A DNA stretch of 64,000 nucleotides from an uncultured beta proteobacterium (GTDB lineage: Bacteria > Pseudomonadota > Gammaproteobacteria > Burkholderiales > SG8-41), in NCBI GenBank assembly GCA_903885665.1, contig CAISJL010000183.1, positions 1-64,000 of the forward strand. The letters are read 5' to 3'. The notes below the pieces were generated by a model. The model ran no database searches. It was given only the letters and a program-made list of their open reading frames with translations, and was not told the origin of the DNA. How positions within the stretch are numbered: position 1 is the stretch's first letter; each line of letters begins with the position of its first letter. The position numbers and the translations under genes were made by a program. Below, piece after piece: positions 1 through 64,000 of this stretch.

Positions 1-43
1 AGTTTTCCCCGCGTAGCCTGGGATAGTCAGAAAGGACCCTAAA

Positions 44-562
44 TCAAACCATCTCCACCGCAGCCTTCAACTGGCTTGGGCTACTGTAGAGATAGGCAGC
101 GGTAGTGGTTATGCTGCGATGACCAGCCAAACTCTTTAGGATGTGTATCGCAGTGCCTTTGTTGGCTAGAGATGTTAAAAATGTCCTCCGTCCGCTGTGG
201 CTACTTGCACCATCCAACCCGGCGCCTTGGTATAAATGGGCAAATGTCTGTGTCAAAGTGTTGGCACTAAATCCTGACTTTATCGACTTCTGCGTGGCAA
301 AGAACGGATAATCCCTGTCCACACAACGGGCGCTATCTGCATAATCCTGCAATGCCCGCTTTAGTTTAGTGTTAACAAACACTGTACGAGCATGTCGACC
401 TTTGGTCATATATGCCAGTAGCCTGATCTCATCTTTGACCAGTCCCTCATGGGAGATCACATCTGACCAGCGTAGCGCTGCCACCTCACCAATCCTTAAG
501 CAAGCCCAATGCGTCAGCAACATCATGGCCCGATTGCGCACTGCATGTTTACGGGTATCCAA
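44..562 (-). pseudogene. Tyrosine-type recombinase/integrase, 5'-truncated (catalytic domain retained)
   Basis: Protein retains integrase catalytic motifs (RIGEVAALRWSDV, SSHSGRRTFLTSLANKG, LKSLAGHRSITTTAAYLY). The frame has an in-frame stop (TAG, about 572-574) just upstream, the only nearby start is TTG, and the N-terminal segment is missing. Confidence 0.75.
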
Positions 563-566
563 GGGG

Positions 567-591
567 ACATCCTAATAATAATTTAGGATGT
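567..591. repeat. Perfect 9-bp inverted repeat with 7-bp spacer (ACATCCTAA-TAATAAT-TTAGGATGT)
   Basis: Read directly; arms are exact reverse complements and abut the truncated 5' end of the integrase. Confidence 0.9.
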
Positions 592-808
592 GGAGTTTAG
601 TAGTTCAGAAATCAGCGGATCGTTTGAGCAAAATAGAGTGTAAAGGGTAGCCGGATGGAACCAGTTTAAAAAACGGGGGGTGCCGGGTAGGTGGGTGTCT
701 ACGAAGTGCGATTGCTGCGGTGGTTAGGTATTTAGAGTGGATAGATTAATAAAAGTTCAAAAGACTTATTGATAGAGATTATTAACCGCAAAGTATTGAC
801 TTTAAAAA

Positions 809-828
809 CCTACACAGTGCCTACACAG
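809..828. repeat. Direct repeat CCTACACAG x2 (11-bp period)
   Basis: cctacacag-tg-cctacacag, read directly, between integrase remnant and tRNA-Asn. Confidence 0.85.
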
Positions 829-840
829 AAATTAAACATT

Positions 841-864
841 AAAAAAACCACTTCGAAGAGTGGT
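841..864 (-). terminator. Intrinsic terminator downstream of tRNA-Asn
   Basis: On the minus strand ACCACT-CTTCGA-AGTGGT followed by T7. Confidence 0.75.
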
Positions 865-882
865 CTAAGTCATTGATTCTAT

Positions 883-958
883 TGGCTCCCCGACCTGGAC
901 TTGAACCAGGGACCTGCGGATTAACAGTCCGTCGCTCTACCGACTGAGCTATCGGGGA
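883..958 (-). tRNA. tRNA-Asn (anticodon GTT)
   Basis: Minus-strand cloverleaf TCCCCGATAGCTCAGTCGGTAGAGCGACGGACTGTTAATCC...GGTTCAAGTCCAGGTCGGGGAGCCA; anticodon loop CTGTTAA; 7-bp acceptor stem; encoded CCA. Confidence 0.95.
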
Positions 959-1125
959 ATAAAGTGAAGATTAACAATCTATTTTAGTGATTTTTGATGC
1001 TTAATGCAAGTGTGAACGCTGTTATCTGATTAATTAGTCAAACAAAATGCTGCTTAAAAAACCATGCATGATTTATTGTTCACGCATGGTGACGTTGTGC
1101 GTTCGTGTTGATTTGCAAGTTCGAT

Positions 1126-2337
1126 TTAGTCTGGAGTCATCACTTCAGCGATGGCGTTGGCCACATAATCTATATTCTTTGAGTTGAGTGCCGCAATGCA
1201 AATTCGGCCGCTGTCGATGGCGTAAATAGAATACTTTTCGCGCAAAGACAGCACTTGATCTTTATTTAGACCTGAATATGAAAACATACCACGTTGACTG
1301 GTAATAAAGCTTAAGTCTAGGTCAGATCGTATTTCACGTATTTTGGTCACTAGGGTTTGGCGCATTAATTTAATACGATTGCGCATCTCGCCTAATTCCT
1401 GATCCCATTGAACGCGTAGGCTTGGGGTATTTAACACCATGCCTACGGTTTGTGCGCCGTGGGTTGCTGGGCTTGAGTAGTTGGTGCGGATGACACGTTT
1501 AAGTTGGCTTAGTGTGCGCGCGGCCTCGTCTTTGCTGGTGGTCACAATGCTGAGGCCGCCTACGCGTTCACCATATAGCGAGAGTGATTTTGAAAAAGAG
1601 CTTGATACAAATGCGACTGGGCATTCATCGGCAAATTGTCGAATCGTTGCTGCATCTTCCTCTAGGCCATCGGCAAAGCCTTGATAGGCGATATCTAGAA
1701 ATGGAATGAGTTGGCGCTGTTTTACAATCTTGATGATGTCAGCCCATTGTGCAGCGTTTAGATCAACCCCTGTTGGGTTATGACAGCATGCATGAAGTAA
1801 CACGATATTACCAGCTGGTAGTTGTTCGAGTGCGGCGCGCATGGCATCAAATTTTAGACCATTGGTCGCTGGATCGTAGTAGGGGTATGTGTTTACCTTG
1901 AAACCTGCAAATTCAAATATGGCACGGTGATTCTCCCAGCTGGGGTCGCTGATGTAGATGTCAGCTTGCGGTGCAAATTTGCGTAAAAAATCAGCGCCAA
2001 CTTTTAGTGCACCTGTCCCGCCAATGGTTTGCACAGTCACAATGTTGCCAGTGGTAACGGCTGGTGACTGCGCACCAAATAGGGTTTCTTGAAGAGCACG
2101 GTCGTAAGTTGCTAGGCCATCTATGGGCAGGTAGTTGCGGGGTTGGGCAGTTTCGGTTAGTGCGACTTCGGCTTGTCTGACACAATGTAAAACGGGCACT
2201 TTGCCGTTGTCGTCAGTATATACGCCAACGCCTAAGTTTACCTTTTTAGGGTTGGTGTCGGCATTGAATGCTTCGGTTACCCCCAAAATTGGATCTTTAG
2301 GTGCCATGATGATGTCATTTAAAACGGATTTGCTCAT
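1126..2337 (-). CDS. Aromatic-amino-acid/aspartate aminotransferase (class I PLP)
   Basis: 403 aa; GVGVYTDDNGKVPVL, HACCHNPTGVD, SSSFSKSLSLYGERVG (PLP-lysine region) typical of the AspC/TyrB family. Confidence 0.92.
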   Translation of the reverse strand: MSKSVLNDIIMAPKDPILGVTEAFNADTNPKKVNLGVGVYTDDNGKVPVLHCVRQAEVALTETAQPRNYLPIDGLATYDRALQETLFGAQSPAVTTGNIVTVQTIGGTGALKVGADFLRKFAPQADIYISDPSWENHRAIFEFAGFKVNTYPYYDPATNGLKFDAMRAALEQLPAGNIVLLHACCHNPTGVDLNAAQWADIIKIVKQRQLIPFLDIAYQGFADGLEEDAATIRQFADECPVAFVSSSFSKSLSLYGERVGGLSIVTTSKDEAARTLSQLKRVIRTNYSSPATHGAQTVGMVLNTPSLRVQWDQELGEMRNRIKLMRQTLVTKIREIRSDLDLSFITSQRGMFSYSGLNKDQVLSLREKYSIYAIDSGRICIAALNSKNIDYVANAIAEVMTPD

Positions 2338-2578
2338 GATGTGTGTGGTTTCTTGAGTGGTCAGTAGTGAATTGGAAAATTACAATCGAAAAGTAAAAGT
2401 GTAATGGTTTGGCAACAACATTATTAGTTATTTTACCTTTTTAGAGCTTATTTATGCAGGCATAGCGGATGTTATTTCGGTATGGGTGCGCGAATTTCAT
2501 GTTTGGGCGGTATGAATTATTGTTTTAAACCGTTGTTGAGGTTGAGATTGCAAGCAATGCACTGCACGAACCGGTAAG

Positions 2579-4624
2579 ATGTCGGATTTTTGGATTGGCA
2601 TGGATATTCTCACGTTCCCCAATAGTCCGTTTCGTCTGCACCAGACCTTTGCTCCGGCAGGCGATCAGCCACAGGCCATCGATAAGTTAGTCGAGGGTGT
2701 GAATGCCGGTTTAATTCACCAGACCTTGTTAGGGGTAACAGGTTCTGGCAAGACTTACACCATGGCGCATGTGATTGCCCGTCTGGGTTGTCCAGCCATT
2801 CTGATGGCGCCCAATAAAACCTTGGCAGCTCAGTTGTATTCTGAGATGCGTGAGTTTTTCCCTGAGAATTCTATCGAATACTTTGTGTCGTATTACGATT
2901 ATTACCAGCCTGAGGCATATGTGCCGTCTAAGGATTTATTTATTGAAAAGGACTCGAGTATTAATGAGCATATCGAGCAGATGCGGCTATCGGCTACCAA
3001 GGCGTTACTAGAGCGTAAAGACACCATTATTGTATCTACAGTGTCAGCAATTTACGGGATTGGCGATCCCGTCGATTATCACGGCATGATTTTACATTTA
3101 CACGAGCAAGAAAAACTCTCGCAACGCGATGCCATAGAGCGCTTGGTGTCTATGCAATACGAGCGCAATGACGTGGAATTTAAACGTGGTGTGTTTCGGG
3201 TGCGCGGGAACATTTTGGATATATTTCCAGCTGAAAACTCTGAGTCTGCGGTGCGCGTGTCTTTGTTTGATGATCAGGTCGAGAGTATTCAGGTGTTTGA
3301 TCCATTGACAGGGCATATTTTGCAAAAAGTGACGCGGTTTACTGTTTACCCCTCCAGCCACTACGTCACACCTAGGGCGACTACGCTGCGTGCGATTGAG
3401 GCGATTAAGTTAGAGTTGCGCGATCGCTTGGCGTTCTACCATAGCGAAAATAAACTGGTCGAAGCGCAACGTTTGGAGCAGCGCACTCGTTTTGATTTGG
3501 AAATGCTCAATGAGATGGGCTTTTGCAAGGGTATTGAAAATTATTCTCGTCATTTGTCGGGGCGCCAGCCGGGGGATCCCCCGCCAACGCTCATTGACTA
3601 TATGCCCAAGGATTCATTGATGATTATCGATGAAAGTCATGTGACGATTCCGCAGATTGGCGGTATGTATCGTGGTGATAGGGCGCGCAAAGAAAATTTG
3701 GTCAATTATGGATTTCGATTGCCCTCGGCCTTAGATAACAGACCGCTGCGGATGGATGAGTTTGAGCATTTTATGCGAAGGGTTGTGTTTGTGTCGGCAA
3801 CTCCATCTGAATATGAGCGCACCCACCAAGGGCAAGTGGTGGAGCAGGTGGTGCGCCCTACAGGCTTGGTCGATCCGTTATTGGAGGTGCGGCCAGCGGT
3901 GACCCAAGTTGACGATTTGTTGTCTGAAATTAATAAGCGCGTGGCGCTACATGAGCGGGTTTTAGTGACTACGTTGACCAAGCGCATGTCTGAGGATCTG
4001 ACTGATTACTTGGCTGAGCATGGTGTTAAGGTGCGCTATTTACATTCGGATATCGAAACCGTGGAGCGGGTTGAGATTTTGCGCGATCTGCGTTTGGGCG
4101 AGTTTGATGTTTTGGTTGGAATTAACTTATTGCGAGAAGGTCTTGATTTGCCTGAAGTTTCTTTGGTTGCGATCTTAGATGCTGATAAGGAGGGGTTTCT
4201 CCGATCTGAGCGTTCTTTGATTCAAACCATTGGCCGTGCCGCACGCCATTTAAATGGTAAGGCGATTTTATACGCAGACCGAATTACAGAATCCATGCGA
4301 CGAGCTATTGACGAGACCGAGCGTCGACGTAAACGTCAAATAGCCCATAACTTAAAAGAAGGTATCACGCCAGTAGGTGTGCAAAAGCGGATCAAGGACA
4401 TTATTGACGGTATCTACGATCACGATAGTGCGCACGAGGGCTTGAGGGCGGCGCAAGATCAGGCACGCTATAACGTGATGGATGACAAAACCTTGGCGCG
4501 CGAAATCAAACGGGTCGAGAAGGAAATGTATAACGCTGCACGCAACTTGGAGTTTGAACGCGCAGCGCAAATGCGGGATGAATTACAAAAACTCAAAAAG
4601 CGTTTGTTTGTGAATCCTGATTAA
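2579..4624 (+). CDS. uvrB: UvrABC system protein B (true start may be the internal ATG at about 2600)
   Basis: [87 protein letters not shown]-terminal UVR motif. Confidence 0.98.
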
Positions 4625-4675
4625 ACACATATAAATCAAGTAATTAATGGTTTTTACGAGAGTTGCGTGTTAAGA

Positions 4676-4723
4676 GGGTTACCTTCTAAGCAGGTTGCCT
4701 TTCAAGGAGGTAGCCTTTCAAGG
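4676..4723. repeat. Three tandem degenerate 16-bp units (RGGTTRCCTTYYAAGS)
   Basis: gggttaccttctaagc / aggttgcctttcaagg / aggtagcctttcaagg, contiguous. Confidence 0.75.
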
Positions 4724-4796
4724 CCGTTTTTTAAATCGGTTAGATTTTTAAGAGGCGCCTTGCTTTGAGGATTTCTGGTTCAGAGCGTGTGTGTCG

Positions 4797-5765
4797 CTAG
4801 CCTTCAATTTTAATCTTGGCCAGGCGAATAACCTTTTTCCAGTTTTCGTTTTCTTGTCGCATGTGTTGTGCCAACCCCTCAGGGGTGGTGGGGGCGGGCT
4901 CTGAGCCTTGGCTGGAGAAGCGTTCCGCCATTTCAGGTTGCGTGAGCACTTTCACCGAATCAGCATTGATTTTATTGATAATGTCTTTGGGGGTTGCTGC
5001 AGGTGCAAGTAGCGCATACCAGGTGGTGTATTGGAATCCAGCTAAACCGGCTTCCGCCACGGTAGGGACATTGGGCGCTGCGGGTGATCGCTTGGCGCTG
5101 CCAACAGCAATAGCGCGTAGTCGGCCTGCAGCCACTTGCGATAACACGACCGGCATGCTATTGAACATGGCGGAGATTTGCCCAGACAGAAGCTCTGTCA
5201 TTGCGGGACCAGTGCCTTTATAGGGAATATGTACAAGGTCAATACCAGCCATCGTTTTGAGTAGCTCCATGCCCATATGTTGCGGACTTCCAGGCCCGAC
5301 CGAACCATAATTAATATGGCCTGGCTTTTTCTTAGCTAGGGCAATTAAGTCCTTGATGCTGCTCACAGGAAGTGATGGGTGTACGACTAGAATTTGCGGG
5401 TTAATTACGGCTAAGGTGATGGGGGCGAGGTCGGTGTACACGTTGTAGGGCAGCTTAGGGGTAAAAGCGGGCGCCAGGGATAGCGATCCGGAGGTACCAA
5501 ACAGCAGCGTATGACCATCGGGCACTGCACGAACCACTGATTCAACACCAATAATGCCACCTGCGCCAGGGCGGTTATCAATGACGATTTGTTGTTTCCA
5601 TATTTCGCTGAGCTTTTGGGCCATCGCGCGGCCCACGTAGTCGGTTGGGCCGCCAGGGGGAAAGTGAATGACCATCCGCAGGGGTTTGGTGGGAAAGTTT
5701 TGCGCCAAGGCTGAGCCTACGGCAAATATTGACGCTAGGGCAATCGATAGAGCATTAGTTTTCAT
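4797..5765 (-). CDS. Tripartite tricarboxylate transporter substrate-binding protein (Bug/TctC family)
   Basis: Signal peptide; FPTKPLRMVIHFPPGGPTDYVGR, IDNRPGAGGIIGVESV, INYGSVGPGSPQHMGMELL, HIPYKGTGPAMTELLSGQ. Confidence 0.93.
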   Translation of the reverse strand: MKTNALSIALASIFAVGSALAQNFPTKPLRMVIHFPPGGPTDYVGRAMAQKLSEIWKQQIVIDNRPGAGGIIGVESVVRAVPDGHTLLFGTSGSLSLAPAFTPKLPYNVYTDLAPITLAVINPQILVVHPSLPVSSIKDLIALAKKKPGHINYGSVGPGSPQHMGMELLKTMAGIDLVHIPYKGTGPAMTELLSGQISAMFNSMPVVLSQVAAGRLRAIAVGSAKRSPAAPNVPTVAEAGLAGFQYTTWYALLAPAATPKDIINKINADSVKVLTQPEMAERFSSQGSEPAPTTPEGLAQHMRQENENWKKVIRLAKIKIEG

Positions 5766-6041
5766 ACGAGTCCTCTCTAAATATCTTGTAATAAAAAAAT
5801 GGGCGTAGTTTTATATAACTAATTGATTTTGTTGAATATTTAAAATCTCTTGCTGTGTAGTAACTGACGCGCATTTGATGCACTAGTTAGTTGCTACTGC
5901 ATTTTTAAAAAAGTGTAGACGCAATTTACCACGTCTCTGGTTTGACCACGCTATCTTCTACCGTTATTGTGCAGGGTCTTTAGCCGTTTGTAACGGTCTC
6001 GATTAAAATGCTTTTTTCACTCAGCCTACGATGGATACCCC

Positions 6042-8132
6042 ATGAAATCAACTCTTCAAGCGCTACTTCATCCGCAGTCAATCGCCGTCATTGGCGCTTC
6101 TGCGGATTTTAATAAGATCAATGGCCGCACCTTAAAAGCTTTAGTGGATAAACACTATGCCGGCGGTATCTATCCGGTCAATCCAAAGTATCAAACCCTA
6201 TTAGATTTACCGTGCTTACCCGAAATTAGTGCTTTGCCCGATGGGGTTGATTTAGCCGTGGTAGCCGTACCTGCACGTCATGTGCCGAATACCTTGCGCG
6301 AGCTCGGCCTCAAACACTGCAAAGTTGCAGTGGTATTTAGCTCGGGCTTTAGTGAAGTAGGCGGTGAGGGTATTGAGCTCGACAAAGCCCTTAGACAAGC
6401 AATCACCGAAAGTGGTGTGCGGGTGTTGGGTCCCAACTGTTTGGGTTTGGTGAATGTCTTTGAGAACATGATGGCAACCTTTAGTCAGTTCTCACTAGGT
6501 GAAACACCTGAAGGTCCAGCGGCATTTGTGACGCAATCTGGTGCTCTAGGCACTGCCACTGCCGGCACCGCACGTAAGCGCGGCTTGAATTTTGGTTACT
6601 TTGTAAATACAGGTAATGAAATTGATTTGCAGTTTGTCGACATCATGCAAGCGATTATTGCTGAAGATAACATTCAGGTAGGCGCCGGCTATATCGAAGG
6701 TTTAAAAAATGGCCCTGGTTTGTTGAATTTGGCAGAAGATGCATTGACCCGTAATAAACCACTCATTTTGACTAAAGTCGGTCGTACGGGTGCAGGGGCG
6801 CGGGCGATTGCTTCCCACACGGGTTCGCTTGCTGGTGAAGATGCTGTATTTGATGGTGTGGTTTATCAACATGGTATTGTGCGCGCCCGCAGCGATGAGC
6901 AACTACTTGATTTTGTAGATATTTTTACGCAGTGCGGTTTGCCTAATGGGAACGGTATTGGCTTGCTCACACGCTCAGGCGGTGCCGGTGCATTGATGGC
7001 TGACCGCGCTGAGGAGATCGGATTAAATGTGGCCACTTTAGCGCCATCTACTGTCGCGAGTTTAAGAGCGGTAGTACCCGCATTTGGTTCAACCAATAAT
7101 CCGGTGGATATCACTGCTCAAGGCTTGGTGAATCCGGCCATCATGCGCGATAGCTTACAAATCTTGTTGTCAGATCCGAGCGTGGATATTGCCATTGCCT
7201 GGCTATCGTTCACTGACAAATACGCTGAAGTCACGGTGCAGAGTTTTGTCGAAGCGAAGGCTGCCAGCAAAAAACCTTTTATTGTGTGCTGGATGGGCAT
7301 GCCAGACATTGCTGCAACATTGATGCGTCAGGCTGGCATTGCGTATTTCCGTAGTGCCGAGGCTGCGGTGGATGCAGTGGCTGCGATGGTGCGTTACGCT
7401 GAAGTGCGGCGTCATTGGTTGGCAGACCAAGAGGCTCGCCAATCCTTAACTTACCCGAAGATCACCATGCCCACCAGCACCGGTGTTGTGCCCAGTGTGG
7501 ATGCCGGTTTATTGCTGATGGAGAGCGCGATTAATATTTCTCCGGTGTTAATTGCCCAATCGGTTGATGAGGCGCTACAAGCGGCCAACTATTTTGGCTA
7601 CCCAGTGGCATTAAAAATTGAATCTCCAGATATTGCCCATAAAACAGAAGTCGAAGGGGTGATCTTGAATGTGGCTAATGCAGATGCGCTTCGTGAAGCA
7701 TTCCCACTGCTTCTGGAAAGGGTTAAGCAGCACAAACCTTTTGCGAGTATTACTGGGGTGTTAGTGCAGGCAATGAATGCAGGTGATGTGGAATTGGTGA
7801 TTGGCGTCAAGCGAGATGCCACCTTTGGTCCGGTGATCATGGTTGGACTAGGCGGTATCTATATTGAGGTCTTTAAAGATGTAGTATTTCGCGCTGCACC
7901 GGTCACGGAACAAGAAGCCCACCGCATGTTGCAAGCGTTAAAGTGCAATGTCATCCTCAAAGGCGTGCGTGGTAAACCTCCTGTGGATGTGAATGCAGTA
8001 GCAAAGATGATCAGCCAGGTCTCGCGTTTCGCGGTGTCTGCAAATCCACGCTTAGTAGAGTTAGATTTGAACCCGGTATTGGTCAATGCCAATGGCGCGA
8101 CTGCGGTTGATTGGTTGATGGTTACAGATTAA
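6042..8132 (+). CDS. Acetate--CoA ligase family protein (NDP-forming acyl-CoA synthetase)
   Basis: 696 aa; CoA-binding N-term (PQSIAVIGASADFNKINGRTLKAL...YPVNPKY), GPNCLGLVN, ATP-grasp C-term (PVALKIESPDIAHKTEVEGVILN, VIMVGLGGIYIEVFKDVVFRAAP). Confidence 0.92.
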   Translation: MKSTLQALLHPQSIAVIGASADFNKINGRTLKALVDKHYAGGIYPVNPKYQTLLDLPCLPEISALPDGVDLAVVAVPARHVPNTLRELGLKHCKVAVVFSSGFSEVGGEGIELDKALRQAITESGVRVLGPNCLGLVNVFENMMATFSQFSLGETPEGPAAFVTQSGALGTATAGTARKRGLNFGYFVNTGNEIDLQFVDIMQAIIAEDNIQVGAGYIEGLKNGPGLLNLAEDALTRNKPLILTKVGRTGAGARAIASHTGSLAGEDAVFDGVVYQHGIVRARSDEQLLDFVDIFTQCGLPNGNGIGLLTRSGGAGALMADRAEEIGLNVATLAPSTVASLRAVVPAFGSTNNPVDITAQGLVNPAIMRDSLQILLSDPSVDIAIAWLSFTDKYAEVTVQSFVEAKAASKKPFIVCWMGMPDIAATLMRQAGIAYFRSAEAAVDAVAAMVRYAEVRRHWLADQEARQSLTYPKITMPTSTGVVPSVDAGLLLMESAINISPVLIAQSVDEALQAANYFGYPVALKIESPDIAHKTEVEGVILNVANADALREAFPLLLERVKQHKPFASITGVLVQAMNAGDVELVIGVKRDATFGPVIMVGLGGIYIEVFKDVVFRAAPVTEQEAHRMLQALKCNVILKGVRGKPPVDVNAVAKMISQVSRFAVSANPRLVELDLNPVLVNANGATAVDWLMVTD

Positions 8133-8312
8133 TTATTGATTAATTATTAATTATTAAATATTAATGATTCAAGATCAACGAATACAGATCAATCCTAAAG
8201 GGTAACTAATGAATGGTGACTCATCAATAATTTAGGAAATGATCGTTAAGTATGCGTAATTTTTTTGGACTGATTTTTTGACTGGCATGAATAGCTAAAG
8301 GAGTATTTTAAA

Positions 8313-9503
8313 ATGGACTTTACATTACCTGAAGAGTTACGCATGTTACGCGATACGGTAGCGCGCTTTGTACGGGAAGAATTGATTCCGCTTGAGCGCG
8401 ATGTCATTAAGCGCGAGGCCGAACGAGGTATGACCGATGCACCATTGATTGATCCTGATGTTGAAAAAGAGTTGGAGCGTAAAGCTAAAGAAATCGGTTT
8501 GTATGGCATTGATGTCCCTGAAGAATATGGTGGTTTGAATATGGGGATGTTAGCCAAGGCCATTGTCATCGAAGAGTTAAAGACCAGTATTGTGCCTTTC
8601 ACATTGCCGCCGGACTCGCCGAATTTATGGATGCTCAAAGAAACTTGTAAAGGCGATCAAATTCAGAAATATTTTCTGCCATATGCTGCTGGTGAACTAA
8701 AAAGTGCGATTGCCATATCTGAACCAGGTGCGGGTGCTGATCCTGCAGGTATGCAAACTCGTGCCGTTTATAAAAATAGTAAATGGATTCTGAATGGTCA
8801 GAAGATTTGGATTAGCCATGCTCGTCAAGCTGACTTTATTATTGTGATGGCAGTGACTGATCCTGCAAAAGGTTCACGTGGTGGCATCACTGCATTTATT
8901 GTAGATAAAGGGACTAAAGGCTTATCGATTCCAACGGTAATTAATACCATGGGGGAGCATACGCCTTATGCAGTATTTTTTGATAACGTCGAGCTCGATG
9001 ACAATCACGTCTTGGGCGAGATTGGCAATGGCTTCGGCCCTATGCAAAATCGCTTAGGCGTCAGACGTATGGAGATTGGATGTCGCGCGCTTGGCTATGC
9101 CCGTCGTTGCATGGATTATATGCTCGAGCAAGCAAACTCTCGCAAAACATTTGGTGCGCTGTTGGCAGAACGTCAACAAGTCCAGTGGTGGTTAGCTGAC
9201 AGTTGGCAAGAGATGGAGATGGTGCGGATGATTACATGGCGCCTCGCCAGCAGCATGGATCAAGGCCAGACCAATTGGCGGCGCGAAGCGGCCATGGTGA
9301 AGTTGCAAGGCAGTGAGATGATTGGTCGTGTAGCAGATCGGGCAATTCAAATCATGGGCGGCATGGGGGTTTCTAAGGACTTGCCGCTCGAATATATTGC
9401 CCGATCCTGTCGAGTCTTACGGATTTACGAGGGCCCTAGTGAAGTGCATCGTTGGTTCATTGCGCGAGATCTGCTCCGTAATGGTATGCCTAATATTGTC
9501 TAA
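8313..9503 (+). CDS. Acyl-CoA dehydrogenase family protein
   Basis: 396 aa; AIAISEPGAGADPAGMQTRA, WILNGQKIWISHA, QIMGGMGVSKDLPLE, RIYEGPSEVHRW. Confidence 0.93.
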   Translation: MDFTLPEELRMLRDTVARFVREELIPLERDVIKREAERGMTDAPLIDPDVEKELERKAKEIGLYGIDVPEEYGGLNMGMLAKAIVIEELKTSIVPFTLPPDSPNLWMLKETCKGDQIQKYFLPYAAGELKSAIAISEPGAGADPAGMQTRAVYKNSKWILNGQKIWISHARQADFIIVMAVTDPAKGSRGGITAFIVDKGTKGLSIPTVINTMGEHTPYAVFFDNVELDDNHVLGEIGNGFGPMQNRLGVRRMEIGCRALGYARRCMDYMLEQANSRKTFGALLAERQQVQWWLADSWQEMEMVRMITWRLASSMDQGQTNWRREAAMVKLQGSEMIGRVADRAIQIMGGMGVSKDLPLEYIARSCRVLRIYEGPSEVHRWFIARDLLRNGMPNIV

Positions 9504-9685
9504 AATCATGATCTTCTAAATCCAAATGATCTTCAATAATCTTAAACCAATTGTATTTAAAATCCATTGAAACCTCATTAACGCTCCAATGTGAGCGTTC
9601 TTTGGATATTCTCTATGCCTTGGGTAGGTTAAAATATCGGACTGAACTGCTGCATTTCATATTATGAACTCAACTAGGATGATCG

Positions 9686-10501
9686 ATGAACGCCACTGCC
9701 CATGCAATACCTGAAATGACCGACCGCCTGCTCGCCGAAAAAAATGATGGCATTGGTTGGATTACCTTTAACAACCCTGCACGGCATAACGCTGTTTCTT
9801 ACGAAATGTGGCTGGCCTTGCCTGTGGTCTTAGCAGCGTTTGAAAAAGATCCTGAAGTGCGGGTAATTGTGCTCAAAGGCGCTGGTGAAAAAGCTTTTGT
9901 GGCTGGCGCCGATATTTCCCAGTTCAAAGAAAAACGCAGCAGTGAAGATGCAGTAGAGGCCTATAACACTGCCGCTGACAACGCCAGCAAAGCACTGCAA
10001 CATTGCACTAAACCAACCATCGCCATGGTGCGCGGCTATTGTATTGGTGGCGGCACGGCAATCGCTGTGAATTGTGACATGCGGGTAGCTGCAGATGACG
10101 CTAAGTTTGGAGTGCCTGCGGGTAAGCTTGGTTTAGGTTATCGCTTTACCGGTATCAAGCGCTTAGCCGATGTGGTCGGGCCAGCATTTACCGCTGAAAT
10201 CTTCTTTACCGCACGTCAATTCAATGCGCAAGAAGCCCTGCAAATGAATTTAGTTAATCGCGTGGTTCCAGCCGCTGAGTTGCTCACGTTTGTAACCGAC
10301 TATGCAAAGACTATTGCCAACAATGCACCCTTAACTATTGCATCGATTAAGAAGGCCATTATTGAATACCTAAAAGATCCGGCGCAGCGCGATTTGGAAA
10401 CTGTGCAGCATATGGTTGAGTTGTGCTACAAGAGTGAAGATTACAAAGAAGGCCAAGCGGCCTTTATGGAAAAGCGCAAACCCGTATTTAAGGGCCGCTA
10501 A
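9686..10501 (+). CDS. Enoyl-CoA hydratase/isomerase family protein
   Basis: 271 aa; GAGEKAFVAGADISQFK, GYCIGGGTAIAVNCDMRVAADDAKFGVPAGKLGLG crotonase motifs. Confidence 0.93.
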   Translation: MNATAHAIPEMTDRLLAEKNDGIGWITFNNPARHNAVSYEMWLALPVVLAAFEKDPEVRVIVLKGAGEKAFVAGADISQFKEKRSSEDAVEAYNTAADNASKALQHCTKPTIAMVRGYCIGGGTAIAVNCDMRVAADDAKFGVPAGKLGLGYRFTGIKRLADVVGPAFTAEIFFTARQFNAQEALQMNLVNRVVPAAELLTFVTDYAKTIANNAPLTIASIKKAIIEYLKDPAQRDLETVQHMVELCYKSEDYKEGQAAFMEKRKPVFKGR

Positions 10502-10626
10502 GCGCTTCATCCAAAGGTCTATGGCCCAGCCATAAGTTCACATCGCTCCTACGACTTATAGTATTCACATTATTCACATTATTCCCTTAAATACCTGATT
10601 TATTAATTTTTTTACAGAGGCACCAT

Positions 10627-12156
10627 ATGAGTTTAGATGCTAATCGTCCAGATTTAACCATCGGAGTTATCGGCACCGGCGCCATGGGGCGCGGCATTGT
10701 GCAAGTATCGGCGGCAGGTGGCATACATGTCCGTATGATGGATGCTCGGCCAGGAGCTGCCGCAGAAGCTAAAGACTTTATCGTCAAGATGCTTTCAAGG
10801 GCAGCCGAGAAGGGCAGCATGACTGCTGCTGAAGCAGAGGCAGCAGCGGGGCGGATTACAGTGGTGGAGGCGCTCAAAGACTTCAGTGCTTGCCACATGG
10901 TTGTAGAGGCTATTGTTGAGAACCTAGATGCCAAACGTGCATTGTTTGCAGATTTAGAAAACGTAGTAACACCTGATTGTATTTTGGCGACTAATACGTC
11001 ATCAATGTCGGTGACCACGATTGCGGCCAAATTAAAAACACCGCATCGTTTTGCTGGCTTGCATTTTTTTAATCCAGTGCCTTTGATGAAGTTAGTAGAA
11101 GTCATTGATGGTTTACTGACTGAGAGCTGGGTGTCCGAAGCCTTAATGATTATCGGTAAGCGCATGACACGCGAAGCAGTTCGCTTGACTGACGCACCTG
11201 GCTTTTTAGTGAATCAAGTTGGTCGTGGCTTCACCCTAGAGGCTTCACATTTGGTATACGAAGGTATCTCTAACTTTGTTGATGTCGATCGAGTGATGCG
11301 CGACGTATGTGGTTTCCGCATGGGACCATTTGAGTTAATGGAGTTAACGGGCTTAGATGTCACGCAACCGGCCTCTGCACTCATTTACAACCAGTTTTTC
11401 CAAGAGCCGCGTTATCGTCCGAGCTTAATTATGCAAGCGCGTTATGAAGCCGGCGTATTAGGCCGTAAAACCAAAAAAGGGTTTTATAACTACGATACTG
11501 ATATGAAACCAATTGTTGCACCTGAGCCCGCAGCACCTACTAGCAAACCAGGCAGTGTATGGGTGAGTCGTGCTGAGCCTAAGGGCCACGCTGCACTTAG
11601 CGCATTATTAACGCAACTCGGCGCCCATATTGAAACTGGTGATCGTCCATCAGCCAAGGCTGTGATCTTTGTAACCCCTGTTGGTGATGACGCCACCACG
11701 TGCGCAGTAGAGCAGGGTCTAGATCCTCACCGCACAATTGCGGTGGATACCCTATTTCCAATGGTTAAACGCCGCACCATGATGGGCACCCCTTTGGTAG
11801 ACCCTGCAATACGTGATGCCGCGCATGGATTACTCGCTTCAGATGGCATACCAGTCACCGTGATTCGCGATAGCCCAGGATTTATTGCGCAGCGTATCGT
11901 GGCCATGATTGTCAACATTGGTTGTGCTATAGCGCAAAGCAGAACAGCCGAACCTTCGGATATTGATAAAGCTGTGACCTTAGGTTTGAACTATCCACAT
12001 GGTCCGCTGAAGTTTGGTGATGTGGCTGGTGTGTCTGCCATTTATCAAGTGCTTGCTAAGATGAATGCCCGTTATGCAGATCCACGCTATCGTCCAAATA
12101 TTTGGATGTCACGTCGGGCGCAATTAGGGGTGTCGCTATTAACTCAAGAGCATTAA
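10627..12156 (+). CDS. 3-hydroxyacyl-CoA dehydrogenase
   Basis: 509 aa; TIGVIGTGAMGRGIVQVSAAGG, LATNTSSMSVT, RFAGLHFFNPVPLMKLVEVI; two C-terminal HAD domains. Confidence 0.94.
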   Translation: MSLDANRPDLTIGVIGTGAMGRGIVQVSAAGGIHVRMMDARPGAAAEAKDFIVKMLSRAAEKGSMTAAEAEAAAGRITVVEALKDFSACHMVVEAIVENLDAKRALFADLENVVTPDCILATNTSSMSVTTIAAKLKTPHRFAGLHFFNPVPLMKLVEVIDGLLTESWVSEALMIIGKRMTREAVRLTDAPGFLVNQVGRGFTLEASHLVYEGISNFVDVDRVMRDVCGFRMGPFELMELTGLDVTQPASALIYNQFFQEPRYRPSLIMQARYEAGVLGRKTKKGFYNYDTDMKPIVAPEPAAPTSKPGSVWVSRAEPKGHAALSALLTQLGAHIETGDRPSAKAVIFVTPVGDDATTCAVEQGLDPHRTIAVDTLFPMVKRRTMMGTPLVDPAIRDAAHGLLASDGIPVTVIRDSPGFIAQRIVAMIVNIGCAIAQSRTAEPSDIDKAVTLGLNYPHGPLKFGDVAGVSAIYQVLAKMNARYADPRYRPNIWMSRRAQLGVSLLTQEH

Positions 12157-12224
12157 TCAGTTGCTGGCCATTGATTAGAATCTACACATTACAACCATAA
12201 ATTTTATTTTTATAAGGATTCAAT

Positions 12225-13427
12225 ATGTTAAACGCTTTTGTATACGATGGTCTGCGCACTCCGATTGGACGTCACGGTGGTGCACTCGCCAAAATCAGAC
12301 CAGATGATTTATTGGCTGAAGCCATGAAAAGTGTCATGGCACGCTCCCAATTTAAAATCGAACAAGTCGAAGATATTGTTGTTGGGTGCGGCAATCAGAG
12401 TGGTGAAGATAGCCGCTGTGTCGCGCGTCACGCTGGTCTGTCTGCAGGCTTCCCTATTGAAATTCCTGGTACAGTGTTGCAACGTAACTGTGCCAGTGGT
12501 TTAGGTGCGCTAGCCCATGCAGCACATTCAATCACAGCAGGAGAGGGTGATGTGTTTATTGTGGGTGGGGTAGAGAGCATGAGTCGCTCACCTATTTTAA
12601 TGAGCCGCGGTGAGACCCCTTTTGCACGTGATATTAAATTTTACGATAGCACCATCGGACCCCGTTTTTCTAACCCCAAACTAACGAAACAATTTGGTGA
12701 TCCGCAAATGCCGCAAACCGCGGATAATTTGGCACGCGAATACAATATCACTCGTGAGCAAGCGGATGAGTTTGCGCTGAGCTCTCAATCTAAATATGCC
12801 GCCGCCCTGGCTGCAGGATTTTTTGCAGGAGAGATTGCCCCACTAGAGTTACCACCGACACGTAAAGGTCCTGTTCCTCCAGTAACCGCTGACGAACATC
12901 CTCGCCCTATCACCGATATGGCCACATTGGTCAAAATGAAACCGCTCTATGAAGGGGGCGTAACTACAGCAGGTAATGCATCCGGTGTGAATGATGGTGC
13001 TATTGCATTAGTAGTGGGCTCTTTGGCCGCTGGTGAAAAAGCAGGTGCCAAGCCCATTGCAAGGGTTATTGCTAGTGCTGCAATGGGCGTGCAACCGCAT
13101 ATTATGGGCATCGGCCCAGTTGCAGCATCTCAAAAGGTGTTGGCGCGTGCCGGGTTATCCATCAAGGATATTGACGTCATCGAAATCAACGAAGCCTTTG
13201 CTGCACAAGTATTGGCTTGCCTGAAGGGTTTGGGCGTCGATGCACACGATTCCCGCGTGAATCCTAATGGTGGTGCCATTGCCTTGGGTCATCCGCTAGG
13301 GGTTTCAGGTGCCCGCATTGCATTGACTGCGGTTCGTCAATTGCATCGCACCGGTGGTCGTTATGCATTAGTGTCTTTGTGTATCGGTGGCGGCCAAGGT
13401 ATGGCGGTCATTCTCGAGCGCGTTTAA
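12225..13427 (+). CDS. Acetyl-CoA acyltransferase (thiolase family)
   Basis: 400 aa; VLQRNCASGLGALAHAA (active Cys), GGVESMSRSPI, NPNGGAIALGHPLGVSGAR, CIGGGQGMAVILE. Confidence 0.95.
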   Translation: MLNAFVYDGLRTPIGRHGGALAKIRPDDLLAEAMKSVMARSQFKIEQVEDIVVGCGNQSGEDSRCVARHAGLSAGFPIEIPGTVLQRNCASGLGALAHAAHSITAGEGDVFIVGGVESMSRSPILMSRGETPFARDIKFYDSTIGPRFSNPKLTKQFGDPQMPQTADNLAREYNITREQADEFALSSQSKYAAALAAGFFAGEIAPLELPPTRKGPVPPVTADEHPRPITDMATLVKMKPLYEGGVTTAGNASGVNDGAIALVVGSLAAGEKAGAKPIARVIASAAMGVQPHIMGIGPVAASQKVLARAGLSIKDIDVIEINEAFAAQVLACLKGLGVDAHDSRVNPNGGAIALGHPLGVSGARIALTAVRQLHRTGGRYALVSLCIGGGQGMAVILERV

Positions 13428-13434
13428 ACAGCCT

Positions 13435-13461
13435 TGGCGATACCTGATGTAGGTATCGCCA
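13435..13461 (+). terminator. Intrinsic-type terminator after the beta-oxidation cassette
   Basis: TGGCGATACCT-GATGT-AGGTATCGCCA (11-bp perfect stem) followed by TTTCCTTTTT. Confidence 0.85.
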
Positions 13462-13748
13462 TTTCCTTTTTCTGCAGTGAAATTCCCTGAACTATCCAAC
13501 CAAGACTCTAGAACTTAATTTAGATATCAACTTATTCAATTTAACATAATAAACATTATACGAAGTTAAGTAATCGCTTTCCGAGTCGATTTGATCGTTT
13601 GAAATGGACCAATAAATACTCGAATATCAATTAACCAATCAGCCATATTATCCACTATAAATACATTTCTACCCGCAAATGTATATTTAATAATAGCGTT
13701 GTAATTACATCCATTTATCAATATATCTATCTGATTTTAAATATTAAA

Positions 13749-14714
13749 ATGAAACTCATCGTCGCCGCGCTTTTAAGTGCTTTATGCTTGGTATTCAATA
13801 GCTTAAGCATTGCTCAAACCACTAAAGCTATCCGTGTTGTAGTGCCATATCCACCTGGCGGCGGCAATGACATCATTGCCCGTTTGCTAACTGAAGACCT
13901 GACCCGTAAAGGTCCACAAAGTTTTATTGTCGATAATCGTCCCGGTGGCAGCACGACCATTGGCGCAGAATTAGTTGCTAAGAGTATTCCCGATGGTAAT
14001 ACCGTGCTGATATCTAGCCATACCACCTTTGCCTTGATCCCTAATCTACGGCCTAAATTACCCTACGATCCGATCAAAGATTTTGAGCCCATATCGTTAT
14101 TAGCATCCCAGTCGTTTGCCTTGGCGGTTCATCCGTCCATGCCCGTTTATACCCTAAAGCAGGTTATCGCGTTGGCAAAAGCCAAGCCTGGACAATTGAC
14201 GTTTTCTTCTTCCGGGGCAGGAACGGGCACCCATTTTTCAGGTGAACAACTGAAAACGCTTACCGGCATAGATATCTTACATATTCCGTATAAAGGGGGT
14301 AATGCACCTATGCATGCTGCATTAAGCGGAGAGGTTGCCATGACTTTTGCCAGCTTATCAGCCTTAGCACCGCTAGTGTCTATGCGTAAAATGCGAATCA
14401 TCGCGCTTACTAGCGCCAAACGCTCTAAGTTAGCCCCTGAAATTCCTACAATTGCAGAAAGTGGTGTACCAGGTTATGAAATGACCCCTTGGTATGGCAT
14501 GGTTGCACCTAAACATACCAGCGCTGCCATCATTGAGCGTTTGCATCTCATCGTTACATCGGTGTTGAAATCAAAAGAAACCCAAGAGCGTTTATCTAAA
14601 ATTGGGTACGAGCCTGAAGGTAGCACTCCAACGCAGCTCAATGAACATATTAAGTTGGAGCTAACGCGCTACGGGAAATTAATTAAAGCGATCGGTTTTA
14701 AAGACGAATCGTGA
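13749..14714 (+). CDS. Bug/TctC family tripartite tricarboxylate transporter receptor
   Basis: IRVVVPYPPGGGNDIIARLL, VDNRPGGSTTIGAELVAKSIPDG, LTFSSSGAGTGTHFSGEQLK, HIPYKGGNAPMHAAL. Confidence 0.92.
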   Translation: MKLIVAALLSALCLVFNSLSIAQTTKAIRVVVPYPPGGGNDIIARLLTEDLTRKGPQSFIVDNRPGGSTTIGAELVAKSIPDGNTVLISSHTTFALIPNLRPKLPYDPIKDFEPISLLASQSFALAVHPSMPVYTLKQVIALAKAKPGQLTFSSSGAGTGTHFSGEQLKTLTGIDILHIPYKGGNAPMHAALSGEVAMTFASLSALAPLVSMRKMRIIALTSAKRSKLAPEIPTIAESGVPGYEMTPWYGMVAPKHTSAAIIERLHLIVTSVLKSKETQERLSKIGYEPEGSTPTQLNEHIKLELTRYGKLIKAIGFKDES

Positions 14715-15502
14715 TTGAGACATTTACAAAAATTATCAGTAATCACAAGAGTAAAATTTTACTCCTCTGCTTCAATGCAGTTTTACTCAGTGGATGTGCA
14801 ACGACGAACAAGCCCCCTCCTCCAGATACTTGGGTTTTTCAATTCGATTGGAATCACACCACCCCCTATACCAATGCCCTTTTAAAGGGCACTAGTGGGA
14901 AACAATATCCGCTTTCAGGTAGTGTGTTGAATGCCCTCTATTCTGTAATGCATCAATTAAAAGATCAAAGTCGTATCGATCCACAATTATCGATCACTGC
15001 CAGTCCAACACTGAATGCGTTCGCTACATTTCAAAATGGCAGACCTGTTGTAGGCATTACATTGCCTATGCTCGAGGCAATTGGACAAGATCAAGATGCG
15101 CTAGCCAGTATTTTAGGGCATGAATTGGCGCATCTAAAATTAATGCATGGTCAAGCGCGTAAAGATCGAGCTAATACCGCGCAAATAGTGAGTAACGGTC
15201 TAGGCGTTGCACTTGGTTTGCCTGGAGTGCCGCTAGGCGGTAGCATTGCAAGTGTTGGTGTTGGATTAGTTAACTCAGCTTACTCTCGAGACGAGGAACG
15301 CGAAGCCGATATACTGGGTTTGCAATGGGCAATGAATGCGGGCTATAGTCCTTGTGGATCTATGCGTGCCATGCAACGTATCAAAATGCAAAAATTAAAT
15401 GAACCGATTGTTTTTCTATCATCTCATCCGGGTCATGATGAGCGCATTCAGAGAGCCCAGGATATTGCACTAAAAAATACTGGAAAGTCTTGTTCCCTTT
15501 AG
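14711..15502 (+). CDS. M48 family metallopeptidase lipoprotein
   Basis: Lipobox LLSGC; HEXXH zinc motif in ILGHELAHLKLMHGQARKD; downstream DEEREADILGLQWAMNAGY. Confidence 0.9.
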   Translation: MIETFTKIISNHKSKILLLCFNAVLLSGCATTNKPPPPDTWVFQFDWNHTTPYTNALLKGTSGKQYPLSGSVLNALYSVMHQLKDQSRIDPQLSITASPTLNAFATFQNGRPVVGITLPMLEAIGQDQDALASILGHELAHLKLMHGQARKDRANTAQIVSNGLGVALGLPGVPLGGSIASVGVGLVNSAYSRDEEREADILGLQWAMNAGYSPCGSMRAMQRIKMQKLNEPIVFLSSHPGHDERIQRAQDIALKNTGKSCSL

Positions 15503-15591
15503 TAAATTAAATCGAATTAATCGAATCATAAAATGATTAGAATAAGAAATTTAGCCAAAAGAAACGTAATTCTTATGGTCCTAAAGAATGT

Positions 15592-16053
15592 CTAGGCCTT
15601 GGATCTGCGCGGTAATGCAATCTGCGTTTGTGTGACCACCGCAATCATAGAACCATCTGGATTATATAAAGTAGTTTGCCACACAGAAGTAGTACGACCT
15701 ATGTGTAATGGTATACATTCCCCAGTCATTACTGGCCCTGTCCCTGCATTAAAAAAATTAGTTTTCGATTCAATAGTTCCACCGCTAAACCCTGGCGCTC
15801 GATTAATCACTGCGCCAGCAGCACCCATCGCGTCAGCCATTGCCATGATGGTGCCGCCACTAATCCGACCGCTACGATTCAAATGCATAGATTTAATGCG
15901 AAGCGACGCATTAATCTTTTGGTCAGATAATAAGGTAGGCTTAACGCCAATCACCATTGGGAGACCAATTAGAAATATCTCGCGGGCGTTGCGGCGGCGA
16001 TACGCTGGTGTATCCTTAGGTAATAATTTTTCTTTAAGTGTACGCAAACGCAT
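15592..16053 (-). CDS. PaaI family thioesterase (hotdog fold)
   Basis: 153 aa; HLNRSGRISGGTIMAMADAMGAAGAVINRAPGFSGGTIESKTNFFN. Confidence 0.8.
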   Translation of the reverse strand: MRLRTLKEKLLPKDTPAYRRRNAREIFLIGLPMVIGVKPTLLSDQKINASLRIKSMHLNRSGRISGGTIMAMADAMGAAGAVINRAPGFSGGTIESKTNFFNAGTGPVMTGECIPLHIGRTTSVWQTTLYNPDGSMIAVVTQTQIALPRRSKA

Positions 16054-16144
16054 AAGCCTTATTTGAATATTAAAATTTTTTAGTGCTCTTTTGAAAAAAT
16101 TAAACGCATTAAAACAGTAAAAAAATTGATATCAATTTAAGCAG

Positions 16145-17161
16145 TTAATCGAGTTTAATCCCTGCGTTTTTAATGACTTTTGCATGTACCGAAAATTCAT
16201 CTTGCAAATGCTTAGTGTATTGCTCTGGTGTACCACCTTCAGCTTCAAGCCCTAGGCTTAGTAAACGCTCTTTGACTTGGGTATTCCGTAGAATTGCAAC
16301 GGTCTCTTGGTTTAATCGGGCAATAATAGCGCGGGGGGTTTTAGCAGGCACTAATAAACCGGATGCCGTACTCAGGTCATAACCGCTAACACCAGACTCT
16401 GATAGCGTTGGATAATCCGGTACTAGCGATGAACGTTTTTTCGTACTCACACCTAATGGTCTTAACTTACCTAATTTAATTTGCGGCCAAACCGTCGGCA
16501 AATTATCTATGACCATTTGCAATTGACCACCTAACAGCTCTACTAATGCTGGGCCTGAACCTTTGTAGGGTATGTGTGTAATTTGAATATTGGCTAAGGC
16601 TTTGAAGTGTTCGCTGGCCAAATGCGGCATAGATCCGTTTCCTGCAGATCCGAAGTTGATGGAATTGGGTTTAGCTTTTGCCAAAGCAATCAGCTCAGTG
16701 ACACTTTTAGCGGCAACAGAAGGGTTTACAACCAACACAAAAGGACTGACAGTCGCTTGTGTAATCGGGGCAAAATCTGCAAGGCTATAGGGCATTCTTG
16801 GCAGTAAGGAGGGGTTGATGGTTAAGGGCCCAGGGGTTCCGATCACCATCGTGTAACCATCAGCTGGGGCTTTTGCCACCACATCAGCACCAAGCACGCC
16901 ACCTGCTCCACCACGATTATCAACAACAACGGCTTGCCCCAGGGCTTCGCTGAGTTTCGGTGCAATCGTGCGGGCAATTAAATCAGTACCGCCACCGGGT
17001 GCGAATGGCACGACAAAACGAATTGGTTTCGTCGGATAGGGGTTTGATTTAATATCAGCCGCTGTGGCCCCAGAAAAGGGGGCGATAACACTCATACATA
17101 CACTGATTAATACGAATGATTGCATTGTTGCCATACTTAAATATTTAATCTTAAACGACAT
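16145..17161 (-). CDS. Bug/TctC family tripartite tricarboxylate transporter receptor
   Basis: YPTKPIRFVVPFAPGGGTDLIARTIAPKLSEALGQAVVVDNRGGAGGVLGADVVAKAPADGYTMV. Confidence 0.94.
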   Translation of the reverse strand: MSFKIKYLSMATMQSFVLISVCMSVIAPFSGATAADIKSNPYPTKPIRFVVPFAPGGGTDLIARTIAPKLSEALGQAVVVDNRGGAGGVLGADVVAKAPADGYTMVIGTPGPLTINPSLLPRMPYSLADFAPITQATVSPFVLVVNPSVAAKSVTELIALAKAKPNSINFGSAGNGSMPHLASEHFKALANIQITHIPYKGSGPALVELLGGQLQMVIDNLPTVWPQIKLGKLRPLGVSTKKRSSLVPDYPTLSESGVSGYDLSTASGLLVPAKTPRAIIARLNQETVAILRNTQVKERLLSLGLEAEGGTPEQYTKHLQDEFSVHAKVIKNAGIKLD

Positions 17162-17267
17162 ATTGTTCTTTCTAATTTATGTGTAACTAATTTAGTATAT
17201 AAGTCAATATATGAGCAACCATTATTGATATTAAAATTAAATTGTTTTTGTTTATTATTTTTTGGAA

Positions 17268-18653
17268 CTATAACCTTGAAACAGTTTGACCTGCAATGCG
17301 ACCAAAAATAACACATTTCCCCAGGGCCGTCCCAGTCATATATGAGTTGCCATGAAATCCGCCCATCACTTCACCGACTGCAAATAAATTTTCAAATGCG
17401 TGGCCGTTTGTATGTAATACGCGCGCCTGTGTATCTACAGCAAGTCCGCAATAAGTGGCAATAATGCCACTTGCCGATGGATAGGCGTAGTACGGTGGCT
17501 GTGCTAATGTGGGACAAATGCCGAATCCTGCAGACAGACTTGATCGATTGAACTCGGGCTCAATCCCCTGCACAATCGCTTGGTTATAACGGTTCACAGT
17601 AGACTCTAATTCGATCGGATCGCATCCAATCGCAACAGCTAATTCGGCAATCGTATTGCCGTACAACATCAGCCCTCTCCGATGTGCGCTACGAAAATCA
17701 AACGGTGGAACCCCATCTGGTGCATCATCCATAATCGCTTGATCGAACACTTGATAAGCAATTGCACCTGGTTGCTGTAGCGTGCAATCTCCCAATAATT
17801 TGTATGACTGGGACTCATCCATAAAACGCTGACCAAGTTTATTCACAGCAATACCACCACGGTATACCGGTAATTTAGTCCAATTCTCACCGGGGTCTGT
17901 GGCGGCTTTTGGGTGGAAGCCAAAAGTGCCTTTGACTACATGCATATCTTTTAATTCAGCACCAAGTGCTAACCCCATATGAATTCCGTCTCCTGTGTTA
18001 CCTTGGCCGCCATAACGAACACCTTCCGCTTGACTAGGTGCATATTGTTTGAGCATCGCCTCGCTACGCGAAAACCCACCAGTGGCAAGGATCACCCCTT
18101 TACTTACCTTAATAGTAAATTGCTCATTCAAATACTGACAGCGAACCCCATTGATATATCCAGTGTTGTTATCTGGTAATAATTGACATACCGAGGTTTG
18201 GTATAGCAATTGAACACCCAATTCATTCACTAGTTTTGAATGTAAAGTATCCATCAACATCTGAATAGGCAGCGGATGTGTGCGCGGCACAGATTGCGCA
18301 GAGCTTAACTGCACAGCTTTAAAAGTCATACCTAAGGTTTTTAACCAATCATAGGTGGCTAATTGCTGATCAATATAGACTTGTAGAATAGAGGGATCAC
18401 TCAAGCCGCCACCGGCTATGATTAAATCCCTTAACAACATATCGCCATTATCAACGATGCCTTGATTATGCTGTAGGTCAGTGCCTGAGAAAGCAAAAAA
18501 TCCACTAGATAACGCTGTGCTACCCCCTGCTTGTGCTAATTTTTCGCAAATCAATACACTAGCACCATGCAGGCTCGCCTCATATGCTGCGCAATAACCG
18601 GCCAATCCTGCACCAACAACCAATACATCAATTTCAGACGGAACATTTAACAT
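17268..18653 (-). CDS. FAD-dependent oxidoreductase (fumarate reductase/TcuA-like flavoprotein)
   Basis: 461 aa; N-terminal DVLVVGAGLAGYCAAYEASLHGASVLICEK, ILATGGFSRSEAMLKQY, C-terminal LFAVGEVMGGFHGNSYMTGTALGKCVIFGRIAG. Confidence 0.88.
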   Translation of the reverse strand: MLNVPSEIDVLVVGAGLAGYCAAYEASLHGASVLICEKLAQAGGSTALSSGFFAFSGTDLQHNQGIVDNGDMLLRDLIIAGGGLSDPSILQVYIDQQLATYDWLKTLGMTFKAVQLSSAQSVPRTHPLPIQMLMDTLHSKLVNELGVQLLYQTSVCQLLPDNNTGYINGVRCQYLNEQFTIKVSKGVILATGGFSRSEAMLKQYAPSQAEGVRYGGQGNTGDGIHMGLALGAELKDMHVVKGTFGFHPKAATDPGENWTKLPVYRGGIAVNKLGQRFMDESQSYKLLGDCTLQQPGAIAYQVFDQAIMDDAPDGVPPFDFRSAHRRGLMLYGNTIAELAVAIGCDPIELESTVNRYNQAIVQGIEPEFNRSSLSAGFGICPTLAQPPYYAYPSASGIIATYCGLAVDTQARVLHTNGHAFENLFAVGEVMGGFHGNSYMTGTALGKCVIFGRIAGQTVSRL

Positions 18654-18687
18654 GACGGAATCATTAATGATTAAAAATACATCGGGA

Positions 18688-19698
18688 TTAATCTACGCGA
18701 GCACTGGAGTCACGAACTACTTGCGCCCATTGCGCTAACTCTGATTTTATAAAGTTTGAAAATTCAATAGATGAGCTGGCCATAGTAATACCGCCAAGGG
18801 CAGAGAATCGATCTTTAAACTCTTTGTCACTGAGAATTTGTTGTGAACGTGTATGTAATAGTTGATTAATCATTGGTTTTAATTGCTTTGGTCCTAGTAG
18901 ACCATACCAGCCAGTTGCTCGATATCCAGCAACACCAGATTCATTCATCGTTGGCACATCTGGAGCAAATTCAACACGTTTGGCGCTGGTTACACCGAGC
19001 ACCTTAAGTCTCCCTGCTTTTACATAAGGCAGGGTTAATGTCGGTGGATTAAATGCCATTTGTACAATCCCCCCTAGAAGATCGGTCAATGCGGGCGCAC
19101 CGCCTTTATAGGGCACATGCACAATTTGAATGCCAGCCTTACTTTTAAATAATTCACCCGCTAAATGTAGCGTGCTGCCATTTCCAGCGGATGCATAATT
19201 TAACTGACCAGGTCGAGACTGTGCTAGTGCAATGAGTTCACGGACTGATTGGGCAGGGATGGTAGGGTGTATGACTAAGAAATAAGGCACTTCACCGATA
19301 AAACTTGTTGGCAAAAAATCTAAGACTGGATCATATGGAAGTTTTCGATACAAGTTTGGGGTTATGCCATGACTCGCAGATCCGCCAAAAAACAATGTAT
19401 AGCCATCAGGAGCGGCACGCGCAGCAATTTCAGCTGCAATAATACCACCAGAACCACCACGGTTATCGATCAGAATTTGTTGGTTAATACGTTCACTGAG
19501 TTTTGTTGCGAATAAACGAGCAACAGCATCCACTCCCCCACCTGCTGGAAAAGGCACAATGAGTCGAATAGATTTAATCGGATAACTCAATCCGGTTGTA
19601 GCATTAGTGCTCGCGGATTGCGATGTCGAGCAACAAAGTATAAAACACAAAGCCAGTAGAGAGCGTTGCAAAAAACATAAGCTAGAAAAATTTAGCAT
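18688..19698 (-). CDS. Bug/TctC family tripartite tricarboxylate transporter receptor
   Basis: YPIKSIRLIVPFPAGGGVDAVARLFATKL, IDNRGGSGGIIAAEIAARAAPDGYTLFFG. Confidence 0.93.
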   Translation of the reverse strand: MLNFSSLCFLQRSLLALCFILCCSTSQSASTNATTGLSYPIKSIRLIVPFPAGGGVDAVARLFATKLSERINQQILIDNRGGSGGIIAAEIAARAAPDGYTLFFGGSASHGITPNLYRKLPYDPVLDFLPTSFIGEVPYFLVIHPTIPAQSVRELIALAQSRPGQLNYASAGNGSTLHLAGELFKSKAGIQIVHVPYKGGAPALTDLLGGIVQMAFNPPTLTLPYVKAGRLKVLGVTSAKRVEFAPDVPTMNESGVAGYRATGWYGLLGPKQLKPMINQLLHTRSQQILSDKEFKDRFSALGGITMASSSIEFSNFIKSELAQWAQVVRDSSARVD

Positions 19699-19701
19699 CG
19701 T

Positions 19702-20520
19702 TTATTTTGGATATTGCTGCAAATGAGCGATGCCATAGAGTTCGAGTAATTGTTTGACGCGTTCTCTCGGGGGTTGTTCCATAAAATAGCCCACTTGCGA
19801 AGGCTTAATACCAGAGGTTCTTCGTAAATCAACCATTGATTCAGCCATTTTAATGGTGGCGCCAAGTGCATCAAGTATTGGGACGTTATCGACGCGATTA
19901 AGACCATTTTTCGCAAGTAGCACGCATAAGGGCGCCTCACCTGGAATAATCACATCAGCGCCAGCAGCAATTATTGATCGAGCAGAGTCTTGAAAACGGG
20001 ACAGTAACTCATCGGGTTGATCAAAAGCTTTTAATACATCATTAAAGGTAAAGCCAACCGGCTTTACACCAGCGAACCGATGCAATGGAATCACTCGCTC
20101 TGCATTTTCTTTAATAATAGGTGCCATTTCGGTAATAAACAGCAGTACGCCAACGCGCTGTCCAAGCATCATTGAAGATAGATAAGCACTTTCACCATAA
20201 CCAACTACAGGGATATCAACTATACTACGGGTCTCGCGCAGAGCTGGTTCAGGAATAGTCATCAGGGCGTAAGCATCAAAACCTTGCTCTTCAGCTGAAA
20301 TACCACCCATTACGAATTGATTGCCATGTAAATATTGCATATATGCATGTCGAATATCCGTCCCCGGATAGTTGGTGTTATAAGTTTGATTATTCATGCC
20401 GTGCATGACAACTTGAGTATCAGGACGTGCCACTTTCTTAAAATGCGCCTGCAGCGCTTCAGCATAGGCCGGTAGCGCATCTAAAACAGTAAAACTCTGG
20501 TGCCAAATTCTCATACTCAT
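19702..20520 (-). CDS. Aspartate/glutamate (hydantoin) racemase family protein
   Basis: 272 aa; VVGYGESAYLSSMMLGQRVGVLLF, ARSIIAAGADVIIPGEAPLCVLLA, VPILDALGATIKMAE. Confidence 0.7.
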   Translation of the reverse strand: MSMRIWHQSFTVLDALPAYAEALQAHFKKVARPDTQVVMHGMNNQTYNTNYPGTDIRHAYMQYLHGNQFVMGGISAEEQGFDAYALMTIPEPALRETRSIVDIPVVGYGESAYLSSMMLGQRVGVLLFITEMAPIIKENAERVIPLHRFAGVKPVGFTFNDVLKAFDQPDELLSRFQDSARSIIAAGADVIIPGEAPLCVLLAKNGLNRVDNVPILDALGATIKMAESMVDLRRTSGIKPSQVGYFMEQPPRERVKQLLELYGIAHLQQYPK

Positions 20521-20568
20521 TTACGATCCTTCACTGACTCATCAGAAGTTAAAGTATCTTAAAAAAAA

Positions 20569-21549
20569 TTAGTCAATCTGTGCGCCAGAAGCTTTAACGA
20601 CTTTTGCCCACTTAGCTACTTCTAGGCGAAAGAAATGAGAAAACTGCTCTGGTGAGCTGCCTAATGGCTCTGCACCTAAGGCTAAAAATCGATCTCGAAT
20701 ATCTGGTAATTTAATAATCTTGACAATTTCATGATGCAATCGACTAATAATTGTCGTCGGTGTGCCTGTGGGTACAAACACACCAAACCAAGCGTTGGCG
20801 TCGTAGCCGGGGACTCCAGACTCAGCAATCGTAGGGATTTGATCTGCTACTGGGCTTCTTTTTTGAGTGGTTACAGCAATTGCGCGTAACTTTCCAGAGC
20901 GGGTCAGTGGCAGTGTGGTGACGATGTTGTCAAACATGAAAATAGTCTCACCGGACAATACTGCAGTCGCCGAAAATGAGGCACCCCGATATGGCACATG
21001 CACTAGCTTAATTTCAGCCATGCTACCAAACATCGCAGTGAATAAATGTGCACCTGAGCCATTACCAGCAGAACCGTAATTGAGTTGCGCTGGTTTTGAT
21101 TTTGCCATTTTAACAAATTCATAAACATTTTTTACAGGGAGGGAGGGATGGGTCACGAATAAAAAAGGCGTATCAGTAACTTGAGTCACCGTAGTTAAAT
21201 CTTTTAGCGCATCATAATTAAGCTTTTTGTAAAGTGTGGGGTTCACAGCAAGTGATACTGTGCCCAAAAATAAAGTATGTCCATCTTTAGGTGCGGTGGC
21301 AACAATTTCGGCACCGATATTACTGGCAGCACCTGCGCGATTATCGACCACTACAGCCTGCCCTAATGCGTCTGATAAATTCTGACTGATGGTTCGTGCA
21401 ACGACATCGGTCGCGCCACCAGGCGGGAACCCAACAACAAAACGCACTGACTTAGTTGGGTATGTTTGTGCGAAAACAGCAGGGCTTGTCAGCCACATCA
21501 TAGTGATTAGGCTAAAGAATAAACCGCTTCGTGAACTTTTGGTCAACAT
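20569..21549 (-). CDS. Bug/TctC family tripartite tricarboxylate transporter receptor (start trimmed from track 21582 to internal ATG)
   Basis: YPTKSVRFVVGFPPGGATDVVARTISQNLSDALGQAVVVDNRAGAASNIGAEIVATAPKDGHTLF; start at 21549 removes overlap with the upstream gene. Confidence 0.92.
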   Translation of the reverse strand: MLTKSSRSGLFFSLITMMWLTSPAVFAQTYPTKSVRFVVGFPPGGATDVVARTISQNLSDALGQAVVVDNRAGAASNIGAEIVATAPKDGHTLFLGTVSLAVNPTLYKKLNYDALKDLTTVTQVTDTPFLFVTHPSLPVKNVYEFVKMAKSKPAQLNYGSAGNGSGAHLFTAMFGSMAEIKLVHVPYRGASFSATAVLSGETIFMFDNIVTTLPLTRSGKLRAIAVTTQKRSPVADQIPTIAESGVPGYDANAWFGVFVPTGTPTTIISRLHHEIVKIIKLPDIRDRFLALGAEPLGSSPEQFSHFFRLEVAKWAKVVKASGAQID

Positions 21550-21550
21550 A

Positions 21551-23014
21551 TTAATGACCTCTTTTAATGTGTGCAGATGCATCTAATCCCGCAAGACGAC
21601 CAAACACTGCCCCTTTGAGGACCGATGTTGCACCTGTATAGTTACGATAGTAAGTACCGATAATCTCACCAGCAGCATATAAACCGGTTATTGCACTGCC
21701 ATGACTGTTAATCACCCGAGCACTTGAGTCCACTTTGAGGCCGCCAAAAGTAAAGACATTAGATGAAATAATCGGATAGGCATGGAATGGCGACTCCAAT
21801 AATGGGTGAGCCCAATTCGATTTGGGTGGAACTAGGTTCTGCGTTGCAAGACCATCCAAGCTTAGGGGTTGATCTGGCATATCAGACTGACAACACTGAT
21901 TGTAGTGAGCAACGGTTGTTGCTAGTGCTTTGACCGGGATATCGATTTTAGCAGCAAGCTCTTCAATAGTGGCGCCCACAATGGGTGCTTGATCTGTACG
22001 CAACCCTAGTCGATAGTTTGGGATGCGCATATGTCTGGCATCTAGGATTACATACGCCATACCTTGACTTTGTTGATAAATTTGGCGAGTCACACGTTCA
22101 TAATAAGCGTCAACAGTACCAGGTGCTTCATCAGTAAAGCGTTCCCCTTCTAAATTAACCAAAACGCCATACGGGAAAATAAACACAGAGGGTTCAGCAA
22201 TACCAGAACGGGGGTCAATTGGTTCGGCATGATAACTTCCGAAATCACCACTTGGTACAGCCCCTATATTCAAGGCCATTTGTATGCCTTCACCTCGATT
22301 AAAATATCCACCACGACATACAGGACGCAGATATACCGAACGAGGGCCAATGTAATGCGATAGCATTTCTGAGTTACCCTCAAAACCACCGCAAGCCAAG
22401 ACTACGGCATTACCCAAAAAGCGTTTTAATTGATGGGGTTTTTGAATCGCTTCTACGCCTACAACAGCACCTTGCTCATTTTGAATTAAGCGAGTTGCAG
22501 CGGTATCATAAACAAATTGAGCACCCATTTTCTCAGCTTTAGCTAACAGTGCTTCTATCAGCGCAAGCCCTCCCCCCACTGGTAATAATCGTGGTTGTGA
22601 CTTAGTTAAAAACTGTGTTGGCAAAAAATCAAAACGTACACCACATAATTTTAACCATTGCACTGTTGGGCCAGCACGCTCTGAAAAAGTTGCGATCAGA
22701 TCGGGATCGTTAAAGCTGAGCGCTTTAACAACAGCAGGCCAATGCTCTCGAGGTTCAGAGGTCATATGAACCAAAGATGGATCGATATAACCGCCAGCAT
22801 TTTCAGCCAAATGCGTTTCGAAATCATCAGTGACTTCAAATTCACTTTTCATCCGTAAATAAGCTTCGGTGTAACGTGTCTGTCCGCCCCGCTCATCTAT
22901 GGGTGCACGTTCAATGATCGTTACAGTTGCACCTTGCTCTAGAGCACTTACCGCAGCTGCAAGACCACCAATTCCACAACCGACAATAATTACATCACTG
23001 TTAATAGTAACCAA
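21551..23014 (-). CDS. FAD-dependent oxidoreductase (fumarate reductase/TcuA-like flavoprotein)
   Basis: 487 aa; DVIIVGCGIGGLAAAVSALEQGATVTIIERAP, VLACGGFEGNSEML, GLYAAGEIIGTYYRNYTGATSVLKGAVFGRLAG. Confidence 0.88.
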   Translation of the reverse strand: MVTINSDVIIVGCGIGGLAAAVSALEQGATVTIIERAPIDERGGQTRYTEAYLRMKSEFEVTDDFETHLAENAGGYIDPSLVHMTSEPREHWPAVVKALSFNDPDLIATFSERAGPTVQWLKLCGVRFDFLPTQFLTKSQPRLLPVGGGLALIEALLAKAEKMGAQFVYDTAATRLIQNEQGAVVGVEAIQKPHQLKRFLGNAVVLACGGFEGNSEMLSHYIGPRSVYLRPVCRGGYFNRGEGIQMALNIGAVPSGDFGSYHAEPIDPRSGIAEPSVFIFPYGVLVNLEGERFTDEAPGTVDAYYERVTRQIYQQSQGMAYVILDARHMRIPNYRLGLRTDQAPIVGATIEELAAKIDIPVKALATTVAHYNQCCQSDMPDQPLSLDGLATQNLVPPKSNWAHPLLESPFHAYPIISSNVFTFGGLKVDSSARVINSHGSAITGLYAAGEIIGTYYRNYTGATSVLKGAVFGRLAGLDASAHIKRGH

Positions 23015-23065
23015 ATTCCACTCCAGGAATAATCATAAAAACTAAAAAAATATGAACGATGTGCT

Positions 23066-23686
23066 TTATGCTGAGTCCGAGGTGTCAAAATCACTGCCCC
23101 CTAAATCCGAACTCAGGTCACTAAATTCAGTGGGTGAATCAATCTGATCAGACTGCATATCCATCGCATTAGTTGCCTGCGGATGAGGTGTACTTGCCGA
23201 GTCATTCGTATTGGGGTGATGCATGAGGTTGCTAATCCCTTGATATAGTAATGAACCAGCTACAACACCTGCAGCTGTTGTAGCAATGGACCCTAACATG
23301 CCAGATCCCCAAGCGCTATTCGCTGCCGCTGGAGCGGTTATCGGAGCTGCATTAGCCTGCGGTGCAGACGTTTGCATTCTTGCCGGATTAACCGAGTTTG
23401 GCGTAACGGCCTGCTTACCCCAGGTATTAGCACTATTTAAAAATGATTGAGAATTAGTCGCTTGCTGTTGATTGATTTGATTTTGCAAGGCATTAATTTG
23501 AGTTTGTGCGGCTTGCATCGCCACCTCTAGGCCCATAGCACGTTGCACGAGAAGATACACTGCGTCTGGTTGTTTTGCAGATGAATTACGTATTAACAGA
23601 TCAGCTTCCAAATCTTTATCTGCAACTTGAATACTGGCTAATTGACTCAGAAATTGAATTAATTGCTCACGCTCTTGAAGTGTCAT
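23066..23686 (-). CDS. DUF2076 family protein
   Basis: 206 aa; ERE(Q)LIQFLSQLASI...D..AD.LI, VYLLVQRAMGLEVAMQAAQTQINALQNQI, C-terminal acidic/Ser-rich tail. Confidence 0.75.
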   Translation of the reverse strand: MTLQEREQLIQFLSQLASIQVADKDLEADLLIRNSSAKQPDAVYLLVQRAMGLEVAMQAAQTQINALQNQINQQQATNSQSFLNSANTWGKQAVTPNSVNPARMQTSAPQANAAPITAPAAANSAWGSGMLGSIATTAAGVVAGSLLYQGISNLMHHPNTNDSASTPHPQATNAMDMQSDQIDSPTEFSDLSSDLGGSDFDTSDSA

Positions 23687-23738
23687 GGTTTACCTTTGTC
23701 ATTGGTTCAATTAAAAATAATCGTTTAAAAAACTACAG

Positions 23739-24227
23739 CTATAACTTGTGATTATTTTCTTTGGGAGGTGATTCTATTGTTAATAAACGATGTTGGTGGT
23801 GTTCTGAAAAACGTAAGGTATGCGTAGCTAATAATGTTTCAATTAAAAACATCACCAAAGCAATTGAAAAGCATAAAATGCCACCTAAGAAAAACCAAGC
23901 GACCATACCTTCATTGAAATTGGTCACTGTATTGTCTAAAAATAAGCAAACAACGGTCGCGCCAATCAGTAAGGCGCAAAAAACCAAAAATGCAATGGCT
24001 GTATTGACTACAAATCCTCTTAGACCCAGTCTTTTGAGCTCCCATCTTGCAGCATCTACATTTTCAACCCGACCCATTAATAACCGCTCATCAATCCAGC
24101 GTGCCCGATCAATGATGCGTGCGAGTCGTGTAGCAAGCGCTCCAATCATCGCAGCAACCGCGGTCAGCAGAAAAACAGGTGCTACAGCCGATTGAATTCC
24201 TTGAGCAATGATGTTTGAGTTGATCAT
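23739..24227 (-). CDS. DUF2721 family membrane protein
   Basis: 162 aa; IQSAVAPVFLLTAVAAMIGALATRLARIIDRARWIDERL plus hydrophobic segments. Confidence 0.78.
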   Translation of the reverse strand: MINSNIIAQGIQSAVAPVFLLTAVAAMIGALATRLARIIDRARWIDERLLMGRVENVDAARWELKRLGLRGFVVNTAIAFLVFCALLIGATVVCLFLDNTVTNFNEGMVAWFFLGGILCFSIALVMFLIETLLATHTLRFSEHHQHRLLTIESPPKENNHKL

Positions 24228-24234
24228 GGATTAG

Positions 24235-26352
24235 TTAATCAGATTTTAAAATAGCTAAAGCATCCACAGCTATAACTCCTGAACCTACAGCGCCGACAAT
24301 CACCGGATTAATATCAAGCTCTTTAAGGTGATCACGTAAGCTCCATGCTAACCGAGATACGCTAGCTAATAATTTTGCAAGCGCTTGAATATCTCTAGCG
24401 GATTGCCCTCTAAAAGGTTCAAAAATTTTAGCACTACGTAACTCTTTAATCATGGCTAACCCAGAATCCTCATTAAATGGTGCTAAGCGATAAGTCATAT
24501 CTTTGAGAATTTCTGTATGGATGCCACCTAAACCAAGCGCTACCACTGGGCCAAATACAGGATCGTTGATTACTCCAACAATAGTCTCTAAACCAGGACT
24601 AGACATTGGTGAGACTAAAAAACCACTGCATTTTTGATTTAATGATGCCTTAGTCATCAAATTAATCATTTCTAAACTAGCCTTGATTAATGCATTGGGG
24701 TCTTTTATATGTAATCGCACTCCCCCAATATCACTTTTATGTAAAATTTCAGAAGATAACAATTTTAAGGCAACCGGATAATGAAGACCCTCCACTTGAT
24801 CCAGAGTCAAAGGCGAAAACTCAAATATTTTATCGTCGGTGACGGGTATACTGAATTGCTGTAGGAGCAATTTGCTGGCATTTTCATTCAATGTGCCTTT
24901 GGCAAATGGCTGGTCCAGTTTAAAGTCTGGCATTTCTAAGGGCGGATTAGTTAGCGCTTTGTTTCTTGCTACAGCGTAATCGGTAAGCATGCGCATCGTT
25001 TTTGCAACTCGGCTCACAGATCGCAACACTGGTATTTGAGCCTCTTCCAAAATTTGAAACATTTCCGGTGCATCTTCATATTCAACCGATGAGAAGACTA
25101 GCACTGTTTTTTTGTGCTTCTTACTAGCGGCAGCTAACGAGAGCGCGCCAATCTTTCCGGTTTTCCCAGTAACAGTTGCGAATAACAATCCAAGGTGATG
25201 AATGCCAGAATCAGATAGCACTGCATCAACAGAGCTTTCAAAGCGTTGCTGATTTTTTTCACTTATAAACCCAGCAGCATAATCAATTGGGTTATCTAAA
25301 GAGGCTACACTTGGAAGGTTTTCTTTAAGAGTTGCTAGCGTCTCAGTTTGTAGAGGCGCTATATGTATGCCGCACGCATCAGCCGCATCGGCAAACACTA
25401 CGGCCGAACCACCAGACCCCCCCATGATAGCGGCGTTAAAACCAAGACCAGGTGGCTGTGATAATACAGCCTTCACATAATCAGCAGCCTCTTCCATATC
25501 ACCCACTTCGATGACACCAACTTCACGAAATGCCGCCTTAAAAATATCATAACTGCCCGCCATATTAGCTGTATGTGATGCAGCAGCACGCATACCTTGC
25601 TGCGTATTACCGGCCTTCCAAATGACCAGCGGTTTTCCAGCGATTAATGCCCTGCGCGCAGCTTTTAAAAATTCTCGGCCATGACTTAAGCCTTCGATGT
25701 AGGCTAATATGACTTTTGTTTCTGGATCATCAACAAACGCATTGATGAGCTCAGGGGTTGAAATGTCAGCCTCATTACCACTGGCTACAACATAACGAAA
25801 ACCAATGCCAGCAGCAGCGCAGCGAATAACCAAGCTATTACCAAACCCACCACTTTGAATCACAGCAGATACTGCGCCCGGTTTTAAAAATGGTGCCTTT
25901 GTGATACTGCCAAAACCAACAAAAGCTTGTTGTTGAACATTAACCAGTCCTAGGCAATTCGGTCCGATCAAACGCACATGATGATCACGTGCAGACTTGA
26001 GCATTGCTCGCTCCAGATTTAAACCTTCCTCACCATTCTCACGAAAGCCGCCACCTAAGACTACAGCGAATCGTATGCCCTGTTGACCACAATCTGCGAC
26101 CACTTGAGGTACTTGCGCAGCAGGTAATGCAATTACTGCAACATCACTGGGCTTTGGCAAGTCTTTTACCGAGGCATAACAAGGTAAACCAACTAACTCC
26201 TTATACTTTGGATTTATTGGGTATATATCACCTTGATATTTTCGTTCAGTTAATGCCTGCAATGTTTGACCACCTGGCCGTCCAAAGTCGGCGCTAGCAC
26301 CGATAATCGCAATGCTTTTAGGGTTAAATAATGGTGAGAAATTATTATTCAT
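24235..26352 (-). CDS. Acetate--CoA ligase family protein (NDP-forming acyl-CoA synthetase)
   Basis: 705 aa; PKSIAIIGASADFGRPGGQTLQAL...YPINPKYKELVGLPCY, LIGPNCLGLVN, AASHTANMAGSYDIFKAAFREVG, ATP-grasp C-term. Confidence 0.92.
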   Translation of the reverse strand: MNNNFSPLFNPKSIAIIGASADFGRPGGQTLQALTERKYQGDIYPINPKYKELVGLPCYASVKDLPKPSDVAVIALPAAQVPQVVADCGQQGIRFAVVLGGGFRENGEEGLNLERAMLKSARDHHVRLIGPNCLGLVNVQQQAFVGFGSITKAPFLKPGAVSAVIQSGGFGNSLVIRCAAAGIGFRYVVASGNEADISTPELINAFVDDPETKVILAYIEGLSHGREFLKAARRALIAGKPLVIWKAGNTQQGMRAAASHTANMAGSYDIFKAAFREVGVIEVGDMEEAADYVKAVLSQPPGLGFNAAIMGGSGGSAVVFADAADACGIHIAPLQTETLATLKENLPSVASLDNPIDYAAGFISEKNQQRFESSVDAVLSDSGIHHLGLLFATVTGKTGKIGALSLAAASKKHKKTVLVFSSVEYEDAPEMFQILEEAQIPVLRSVSRVAKTMRMLTDYAVARNKALTNPPLEMPDFKLDQPFAKGTLNENASKLLLQQFSIPVTDDKIFEFSPLTLDQVEGLHYPVALKLLSSEILHKSDIGGVRLHIKDPNALIKASLEMINLMTKASLNQKCSGFLVSPMSSPGLETIVGVINDPVFGPVVALGLGGIHTEILKDMTYRLAPFNEDSGLAMIKELRSAKIFEPFRGQSARDIQALAKLLASVSRLAWSLRDHLKELDINPVIVGAVGSGVIAVDALAILKSD

Positions 26353-26420
26353 AATAGATATTCATTAAATGTTAACTGGCAGCAAGTATGATTGATGCGC
26401 TTCATGAGTCAATAAATCAA

Positions 26421-28583
26421 TCATTTATTGTTTCTAACAATGAGCGCATCAACAACTGTTGCACCTGATGAATGCCCATGAACCATTAAAGGATTGACAT
26501 CAAGCTCGGCAATTTGATCTTTAAAGTCATGTGCAAACCATGAAAGTCTGATAATGGCATTCACAACAGCATCACGATCTCGTGGTGCCATTCCTCTAAC
26601 ACCATCAAGCATTTTAATCGCTTTTAATTCATCCAGCATGTCGTTAGCTTGCGTCTCAGATACTGGCGCAACTCTATAGGCGATATCTTTAAACACTTCA
26701 ACAAAGATTCCGCCTAAACCAACTGCAATAATAGGACCAAATACGGGGTCTTTAATCACACCCAACATCATTTCAAGACCCTTTTCAGCCATCTCTTGCA
26801 CCAACACGCCATTAATATTTGCGTGAGGCGCATATCGGATAGCTGAGGACATTACATCTCTAAAACCAGTTCCCACCGAATCAGCATCTGACAAATTAAG
26901 ACGTATAGCATCAGCCTCAGTCTTATGTAAAATATCTGGGGAATCAATTTTTAGTGCCACTTTAGTTGCAAACTGCTGGGCGATTGACACCGCTTGTTCT
27001 TCATCTTTGGCCAAAGCTTCGCGTGTTATTGTTAAGCCGTAACAAGCCAAAATATCTTTTGCTTCACGCTCAGTTATCTTGACGTCACAAAGGGCTAATT
27101 TATGAACAGCGAGTTTATGGTCAATTTCATCTGGTCGTGTTGTATTGAAACGTCCATTTTTACGATGATCTAGAAATCTCCCATAGTCTGCAGCAGATCG
27201 AATAGCACGCACACACGGTGTTGCATCTCTAAAAACTGGAATACCAGCGCGGACTAGATCTTTAGGAGTGAATGTTGGATCGTCATTACATCCGCCAACC
27301 CAAAGCATTGCAGCTGGCTTGCTAAATTGCTGAACGAGCGCAGCGCCTTGCTCTAAATCTTTTTTAGAGATTGATGCGAAGATCGGGATCATGACATCTA
27401 TACTAGGATCTTCAATGATGGTTGTGAGTGCAGAACGATATAAGTGCTGATTGCCAGTAGCCAGAGAGGTCATATCCGTTGGGTTTGAAACCTTACCGTA
27501 TCCTGGTAGTAATTTAGCTAACTCAGATTGAGTATGCTCTGAAAAATCAGGCCACGTGAGTCCAGCAGTGGCTCCAGCATCAGCAACTTGTACTATATTC
27601 CCGCCAGTGGGAGCGACTGAAGCGGCACCTCTTCCTTTGGGTAAGCGTTTATTTCTTAAAAATACTGCGGCTTCATAAAGCTCATTACATTCATGCACCC
27701 TTATCATCCCATATTGACGAAATACCGCATCGTAAATATCGTTATCACCAACAATGGCACCTGTATGTGAAGCAGCTGCACGACTACCCGCTTCAGTTCG
27801 ACCAAATTTCAAGACGACAATTGGCTTTTCTAAATTAGCAGCTTCTTCTGCAACTAACCTTAATTTTTCACCATCTTTGATAGTTTCAGCGGCTAATAGG
27901 ATCACCTTGGTAGACTCAGAATGAACCATGAAGCGTACAAAATCTAAGGCATCTAGGTCGGCCTCATTTCCACAACTGGCCTCATAACTAATGCCAAGAC
28001 CAATTTCTTGGGCTCGCCACATCACATTAATTTGGCCAAGTCCACCACTGTGACAAACAATACCGACATCACCAGCAGGCGCACGTTTACCCATAATCGC
28101 GGCCGTGGAAGTCATTGCGAAAGCATCTACAAAATTAACGATCCCATTACAATTCGGCCCCATTAACCGCATACCGGAGGCACGCGCAAAATCAATTAAA
28201 CGTTGCTGACGTTCACGACCTTCAAGGGTTCCAGTCTCTGAAAATCCACCGCTAAACACTGTGGCATATTTGACTCCGATAGAAGCACAATCAGCTAATA
28301 CATCAAAAACACGCTCAGTCGAGACGATAATTCCAACGTGATCAGGAGTCTCTGGCAAATCTTTAATGTTGGGGTAACATTTCATGCCATGGATTTCACC
28401 CAAGCGTGGATTGATTGGATATATCTTTCCCGAATACCCAAAATTAGTCATTTGTCTGAATACACGACCTCCAAACGATGTTGTGCTGTCTGTTGCACCA
28501 ACTAATGCAGTAGATCGCGGTGACATCATTAGAGAGATATCACTATTAGGGAGTGTATTTTGTGTTGTGTGTATAGAAGTCAT
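26421..28583 (-). CDS. Acetate--CoA ligase family protein (NDP-forming acyl-CoA synthetase)
   Basis: 720 aa; PRSTALVGATDSTTSFGGRVF...YPINPRLGEIHGMKCYPNI, MGPNCNGIVN, AASHTGAIVGDNDIYDAVFRQYG, VALKIDSPDILHKTEADAIRLN. Confidence 0.92.
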   Translation of the reverse strand: MTSIHTTQNTLPNSDISLMMSPRSTALVGATDSTTSFGGRVFRQMTNFGYSGKIYPINPRLGEIHGMKCYPNIKDLPETPDHVGIIVSTERVFDVLADCASIGVKYATVFSGGFSETGTLEGRERQQRLIDFARASGMRLMGPNCNGIVNFVDAFAMTSTAAIMGKRAPAGDVGIVCHSGGLGQINVMWRAQEIGLGISYEASCGNEADLDALDFVRFMVHSESTKVILLAAETIKDGEKLRLVAEEAANLEKPIVVLKFGRTEAGSRAAASHTGAIVGDNDIYDAVFRQYGMIRVHECNELYEAAVFLRNKRLPKGRGAASVAPTGGNIVQVADAGATAGLTWPDFSEHTQSELAKLLPGYGKVSNPTDMTSLATGNQHLYRSALTTIIEDPSIDVMIPIFASISKKDLEQGAALVQQFSKPAAMLWVGGCNDDPTFTPKDLVRAGIPVFRDATPCVRAIRSAADYGRFLDHRKNGRFNTTRPDEIDHKLAVHKLALCDVKITEREAKDILACYGLTITREALAKDEEQAVSIAQQFATKVALKIDSPDILHKTEADAIRLNLSDADSVGTGFRDVMSSAIRYAPHANINGVLVQEMAEKGLEMMLGVIKDPVFGPIIAVGLGGIFVEVFKDIAYRVAPVSETQANDMLDELKAIKMLDGVRGMAPRDRDAVVNAIIRLSWFAHDFKDQIAELDVNPLMVHGHSSGATVVDALIVRNNK

Positions 28584-28630
28584 TCGCTTAGATGTATTTT
28601 TAAATATGGATTAAAGAAGAAGCTTAAAAA

Positions 28631-29071
28631 TTATTTTCTGGTGCCGCTGATTTTTAGGTCTTTGGCCAAACCACTTGCAGTACCGACCATGGTTTTAACA
28701 CCATCTTGATTTTGACACCAGCACTCAACGGTGATCCGAACTTGGTCACCTTCGATTTCTTTATGTGTGACAACAGCATGTGCAGTTAATACGTCACCCG
28801 CTAACACAGGCTTGATAAAAGCCGCGGACAATTTGCCACCTTTGACAAAACCTTCGCCTAAGAACTGAACCATGATTTGAGATATATAAGCCGTCGACAT
28901 CAACGCTTGCGCCAAAGGGGCGGCAAAGCCTTTTTTCTTAGCCCATTCAACATCCGTATGAATGGAATGGGGTCTTACACCAGAATAACAATCGATTTGG
29001 CGTTGAGAGATCGCTTTAGTGGTGATTGGTAATGTTTCACCGATTTGAATAGCGTCAGCTGTTTTTTGCAT
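28631..29071 (-). CDS. MaoC-like hydratase (start trimmed from track 29119 to the ATG preceded by AGGAG)
   Basis: QRQIDCYSGVRPHSIHTDVEWAKKKGFAAPLAQALMSTAYIS hotdog hydratase motif; SD AGGAG before ATG at 29071. Confidence 0.8.
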   Translation of the reverse strand: MQKTADAIQIGETLPITTKAISQRQIDCYSGVRPHSIHTDVEWAKKKGFAAPLAQALMSTAYISQIMVQFLGEGFVKGGKLSAAFIKPVLAGDVLTAHAVVTHKEIEGDQVRITVECWCQNQDGVKTMVGTASGLAKDLKISGTRK

Positions 29072-29510
29072 CTTGATGCACTCCTGATTTTGGAAATAAC
29101 ATTTGCGTAAACTGTCCACGGGTCAGAACGGTATTGGTTGACTCTTCAATGGTCTCGAATTGTGTCACCATGTAATGACGACCACGACGCTCATACTTGT
29201 CGATCACTTTGCCGTGACTACGCACTCTCATACCGGGTCGTGTGGGCTCTAAAAATTCAAATTGAATTTTGGCATGTAAACCAGCAGAAATCATGTATTT
29301 GCAATGGCGCATAAATAATGCCTGATTACCCAGAAGAACTGGATGCGTTATCTTCCCCCCAAAAGGGGACTCTTCAAAATACCAAGGATTGTAATCATCA
29401 ACTGCAAAAGCAAAGGTTGCTACATCCTCAGGTTTGATCAAAAAGTCGTCAGACATAAATGTCTCGCCAACCTCTACAACTTCATAAGATAGTTCCTTAA
29501 ATTCAACCAT
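29055..29510 (-). CDS. MaoC-like/FAS1-like dehydratase domain protein
   Basis: 151 aa; DDFLIKPEDVATFAFAVDDYNPWYFEESPFGGKITHPVLLGNQA. Confidence 0.78.
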   Translation of the reverse strand: MVEFKELSYEVVEVGETFMSDDFLIKPEDVATFAFAVDDYNPWYFEESPFGGKITHPVLLGNQALFMRHCKYMISAGLHAKIQFEFLEPTRPGMRVRSHGKVIDKYERRGRHYMVTQFETIEESTNTVLTRGQFTQMLFPKSGVHQDAKNS

Positions 29511-29595
29511 ACGCTAACTCCTTGTTTTAATACAACTGCATTCAACGATATTAACCTACTCAATTAACACATACTGATTGTAAATATATGAATAA

Positions 29596-30594
29596 CTATT
29601 CTACTTTTAGACCGGTAGATTTTATAACTCTTGTCCACTTAGCTAAATCACTCTTGACCAATGTTGCAAGCTCTGCCGGACTGCTCACGTCAACATCTAA
29701 CCCCTGCTCAACCAGAATCCCTTTTGATTCTGGCGTATGCATTGCCTTTTTAACCAATTCGTTTAATTTTGCAATGATTTGTGGGGGAGTTGATGCTGGT
29801 GCAAATAATGCATTCCAAGCAGTGACTTCATAGCCTGGCAAGGTGACTTCAGAAATTGTTGGGACATTAGGCAAAACGCTGGATCGCTTAGCACCGGTAA
29901 CCCCTAGGGCAATGAGTCTTCCCGATTTGACATGGGGCACTACTGTTGTGCTGCCGAAATGTAATGCAACTTGGCCACCTAATAAATCTGGCATGACTTG
30001 GCCAGTACCTTTGTAGGGAATATGCACCATACGAGTTTTTGCCATCGCATTAAACAATTCAGCCGCCATATGAGTACCACTACCCACTCCTACCGACGCA
30101 TAGTTGATTTGACCAGGCTTTGCTTTGGCTAAAGCGATGAGTTGCTCAATTGATCTAACAGGGAGTGATGCATGACTGACCAAAAAAAACATATAAGAAG
30201 AAACTTTAGATATACTGTCGAAATCTCGAACAGGATCATATGCAATTTTGGTTTGCAGGACCGGATTCACCGTAATGCTACTTTGCACAATTAATAGCGT
30301 GTATCCATCTGCTTGAGATTTTGCAACATATTCCACGCCAATATTGCCGCCTGCACCAGGTTTATTTTCAACTATAACTTGTTGACCAAGCTCAGCTGCC
30401 ATGTATTTAGATAAAATTCTGGCAACCAGATCTAATGAACCACCAGGACTAAATGGATTAATAATGCGTACTGTTTTTAGCGGATAAGTCTGCGCATTTG
30501 CAACGGTGCTAAAGAAACATGCAGCGAGAAACATTCTAAAAGAATATTTCTTGGCACGTCTTAATTTGTCAGACAGAGTCACGGCGGCAAACAA
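29596..30594 (-). CDS. Bug/TctC family tripartite tricarboxylate transporter receptor
   Basis: YPLKTVRIINPFSPGGSLDLVARILSKYMAAELGQQVIVENKPGAGGNIGVEYVAKSQADGYTLL. Confidence 0.94.
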   Translation of the reverse strand: MFAAVTLSDKLRRAKKYSFRMFLAACFFSTVANAQTYPLKTVRIINPFSPGGSLDLVARILSKYMAAELGQQVIVENKPGAGGNIGVEYVAKSQADGYTLLIVQSSITVNPVLQTKIAYDPVRDFDSISKVSSYMFFLVSHASLPVRSIEQLIALAKAKPGQINYASVGVGSGTHMAAELFNAMAKTRMVHIPYKGTGQVMPDLLGGQVALHFGSTTVVPHVKSGRLIALGVTGAKRSSVLPNVPTISEVTLPGYEVTAWNALFAPASTPPQIIAKLNELVKKAMHTPESKGILVEQGLDVDVSSPAELATLVKSDLAKWTRVIKSTGLKVE

Positions 30595-30601
30595 TCCAGC
30601 A

Positions 30602-31390
30602 TTACTCCCCTTTGAAATTAGGCTCTCTACGTTCTCGCCAAGCCAAATGACTCTCTCTGGTGTCGGCAGTGCCTTCTAACGCAAGAAAACGATATAAGTC
30701 CAATAATGCAGAATCACTTAGATCAGGCATGTCCATGCCTTGATTTAATGATTCAACCATTAAACGTGAGGATAACGGTGGATGCGCCGATATATGCTCA
30801 GCTACTTCCATTGCTTTTTGCATCAGATTGTCGTGAGGCACTACCCATTGGGCAAGTCCAATACGATAAGCTTCATCCGCTTTAAGCGGGAAACCCATCC
30901 CCAAACGCATTGCATGACCTTTTCCAACCCAACGTGCTAACCGAACCGATGCACCCTGTGCAGGTAAAATACCGAGCCTAACTTGGGGTAGACGCCACTC
31001 AGCTTTTTCTGAAGCTACAATTAAATCACAGCAATATGTGACAATACAGCCAATTCCTATTGCATAGCCATTTACAGCTGCAATTAAGGGCTTGGAAAAC
31101 TCATCCATTAATCTAAAAATGTGTTTTCTGCGTTTGGGTAGGTTTTTAATAAAGGCACCGGTAGACTTTAACTGATGGGTATTCGGGTTTTTCAAATCTG
31201 CACCTGCAGAAAATGCGCCGCCTGCGTCATCACCCGTCAAAATCACACATCGAATAGAATCGTCTTCTTCGGCTTCTTCGAAGCGTTTAATCAACTCATC
31301 ATAGTACTCTTCACACCAAGCGTTTCTGGAATCTGGCCTGCTTAAAGTCAGAATCATCACATGATTACGTTTCTCATATAACAATGGCAT
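30602..31390 (-). CDS. Enoyl-CoA hydratase/isomerase family protein
   Basis: 262 aa; TLSRPDSRNAWCEEYYDEL, GGAFSAGADLKNP, AVNGYAIGIGCIVTYCCDLIVASEKAEWRLPQVRLGILP. Confidence 0.92.
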   Translation of the reverse strand: MPLLYEKRNHVMILTLSRPDSRNAWCEEYYDELIKRFEEAEEDDSIRCVILTGDDAGGAFSAGADLKNPNTHQLKSTGAFIKNLPKRRKHIFRLMDEFSKPLIAAVNGYAIGIGCIVTYCCDLIVASEKAEWRLPQVRLGILPAQGASVRLARWVGKGHAMRLGMGFPLKADEAYRIGLAQWVVPHDNLMQKAMEVAEHISAHPPLSSRLMVESLNQGMDMPDLSDSALLDLYRFLALEGTADTRESHLAWRERREPNFKGE

Positions 31391-31436
31391 TGATCACTCC
31401 AATTTTATAATTAGACATTAAAAAATACTTCTTCAA

Positions 31437-32474
31437 TTAGTCCGCTTTCATACCAACAGCTTTTATTACTCGACTGTTTAGCGCCAGCTCTTTACTAATC
31501 ATTTTAGAAAATTCAGTTGGTGTAGAACCTACAATATCTGTGCCCTGAAAATCAAAACGTTCTTTAACATCAGGTAATATTAATAATTGCGAAATTTTCT
31601 GATACAAAAAATCAATAATCTCTTTAGGCGTGCCGGCAGGCGCTAATAGTCCTTGCCAAGGTGCCGTATTAAAATCTGCAACACCAGACTCTAAAAATGT
31701 GGGTACAAGGGGCAGGTATGACTCTCGCTTATTGGCAGAAGTACCTAACACTTTCACTTTACCACTTTTTAAATGTCCCATTACGGTTGGCGGCGTAGTA
31801 AATATCACTTGCACCTCATTTTGAATCAGTGCCGTTAGTGCTGGTGCTCCCCCTTTGAAAGGGATAGAGGTCATTTTGATGTCGGTAATCATCTTAAAAA
31901 CCTCTGCGGCTAACGCGCCAGAGCTACTTGGAGTCGCCCAAGCAACATTTAAGGTGTTAGGCTTGGCTTTTGCAAACGCGATAAGCTCTGCAACCGTATT
32001 GACGGGCACTTGCGAATTGACGGTTAGCAGCAAGGACTGCTGTCCAGCTAAGGTAACAGCAGAAAAATCTTTATATACATCATATGGAATATTTTTAAAA
32101 ATAAATGGCACTATCGTATGTGCCGCATAGGTGAATAGCAAGGTATAACCATCTGGACGTGCTTTGGCAACAATTTCATTACCAAGAATGCCACCAGCAC
32201 CAGGTCGATTATCAACAACAATAGATTTCCCAAGTGTGTCACTGAGTTTGTTGATGACAATACGCGCAATAATATCGGTTCCGCCAGCTGCTGCGACCGG
32301 AACAATAACTCGAATTGCCCTTGCAGGATAAATTGGTCTAATGGAGTTACCTATCTTAGTGTCAGCACCAAAACTAAGACTACAATACAGACAGCAACTC
32401 GCAATTAGTGAATACCTGAAGAAAATTTTAAAAGATATGTTTAGATTTGAATATTTATTTAATATTAAGAACAT
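31437..32474 (-). CDS. Bug/TctC family tripartite tricarboxylate transporter receptor
   Basis: YPARAIRVIVPVAAAGGTDIIARIVINKLSDTLGKSIVVDNRPGAGGILGNEIVAKARPDGYTLLF. Confidence 0.93.
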   Translation of the reverse strand: MFLILNKYSNLNISFKIFFRYSLIASCCLYCSLSFGADTKIGNSIRPIYPARAIRVIVPVAAAGGTDIIARIVINKLSDTLGKSIVVDNRPGAGGILGNEIVAKARPDGYTLLFTYAAHTIVPFIFKNIPYDVYKDFSAVTLAGQQSLLLTVNSQVPVNTVAELIAFAKAKPNTLNVAWATPSSSGALAAEVFKMITDIKMTSIPFKGGAPALTALIQNEVQVIFTTPPTVMGHLKSGKVKVLGTSANKRESYLPLVPTFLESGVADFNTAPWQGLLAPAGTPKEIIDFLYQKISQLLILPDVKERFDFQGTDIVGSTPTEFSKMISKELALNSRVIKAVGMKAD

Positions 32475-32533
32475 ATCGATACAATCAATTCCCTATACAA
32501 TAAAAATATCGTCAGGTAAAAAATCTAAAAAAA

Positions 32534-32609
32534 TGGTGGGGCGTGGAGGATTTGAACCTACGACCAACGGATTAAGAGTCCGCTGCTCTACCAACTGAGC
32601 TAACGCCCC
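32534..32609 (-). tRNA. tRNA-Lys (anticodon CTT)
   Basis: Minus-strand GGGGCGTTAGCTCAGTTGGTAGAGCAGCGGACTCTTAATCCGTTGGTCGTAGGTTCAAATCCTCCACGCCCCACCA; loop CTCTTAA; encoded CCA. Confidence 0.94.
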
Positions 32610-32786
32610 ATTCATTAATTATAACGCAGAAATACGCTAGTTTAAAAAAACATCTATCAAAATAATTGATTGATTAGAACGCGCACTAATCTAATAAACA
32701 ATAACATGATCAAACACAACATTTAATTCTATCTGGTCACTAGATCGCTTTTTCAAACGAGAAAAAAGTGGTTCACGCATTGCATA

Positions 32787-33770
32787 TTAATCAGCTTTCA
32801 TACCAGCAGATTTAGCAACGCTAGCCCATTTTTGCAAATCAGCTTTAATCATTCTGGAAATCTGATCTGGAGTTTTAATATCAATTTCAACCCCTTCATT
32901 ATTAAAGCGTTTTAGGACTTCAGGGTTTTTTAAATATTGACTAATTTCGTTATTGATTTTCATGATAATTGACGTTGAAACCCCAGTCGGTGCAGCAATT
33001 GCCCACCAGTTTGCAGCTTCGTAATTTGATACACCTGATTCATGAATCGTTGGAAGCTCTGGAAACATCGTTGTTCGTTTTAGTCCACCGGTTGCGATAG
33101 GCTTTAATCGACCAGAACGAATATGCGGAATGGCCTGAACAATCGAGCCAACGATCATGTGTGCCTGCCCTCCCATGACATCAACCATGGCAGGCATCCC
33201 ACCCTTATACAATACAATCGTAAAATCTTGACCCGATAAGGTTTTAAATAAAGCAGAAGCAAAATGTTGAAACCCACCTGCAGAGGCCATCGTATAAAAA
33301 CCGGGCTTACTTTTAGCTAGGCTTAAAATTTCTTTGACTGATGTAGCAGCCAATAAAGAACCGGTTGTTAATACGGTAGGACCACTACCTAAAAAGCCAA
33401 CCCATTCAAATGCATTTAATGAATCATATGGTAATTTTTTTAATGCGGGGTTCATAGTAAAGGCAGCTGAAGCCATTAATAAAGTATACCCATCTTTAGC
33501 AGATCGAGAGACTATTTCCGTGCCAATAATACCTTCAGCGCCAGAGCGGTTATCAACTACAACTGGTTTCCCTAGGCGATCGCCTAAGTAAATTGTAAAT
33601 CCTCTCGCCATAATGTCATTACTACCGCCAGCAGCTTGCGGCACTATGAGCCGAATTGGTTTGCTAGGATAGCCCTTATCAGGTTTAGTTTGGCTTAGCG
33701 CGCTGGCTGCTGAAAACAGAACTAAAAAGCCTAAAATTGGACTTAAAGTATATTGAAATAACCTCATCAC
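32787..33770 (-). CDS. Bug/TctC family tripartite tricarboxylate transporter receptor
   Basis: YPSKPIRLIVPQAAGGSNDIMARGFTIYLGDRLGKPVVVDNRSGAEGIIGTEIVSRSAKDGYTLL. Confidence 0.93.
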   Translation of the reverse strand: MMRLFQYTLSPILGFLVLFSAASALSQTKPDKGYPSKPIRLIVPQAAGGSNDIMARGFTIYLGDRLGKPVVVDNRSGAEGIIGTEIVSRSAKDGYTLLMASAAFTMNPALKKLPYDSLNAFEWVGFLGSGPTVLTTGSLLAATSVKEILSLAKSKPGFYTMASAGGFQHFASALFKTLSGQDFTIVLYKGGMPAMVDVMGGQAHMIVGSIVQAIPHIRSGRLKPIATGGLKRTTMFPELPTIHESGVSNYEAANWWAIAAPTGVSTSIIMKINNEISQYLKNPEVLKRFNNEGVEIDIKTPDQISRMIKADLQKWASVAKSAGMKAD

Positions 33771-33920
33771 GCCCCCTCGATACCTAGAATTTATCTATTA
33801 TTAAAATGTACGATAAAAAACATTCGGAATATTGCTATACTGATTATAAATAAGCGATATAAATACCAATATAAATCCACATCGTGTAAACGTCAGATCG
33901 CACTTTTTTGAAAGAAAATT

Positions 33921-34787
33921 ATGCTAAATAAATTTACAACAATCGAACAAGCAGCCATGGCAGTTAAATCGGGGATGCAAATAGTAATGAGTGCAAACCT
34001 AAGTCGGTCCCCCATGGCAATATTACGCCAAATCGTAAAGCAAGGAACAGAAAAGTTACGTATTGTGGGCGTTGTTGGTGGTGATTTGAATATTGACTTC
34101 TTAGTAGGTGCAAATGCAGTCGCATCTGTTGATACTTGTAGCGTGACTATGGGTGAATTCGCTAGAACAGGTCCAAATTTCTCACGCCATCTTTTGGCTA
34201 AACGAGTGCTGTCGCTAGATAATACTTGAGGGGTTTTATTTTCACAGGCCCAGGCTGGGTCTATGGGTGTGCCTTATGTGCCGATTATTGGTTTAATTGG
34301 TACCGATATTTTAAAACGACGTCTGGATATGAAGATTGTTGAAAACCCTTTTAACCCAGATGTTAAAACTGTTGTTGCTCAATCTCTGCGACCAGATATT
34401 GCGATATTCCATGCACAGAGCGCAGATAAACTTGGCAATATATCCTGTGGCTATGATGCAGAAGTCGTCATGTTGGCCGAAGGCGCAAAACATGTCATCG
34501 TTACTGTAGAGAGCGTGGTCGATAAAATCACTGAAAAAGATTCTGTTGGAACTTATATTCCATCAATACTGGTGAATTCAATTGTTCATGCGCCTTATGG
34601 CGCTCACCCTTCAGGTTGCGCAGGGCTTTATGATCCAGATAAAGTCCACATGCAAGCGTATGTAAAAGCTTCACAAAGTGAAGAAACATTCCAAGAATAT
34701 CTCAAAAAATATGTTCATGGGATAAGCAGTCACGAGGAATACATCGATATGGCGATTCCAGATCACATTAAAAAAACAATTAAATAA
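33921..34787 (+). pseudogene. CoA-transferase subunit A (acyl-CoA:acetate/3-ketoacid or glutaconate CoA-transferase-like) interrupted by a single in-frame TGA at 34227-34229
   Basis: Track ORFs 33921..34229 and 34263..34787 are in the same frame (offset 342 nt). Readthrough gives ...FARTGPNFSRHLLAKRVLSLDNT*GVLFSQAQAGSMGVPYVPIIGLIGTDIL.... Confidence 0.8.
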
Positions 34788-35527
34788 TGATGACAACCAA
34801 TATGAATACCTATAACCCGGTAGAACTGATGGTCGTTTTATTATCTCGTGAAGTCAGGGATAATGAAATCTCAGCTTGCGGTGCCCTGTCTCACATCCCA
34901 GCAGCGGGGATGTTGTTAGCAAAGGAATTGCATGCACGCAACGCTGAATTAATTATTTTAAATTCCATATTCAATCCGTTTAAAACCTCTCGTCAATTTC
35001 ACTATTTGGCTCAACGCGGTGAATTGGGTTTATTTTTTGTCAGTGGCATTCAAATAGATCAGTATGCAAATTACAATCTTCATCAATTGGGACCAGACCA
35101 CGCGCAACCCGATGTGAGATTCCCGGGCGGATATGGCGGGGGTTTAATCTATTATGCGGCAAGGCGTTCAGTTGCATTTAGAACTGAGCATACCAAGCGC
35201 TCATTTGTTGAGAACGTTGATTACATTTCAGCTGCAGGGAGTAGCCCAGAAGATACGCTACGACTTGGTGGTCCTAGTAAGGTAATTACTCCAAAAGTAA
35301 CCTTTATGTTTAATAGAAAAATCAATCGCCTGGAGCTCGAGTCTATACATGCAGGATTTACGCTTGAAGATATAGTCAATAATACCGGCTTCGCTGTATC
35401 TAACGAGCATGCTATTCAAACTGCAGAACCTTCAGAATTAGAGCTATATACGCTTAGAAATATAGTTCGGCAGAGAATGATCAATACGAACACTTATGCA
35501 AAATGGGCCGAAAACTCTTTAAATTAG
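34787..35527 (+). CDS. CoA-transferase subunit B
   Basis: 246 aa; overlaps the end of subunit A (TAATGATG); CGALSHIPAAGMLLAKELHA, DVRFPGGYGGGLIYYAARRSVAFRTEHTKRSFVENVDYISAAG. Confidence 0.82.
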   Translation: MMTTNMNTYNPVELMVVLLSREVRDNEISACGALSHIPAAGMLLAKELHARNAELIILNSIFNPFKTSRQFHYLAQRGELGLFFVSGIQIDQYANYNLHQLGPDHAQPDVRFPGGYGGGLIYYAARRSVAFRTEHTKRSFVENVDYISAAGSSPEDTLRLGGPSKVITPKVTFMFNRKINRLELESIHAGFTLEDIVNNTGFAVSNEHAIQTAEPSELELYTLRNIVRQRMINTNTYAKWAENSLN

Positions 35528-35531
35528 AATT

Positions 35532-36482
35532 ATGTCAAACACACAAAATCACATACAGTCAATCCAAGATATTGAAAATGGATTAGCCAATACGGGCTAC
35601 ATCTCAAATACCCAAATCTCTACTGCTGTTTTTATTGCGCAGCAATTACAAAAACCCATTCTAGTTGAAGGTCCTGCTGGAGTGGGCAAAACGGAACTTG
35701 CAAAATCCTTATCTACTTGGCTACATAAACCATTAATACGCATGCAATGCTATGAGGGGCTGGATGAGTCAAAAGCACTGTACGAATGGAAATATGGAAA
35801 ACAATTGCTGTACACACAGATCCTTAAGGATAAAATTGGTTCAGTCATTAGCGAGTCCGATTCACTGAATGGAGCTTTAGAGAAGTTACATGATTTTGGC
35901 GACATATTCTTTTCTCGTAACTTCCTAGAGCCTAGACCTTTACTCCAAGCACTGGAACAGCCTGAAGGCTGTATATTACTTATTGATGAGATTGATAAAT
36001 CTGATCAAGAGTTTGAGGCCTTTCTATTGGAAATCTTATCTGACTATCAGGTTTCAGTGCCTGAAATTGGTAAAATCAGCGCCATTGTCCCGCCGTTAGT
36101 GCTATTAACATCGAATTCAACACGTGACCTTGGCGATGCCCTAAAGCGTAGATGCTTACATTTGCACATCGGGTTTCCTGATGAGCGTTTAGAAGAAAAA
36201 ATTATCAATTCTAGAGTTCCGGATATCAACAAAAAACTACTCAAACAAATTGTCAGTTTTGTGCAACAGCTGAGGTCCTTAGATTTAAAAAAAGTGCCCT
36301 CTGTAAGCGAAACTATCGACTGGGCTAAGGTCCTAATATTATTTCATACAAGCATTCTTGACACCGATACTGTCAATGAGACGCTAAATGTACTTTTAAA
36401 ATTTGAGTCTGATATCGAAACCGCGCGGAAACAAACCCACACCTTAACTCAACAGTCACAACGCGCTTCTGAAATCAGTTAA
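35532..36482 (+). CDS. MoxR-type AAA+ ATPase (CoxD-like)
   Basis: 316 aa; Walker A VEGPAGVGKTELAKSL, Walker B ILLIDEIDKSD, sensor LLTSNSTRDLGDALKRRCLHLHIGFPDE. Confidence 0.9.
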   Translation: MSNTQNHIQSIQDIENGLANTGYISNTQISTAVFIAQQLQKPILVEGPAGVGKTELAKSLSTWLHKPLIRMQCYEGLDESKALYEWKYGKQLLYTQILKDKIGSVISESDSLNGALEKLHDFGDIFFSRNFLEPRPLLQALEQPEGCILLIDEIDKSDQEFEAFLLEILSDYQVSVPEIGKISAIVPPLVLLTSNSTRDLGDALKRRCLHLHIGFPDERLEEKIINSRVPDINKKLLKQIVSFVQQLRSLDLKKVPSVSETIDWAKVLILFHTSILDTDTVNETLNVLLKFESDIETARKQTHTLTQQSQRASEIS

Positions 36483-37888
36483 TGCAGCATCAAGAGCAAA
36501 AATTTATATTTGAGAATGGACACTTAGCCAGTAAACCTTTGCGTCAATTCTTACAGGTTGCAAGAGGTGCCGGCTTGCGCATATCTGCTGCTGAAAGTAT
36601 TGACGCAGCACGCTCTGTTGCTATTGTGGGTTGGAATAATAAAGCCATTACCAAAACTACACTATCACTTCTACTAGCAAAATCTCCAGAAGAGAAAAGT
36701 CAATTTGATCATATTTTTGAGCTCTACTTTAAAAGTCAAGAGTTTTTAAAATCAACGAATAACGAACATACAGAAGAATTAGATAAAACCTCAAATAATT
36801 TTAATCATTCAGATATCAGCCAACATAGCAACGAATTGACAGAGGCATTGTTACGAGATGACCAAGCCACACTAGCTAATCTGATTGCGCAAGCTGCAAA
36901 TGATATTGAGTTGGAAAATATTCGCTTATTTACCCAAAAAAATCTCTATACCAGAAGAATCCTTGAGCGAATGGGAATACGCGCTTTAGAAATGAAAATT
37001 TCTGCACAATCAGAAGCGCAATCTATTAATGAGTCCTCTGATTTTGATGTGTTAAGCGAACGTATTCATACGTTAAGAAACTCTGTGCGTGATTATGTTG
37101 AGCGTCAATTACTACTGTTTGGCAGAGCGCAAAGCGAACAGTTTCGGGAAGAATTGCTTAAATCCTCAAGAATTTCAAATTTAAATGCGCAAGATCTCAT
37201 TCGGATGAGACAGTTGGTTCGACAAATGGCAAAAAAATTAGCGGGTCGTTATGCCAAAATGCGAAAAAAACGGCTACGCGGTCAGCTGGATGTAAGACGC
37301 ACAATGCGCCGCAACATGGCCTGGGGTGGGATTCCATTCGTTACGCATTGGAAACAAAAACGTATAGAAAAACCTAAGGTGATGGTCATCTGTGATGTTT
37401 CAGGATCTGTTGCTGCAATGTCTGGATTTCTGCTGATGTTTTTATATGCCCTAAATGAAGCGCTTTCAGATATACGATCATTTGCTTTTTCAGGGACCAT
37501 GATTGAAGTCAGTGATATCCTAGAGTCTGAGTCTGTAGAAAAAGCAATTGAAAAAATACTAGAAGTCATTGGATTTCAATCATCAAATTACGGTAGTTCT
37601 TTTACAGACTTTGACGAAAATTGGATTAGATTCCTTAGCCCTAAGACCACAGTGATTATTCTTGGCGATGCGAGGGGTAATAATACAGATCCAAAAGTTG
37701 AAATTCTTAAAAATATTGCTACCAGAAGTAAACAGTTAATCTGGCTAAATCCTGAATATGAGTCATCTTGGGGTACTGGTGATTCTGATATGCATAGATA
37801 TGCCCCATATTGCAAGCAAGTCACCGTATGCAATACACTCAGACACTTAGAAAATGCTATTAGCGAAATTATGGTGCACTCCACTTAA
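36482..37888 (+). CDS. VWA domain-containing CoxE-like protein
   Basis: 468 aa; DVRRTMRRNMAWGGIPFVTHWKQKRIEKPKVMVICDVSGSVAAMSGFLLMFLYAL (MIDAS DxSxS), GSSFTDF, TTVIILGDARGNNTDP, WLNPE; TAATG overlap with the ATPase gene. Confidence 0.9.
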   Translation: MQHQEQKFIFENGHLASKPLRQFLQVARGAGLRISAAESIDAARSVAIVGWNNKAITKTTLSLLLAKSPEEKSQFDHIFELYFKSQEFLKSTNNEHTEELDKTSNNFNHSDISQHSNELTEALLRDDQATLANLIAQAANDIELENIRLFTQKNLYTRRILERMGIRALEMKISAQSEAQSINESSDFDVLSERIHTLRNSVRDYVERQLLLFGRAQSEQFREELLKSSRISNLNAQDLIRMRQLVRQMAKKLAGRYAKMRKKRLRGQLDVRRTMRRNMAWGGIPFVTHWKQKRIEKPKVMVICDVSGSVAAMSGFLLMFLYALNEALSDIRSFAFSGTMIEVSDILESESVEKAIEKILEVIGFQSSNYGSSFTDFDENWIRFLSPKTTVIILGDARGNNTDPKVEILKNIATRSKQLIWLNPEYESSWGTGDSDMHRYAPYCKQVTVCNTLRHLENAISEIMVHST

Positions 37889-37915
37889 ATTCTAATCAAC
37901 ATTAAAGGATATGTC

Positions 37916-38197
37916 GTGAGAATTTATAAAATCCCATTTAATTTATTATTTTCATTATTTTCATTATCGTCACTATTATCAACTACCGCTTCTGCTCAGT
38001 CCGATTGCGCCACTTTAAAAGATAATGACTACAAGCATATGTGTCTAGCTACTTCGACCGGAAAATCCTCATTTTGTAACTCAATCAAAGATAACGATTC
38101 AAAAAACATGTGCCTAGCCAGAGTTGACTTAAAAAAAGCAAACTGCGACAAGATAAAAGCAAAAGACATTAAAAAAGAATGCCTAGCAATGTTCTAA
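37916..38197 (+). CDS. Small predicted secreted Cys-repeat protein (GTG start)
   Basis: 93 aa; signal peptide ending TTASAQS, then three C-x11-C-L-A repeats (CATLKDNDYKHMCLA / CNSIKDNDSKNMCLA / CDKIKAKDIKKECLA); AAAGGA upstream. Confidence 0.7.
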   Translation: MRIYKIPFNLLFSLFSLSSLLSTTASAQSDCATLKDNDYKHMCLATSTGKSSFCNSIKDNDSKNMCLARVDLKKANCDKIKAKDIKKECLAMF

Positions 38198-38207
38198 TTG
38201 ATTTGAA

Positions 38208-39101
38208 ATGAAAATTAATGAAAGGTGTCTGATGATTTCCTTTAAAAAACTTCATAATTACGTTGGTGCTGAAGTCAGTCCTATACAGCTTAAGAATGTA
38301 TTTGATCAGGTCATACTAGATCAGCTTGTATCTGGTATGGACACACATGGTGTATTAGTATTTAGAAACCAGATCATGAGTGACGAGGAGCAAATGGCGT
38401 TTTGTGAACGATTTGGCGGCCCCCTACATACCAAGCCTGGTGTTGCTGCCCTCGGAAAAAATAAATTCAATAATAACGCCATTGCTGACATTTCTAATGT
38501 CGATGAAAATGGTCAGATTAGAGCAGTAGACGATAGACGCAGAATGTATTCATTAGCAAATCGACTATGGCACACCGATGCCTCCTTCCAAAGTCCTGCA
38601 GGCCGATACTCAACGCTTTGTGCTAAAGTCATCCCTAAAGTAGGCGCCAATACTGAATTTGCAGATATGGCCGCCGCTTATGATGCACTGGATCACAATA
38701 CTAAGAATATGATTGCAGGACTGCATGTACATCACTCTATTGCTTATTCACGACAACTGCTCGGATTTAGTTTCTCCGAAGAGGAGTTGAATGAACTCAA
38801 AGGCGCGGTTCACCCATTGGTTCGTGTCAACCCTAGAACTCAGCAAAAATCTTTATATTTAGCCTCACATGCCAATAAAATCATAGAAATGCCGATTCCG
38901 GAGGGGAGACTTTTGCTAAGAGACCTGACCGAGCATGCAACTCAGCCACAATTTGTATATAGCCATCAATGGCAAGATCATGATTTTGTTATCTGGGATA
39001 ATTTAGCAACAATGCATAGAGCAACTGCTTTTGACGATGCAAAAACGCCTCGTGAACTCAGGCGAGTGACCACATTAGAATCGACCCCAAGTCATGCATA
39101 G
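38208..39101 (+). CDS. TauD/TfdA family Fe(II)/2-oxoglutarate-dependent dioxygenase (start may be ATG at 38232)
   Basis: GMDTHGVLVFRNQIMSDEEQMAFCERFG, metal-binding LWHTDASFQ (HxD), distal His in FVIWDNLATMHRA. Confidence 0.9.
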   Translation: MKINERCLMISFKKLHNYVGAEVSPIQLKNVFDQVILDQLVSGMDTHGVLVFRNQIMSDEEQMAFCERFGGPLHTKPGVAALGKNKFNNNAIADISNVDENGQIRAVDDRRRMYSLANRLWHTDASFQSPAGRYSTLCAKVIPKVGANTEFADMAAAYDALDHNTKNMIAGLHVHHSIAYSRQLLGFSFSEEELNELKGAVHPLVRVNPRTQQKSLYLASHANKIIEMPIPEGRLLLRDLTEHATQPQFVYSHQWQDHDFVIWDNLATMHRATAFDDAKTPRELRRVTTLESTPSHA

Positions 39102-39148
39102 GCTAGGCAGAACCTATGTAGCTTGCAGCAATAACATTTGTTAATCTA

Positions 39149-40132
39149 TTAATCGAGCTTTGCTCCTGAGCTTTGAATTATACGCTCCCATTTTTTAATT
39201 TCATTTCGAATACGCGCTAAGAATTGCTCGGGAGTATTACCTACAGGATCCAGAGCTAGAGCAATCAGCTTGTCGCTAACTTGGGTCGTCTTCAGAGCAA
39301 TTTGTATTTCACTATGTATTCGTTTGACTATGACAGAGGGTACTTGGGCTGGACCTACCATGCCATACCATGAGTTAGCATCATAACCATTCAGCCCCGA
39401 TTCGCTCATCGTTGGAATGTTAGGTGCTGCTGCTGTTCGAGTGATTGATGTTACAGCGATCCCTCTAATTTTTCCTGATTGGATCATTGATATTACCGAA
39501 GCTGCTGATGGTATAGCAGCAACAATCTGGCCGTTTAATAAGTCTGGTAGTAATGATCCGGCGCCTTTGTACGGCACATGATTGATATCAATTTTTGCAA
39601 TGGATTTGAGTAATTCCATAGCCAAATGTGTTGGTGTGCCATTGCCTGCTGAACCATAGGTTAGTTGATTGGGTTTAGATTTAGCTAGGCTAATAAATTC
39701 TTTTAAGTTAGAAACTGGGAGACTTAGTGTAGTAACAAGCATGCCAGGTGCATATACCACCAAAGATATTGGAGTGAAATCTTTTACCGTGTCATAAGGT
39801 AGTGATTTATGTAGACTGATATTAATGCTATGACTACTACTAACCAGCCCCAGGGTGTAACCATCGGGAGCTGATTTAGCAACAATATCTGTACCAATAA
39901 TTCCCCCTGCCCCATTTCTATTGTCGACAACGATAGCAACACCTAATTGCTCGGAAAGACGTTGACTCACTATTCTAGCTGCAATATCAGTTCCACCGCC
40001 TGCGGTAAAAGGCACCACTAAGCGTATAGATCGATTCGGATAGGACTGCGCAAATGTCAGATGACTGGTAATTATAAAAATAATACCTATTAAAAAATGA
40101 ATGCGATACGAATGATTTAAATGTAAAGTCAT
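39149..40132 (-). CDS. Bug/TctC family tripartite tricarboxylate transporter receptor
   Basis: YPNRSIRLVVPFTAGGGTDIAARIVSQRLSEQLGVAIVVDNRNGAGGIIGTDIVAKSAPDGYTLG. Confidence 0.94.
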   Translation of the reverse strand: MTLHLNHSYRIHFLIGIIFIITSHLTFAQSYPNRSIRLVVPFTAGGGTDIAARIVSQRLSEQLGVAIVVDNRNGAGGIIGTDIVAKSAPDGYTLGLVSSSHSINISLHKSLPYDTVKDFTPISLVVYAPGMLVTTLSLPVSNLKEFISLAKSKPNQLTYGSAGNGTPTHLAMELLKSIAKIDINHVPYKGAGSLLPDLLNGQIVAAIPSAASVISMIQSGKIRGIAVTSITRTAAAPNIPTMSESGLNGYDANSWYGMVGPAQVPSVIVKRIHSEIQIALKTTQVSDKLIALALDPVGNTPEQFLARIRNEIKKWERIIQSSGAKLD

Positions 40133-40436
40133 GTTAATTAATTTAATCTTAAAGAAGTTTATGAGGGAGATTTAGCAACAGATCTGTATCGTTTTGTCTT
40201 TGTTAGGGCATTTAGTGTAGCTCAATGACGGCCTAGTTGTTAAGATCAGATAGGTAATGGTGTCACGCAGAATATTAGGAGTAATTAACAAAATATGAGT
40301 ATCTTAATCAGAACTAGACCAAACTCTTAATTCTACATAATGTTCTATGAATGCAAGATCAATGATTAAAACTGTAATTTATAATCCTAATTATATGACT
40401 TAATTTTATTCTTTTGATAATTTCCAGAATATCAAT

Positions 40437-40464
40437 TCTCTTTTCTCTTTTCTCTTTTCTCTTT
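40437..40464. repeat. Heptanucleotide microsatellite (TCTCTTT)x4
   Basis: tctcttttctcttttctcttttctcttt read directly. Confidence 0.9.
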
Positions 40465-40795
40465 TTTCAGTTTTTCAGTTATCGATATTTTATTTTTTGA
40501 TGTTAATTTGGACTCCATTCACATCAACCTATTGCCTACTAGCAGTAAAAATTACAAATGAAACCCATGATCAACCAACTATTTTTCAGCAATGCACGTT
40601 TAGGTGTAGTTGCCTACCTTTTTAAGCAGAGTCAAATAATTGCCAAAAAATTTCCAATAAACTGAAAATAATCAGCCAATATTTCGACAAGAGTGGTCAT
40701 ATTTAAATCGGCGGCCTATGGCCAAATTTCAATGTAGAATCGTAATCAATTCAGCATCACCTTAAGCTATCCAGTATTATCCTGCTTTCTACTCA

Positions 40796-41986
40796 ATGAG
40801 TTCATATATGCCCAATGATCAACCGAGCTTCGCTCAACTCTATGAGCGCGCTCATTCTCTATTACCTATTCTGCGGGAACGTGCAACACTGACTGAAGAC
40901 TTAAGGCGAATACCAGATGCTACCCTGGATGACTTACATCAGAGCGGCCTATTTCGAATGTTGCAGCCCACTCGAGTCGGCGGTAGCGCTTTGCCCTACG
41001 ATGCCTTCGTCAAACTAACAAGTACGATTGGTAGATCTTGCGGTTCCACTGCCTGGGTATTAGCAAATCTCGCTAACCACCATTGGATGCTCGCGCTGTG
41101 GCCAAGGCAAGCTCAAGATGAGATATGGGGTGTATCTCCGGACACACTCATTGGTTCTGCCTTGATGTTCCCAGCAGGTCGCGCTGAACTCAAAGATGAA
41201 GGATTCATTCTCAATGGCCATTGGAAATTTTCAAGTGGTATCGATGCTTGTGGTTGGTGCATGCTTGGGGGCATTGCGTCGAGCGCTGAGGGAGAAAGCC
41301 CCACCTATTATATTTTTTTGCTACCCGCTCAAGATTATCAAATTATCGACACCTGGCATGTCGCAGGACTCAGGGGCACTGGTAGCAAAGATATCTTGGT
41401 GAACAATATTCACATCCCTAAGCATAGGGCACTGCCGATTCATTCCATACGTGGCGGATCAACGCAAAGCACAGAGACGGACCCATTGTTTCATCTCCCT
41501 GCTTTCGATTTGTTTCCGTATGTTGTCGCTAGTGCTGCCTTAGGCATTGCACAAGGTGCAATTGCTGATTTCAGTGAAGATATTAAGCACCGCATTACCG
41601 CTTACTCAACCACATTACTTGCTGACTATGCCACTACTCAATCAAGACTAGGCCATGCAGCTGCAGCAGTAGCTGCTGCTGAACGTATCTTGATTGGCAA
41701 TTGCCAGGATGTCATGCAACGTGCACAGATGCACGTCATGCCTGATCGCGAGTTTAAAATTCGCTTAAGGCGTGATGGTGCATATGCTGCACATTTATGC
41801 ACTGAAGCTGTGACCCTGTTATTTGGCGCTGGTGGTGGGGAGTTTCTATATAATCAACAAACAATTCAACGCTCGTTCAGAGATATTCATGCTGCTAACA
41901 GTCACCACGCTCTGGCATGGGATATCGCAACCACAATGGCAGGAAAGTCATTGTTGGGATTAGCGGCTGATCTGCCTACACTATAA
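40796..41986 (+). CDS. Acyl-CoA dehydrogenase-fold flavin-dependent monooxygenase, oxygenase component (HsaA/C2-HpaH-like)
   Basis: 396 aa; LFRMLQPTRVGGSALPYDAFVKL, GRSCGSTAWVLANLANHHWMLALWP, WKFSSGIDACGWCMLG; next gene encodes a flavin reductase. Confidence 0.82.
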   Translation: MSSYMPNDQPSFAQLYERAHSLLPILRERATLTEDLRRIPDATLDDLHQSGLFRMLQPTRVGGSALPYDAFVKLTSTIGRSCGSTAWVLANLANHHWMLALWPRQAQDEIWGVSPDTLIGSALMFPAGRAELKDEGFILNGHWKFSSGIDACGWCMLGGIASSAEGESPTYYIFLLPAQDYQIIDTWHVAGLRGTGSKDILVNNIHIPKHRALPIHSIRGGSTQSTETDPLFHLPAFDLFPYVVASAALGIAQGAIADFSEDIKHRITAYSTTLLADYATTQSRLGHAAAAVAAAERILIGNCQDVMQRAQMHVMPDREFKIRLRRDGAYAAHLCTEAVTLLFGAGGGEFLYNQQTIQRSFRDIHAANSHHALAWDIATTMAGKSLLGLAADLPTL

Positions 41987-41990
41987 AATT

Positions 41991-42500
41991 ATGACCATTG
42001 AATCTACATTGCAAGATCAACAGATTGATTTCGACCCCAGAGACTTTCGAAATGCGTTAGGTGTTTTTGTTACCGGTGTCACTGTAGTCACTACCCTCAA
42101 TACCAGTGGTGAGCCGATTGGATTAACTGCAAATTCATTTAGCTCGGTTTCTCTATCACCACCATTGGTGTTGTGGAGCCTCTCTCTGCGCTCGCCAAAC
42201 CTTTCAAACTATCTACAAGCTACGCATTTTCTGGTGAATATCTTATCGGATAAGCAGGCAGATATCTCAGATCGCTTTGCACGGTCAAATTCGAATAAAT
42301 TTGAAGGACTTGATTATAAAAAGAGCCAACAAGGACTTCCCCAGTTAAATGGTATCTCTGCGTATTTCGAATGCCGAACTGAAGCCAGACACTACAGCGG
42401 TGATCATGTTATTTTTATTGGTCAAGTAATTAATTATCAATACAACGGCTCACCCACCTTAGTGTATTCAAGAGGACAATATAAGATATTGGAGTCATAA
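41991..42500 (+). CDS. Flavin reductase family protein
   Basis: 169 aa; FRNALGVFVTGVTVVTTLNTSGEPIGLTANSFSSVSLSPPLVLWSL, FLVNILSDKQADISDRFA. Confidence 0.9.
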   Translation: MTIESTLQDQQIDFDPRDFRNALGVFVTGVTVVTTLNTSGEPIGLTANSFSSVSLSPPLVLWSLSLRSPNLSNYLQATHFLVNILSDKQADISDRFARSNSNKFEGLDYKKSQQGLPQLNGISAYFECRTEARHYSGDHVIFIGQVINYQYNGSPTLVYSRGQYKILES

Positions 42501-42541
42501 AAAGCATAAAAAATTAAAATCAAAAGAATTAACTTTAACGA

Positions 42542-42715
42542 TTATTCTTTTCTTTCAACCGGAATTGATTTCAACTCTTCAGGTATTAGGCTTGAGTTTG
42601 GTTCATTGAGGGTGTCTGGAGTATCAGTTAACTTTTTAGCCTTCTTTTCATCTTTCTTCTGCTTTTTAGCAAGTTCGCGCTGGCGCTTTGCAAATCCATA
42701 ATTAGGCTGGGCCAT
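42542..42715 (-). CDS. Conserved-looking small basic hypothetical protein, 57 aa (not in supplied ORF track)
   Basis: Translated by hand: MAQPNYGFAKRQRELAKKQKKDEKKAKKLTDTPDTLNEPNSSLIPEELKSIPVERKE*; AAAGGA-type SD upstream; N-terminus resembles a small Lys-rich protein I recall from betaproteobacteria. Confidence 0.7.
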   Translation of the reverse strand: MAQPNYGFAKRQRELAKKQKKDEKKAKKLTDTPDTLNEPNSSLIPEELKSIPVERKE

Positions 42716-42739
42716 TAAGATTTTCCTTTCATGAAAAAC

Positions 42740-42766
42740 GGCGATAGTGTCTGAGACGCTATCGCC
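42740..42766 (-). terminator. Intrinsic terminator of pckG
   Basis: GGCGATAGCGTC-TCA-GACACTATCGCC (12-bp stem, one wobble) followed by GTTTTT on the minus strand. Confidence 0.85.
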
Positions 42767-42794
42767 GCTTATTAAACAACTAATGTACGAATAC

Positions 42795-44639
42795 TTATAG
42801 CGCCTTCTCCAACGCCTTACATTGCTCTGTCATTGCTGACGGCAGACGAGATTGCAATTTGCTAAAAAGTTCCAAATGGTCTTTCACCTCAACTCGCCAT
42901 GCATCATGATCAATATGGGTAAGCGCATCAAAACTTTGCCGACTAAAGCTCGTCAATCCGCTCCATTCCATATCTTCATAACGTGGCATTTTTCCAATTG
43001 GAGTATCTAGGGCTGGCACGGCATTGTCACAACGCTCAACAATCCATTTCAGTACACGCATATTATCGCCAAAACCTGGCCACATAAACTTACCATCGGC
43101 ATCACGACGGAACCAGTTCACCGCAAAAATCTTTGGCTGCTGTTTGGCTTTCGCACCAACCTCTAACCAATGCTTAAAGTAGTCCCCAAAGTGATATCCA
43201 CAAAATGGCAACATCGCAAAGGGGTCCCGTCTCACAACCCCAACTTTACCGACAATCGCTGCAGTGGTCTCAGAGGCCATAGTAGCGGCTAGATAGACGC
43301 CGTGCTCCCAATTGTTAGCCTCTGTGACTAACGGCACGGTTGTGGTGCGGCGACCTCCAAATAAGAAAGCACTAATAGGCACGCCTGCGGGATTTTCCCA
43401 GTCCGCATCCATTGAAGGAATCTGAGATGCTGGAACCGTAAAGCGTGAGTTTGGATGCGCGGCTAGACGACCGCAATCAGGTGTCCATGACTGACCAGTC
43501 CAGTCGATTAAGTGTTGTGGCGCTTGCTTACTCAAGCCTTCCCACCACACATCACCATCGTCTGTGAGTGCAACATTAGTAAATATCGTATTGCTATTCA
43601 ATGAGGCTAAGCAGTTGGCATTGGTTTCCACTGAGGTGCCTGGAGCGACACCAAAAGCACCAGCTTCAGGATTAATCGCATAAAGTCTGCCATCGGGGCC
43701 TGGTTTAATCCAAGCAATATCTTCGCCAACTGTGGTGACGTTCCAGCCTTCTAAGGCTTTGGGAGGAATCAACATCGCTAAATTGGTTTTACCGCAGGCG
43801 CTAGGGAAGGCGGCTGCAATGTAGTGCCTTTTGCCACCTGGAGGCTGAATGCCTAATATCAACATATGCTCAGCTAACCAGCCCTGCTCTTTGGCCATAA
43901 TCGAGGCGATACGCAAGGCAAAGCACTTCTTACCCAATAGCGCATTACCACCATAACCACTGCCAAATGACCAAATTAATTTTTCTTCTGGGAAGTGTGT
44001 AATAAATTTATGTTCTTTGTTACTTGGCCAAGCGATATCTTTTTGACCTGGTGCCAATGGTATGCCTACCGAATGTAAGCACGGAACAAAGGATCCGTTG
44101 GCACCCAGAATATCGATCACTTGGCGGCCAATACGCGTCATGATACGCATGCTGACCACAACGTAAGCGGAGTCTGTCAGCTCTACGCCAATATGTGCAA
44201 TATGTGAGCCGAGCGGTCCCATGCTAAATGGGATGACATACATGGTGCGACCACGCATACAACCGGTATATAGCTTACTCATGGTCGACTTCATCTCTTC
44301 TGGCGGCATCCAATTATTATTAGGGCCGGCATCTTCTTTGTTATGGCTGCATACAAAGGTGCGATCTTCCATGCGCGCAACATCGTCTGGATGAGAGCGC
44401 GCTAAAAAGCAACCAGGGCGCTTTTCTTGATTCAGTCGAATTAGGGTTCCAGCATCGACCATTTCGTTACAGAGTCTGTCGTATTCCTCTTGAGAACCAT
44501 CGCACCAAACCACACGGTCGGGTTGCGTCATCGCAGCAACTTCCATGACCCATTTTTTCAATGGCTCATTGATCACATACGCAGGGGCTGAAATATCGCC
44601 GCTGTAGGCGCCCATGATTTGGGCAGTGGAATTGCTCAT
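42795..44639 (-). CDS. pckG: Phosphoenolpyruvate carboxykinase (GTP)
   Basis: 614 aa; [64 protein letters not shown]. Confidence 0.97.
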
Positions 44640-44819
44640 CTATAACTCCTAATTACCTAATTATTTGATTTTTAATGTAAAAAACTACATCAAAGTTGAA
44701 TAGTCTTTTTACTCGTCGGCGGGAAAAATTAAGTTGCATAAGAATTGGGCAAAAATTCTTAATACAATCTAAAACTAATCCAACGTAAATCCTCGAGTAA
44801 TTCCATATTTTACACTAAA

Positions 44820-46085
44820 TTACTGCCTCTCGATACCTGTTAACGTCCGCCGTTTAGCCAGTAACAGGATAGAAATACCGGTAAAAATCAGAAATGGTAT
44901 GGCGCCATAATTCATCACTTCCCAACCCCTCGCGCTAAACAACCAGCCAGAGGTCGCAGAACTTGCTGCCATAGTCAGAAAAATTGCCGTGTCATTTGCT
45001 CCCTGCACTTTAGCTTTCTCTGCAATAGTATGCGTTTCGGTTAGCAGTGTTGTTCCACCGATGTATAAAAAGTTCCAACCAATACCGATTAAAACTAAAG
45101 CAAACCAAAAGTGCATCACTTCAATGCCGGAGAGTGCAATTGCCACACATCCTAAACAGAATAAAACACCAATACTGAGTATGGTGCATACGCCAAACCG
45201 TTTTATTAAAGTGCCGGTAAAAAACGATGGCGCAAACATGGCAAAGACGTGCCATTCGATGACAAACACCGTAGATTTAAAAGAAAACTGGCAAGCTTTC
45301 ATCGCTAGTGGCGTAGCAGTCATCAGTAAATTCATCACACCATAGCCCACCATGCCACACATGACGGCGACCAAAAATGTTGGATCTTTCGCTATTTGCC
45401 GCAAGGATCGACCGCTGTTGCTTTGCTCTGCAATCGTGAGTCGCGGTATTCGGAGCTGTCGCTGTAGAATAATTGCAATTGTGCAAAATAAAATTAACAC
45501 CAGATAGCTACCCATAAACTCAGCAGATAGTAAATCTTTGGTGTATTGCGCCGTTTCGGGTCCTAAAATACCGCCCACGAGTCCGCCCGCAAGTACTAAG
45601 GATATCGCCCGACTTTTAAACTCTGGAGGCGCCACATCAGCCGCTGCAAATCGATAATACTGTCCAGATGCATTGTAGATGCCCATCACTAATGTGCCAA
45701 AACATAATAGCCAAAATTGATGCGCATACACTGCCGTACAACAAATACTGGCCCCTACAATACCAATCAGTGTGCCTACAGTAAATCCATTAATACGTCC
45801 AATCCGACGCATTAGAAAAGACACGGGTAAGGTGGTTAATGCAGCACCTAAAACATAGGCCGTAACCGGTAGCGTAGCGAGAGAGCGATCAGAAGCCAGC
45901 GCGTAACCAGCGAGCCCATTAATAGAAATCAGGATGGTATTGTTGGTAAATAATAGCGCTTGAGTTGCTGCGAGCAGCGCGACATTTCTTTGATCTTCCG
46001 CTAAAGTCAATGCCTTGAAGTAATTACGCACCGGAAGATCTTTTTTGAAATTGGGCGTGTCCAAACATAATATCGCGAGTTGCAT
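44820..46085 (-). CDS. MFS transporter (start possibly GTG at about 46031)
   Basis: 421 aa, about 12 hydrophobic segments; MFS loop FLMRRIGRINGFTVGTLIG; N-terminal track extension overlaps the upstream gene. Confidence 0.85.
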   Translation of the reverse strand: MQLAILCLDTPNFKKDLPVRNYFKALTLAEDQRNVALLAATQALLFTNNTILISINGLAGYALASDRSLATLPVTAYVLGAALTTLPVSFLMRRIGRINGFTVGTLIGIVGASICCTAVYAHQFWLLCFGTLVMGIYNASGQYYRFAAADVAPPEFKSRAISLVLAGGLVGGILGPETAQYTKDLLSAEFMGSYLVLILFCTIAIILQRQLRIPRLTIAEQSNSGRSLRQIAKDPTFLVAVMCGMVGYGVMNLLMTATPLAMKACQFSFKSTVFVIEWHVFAMFAPSFFTGTLIKRFGVCTILSIGVLFCLGCVAIALSGIEVMHFWFALVLIGIGWNFLYIGGTTLLTETHTIAEKAKVQGANDTAIFLTMAASSATSGWLFSARGWEVMNYGAIPFLIFTGISILLLAKRRTLTGIERQ

Positions 46086-46731
46086 CGTTTATCGGTGCCG
46101 GATTCGATTCGGCCGCTAACACCTGCAAAGCGCGCTGTACAGCGGGCCTAGCGTTGATCGCATCAAACCAGCGTTGAGCATGCGGATACTCAAGCATGTC
46201 AATGCCACGTTGGTCGGCATGACGTGTCCACGGAAATATAGCCATGTCTGCAATAGTGAATTCCTCCCCTGCAATAAAACTATTCTTTCCAAGTTGCAGG
46301 TCTAGGATACCCATGAGTCGATTGGCTTCATTGGTATAGCGCTCAATCGCATAGGGGTGTTGCTCTTTGGCATAACGACGGAAATGATTGGCTTGGCCAA
46401 ACATTGGGCCAACTCCACCCATTTGCCACATTAACCATTGCAAACACGTAAACCGATGTGCAGTATCTTGTGGCATAAAACATCCACTTTTTTCAGCCAA
46501 ATACAGCAAAATCGCGCCGGACTCAAACAATGCTAAGGGCGCCCCATGAGGCCCTTCAGGATCAATGATGGCAGGGATACGGTTATTCGGACTGATGTTT
46601 AAAAATTCGGGTGCGAACTGTTCTCCGGTGCGAATATTGACGCTGTGCACGCGATACGGAATAGCAGCCTCTTCTAGCATAATGTGAATCTTATGACCGT
46701 TTGGAGTAGGCCAAGTATATAGTTCGATCAT
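46024..46731 (-). CDS. Glutathione S-transferase family protein
   Basis: 235 aa; IELYTWPTPNGHKIHIMLEEA, NNRIPAIIDPEGP, LFESGAILLYLAEKSG, FTIADMAIFPWTR. Confidence 0.93.
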   Translation of the reverse strand: MIELYTWPTPNGHKIHIMLEEAAIPYRVHSVNIRTGEQFAPEFLNISPNNRIPAIIDPEGPHGAPLALFESGAILLYLAEKSGCFMPQDTAHRFTCLQWLMWQMGGVGPMFGQANHFRRYAKEQHPYAIERYTNEANRLMGILDLQLGKNSFIAGEEFTIADMAIFPWTRHADQRGIDMLEYPHAQRWFDAINARPAVQRALQVLAAESNPAPINDATRDIMFGHAQFQKRSSGA

Positions 46732-46827
46732 CGTCAGTCCGCCTTGTAAAATATCATTAATATCAATAAGTTACTGTGATTTCAGGCTGTGAGTGCCTGG
46801 AATCAGCATTATCTTTCGTATTGTAGT

Positions 46828-47298
46828 CTAAAGGCTCGCCCCATTTTGAATATTCTCCTCCCCGTCTGGAATAGGCCCCCAGCGCAGCAACACCCGTAAG
46901 CGCCGAAAGGCTTGCTGTTCTAGTCGATCGGGCAACATTACCAAATACTCCTGACGTCTAGCGTGCCCAGTTTTTATATTTAAAACAGTTAAATAAGGAC
47001 CAACAACACTACTTCCTAAAATAGCTGCTTCTTCAATGGCGCCATTTCGGCGTTGTAGGCGGCATGTGGTTTTATCAAAAAATGTTAAGCTTGACAGTGC
47101 CCGCGAGGGTCGAAGAAGCGCGGAATGCATGATCGAGCGCCAAGCACTATAGCCTAATCCCATCACAAGTACTAAGTAAACATAAACAGGGATTGGTAAC
47201 ATACTGATCAAGACAATCACTACGATATGCATACCCCCTAAAATAATAGCGAGCTGGTAGGATGGTTTGACGATCACATGCAGTAGTTGCGTTCGCAT
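46828..47298 (-). CDS. YgfX/CptA-like inner-membrane protein
   Basis: 156 aa; two N-terminal hydrophobic segments, then LQRRNGAIEEAAILGSSVVGPYLTVLNIK...YLVMLPDRLEQQAFRRLRVLLRWG; adjacent and divergent to ygfZ. Confidence 0.62.
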   Translation of the reverse strand: MRTQLLHVIVKPSYQLAIILGGMHIVVIVLISMLPIPVYVYLVLVMGLGYSAWRSIMHSALLRPSRALSSLTFFDKTTCRLQRRNGAIEEAAILGSSVVGPYLTVLNIKTGHARRQEYLVMLPDRLEQQAFRRLRVLLRWGPIPDGEENIQNGASL

Positions 47299-47304
47299 AC
47301 ACGA

Positions 47305-47364
47305 CTCATGATTAGACTCAACATTAGATCTAACATTAGATTTAACATTAGACCCATCATTAAA
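47305..47364. repeat. Five tandem degenerate 12-bp units (consensus YYYAACATTAGA)
   Basis: ctcatgattaga/ctcaacattaga/tctaacattaga/tttaacattaga/cccatcattaaa. Confidence 0.85.
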
Positions 47365-47578
47365 TTATATCTACCTGATTAAATTGATAATTTTAAATTT
47401 CCAGAATTACAACAGCGACAGCATGATTTACTCAGCATTCTAGAATAAATTCCTTGAATCCAAACAGAGTCCCTCAATAAACCCTTGAAAAGTACGCATA
47501 GTCGATTAGACTCTAGCAATCTAATCAGGATTCTCCATTCAGCACCGCCAACCGTTTCTAGGACACAATTTCACACCT

Positions 47579-48475
47579 ATGCCCATTTTGCAATTAACAC
47601 GATTCTCTGCGTTGCGCTGTAGCGGACCTGATGCCAGCCAATTTCTGCATGGTCAATTGACCTGCGATGTAGCAGCCCTCCAGCCTGGCACCAGCACCTA
47701 TGGCGGTTATTGCACCCCTAAAGGTCGGCTATTAGCGACATTCATTCTCATTGCAGATGCTGAAAGTTTCCTACTCATCCTACCAAGCTCTATAGCAAGT
47801 AGTATTCATAAACGTTTGTCAATGTATATATTGCGGGCTAAGGTTGTGCTAAAAGACTTAAGCCTCAGCCATGCTTGCATAGGTGTATACGGGCCGGATG
47901 CCACAACACACCTGGATACCTATCACTTAGCCCTACCAGATCTTCCGAACACCGTTTCACAACAAGATAGCGTTTGGATTACCCATCTATACCCGAATCG
48001 CTACTTCGTCGTTGCACCGCAAACCACCCCAGCAGATCATCTGGCAGGCGCCGAAGATGCTTGGAACTTGCTTGATATTGAAGCGGGTATTCCGTGGATT
48101 ACGCCAGAAATTCAAGACGAATTTACCCCACAAATGGTGAATTTAGATTTGATTGGCGCTTTGAGCTTCACTAAAGGTTGCTATCCCGGACAAGAAATCG
48201 TGGCGCGAACACATTATCTCGGCAAACTCAAGCAGCGTATGTATCACGGTGAAGTTAACTCAATGCCTCAAACAGGTGACCCCTTGTATTGTGCACACTT
48301 TGGCGATCAAATCAGCGGTCGGATTATCACTAGCGCGCGCAATCAACAAGGGTCTGCAGAATTGTTGGCCGTTTTACATACCGACGTCATCAACCAACAC
48401 AGTTACCACTTGGGCTCTAACCATGGCCCTATCATTACCAATATTCACGAACCTAAGCGACCCAATACGCCATGA
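47579..48475 (+). CDS. ygfZ: YgfZ/GcvT-fold folate-binding protein
   Basis: 298 aa; signature FTKGCYPGQEIVARTHYLGKLKQR. Confidence 0.93.
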   Translation: MPILQLTRFSALRCSGPDASQFLHGQLTCDVAALQPGTSTYGGYCTPKGRLLATFILIADAESFLLILPSSIASSIHKRLSMYILRAKVVLKDLSLSHACIGVYGPDATTHLDTYHLALPDLPNTVSQQDSVWITHLYPNRYFVVAPQTTPADHLAGAEDAWNLLDIEAGIPWITPEIQDEFTPQMVNLDLIGALSFTKGCYPGQEIVARTHYLGKLKQRMYHGEVNSMPQTGDPLYCAHFGDQISGRIITSARNQQGSAELLAVLHTDVINQHSYHLGSNHGPIITNIHEPKRPNTP

Positions 48476-48753
48476 ATTATGCCTATTACGTTTACTATCG
48501 AGTAAATCCCGATCACTTGCTCCAATGCCAAGAAGCGTGCACAGCAATTCTTGCGGCAGTCTACGCTGCCACCGGAATTCAGGGCCGGGTATTAAAGAAG
48601 CGAAAGGAGCCATACTTATGGATGGAAGTTTACGAGAACGTAAAGTCTGAAGCTGAATTTGAATGGGCTTTGGCAGAGGCAGTATCCAATAGTCAACTAC
48701 AACCACACCTACAAGCAGGGCAAAATCGCCACATAGAATGCTTCAGCGAATAG
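48472..48753 (+). CDS. DUF4936 family protein
   Basis: 93 aa; YYVYYRVNPDH...QGRVLKKRKEPYLWMEVYENV; ATGA overlap with ygfZ. Confidence 0.75.
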   Translation: MNYAYYVYYRVNPDHLLQCQEACTAILAAVYAATGIQGRVLKKRKEPYLWMEVYENVKSEAEFEWALAEAVSNSQLQPHLQAGQNRHIECFSE

Positions 48754-48759
48754 ATATAT

Positions 48760-49530
48760 ATGTGCTTGATTTTATTGAGTTTTAAGTCTAACAAAGAGTT
48801 CCCCCTCATCATTGGATCAAATCGTGATGAGCGACATGAGCGACCCACAGCAGATGCCGGATTTTGGGATGATCACCCAGATCTATATGCCGGACGCGAT
48901 CTTCAAGACGGTGGTACTTGGTTAGGTATTACTACCAATGGCCGAATCTCCGCATTAACTAATTACCGAGAACCACAACCACGACGCACTGATGTGCGCT
49001 CCAGAGGCACTTTGGTCAGCGATTATTTGGTGGGATCTTTGTCTGGCCAAGATTATTTAAACAGTCTCGCCGCTGATGCACTCAATTACAATCCGTTTAA
49101 TTTAATTGCAGGCAACCTAGAGGAGTTATGGTATCTCTCAAACCGAGGCAGCGGTGTGAGCCCAGTGACTCCGGGGGTTCATGGCTTGAGCAACCATTTG
49201 TTAGATACGCCCTGGCCCAAAGTGAAGTTAGGCTGCGATACCCTCAATGCCCTGGATCACTGTAAAGACCCTGATACGATTATTGAGACATTATTGAATA
49301 CCTTGGCTGACCAGCGTCGTGCGCGGATTACTGAGTTACCCAAGACCGGAGTCACCTTGCAACTGGAAAAAACCTTATCGCCGCCCTTTATCATGGGCGA
49401 CCACTATGGCACGCGAAACTCCATGGTGGTCATTGTTTCCGCGTCAGGAGAAGTGTTTGTGCATGAGAAACGTTTTGGACCGCAAGCAAGATTTGCAGGC
49501 GAAACAGCTAGGGCCTTTAAAATCAGATAG
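48760..49530 (+). CDS. NRDE (TANGO2-like) family protein
   Basis: 256 aa; MCLILLSFKSNKEFPLIIGSNRDERHERPTADAGFWDDHPDLYAGRDLQDGGTWLGIT. Confidence 0.93.
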   Translation: MCLILLSFKSNKEFPLIIGSNRDERHERPTADAGFWDDHPDLYAGRDLQDGGTWLGITTNGRISALTNYREPQPRRTDVRSRGTLVSDYLVGSLSGQDYLNSLAADALNYNPFNLIAGNLEELWYLSNRGSGVSPVTPGVHGLSNHLLDTPWPKVKLGCDTLNALDHCKDPDTIIETLLNTLADQRRARITELPKTGVTLQLEKTLSPPFIMGDHYGTRNSMVVIVSASGEVFVHEKRFGPQARFAGETARAFKIR

Positions 49531-49604
49531 TTACGATGATATTCTCAATGCGAACAGCAGAATTGATATGCCATTTAAACGCATCTAGTGAAGAGTAATT
49601 CAAC

Positions 49605-50345
49605 CTAAATTGTCAAACCGCCACTGACCTCTAGCACTGCACCGTTGATATAACTTGCCTCATCAGAGGCTAGAAATGCGAATGTATTAGCGACCTCTTC
49701 AGGTTTACCCAAGCGCCCCATCGGCACGCGTTTCTCTAAAGTCTCGACAACTTTCTCGGGCATAGCGCCTAAAATACTGGTTGCTATAAATCCAGGACAA
49801 ACTGCGTTTGAACGTATACCTTTTGATCCAAGCTCGCGGGCCCAAGTCTTTACCATGCCGATGACCGCAAATTTACTCGCTGCATAATTGGTTTGGCCAA
49901 AATTGCCATACAAGCCAACAATTGATGAAGCATTCAAAATCACACCCGATTGCTGGGATATCATTTGATTGACCACAGCGCGGGTGCAGTTATAAACACC
50001 TTTGAGATTGATATCAATGACACGATCGAACTGCTCATCGGTCATATTCTTCAGTTGGGCATCTGCGACAATTCCAGCATTGTTAACCAGAATATCGATG
50101 CGGCCCCAGTGCGCTACAATGAACTCGACTAAAGCATCTAGCTCGGGCCTGTTTCTGACATCTGCGATGCGACCTATGGCAGAGCCACCTTCAGCCAGGC
50201 ACAAAGCAACCGTCTCATCAATCCATTCTTGTTTAATATCGCAGACAACAACCTTAGCACCTTCACGAATAAATTTTAAAGCAGTAGCTTGCCCAATACC
50301 CCGGCCTGCACCGGTAATCATGGCCACTTTATTCAAGAGTCGCAT
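49605..50345 (-). CDS. SDR family 3-oxoacyl-ACP reductase-like protein (start trimmed from track 50393)
   Basis: VAMITGAGRGIGQATALKF, ILVNNAGIV, NFGQTNYAASKFAVIGMVKT, EEVANTFAFLASDEASYINGAVLEVSGGL; AGAAAGG SD before ATG 50345. Confidence 0.92.
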   Translation of the reverse strand: MRLLNKVAMITGAGRGIGQATALKFIREGAKVVVCDIKQEWIDETVALCLAEGGSAIGRIADVRNRPELDALVEFIVAHWGRIDILVNNAGIVADAQLKNMTDEQFDRVIDINLKGVYNCTRAVVNQMISQQSGVILNASSIVGLYGNFGQTNYAASKFAVIGMVKTWARELGSKGIRSNAVCPGFIATSILGAMPEKVVETLEKRVPMGRLGKPEEVANTFAFLASDEASYINGAVLEVSGGLTI

Positions 50346-50463
50346 ATTGACCTTTCTCTGAAGCACAGCGGTAAAAAATGTCGCAGTGCACAATTTATCT
50401 TATTTTGCGGCAATGCACAATTAAATTCGCCAATACCCTGTAGAGACTAAGCTAATGGTAATG

Positions 50464-51401
<938 letters not shown>

Positions 51402-51476
51402 CTAGAGACAAGTTAGAACATTAATCCGCAAAAAATAATATCATCGCCAAGTGATTCAAATTAACACCGCACGACA

Positions 51477-51836
51477 TCAAATAAAGAACTGCTGATACTG
51501 CTCTGCTTTAAAACCCAGTATCAGCTTGCCTTGATGCGCTAACACAGGTCTTTTAATCATCGACGGTTGCAACACCATCCATTGCAATGCCAAGGTCTCA
51601 CTCAGATTGTTGCGTTCGGTTTCAGGCATACGGCGAAACGTTGTACCGCTCCGATTAATCACCATTTCCCAACCTAAGACTGCACACCAATTACGCAGTG
51701 TTGCCTGATCAATACCCAACAACTTATAGTCATGAAAAGCATAATCAATATGATGTTGATCTAACCACAAACGCGCCTTCTTCATCGTATCGCACTGGCG
51801 TATACCGTAAATCGTGGGTTTCTGAGCTTGAGTCAT
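51477..51836 (-). CDS. ArsC/Spx (YffB-like) family reductase
   Basis: 119 aa; IYGIRQCDTMKKARLWLDQHHIDYAFHDYK, PSMIKRPVL. Confidence 0.9.
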   Translation of the reverse strand: MTQAQKPTIYGIRQCDTMKKARLWLDQHHIDYAFHDYKLLGIDQATLRNWCAVLGWEMVINRSGTTFRRMPETERNNLSETLALQWMVLQPSMIKRPVLAHQGKLILGFKAEQYQQFFI

Positions 51837-51842
51837 AGCGCG

Positions 51843-54272
51843 CTAGCTTCGTTGCTTAAGTTTAGCAAAAGCAAGTGCCATAGCATTGGGAGCCTCAGCC
51901 ACTACGGTGTTACCGTGACTACTTGATCGGTGGTTAGCTCTATTCTGTGCCCCACCATTTGATGCAGACCGTGCCGCAGATTTAGGTTGATCACCTGGAT
52001 GACGAGATGTATTTGCGCGGGGCTCACTAGCGTCATCTAAGCGCATTGTTAATGCAATCCGTTGGCGCTTAGGGTCAACTTCGAGCACCTTCACTTTCAC
52101 AATCTGCCCTGGTTTAACCACTTCATGCGGGTCTTTCACAAAGCGATGCGATAACGCAGAAACATGCACCAAACCATCCTGATGTACACCAATATCTACA
52201 AACGCACCAAAAGCAGCAACATTGGTGACCACACCTTCTAGAATCATATCTGGTTGTAGGTCGGTTAACTTTTCAACACCCTCTTGAAAGATCGCCATCT
52301 TAAATTCAGGGCGAGGGTCCCGACCCGGCTTCTCAAGCTCAGATAAAATATCCCGCACCGTAGGCAGACCAAATTGATCATCCACGAAAGACTCCGCAGG
52401 AACACTGCGCAGCAATCCAGATTCACCCATCACCTCCATAATACCTTTACCCAGATGCGACAAAATTCGCTCTACAACAGGATAAGCCTCAGGGTGAACA
52501 GCAGAAAAATCTAGCGGATTATCACCACCACTCACACGCAAAAAACCAGCCGCTTGCTCAAATGTTTTAGCACCCATACGCGGTATCTTACGGATGGTAT
52601 CGCGATTAGGAAACGCACCATGAGCATCACGATACTCCACGATATTGCGCGCTAGTGTGGCATTTAAACCAGACACTCTTGCTAACAATGCAGATGATGC
52701 GGTGTTCACGTCCACACCAACTGCATTTACACAATCCTCAACCGTTGCATCGAGTGCCTTTGCAAGCGCGCGTTGATTTACGTCATGTTGATATTGCCCC
52801 ACACCAATCGCTTTAGGATCAATTTTGACCAACTCAGCCAAAGGATCTTGGATACGTCTGGCAATAGAAACCGCTCCACGGATGCTCACATCTAAATCTG
52901 GAAACTCAGCTGCTGCAAATGCAGAGGCTGAATACACCGAAGCACCAGCCTCGCTCACAACCACTTTGGTTAATTTAATGGTGGGTGCAATTGTATTAAT
53001 ACGCTTAATTAACTCCCCAGCTAATTTATCAGTTTCTCGACTGGCAGTACCATTACCAATAGAAATCAAATTCACTTGATGCTGAACAACTAAACGACCT
53101 AGAACAGCTAAAGACCCCTCCCAGTCATTACGCGGGGCATGTGGATAAATAGTTGCCGTATCGAGCAACTTACCGGTTGCATCCACAACAGCTAATTTAC
53201 AGCCCGTTCGCAGACCTGGATCGAGTCCCAAAACTGCCTTAGGGCCAGCAGGTGCAGCAAGTAATAAATCATGCAGATTGCGCCCAAAAATCTTAATCGC
53301 TTCGGATTCGGCAGACTCACGTAATTGGATCAATAGATCCGAAGTGATATGCACATGAATTTTCACACGCCATGCCCAATAGCAAACCGACATCAGCCAT
53401 GAATCGGCTGCGCGCCCTTGGTCAGAAATACCCACATATTTAGCAATCATCATCACGCATGGATGAGGAGACAAAGCTTCTAATTCTTCACCTAAATTTA
53501 ATTGCAAACTTAAAATACCAAGAGTTCTACCTCGAAATAATGCCAGCGCGCGATGCGAAGGTACTGTATTTAAACGTTCCCTGTATTCATAATAATCGCG
53601 AAATTTTTCATCCTCTGCCCCCTCTTGACCCTTAATCACCACAGAGACCAGGAACCCTTCCCGATACAAACGATCTCTTAGCGTAGAGAGTAACTCAGCA
53701 ATTTCAGAGAAGCGCTCAGATAAAATATCTTTAGCTCCATCCAATGCCGCTTTTGCATCTGCAATATTAATAGCCTCTTTAGCTTCGGTTGCTGCTTCAA
53801 CTCGAATAAAGCGTAGCGCTTCAACCTGCGGGTCCAGCGTGGGGTCTTGGAGGAGTGCATCTGCAAGCGGCTCTAATCCAGCTTCACGGGCAATTTGCGC
53901 CTTGGTTCGCCGTTTTGGTTTGTATGGTAAGTATAGGTCTTCTAGCGTTTGCTTCGTCGCGCTTGCTCCTATCGCTAATCGCAACTCATCAGTTAACTTA
54001 CCCTGCTCTTCAATTGAAGCCAGAATCGTTGAACGCCGATCTTCGAGTTCGCGCAAATAAGCCAGGCGTTCCTCAAGCGTGCGTAATTGGGTGTCATCCA
54101 GATTCTCAGTTACCTCTTTACGATAACGCGATATAAAGGGAACAGTAGCACCATCATCTAACAATTCAACCGCAGCAACAACTTGACGAACTTTAATATT
54201 TAATTCTGTGGCAATTGCCTGGGCAATTTTAATTTGTACATCACTCACCACATTGGTAACATTGGTATTCAT
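51843..54272 (-). CDS. tex: Tex RNA-binding transcription accessory protein (start trimmed from track 54305)
   Basis: [57 protein letters not shown]1 domain [24 protein letters not shown]. Confidence 0.95.
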
Positions 54273-54282
54273 AAGAGCACTT

Positions 54283-55185
54283 TCATGATTGATTCTTCTC
54301 GCCACCTAAGACTGATACCAGATCAGCAATCATCAACGATAGCTCTCCAGTCATTAATACAAAATCCATTTCAAACTGCTCTAAATCATTTTCAATTTTT
54401 GCATCTGATTCACGCTTTAAAATATTTAAAAAACTAATTTTTTTAATTTGGAGCTGATCAGTCAAAATAAAAGAAATACGATCATTCCAAGTCAAACCCA
54501 ATTGCAGGGTTTTTTTTCCGGCAAGGATATGATCTTTAATTTCCTTACCCTCAAGAGAATGTCTTACATAGCGCACAGTGGCTCGGCTGGCATCTAGAGA
54601 ACAGAGCTCTAAATCCTGGTCTATGGTAAATACCCCAGGTGCATCGCCACTTAATAACCATTGCGACATCACACTACCTGGAGACATCTCAGTATCAATA
54701 CGTTTAGCCTGCATAGTGTCGTCAGCGCGGCGTAAGGCTTCCATCAATGACTCAGATTTTTTATCAGCGCCTGTATCGACAACTAAAAATTTATTTTTCA
54801 CATCAATCCAAGCAGCCATCGAGGCGCGCTTAGATAGCGCTCTGGGCAAGAGTTCAGTCGTCACTTGTTCTCGGAGGTCGCGCATTTGTTTGCGCCCTAA
54901 GGGGTGGCCAATCTGCTTCTCAATTTCGGCTACACGGTCTTTAGTGTGCTGCCGAATAACGGTAGAAGGCAACAACTTCTGCTCAACCCCGAAGTTGATC
55001 AGATAATGACCCATTTGTTGATATAAAAAAACGCCGTCTTCATGGGGAAAAGTCCAACCCTGACTCTCCATTTGAAAACCGCCGCAGGGCTGCAACGGTT
55101 GCAACGACAGTTTCTGCTCTAAATCATCTCCATTAGCGACCCAATCATTTGGAACTCGATAGATCACTGCATTTTTAAACCACAT
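54283..55185 (-). CDS. rdgC: Recombination-associated protein RdgC
   Basis: 300 aa; [57 protein letters not shown]. Confidence 0.95.
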
Positions 55186-55273
55186 GGTAAAAAGTCATGA
55201 AATAAATTCTTTTAAACAAAGTTAAACTGTCAAAACCAACACATCTTAAATAAGATATAAAGTTAATAAAAAG

Positions 55274-55330
55274 ATAAATCCATAAATAAATCAATAAATC
55301 AAACAAACAATCAATGAATCAATCAATCAA
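55274..55330. repeat. Degenerate tetranucleotide (AATC/AAAT) low-complexity tract
   Basis: ataaatcaataaatcaaacaaacaatcaatgaatcaatcaatc. Confidence 0.7.
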
Positions 55331-55345
55331 AAAAATTATAATCGA

Positions 55346-56173
55346 CTACGACCAACCTAAATATTCATTGATTGCACGACCCATAATCCATTCCCGATCT
55401 GCTTCACTTAGCCACGTCAACTCTTCAGTAAATAAAGTGACGCATTGGCGATATGGGCAGGTAAGACGCGACAAGTCCGAACCCCAAAACATTCTCTGAG
55501 GGCCAAAAGCATCGTAGACCTGACGTATATAAGTGTGAATACTCTTGAATGGGTAGGCATCTTCTGCAAAAATTGGTAATGCACTCACCTTAACAGCGAC
55601 ATGCGGATGCCGTGCCAATGCCAGTAAATTTTCAATACCAGAAAATGCAGCTGCCCCTTTGGCGTGTCCTGTCATACCCATATGATCAATAATTAATCGT
55701 AAGTTGGGATAACGACTAATCACATCTTCAGCCAAGTGCATCAATGGAAACGGAAACAACGCCATAATCGGCATATTCAATTGCTCTGCACTAGCCCAAA
55801 ACCATTCCATACGACCAGCCAAAAGCGGCTCACGCAATACATCAGTCGTAAACAACACTCGAATACCCAGCATCCCAGGCTGCTCACGCCAAGTGCGCAT
55901 TAAGCCGTGCGACTCAGGCAAGTCTGTATCTAATCGTCCCATAATCGCAAAACGATCTGGATGAAGCGATGCCGCTTCAAGCGCTAAATCATTTCTATCG
56001 CCTTCCCATGATGGAGGGACAATAATCGCACGGTTAACCCCGGCAGCATTCATTTCTTGAAGCAATTCATCTTTTTCCAAGGGAATTGGTCTTTGCGGTG
56101 GCGCACGCTTAGGCCATGGCCGTTGCGGTGTATCGGCACCCCATATATGTACTTGTGAGTCAGTAATGATCAT
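55346..56173 (-). CDS. Amidohydrolase 2 family protein (start trimmed from track 56209)
   Basis: MIITDSQVHIWGADTPQRPWP, RAIIVPPSWEGDRNDLALEAA, NLRLIIDHMGMTGHAK, RMFWGSDLSRLTCPYRQC. Confidence 0.9.
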   Translation of the reverse strand: MIITDSQVHIWGADTPQRPWPKRAPPQRPIPLEKDELLQEMNAAGVNRAIIVPPSWEGDRNDLALEAASLHPDRFAIMGRLDTDLPESHGLMRTWREQPGMLGIRVLFTTDVLREPLLAGRMEWFWASAEQLNMPIMALFPFPLMHLAEDVISRYPNLRLIIDHMGMTGHAKGAAAFSGIENLLALARHPHVAVKVSALPIFAEDAYPFKSIHTYIRQVYDAFGPQRMFWGSDLSRLTCPYRQCVTLFTEELTWLSEADREWIMGRAINEYLGWS

Positions 56174-56199
56174 ATTTTTCACTCCTTGATAAATTGTTA

Positions 56200-57765
56200 T
56201 TATTCCCACTCAATAGTAGCCGGTGGTTTTCCTGAAATATCATAGACGACCCGATTAATTCCACGCACCTCGTTAATAATACGATTAGATACTGTAGCTA
56301 ATAAATCATAGGGTAACTCAGCCCAATGCGCAGTCATAAAATCTGTTGTTTGAACAGCTCTTAACGCAATTACATACTCATAAGTACGGCCATCACCCAT
56401 CACCCCCACTGATTTAACAGGTAAAAAAACCGCAAAAGCTTGCGCAGTTTTGTCATACCATCCAAATTGCCGCAATTCATCGATAAATATAGCATCCGCT
56501 CGACGCAATAAGTCTGCAAACTCTGGTTTAATCGCGCCTAGTATTCTCACTCCAAGACCAGGCCCGGGGAACGGGTGTCTGTATACCATCTCACGCGGCA
56601 AACCAAGTGCTACACCAAGCTCTCGCACTTCATCTTTAAATAACTCACGCAAAGGCTCTAAGAGTTTGAGATGCAATGTGTCTGGTAGGCCCCCAACATT
56701 GTGGTGCGATTTAATCGTATGCGCTTTTTTGGTTTTAGCACTCGCAGACTCAATCACATCCGGATAAATTGTGCCTTGAGCAAGCCACTTTGCGTGCGGT
56801 CGCTTTGCTGACTCTTTTTGAAAGACTTCAACAAATTCACGCCCAATAATTTTACGTTTCTGCTCTGGATCAGACACACCTTCCAAGCAACTTAAAAATT
56901 GCTCTGTAGCGTTAACATGTATCACGCGTACACCAAGATTATTTGCAAATGTCGCCATGACTTGCTCTGCTTCATGCAGCCGGAGTAACCCATTATCGAC
57001 AAATACACAGGTTAACTGGTCTCCAATCGCAAGATGGATTAACGCTGCTGCCACAGAGGAGTCCACGCCACCAGACAATCCGAGTATCACCTCATCTTGC
57101 CCAACTGTCTTTTTGATATGCGCTATAGCCACAGCAACATAATTGGGCATTGTCCAATCACCATTGAGCTGTGCAATTTCTCGCACAAATCTTTTGATAA
57201 TTGATGCGCCTTGTTTTGTATGGGTCACTTCAGGATGAAATTGAACGGCATAAAATTGCCTTTGTTCGTCTGCCATCCCCGCAATAGGACAGTTATCGTT
57301 ACTCGCCATGACTTTGAAACCTGTAGGCAGATCAACGACTTTGTCACCATGACTCATCCATACATCCAGAAGACCATGACCTTCCGTATTAGTATGGTCA
57401 GCGATGTCATTCAACAAGCGGGTATGACCACGTGCGCGCACCTGCGCATAACCAAACTCTCGAACATGGCCCATCTCTACTGTACCACCCAGTTGACTGG
57501 CCATGGTCTGCATACCATAGCAAATCCCCAGCACGGGCACACCTAATTTAAAAATGATCTCCGGAGCACGAGGCGTGCTCTCCTCCCATACTGACGAAGG
57601 TCCGCCAGATAAAATAATTGCTTTAGGAGAGAATTCCTGAATGAACGCCTCGCTGACGTCATAGGGATGCAGCTCACAATACACATTTAACTCACGCACT
57701 CGACGTGCAATTAATTGTGAATACTGCGAACCAAAATCTAATATTAATATACTGTTGTTATGCAT
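56200..57765 (-). CDS. guaA: GMP synthase (glutamine-hydrolyzing)
   Basis: 521 aa; [56 protein letters not shown], terminal PPATIEWE. Confidence 0.98.
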
Positions 57766-57824
57766 GATTAATTTTCAAAGTGAACCTTCAATAATTTACT
57801 TAAAGCCAGTCACCAAATTTAAAA

Positions 57825-59291
57825 TTAATCTACACGATAATTTGGCGCTTCTTTAGTGATCTGAACGTCATGAACATGAGACTCACGAATGCCCGATGAC
57901 GTGATCTCGACAAACTCAGCTTCTCGCCTAACCGCATCAATGGAACTGCAACCTAAGTATCCCATGCTGGAGCGTAGCCCCCCCATCAGTTGCTGAACCA
58001 ACGGTGTCAATCCACCTTTGTAAGGAACCCGGCCTTCCACACCTTCAGGTACTAATTTCTCAGTATTCATTTCATCAACTTCTTGGAAATATCGATCAGC
58101 AGAACCTTGCTGCATAGCACCTAATGAGCCCATGCCACGATAAGACTTATAAGAGCGGCCTTGAAACAACTCAATATCTCCAGGGGACTCTTCAGTACCC
58201 GCAAACAAGCTACCCACCATGACGGTATGTGCACCCGCAGCGATGGCCTTAGCAATATCACCTGAATAACGTATTCCACCGTCTGCAATTAATGGTACAT
58301 CCATTTTTTGGAGTGCCTTAGCAACATTAGCAATGGCAGTAATTTGTGGAACACCGATACCAGCCACAATCCGTGTTGTGCAAATGGAGCCGGGTCCAAT
58401 ACCTACTTTAACCGCATCAGCACCATGATCAACTAAGGCCTTAGCAGCAGATGCTGTTGCAATGTTTCCACCAATCACTTGCAAATTAGGAAATTGGCGC
58501 TTGAGCCAACGAATTCTTTTTAATACGCCTTCAGAGTGTCCATGTGCAGTATCTACAATAATGACGTCTACACCCGCTTCAACCAGGGCAGCTGCTCGCT
58601 CCTCTGTGCCATCACCAACTCCCACAGCAGCACCAACTCTTAAACGCCCCAATGAGTCTTTACACGCATTAGGATGCTCAGAGGACTTTAGAATATCTTT
58701 TACAGTGATTAAACCTTTTAATTCAAAATTTTTATTAACCACTAATACCCGCTCTAGGCGATGCTTATGCATAAGCTTACGAGCTTCTTCACGAGATGAG
58801 CCTTCGCGAACTGTGATCAACTGTTCACGCGGAGTCATGATATTTTTGACTGGTTGATTTAACTTGCTCTCAAATCTCAAGTCGCGGTTGGTGACAATCC
58901 CTACAACCTTGCCATCAGATTCGACAACCGGAAGCCCGGAAATGCGATGCAGCTTAGTGAGCGCAATCACCTCTTTCACACTCATGTCTTGGTTAATGGT
59001 GATTGGATCTTTGACAATACCACTCTCGAAGCGCTTAACCTTTGTGACTTCAGTGGCTTGAGCGCGAATTGTCATATTTTTATGCACAATTCCAATCCCA
59101 CCTTCTTGCGCCATCGCTATCGCAAGACGAGACTCAGTAACGGTATCCATTGCTGCAGAGAGCAAAGGAATATTCAAAGGGATTCCTCGCGTGAGTTGAG
59201 TTTTCAAGCTCACATCTCGAGGCAAAACGTTTGAATGTGCTGGAAGCAACAAAACGTCATCAAAAGTTAAAGCTTTTTGCACTACACGCAT
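57825..59291 (-). CDS. guaB: Inosine-5'-monophosphate dehydrogenase (start trimmed from track 59330)
   Basis: [15 protein letters not shown], two CBS domains, [33 protein letters not shown]. Confidence 0.98.
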
Positions 59292-59595
59292 ATCGGCGTC
59301 CTTCGCAAAGGGCGGATTATAGTCCTTCATCTTTAATCGGTAAACTAGAGAAATGAAATCAAATTATATTGCCACTAAAAAGTCTTATTTTTACGCAGAA
59401 TTGAGTAAATATTAAGCACTCATACTGTAATTTTAATCGCTATAGAATGTTCTAGACCTTAATGGGTACAAGCATTATGATCTACTAGTCAGATATTCAA
59501 ATAATAATTTAGTAAAATTTATGTAAATATGTCGGCTAAAAAACATAGAATGTTTAATCTTTTACATGATAAATTTTTTTAAATAATGGTTTTTA

Positions 59596-60078
59596 TTGAG
59601 GCTCAGCATGCAGAAACTGATTGTTATACTTACGGCTGTCTTCACGATACTCATCTCGAGCATTTGCTACTCTCAGACGGCAATTCTTCGATGTGTGGAC
59701 TCCAAAGGAAAGACAGAGTTTGCCACTTTTTGCCCTATTGGTTCAAAAGCCACAAATACCAACATTTATTCAAACAACACTGGCTCTAAAACTATTGAGG
59801 TAAAACCTAACCCTCCTAGATATCCATCAACAGATAACAACATAAAAGGCGGGCTTGATAATAAAAATATCACTATTAATTCGGTTGACCAAGAAAAGCT
59901 AGCTAAAGAAAAAGCGCAAAATTGTGCAAGCGCGCAGTCAAATTTAAAAATAATTCAATCTGGAATTAGACTCGTACGCATAGATCCTCAAACAGGCGAG
60001 CGTATTTACTACAGCGATCAAGATCGCGATGATGCGTTATCAAAAGCAGAGGAGGCTATAAAAACAATCTGCAATTAA
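59596..60078 (+). CDS. DUF4124-like secreted protein (start may be ATG 59608)
   Basis: Signal peptide ...SSICYSQ, ILRCVDSKGKTEFATFCP; Cys-containing mature part. Confidence 0.6.
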   Translation: MRLSMQKLIVILTAVFTILISSICYSQTAILRCVDSKGKTEFATFCPIGSKATNTNIYSNNTGSKTIEVKPNPPRYPSTDNNIKGGLDNKNITINSVDQEKLAKEKAQNCASAQSNLKIIQSGIRLVRIDPQTGERIYYSDQDRDDALSKAEEAIKTICN

Positions 60079-60362
60079 GTAATCTGTTTTCTATGTAAAC
60101 CCCTCTGGCGCCTTGCTGACTTGGGGTCGGTCACTAAAGGCAAATAAAACTCTAATCGATCGCCCTCTTCGAGAACCGTTTGCTCACTAACAACACAACC
60201 ATTAACACCTACTCCTCCAGATCGTTTTTTCAATATACTGGACATGTACGGGTCTTCTTGCAAAACACCCAGGGCATCTGATACTGTAAAACCGGATTTA
60301 AGCACCCATTCATCTTCACCCTGATCCTGAATGCTCACCCAAGCAACTTTGATTGTAATCAA
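60075..60362 (-). CDS. rnfH: RnfH family protein
   Basis: 95 aa; GVGVNGCVVSEQTVLEEGDRLEFYLPLVTDPKSARRQR ubiquitin-like RnfH/RatB signature; next to ratA-like gene and smpB. Confidence 0.9.
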   Translation of the reverse strand: MITIKVAWVSIQDQGEDEWVLKSGFTVSDALGVLQEDPYMSSILKKRSGGVGVNGCVVSEQTVLEEGDRLEFYLPLVTDPKSARRQRGLHRKQIT

Positions 60363-60371
60363 AAATATCCT

Positions 60372-60806
60372 TTATTGGCTGACGTAACGCCGTTCCGCTT
60401 CCTGTTGAAACGCATCAACCATATTGTTCACAATGTGTCCAAAAACTGGACCTACTATTTTTTGAAGAATGAAACTGGAAAACTCATAATTTAAATTAAA
60501 TTCAATTTTACTGGCGGTATCCGTTAATGGAATAAACTGCCAACTACCGTATAATGACTTAAATGGTCCATCAATCAACTGCATATTTATTTTATTAAAA
60601 CCATTTTTATGATTTTCAGTCGCAAAACTTTGCCGTAAACCGCGATAGTTAATGTTGAGTCTCGCCGCAGTAATATCTTGGTTTTTTGATATTAACTCAA
60701 CGCTTTCACACCAAGGTAAAAAGCGATGATAATTTTCCACATCATCCACTAACTGAAACATCTGGGTTGCAGAAAATGGTACAAGGGCTGATCGAGAGAC
60801 ATTCAA
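60372..60806 (-). CDS. RatA/COQ10-type START-domain protein
   Basis: 144 aa; VPFSATQMFQLVDDVENYHRFLPWCESVE, GPFKSLYGSWQF, conserved smpB neighbourhood. Confidence 0.92.
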   Translation of the reverse strand: MNVSRSALVPFSATQMFQLVDDVENYHRFLPWCESVELISKNQDITAARLNINYRGLRQSFATENHKNGFNKINMQLIDGPFKSLYGSWQFIPLTDTASKIEFNLNYEFSSFILQKIVGPVFGHIVNNMVDAFQQEAERRYVSQ

Positions 60807-60884
60807 AGCATCAACTCCACGGTTTGATCAAGTAAAGTTTAGGTCATTTATCAATATGAAAGCTAGAGCTAGGATTGTAACGCA

Positions 60885-61331
60885 ATGAGTATCGTCCAAA
60901 ACAAAAAAGCTTTTTTTGACTACTTCATAGAAAATCGCTATGAAGCAGGTATTGCTTTGGAGGGCTGGGAGGTTAAAGCCATTCGTGCAGGCCGAGCTCA
61001 AATCAAAGAAGCCTACGTTATCGTTAGGCATTCGGAACTTATGCTACTCGGTTGCCACATTAGCCCATTGCCTACTGCCTCAACACACATTAAACCTGAT
61101 CCCATTCGCACTCGTAAACTACTACTCCATGCAGAAGAAATTAAACGCCTGATCGGCAGTGTTGAACGCGCAGGTTATACTTTAGTGCCCATAGACTTAC
61201 ACTTTAAGCGCGGCAGAATTAAACTCGAAATTGGCTTAGCAAAAGGCAAAAAGCAGCATGACAAAAGAGCTAGTGAAAAAGACAGAGAGTGGCAACGGGA
61301 ACAACAACGCATGATTAGAGGCAAAGTGTAG
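60885..61331 (+). CDS. smpB: SsrA-binding protein
   Basis: 148 aa; [80 protein letters not shown]. Confidence 0.97.
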
Positions 61332-61425
61332 ATGAGAATGCGTCAAAACTTTATTGGAGTGTTAGTTGATATTACTAATAAAGCCAATATATCTAATGAT
61401 TACTAGTGCATTCATTTTTGATAAG

Positions 61426-61502
61426 TGGGGTGGCTGATGGGGCTCGAACCCACGACAACCGGAATCACAATCCGGGACTCTACCGACTGAGCTACAGCCA
61501 CC
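61426..61502 (-). tRNA. tRNA-His (anticodon GTG)
   Basis: Minus strand GGTGGCTGTAGCTCAGTCGGTAGAGTCCCGGATTGTGATTCCGG...CAGCCACCCCA; loop TTGTGAT; G-1 position. Confidence 0.94.
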
Positions 61503-61644
61503 ACCGATTCAAAAATCTCTACGTTCAAATTAACTTTAATACTAAACATAAATCGTAACTTATGCCGAAGGCTAAAGTGAAAATTTGAAAACCACTTAAC
61601 TTTCAAACACCTACACGAAACTTTATCAAATGCACTTCATTTCA

Positions 61645-61721
61645 TGGCGCGCCCGGCGGGACTCGAACCCACAACCCCCGGCTTAGAAGGCCGGTGCTCT
61701 ATCCGGTTGAGCTACGGGCAC
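61645..61721 (-). tRNA. tRNA-Arg (anticodon TCT)
   Basis: Minus strand GTGCCCGTAGCTCAACCGGATAGAGCACCGGCCTTCTAAGCCGGGGGTT...CGGGCGCGCCA; loop CTTCTAA. Confidence 0.93.
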
Positions 61722-61909
61722 AAGATGCAGAAGGAAGAGAAAGTATTTCCCGCTAAGATGTCAGCCTGCTAATATACCGTTCTAGAATGAATACGTCAAT
61801 TCAGTCTATGAATACTTCATACTCAAACAATCGCAAATGCTATTACTCTTGCATATGTTAGATAATTCTGCTATTAAAGCATATTTCATAAAAGCATAAA
61901 TCACTCACT

Positions 61910-62332
61910 ATGGCATCTGAACTACTTAAAAACTTCACCCCTTATAAACCTAAGGGTAAAGAAGAGTATATGAATACTCGTCAACTCGCCCATTTTCGAG
62001 ATATGTTGCTTGAGATGAAAAAAGGTCTGTCTCAAGACATTGATCGAACAGTGCATACCATGCAGGACGAAGCAACTATTTTTGCAGATCCCAATGACAG
62101 AGCCAGTCAAGAATCAGATATGTCTCTAGAATTGCGCAATCGTGATCGCGAGCGGAAACTCATCAAGAAAATTGACGAGACAATTGTTCGTATTAATGCT
62201 GATGATTACGGCTTTTGTGACTCATGCGGTGTAGAAATTGGCTTAAAACGTTTAGAAGCGAGACCTACCGCTACATTGTGCATTGACTGCAAAACTTTAG
62301 ATGAGTTGCGCGAAAGACAAGTAGCCAAATAA
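61910..62332 (+). CDS. dksA: RNA polymerase-binding transcription factor DksA
   Basis: 140 aa; DPNDRASQESDMSLELRNRDRERKLIKKIDETI, YGFCDSCGVEIGLKRLEARPTATLCIDCKTLDE zinc finger. Confidence 0.95.
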   Translation: MASELLKNFTPYKPKGKEEYMNTRQLAHFRDMLLEMKKGLSQDIDRTVHTMQDEATIFADPNDRASQESDMSLELRNRDRERKLIKKIDETIVRINADDYGFCDSCGVEIGLKRLEARPTATLCIDCKTLDELRERQVAK

Positions 62333-62385
62333 ATTAATTTAACAAAACTATTTAATGATTTGAATTAATTTTTATTAGAATGAAA

Positions 62386-62422
62386 ATGTTAAAAAAGGGA
62401 CGTTTAGTCCCTTTTTTAACAT
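62386..62422 (+). terminator. 16-bp hairpin terminator, dksA side (bidirectional-looking)
   Basis: ATGTTAAAAAAGGGAC-GTTTA-GTCCCTTTTTTAACAT perfect inverted repeat. Confidence 0.9.
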
Positions 62423-62429
62423 GCGCAAC

Positions 62430-62452
62430 AAAGGCGATTTTAGATCGCCTTT
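62430..62452 (-). terminator. Second hairpin, likely pnp terminator
   Basis: AAAGGCGAT-TTTAG-ATCGCCTTT immediately downstream of the pnp stop. Confidence 0.75.
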
Positions 62453-62464
62453 TGCTACACACCC

Positions 62465-64000
62465 TTAAGCTGCTGGAGCACCCTCTGCAGCTGGCGGATC
62501 AGCATCTATAGCTTTCATAGATAGACGCAGGCGCCCTTTCTCATCAGCCTCTAATACTTTAACGTGAACTAACTGACCCTCTTTCAAATGATCAGAGACG
62601 TTATTGACGCGCTCATTCGCAATTTGGGAAATGTGGAGTAATCCATCACGCCCAGGAAGCACGCTAACGATGGCACCAAAATCCAACAATTTTAAAACAG
62701 TACCCTCGTAAACACGACCGACTTCTACATCAGCAGTCAAATCTTCAATGCGCTTACGAGCATTCTCACCACCTTCAGATGATACACATGAAATCACCAC
62801 TGTACCGTCGTCTTGAATATCAATAGTCGTGCCTGTCTCTTCAGTAATTGCACGAATCACAGCCCCGCCCTTACCAATGACATCACGAATTTTTTCTGGC
62901 TTAATTTTCATCGTGATCATGCGAGGCGCCCATGCAGATAAATCTGTACGCGGCGTATCCATCGCAGTACGCATTTTTTCTAAAATATGCAGACGCCCTT
63001 CCTTGGCTTGGCTCAATGCAGCATGCATAATTTCTTTTGTAATGCCTGTAATTTTAATGTCCATCTGTAGCGCAGTTACACCATTTTCTGTACCGGCGAC
63101 TTTAAAATCCATATCGCCAAGGTGATCTTCATCGCCCAAGATATCAGACAACACTGCGAAACGGCCGCCCTCTTTAATCAAGCCCATTGCAATACCCGCA
63201 ACATGTGCCTTCAGTGGCACGCCGGCATCCATTAATGACAAGCAACCACCACAGACTGATGCCATGGAACTTGAGCCGTTTGATTCTGTAATTTCAGATA
63301 CTACACGTATAGAGTAAGCAAACTCTTCTGCGCTGGGCAACACAGCTGCTAGGGCACGCTTTGCCAATCGTCCATGACCAATTTCACGACGCTTAGGCGA
63401 ACCAACACGTCCTGTTTCACCCGTTGAGTATGGAGGAAAATTGTAGTGAAGCATAAATCGATCTCTATACTCACCCTGTAACGCATCAATAACCTGTTCA
63501 TCACGTGATGTTCCTAGCGTGGCCACAACAATGGCTTGGGTTTCACCGCGGGTAAACAAGGCAGAGCCGTGAGTGCGGGGCAACAAGCCCGTACGGATCG
63601 AGATAGGGCGTACGGTGCGCGTGTCGCGACCATCGATACGTGGTTCACCGTCAAGAATTTGATTGCGGACAATTTTGGCTTCTATATTGCCAAATTCGTT
63701 CTTAACAATATTAACCAAATCAGGTGACGCATCTGCAGGAAGCAACTCAGCAATGACTTTGGCGCTGATTTCCTTAACTCTAACAGTGCGAGCCTGCTTT
63801 TGCTTGATTTGGTAGGCCAAACGAAGATCAGCCTCTGCCAATTCAGTAAGACGAGTAATCATCGCCTCATCTTTGGCCGGCGGCTCCCAAATATATTCTG
63901 GCACACCGATTTCATCAACCATTTCATTAATTACATTAATTACAACTTGCATTTGCTCATGCCCAAACATTACGGCACCGAGCATCACATCTTCAGGCAA
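62465..64000 (-). CDS. pnp: Polyribonucleotide nucleotidyltransferase, partial (5' end beyond window)
   Basis: [61 protein letters not shown] ([20 protein letters not shown]) and S1 domains; ORF runs off the window. Confidence 0.97.

Follow-up and report, generated by a model that had tools for sequence, protein, structure and literature searches.

The product of a short, cysteine-rich open reading frame in the 64,000-nucleotide stretch of DNA analysed here (the window), packed between the genes of a MoxR/VWA pair and that of a dioxygenase, raised the questions of whether it is a real repeat protein, whether it acts together with the products of its neighbours and, if not, what else it may do. 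The features on which the analysis rests are the following.

36482..37888, + strand: VWA_CoxE protein gene, upstream neighbour, separated from the Cys-repeat gene by a 27 bp gap (Pfam PF05762, E=7e-38)
37904..37909, + strand: AAAGGA, ribosome-binding-like site, 6 nt 5' of the GTG start (read from sequence)
37916..38197, + strand: three-repeat Cys protein gene, 93 aa, GTG start, TAA stop (ORF and family profile)
37916..37996, + strand: signal peptide MRIYKIPFNLLFSLFSLSSLLSTTASA, predicted cut ASA/Q (from the sequence; the N-terminus is of low confidence in both protein models)
38006..38074, + strand: repeat 1, residues 31-53
38075..38143, + strand: repeat 2, residues 54-76
38144..38194, + strand: repeat 3, residues 77-93, core only
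38208..39101, + strand: TauD/TfdA-type dioxygenase gene, downstream neighbour (Pfam PF02668, E=9e-59)

The initial annotation had described a small secreted protein containing three Cx11CLA repeats and six evenly spaced cysteines, and this description was borne out with regard to the reading frame, the GTG start, the coordinates and the signal peptide. The latter ends in ...TTASA/QSDC, which leaves a mature part of 66 residues, and no lipobox could be read from its sequence. The repeat units, CATLKDNDYKHMCLA, CNSIKDNDSKNMCLA and CDKIKAKDIKKECLA, all match the pattern originally given and read C-x2-[IL]-x3-D-x4-C-L-A at 23 aa each, with the cysteines strictly paired at positions 31/43, 54/66 and 77/89 and a period of exactly 23. 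Using a profile built from 11 relatives, with the window protein left out, we obtained a score of 73 bits for the window protein, whereas the best of 10,000 shuffled versions of its mature part scored 18.3 bits, indicating that the repeat pattern is real and not a matter of composition. Moreover, when the repeats of the window protein were compared with one another, synonymous sites were near saturation while non-synonymous differences amounted to only 0.18-0.33 per site, from which it follows that the repeats are old and constrained. Export of the window protein is likewise supported.

In the pooled set of relatives, which comprises 50 distinct proteins, we counted 143 repeat units. Since our definition of a unit demanded both cysteines, the cysteine percentages are circular, but the constant spacing and the lack of extra cysteines are not: units in chains were always 23 aa apart in the 50 proteins, and an internal unit, the loss of which would give a spacing of 46, was never missing. 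The family consensus reads C-Y-S-I-x-[DN]-x-D-x-[KR]-[NA]-x-C-L-A-x-[VA]-[KR]-x3-S-x, in which the residues conserved besides cysteine (Tyr2, Ile4, Asp8, Leu14 and Ala15) look structural. Homologues of variable repeat number, which the initial annotation had proposed to look for, were indeed found, with two units in 19 proteins, from phages and a satellite-like plasmid, three units in 27 and six units in 4; one relative, L040, consists of two three-unit blocks joined by a longer linker. As for selection, dN/dS was ~0.03-0.13 in three Polynucleobacter-type pairs and 0.2-0.25 in plasmid-type pairs, and the L074/L076 pair differed by 20 synonymous versus 3 non-synonymous changes. This excess of synonymous over non-synonymous changes in close pairs shows that purifying selection acts on them, chromosomal copies included, and that the family members are maintained proteins. 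The repeat architecture of the family is well supported.

That the protein fits no named family, as the initial annotation had noted, was confirmed in Pfam, NCBIfam, PHROGs, PADLOC and PDB. The first four of these libraries returned at most weak, scattered or compositional matches for the Cys-repeat protein, for which reason Sybindin, Ski_Sno, YqzH and Kringle were rejected as identities, and the PADLOC defence-system search gave no match. A profile search of PDB chains with the family found no match, nor did fold searches of two models against the PDB at E <= 0.001, and nothing significant for the Cys-repeat model came from the viral structure library; a fold match to the cuprous-ion periplasmic protein 7vw1 had an E value of 6.9 and was dismissed. 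In the literature, searched by the consensus string and by 23-residue repeats, no description of the family was found. We conclude that none of the libraries searched contains this family as yet. Its detection required a profile, as a genome search with a single sequence missed nearly all relatives.

Structure prediction pointed to a regular helical fold. For the window protein, AlphaFold (12 sequences) produced one good model, with a pLDDT of 81, and four poor ones, and the confident model has the same helix pattern as the relative L068, for which five models (18 sequences) agreed with pLDDT values of 82-83, and mostly above 93 in the mature part. The helices of L068 span residues 25-28, 34-45, 48-53, 57-68, 71-76 and 80-89, so that each unit is predicted to consist of a short helix with Cys-1 and a long helix with Cys-2 and C-L-A, the conserved Asp marking the start of the modelled long helix. 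Because the protein is exported and its cysteines are strictly even in number, we infer that they form disulfides. The initial annotation had proposed either disulfide pairs or metal/ligand binding; the strict pairing of the cysteines stands, while metal binding appears less likely than disulfides since one Asp is the only further potential metal ligand to be conserved. For structural studies, the regular two-Cys unit of 23 aa is appealing as a minimal helical repeat, presumably stapled by disulfides.

The family occurs on plasmids, in phages and on chromosomes. In a tblastn search, relatives turned up on 115-116 plasmid records, nearly all from Pseudomonas and mostly large, about 320-640 kb, as well as in six phage records. 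Among chromosomes the family is patchy: with the window's genome counted in each case, the profile search found relatives in 2/74 genomes of the bacterial family, 15/399 of the order, 3/369 of the class and 2/299 of the phylum, and a search of genome contigs added 14 more loci, mostly from Burkholderiales MAGs, Polynucleobacter, Undibacterium and Pseudomonas. On a satellite-like 19-kb Atlantibacter plasmid, the copy lies directly after a terminase-small-subunit-like gene. In most of the Pseudomonas megaplasmid records listed (for example L024 and L030), the Cys-repeat gene carries no annotation, the plasmid gene table used being known to be incomplete. At L086, a DsbA/thioredoxin-like gene (627-1490) is convergent with the gene for the nearest relative of the window protein, 7 bp apart from it, which we took as a single coincidence.

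In phages, the gene occupies defined positions. Phages of ~90 kb (Touem01, Dolphis, Jeremy, ST4, PHB04 and about 15 IMG/VR contigs) carry the two-unit version, and in about 20 phages this gene lies directly upstream of the prohead protease gene, following either a helicase-like gene or a MuF-like gene, the latter label being our reading of the sequence of a protein that has no Pfam match. Five related phages have the flanking genes without the Cys gene, namely Yersinia phage fHe-Yen8-01, Enterobacter phage phiT5282EW, Morganella phage Mecenats66 and two IMG/VR contigs. Of the 18 carriers, 13 have a strong hairpin-plus-T terminator in the gap that separates the Cys gene from the protease gene, as compared with 0/5 non-carriers; where the upstream gene is the helicase-like one, this gap can also contain a small additional gene, and in some phages the terminator may belong to that gene, 3' of the Cys gene, or serve both. 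A search for a promoter-like match for the phage Cys gene found none. In a second lineage, three contigs with a lambda-family portal gene, a three-unit version lies reversed between the small and large terminase genes. Touem01, which has an integrase and a ParA-like protein, is a predicted temperate phage (PMC11256456). The position between head genes, the absence from sister phages and, in most carriers, the terminator form the pattern of a moron, an extra gene inserted between conserved phage genes, and the phage Cys-repeat gene is one. This mobility of the gene on phages and plasmids is our main new finding.

Two details of these loci may be added. At L028, L062, L063, L066 and L113 the upstream gene is either a portal-MuF or a large helicase-like gene, and the Cys gene adjoins the protease gene in both arrangements. 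At L135-L137, the gap between the small and large terminase genes holds different cargo on each contig, such as a HicAB-type toxin-antitoxin pair beside the Cys gene in L137, and looks like a cargo hot spot.

How could such a protein benefit its carriers? Its place of action is probably the cell envelope. We propose that this small protein would be exported by Sec to the periplasm and consist of tandem two-helix units of 23 residues, in each of which a short helix with Cys-1 would be followed by a turn and a longer helix, started by the near-invariant Asp and holding Cys-2 in C-L-A. Disulfides within the same or between neighbouring units would clamp the helices together as a short, stiff rod, and the number of units would set its length. 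Phages of the temperate type, Pseudomonas megaplasmids and chromosomes would have acquired the gene as a moron, and its product might act in the periplasm as a binding module through which the carrier element or the host keeps competing phages or plasmids from entering, as the Ltp exclusion proteins do. By this analogy, exclusion or entry-blocking is the likeliest function of the Cys-repeat protein, although we put it forward tentatively; both its periplasmic location and its exclusion activity are what we infer from the features above. It counts against exclusion that PADLOC matched nothing and that the chromosomal copies, the one in the window included, have no phage or defence context in sight nearby, and carriage by phages fits other host-fitness functions as well. 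Somewhat doubtful is the broader idea that temperate phages, Pseudomonas megaplasmids and chromosomes have in common a new class of exclusion proteins, periplasmic and laddered with disulfides, whose reach or target specificity would be tuned by the number of units (2, 3 or 6). What has been found is a real family of repeat proteins, not described before, that occurs on clinically common Pseudomonas megaplasmids and on phages; should it act in exclusion, it would represent a barrier in the envelope that is very small, easy to test and disseminated by phages and plasmids alike.

Ltp provides the best parallel since the Cys-repeat protein is exported, small, presumably disulfide-rich, variable in repeat number, patchily distributed on phages and plasmids, and under purifying selection. 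The exported repeat domain of Ltp from the Streptococcus phage TP-J34 causes superinfection exclusion, and its family, members of which are dispersed over phages and bacteria, is considered a moron (PMC3952083). Both, then, are small exported repeat proteins encoded by temperate-phage morons and scattered in bacterial genomes; however, Ltp is a lipoprotein of Gram-positives with a serine-rich spacer, whereas the Cys protein has a different repeat, paired cysteines and no lipobox, and it gave no match at E <= 1 to the Pfam host cell surface-exposed lipoprotein family, to which Ltp belongs. A second likeness concerns architecture. In the Hcp proteins of Helicobacter, disulfides tether one helix-pair repeat to the next (PMC3851747), and mitochondrial COA7 has paired cysteines 9 or 11 residues apart (PMC6505684). 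HcpB/HcpC, which are Sel1-like, and COA7 share exported tandem helix-pair repeats with the Cys protein, whose repeats would, like theirs, be stabilised by disulfides. Sel1 repeats, however, measure 36-38 aa as against 23 aa in all 50 proteins of our family, which has its own consensus, and the Cys-repeat proteins have no Sel1 match in Pfam, nor did the two models match the HcpB/HcpC structures in the PDB at E <= 0.001. By the tests made, the Cys-repeat protein belongs to neither the Ltp nor the Hcp/Sel1 family. The HK97 protein gp15, an inner-membrane protein, resembles it in being encoded by an extra gene in a phage genome, as are the products of similar exclusion morons, and no sequence relationship to the Cys-repeat protein was detected. 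The gp15 gene is cited in PMC11436027 as an extra phage gene that acts on superinfection.

An unlikely alternative to exclusion is that the protein is a mobile, host-protecting periplasmic inhibitor of, or shield against, envelope-attacking enzymes such as lysozyme-like muramidases, proteases or the effectors of rivals. A small exported protein, presumably rich in disulfides, with a patchy distribution on mobile elements would suit such a role, but it resembles none of the known inhibitors in Pfam or PDB, and its model is all-helical, unlike known lysozyme inhibitors, which have beta folds.

We consider it improbable that the protein buffers thiols or metals (copper, zinc, mercury) in the periplasm by offering two Cys ligands per unit. 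The two cysteines of each unit, the variable number of units and the carriage by Pseudomonas megaplasmids agree with this reading; nevertheless, neither His nor Met is conserved, the residues that are conserved besides cysteine look structural as described above, no metal-resistance gene adjoins the Cys gene in the loci read, and in an oxidising compartment cysteine pairs are expected to form disulfides. Very improbable, too, is a phage-derived virion or assembly factor surviving as a relic on plasmids and chromosomes: in one phage lineage the Cys gene always lies between head genes, but sister phages do without it, its product has a Sec signal, the other carriers are not phages and the chromosomal copies are under purifying selection.

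Finally, the initial annotation had suggested a periplasmic partner of the MoxR/VWA pair, and what speaks for it is how closely the genes are packed on one strand in the window, with the Cys gene 27 bp from the VWA gene upstream and ~10-35 bp from the dioxygenase gene downstream. However, the Cys-repeat gene was present at 0/25 other MoxR/VWA loci from this bacterial family, and the TauD gene was missing beside them as well. In G1083, the one other genome of this family with a close relative of the Cys gene, that relative lies on contig C72 and the VWA gene on C10, and the other chromosomal relatives sit in unrelated neighbourhoods lacking a MoxR/VWA neighbour; a search for conserved chromosomal neighbours around the relatives found none. 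The operon-like position is therefore local and does not support partnership, and the VWA and dioxygenase neighbours are not conserved partners. With MoxR and VWA N-termini that have no apparent signal peptide, a MoxR AAA ATPase and VWA protein served by the Cys protein in the periplasm, for example in cofactor-enzyme maturation, is the least credible of all these readings. We favour instead an independently mobile accessory gene that stands outside the MoxR/VWA operon.

The MoxR/VWA pair itself (35532-37888, + strand) resembles MadB/MadC of NCBIfam, with E values of 3.5e-95 and 6e-47; as the scores fall below both cut-offs, it is probably a related, unnamed subfamily. The pair comes after CoA-transferase-like genes, of which the alpha subunit gene (33921-34787, + strand) is one continuous frame interrupted only by an in-frame TGA at 34227-34229, the result of a sequencing error or else of a recent nonsense mutation. 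Around this segment, on the - strand, lie four genes (29596-30594, 31437-32474, 32787-33770 and 39149-40132) whose products, judged by eye and without a profile, look like tripartite-tricarboxylate-type substrate-binding proteins.
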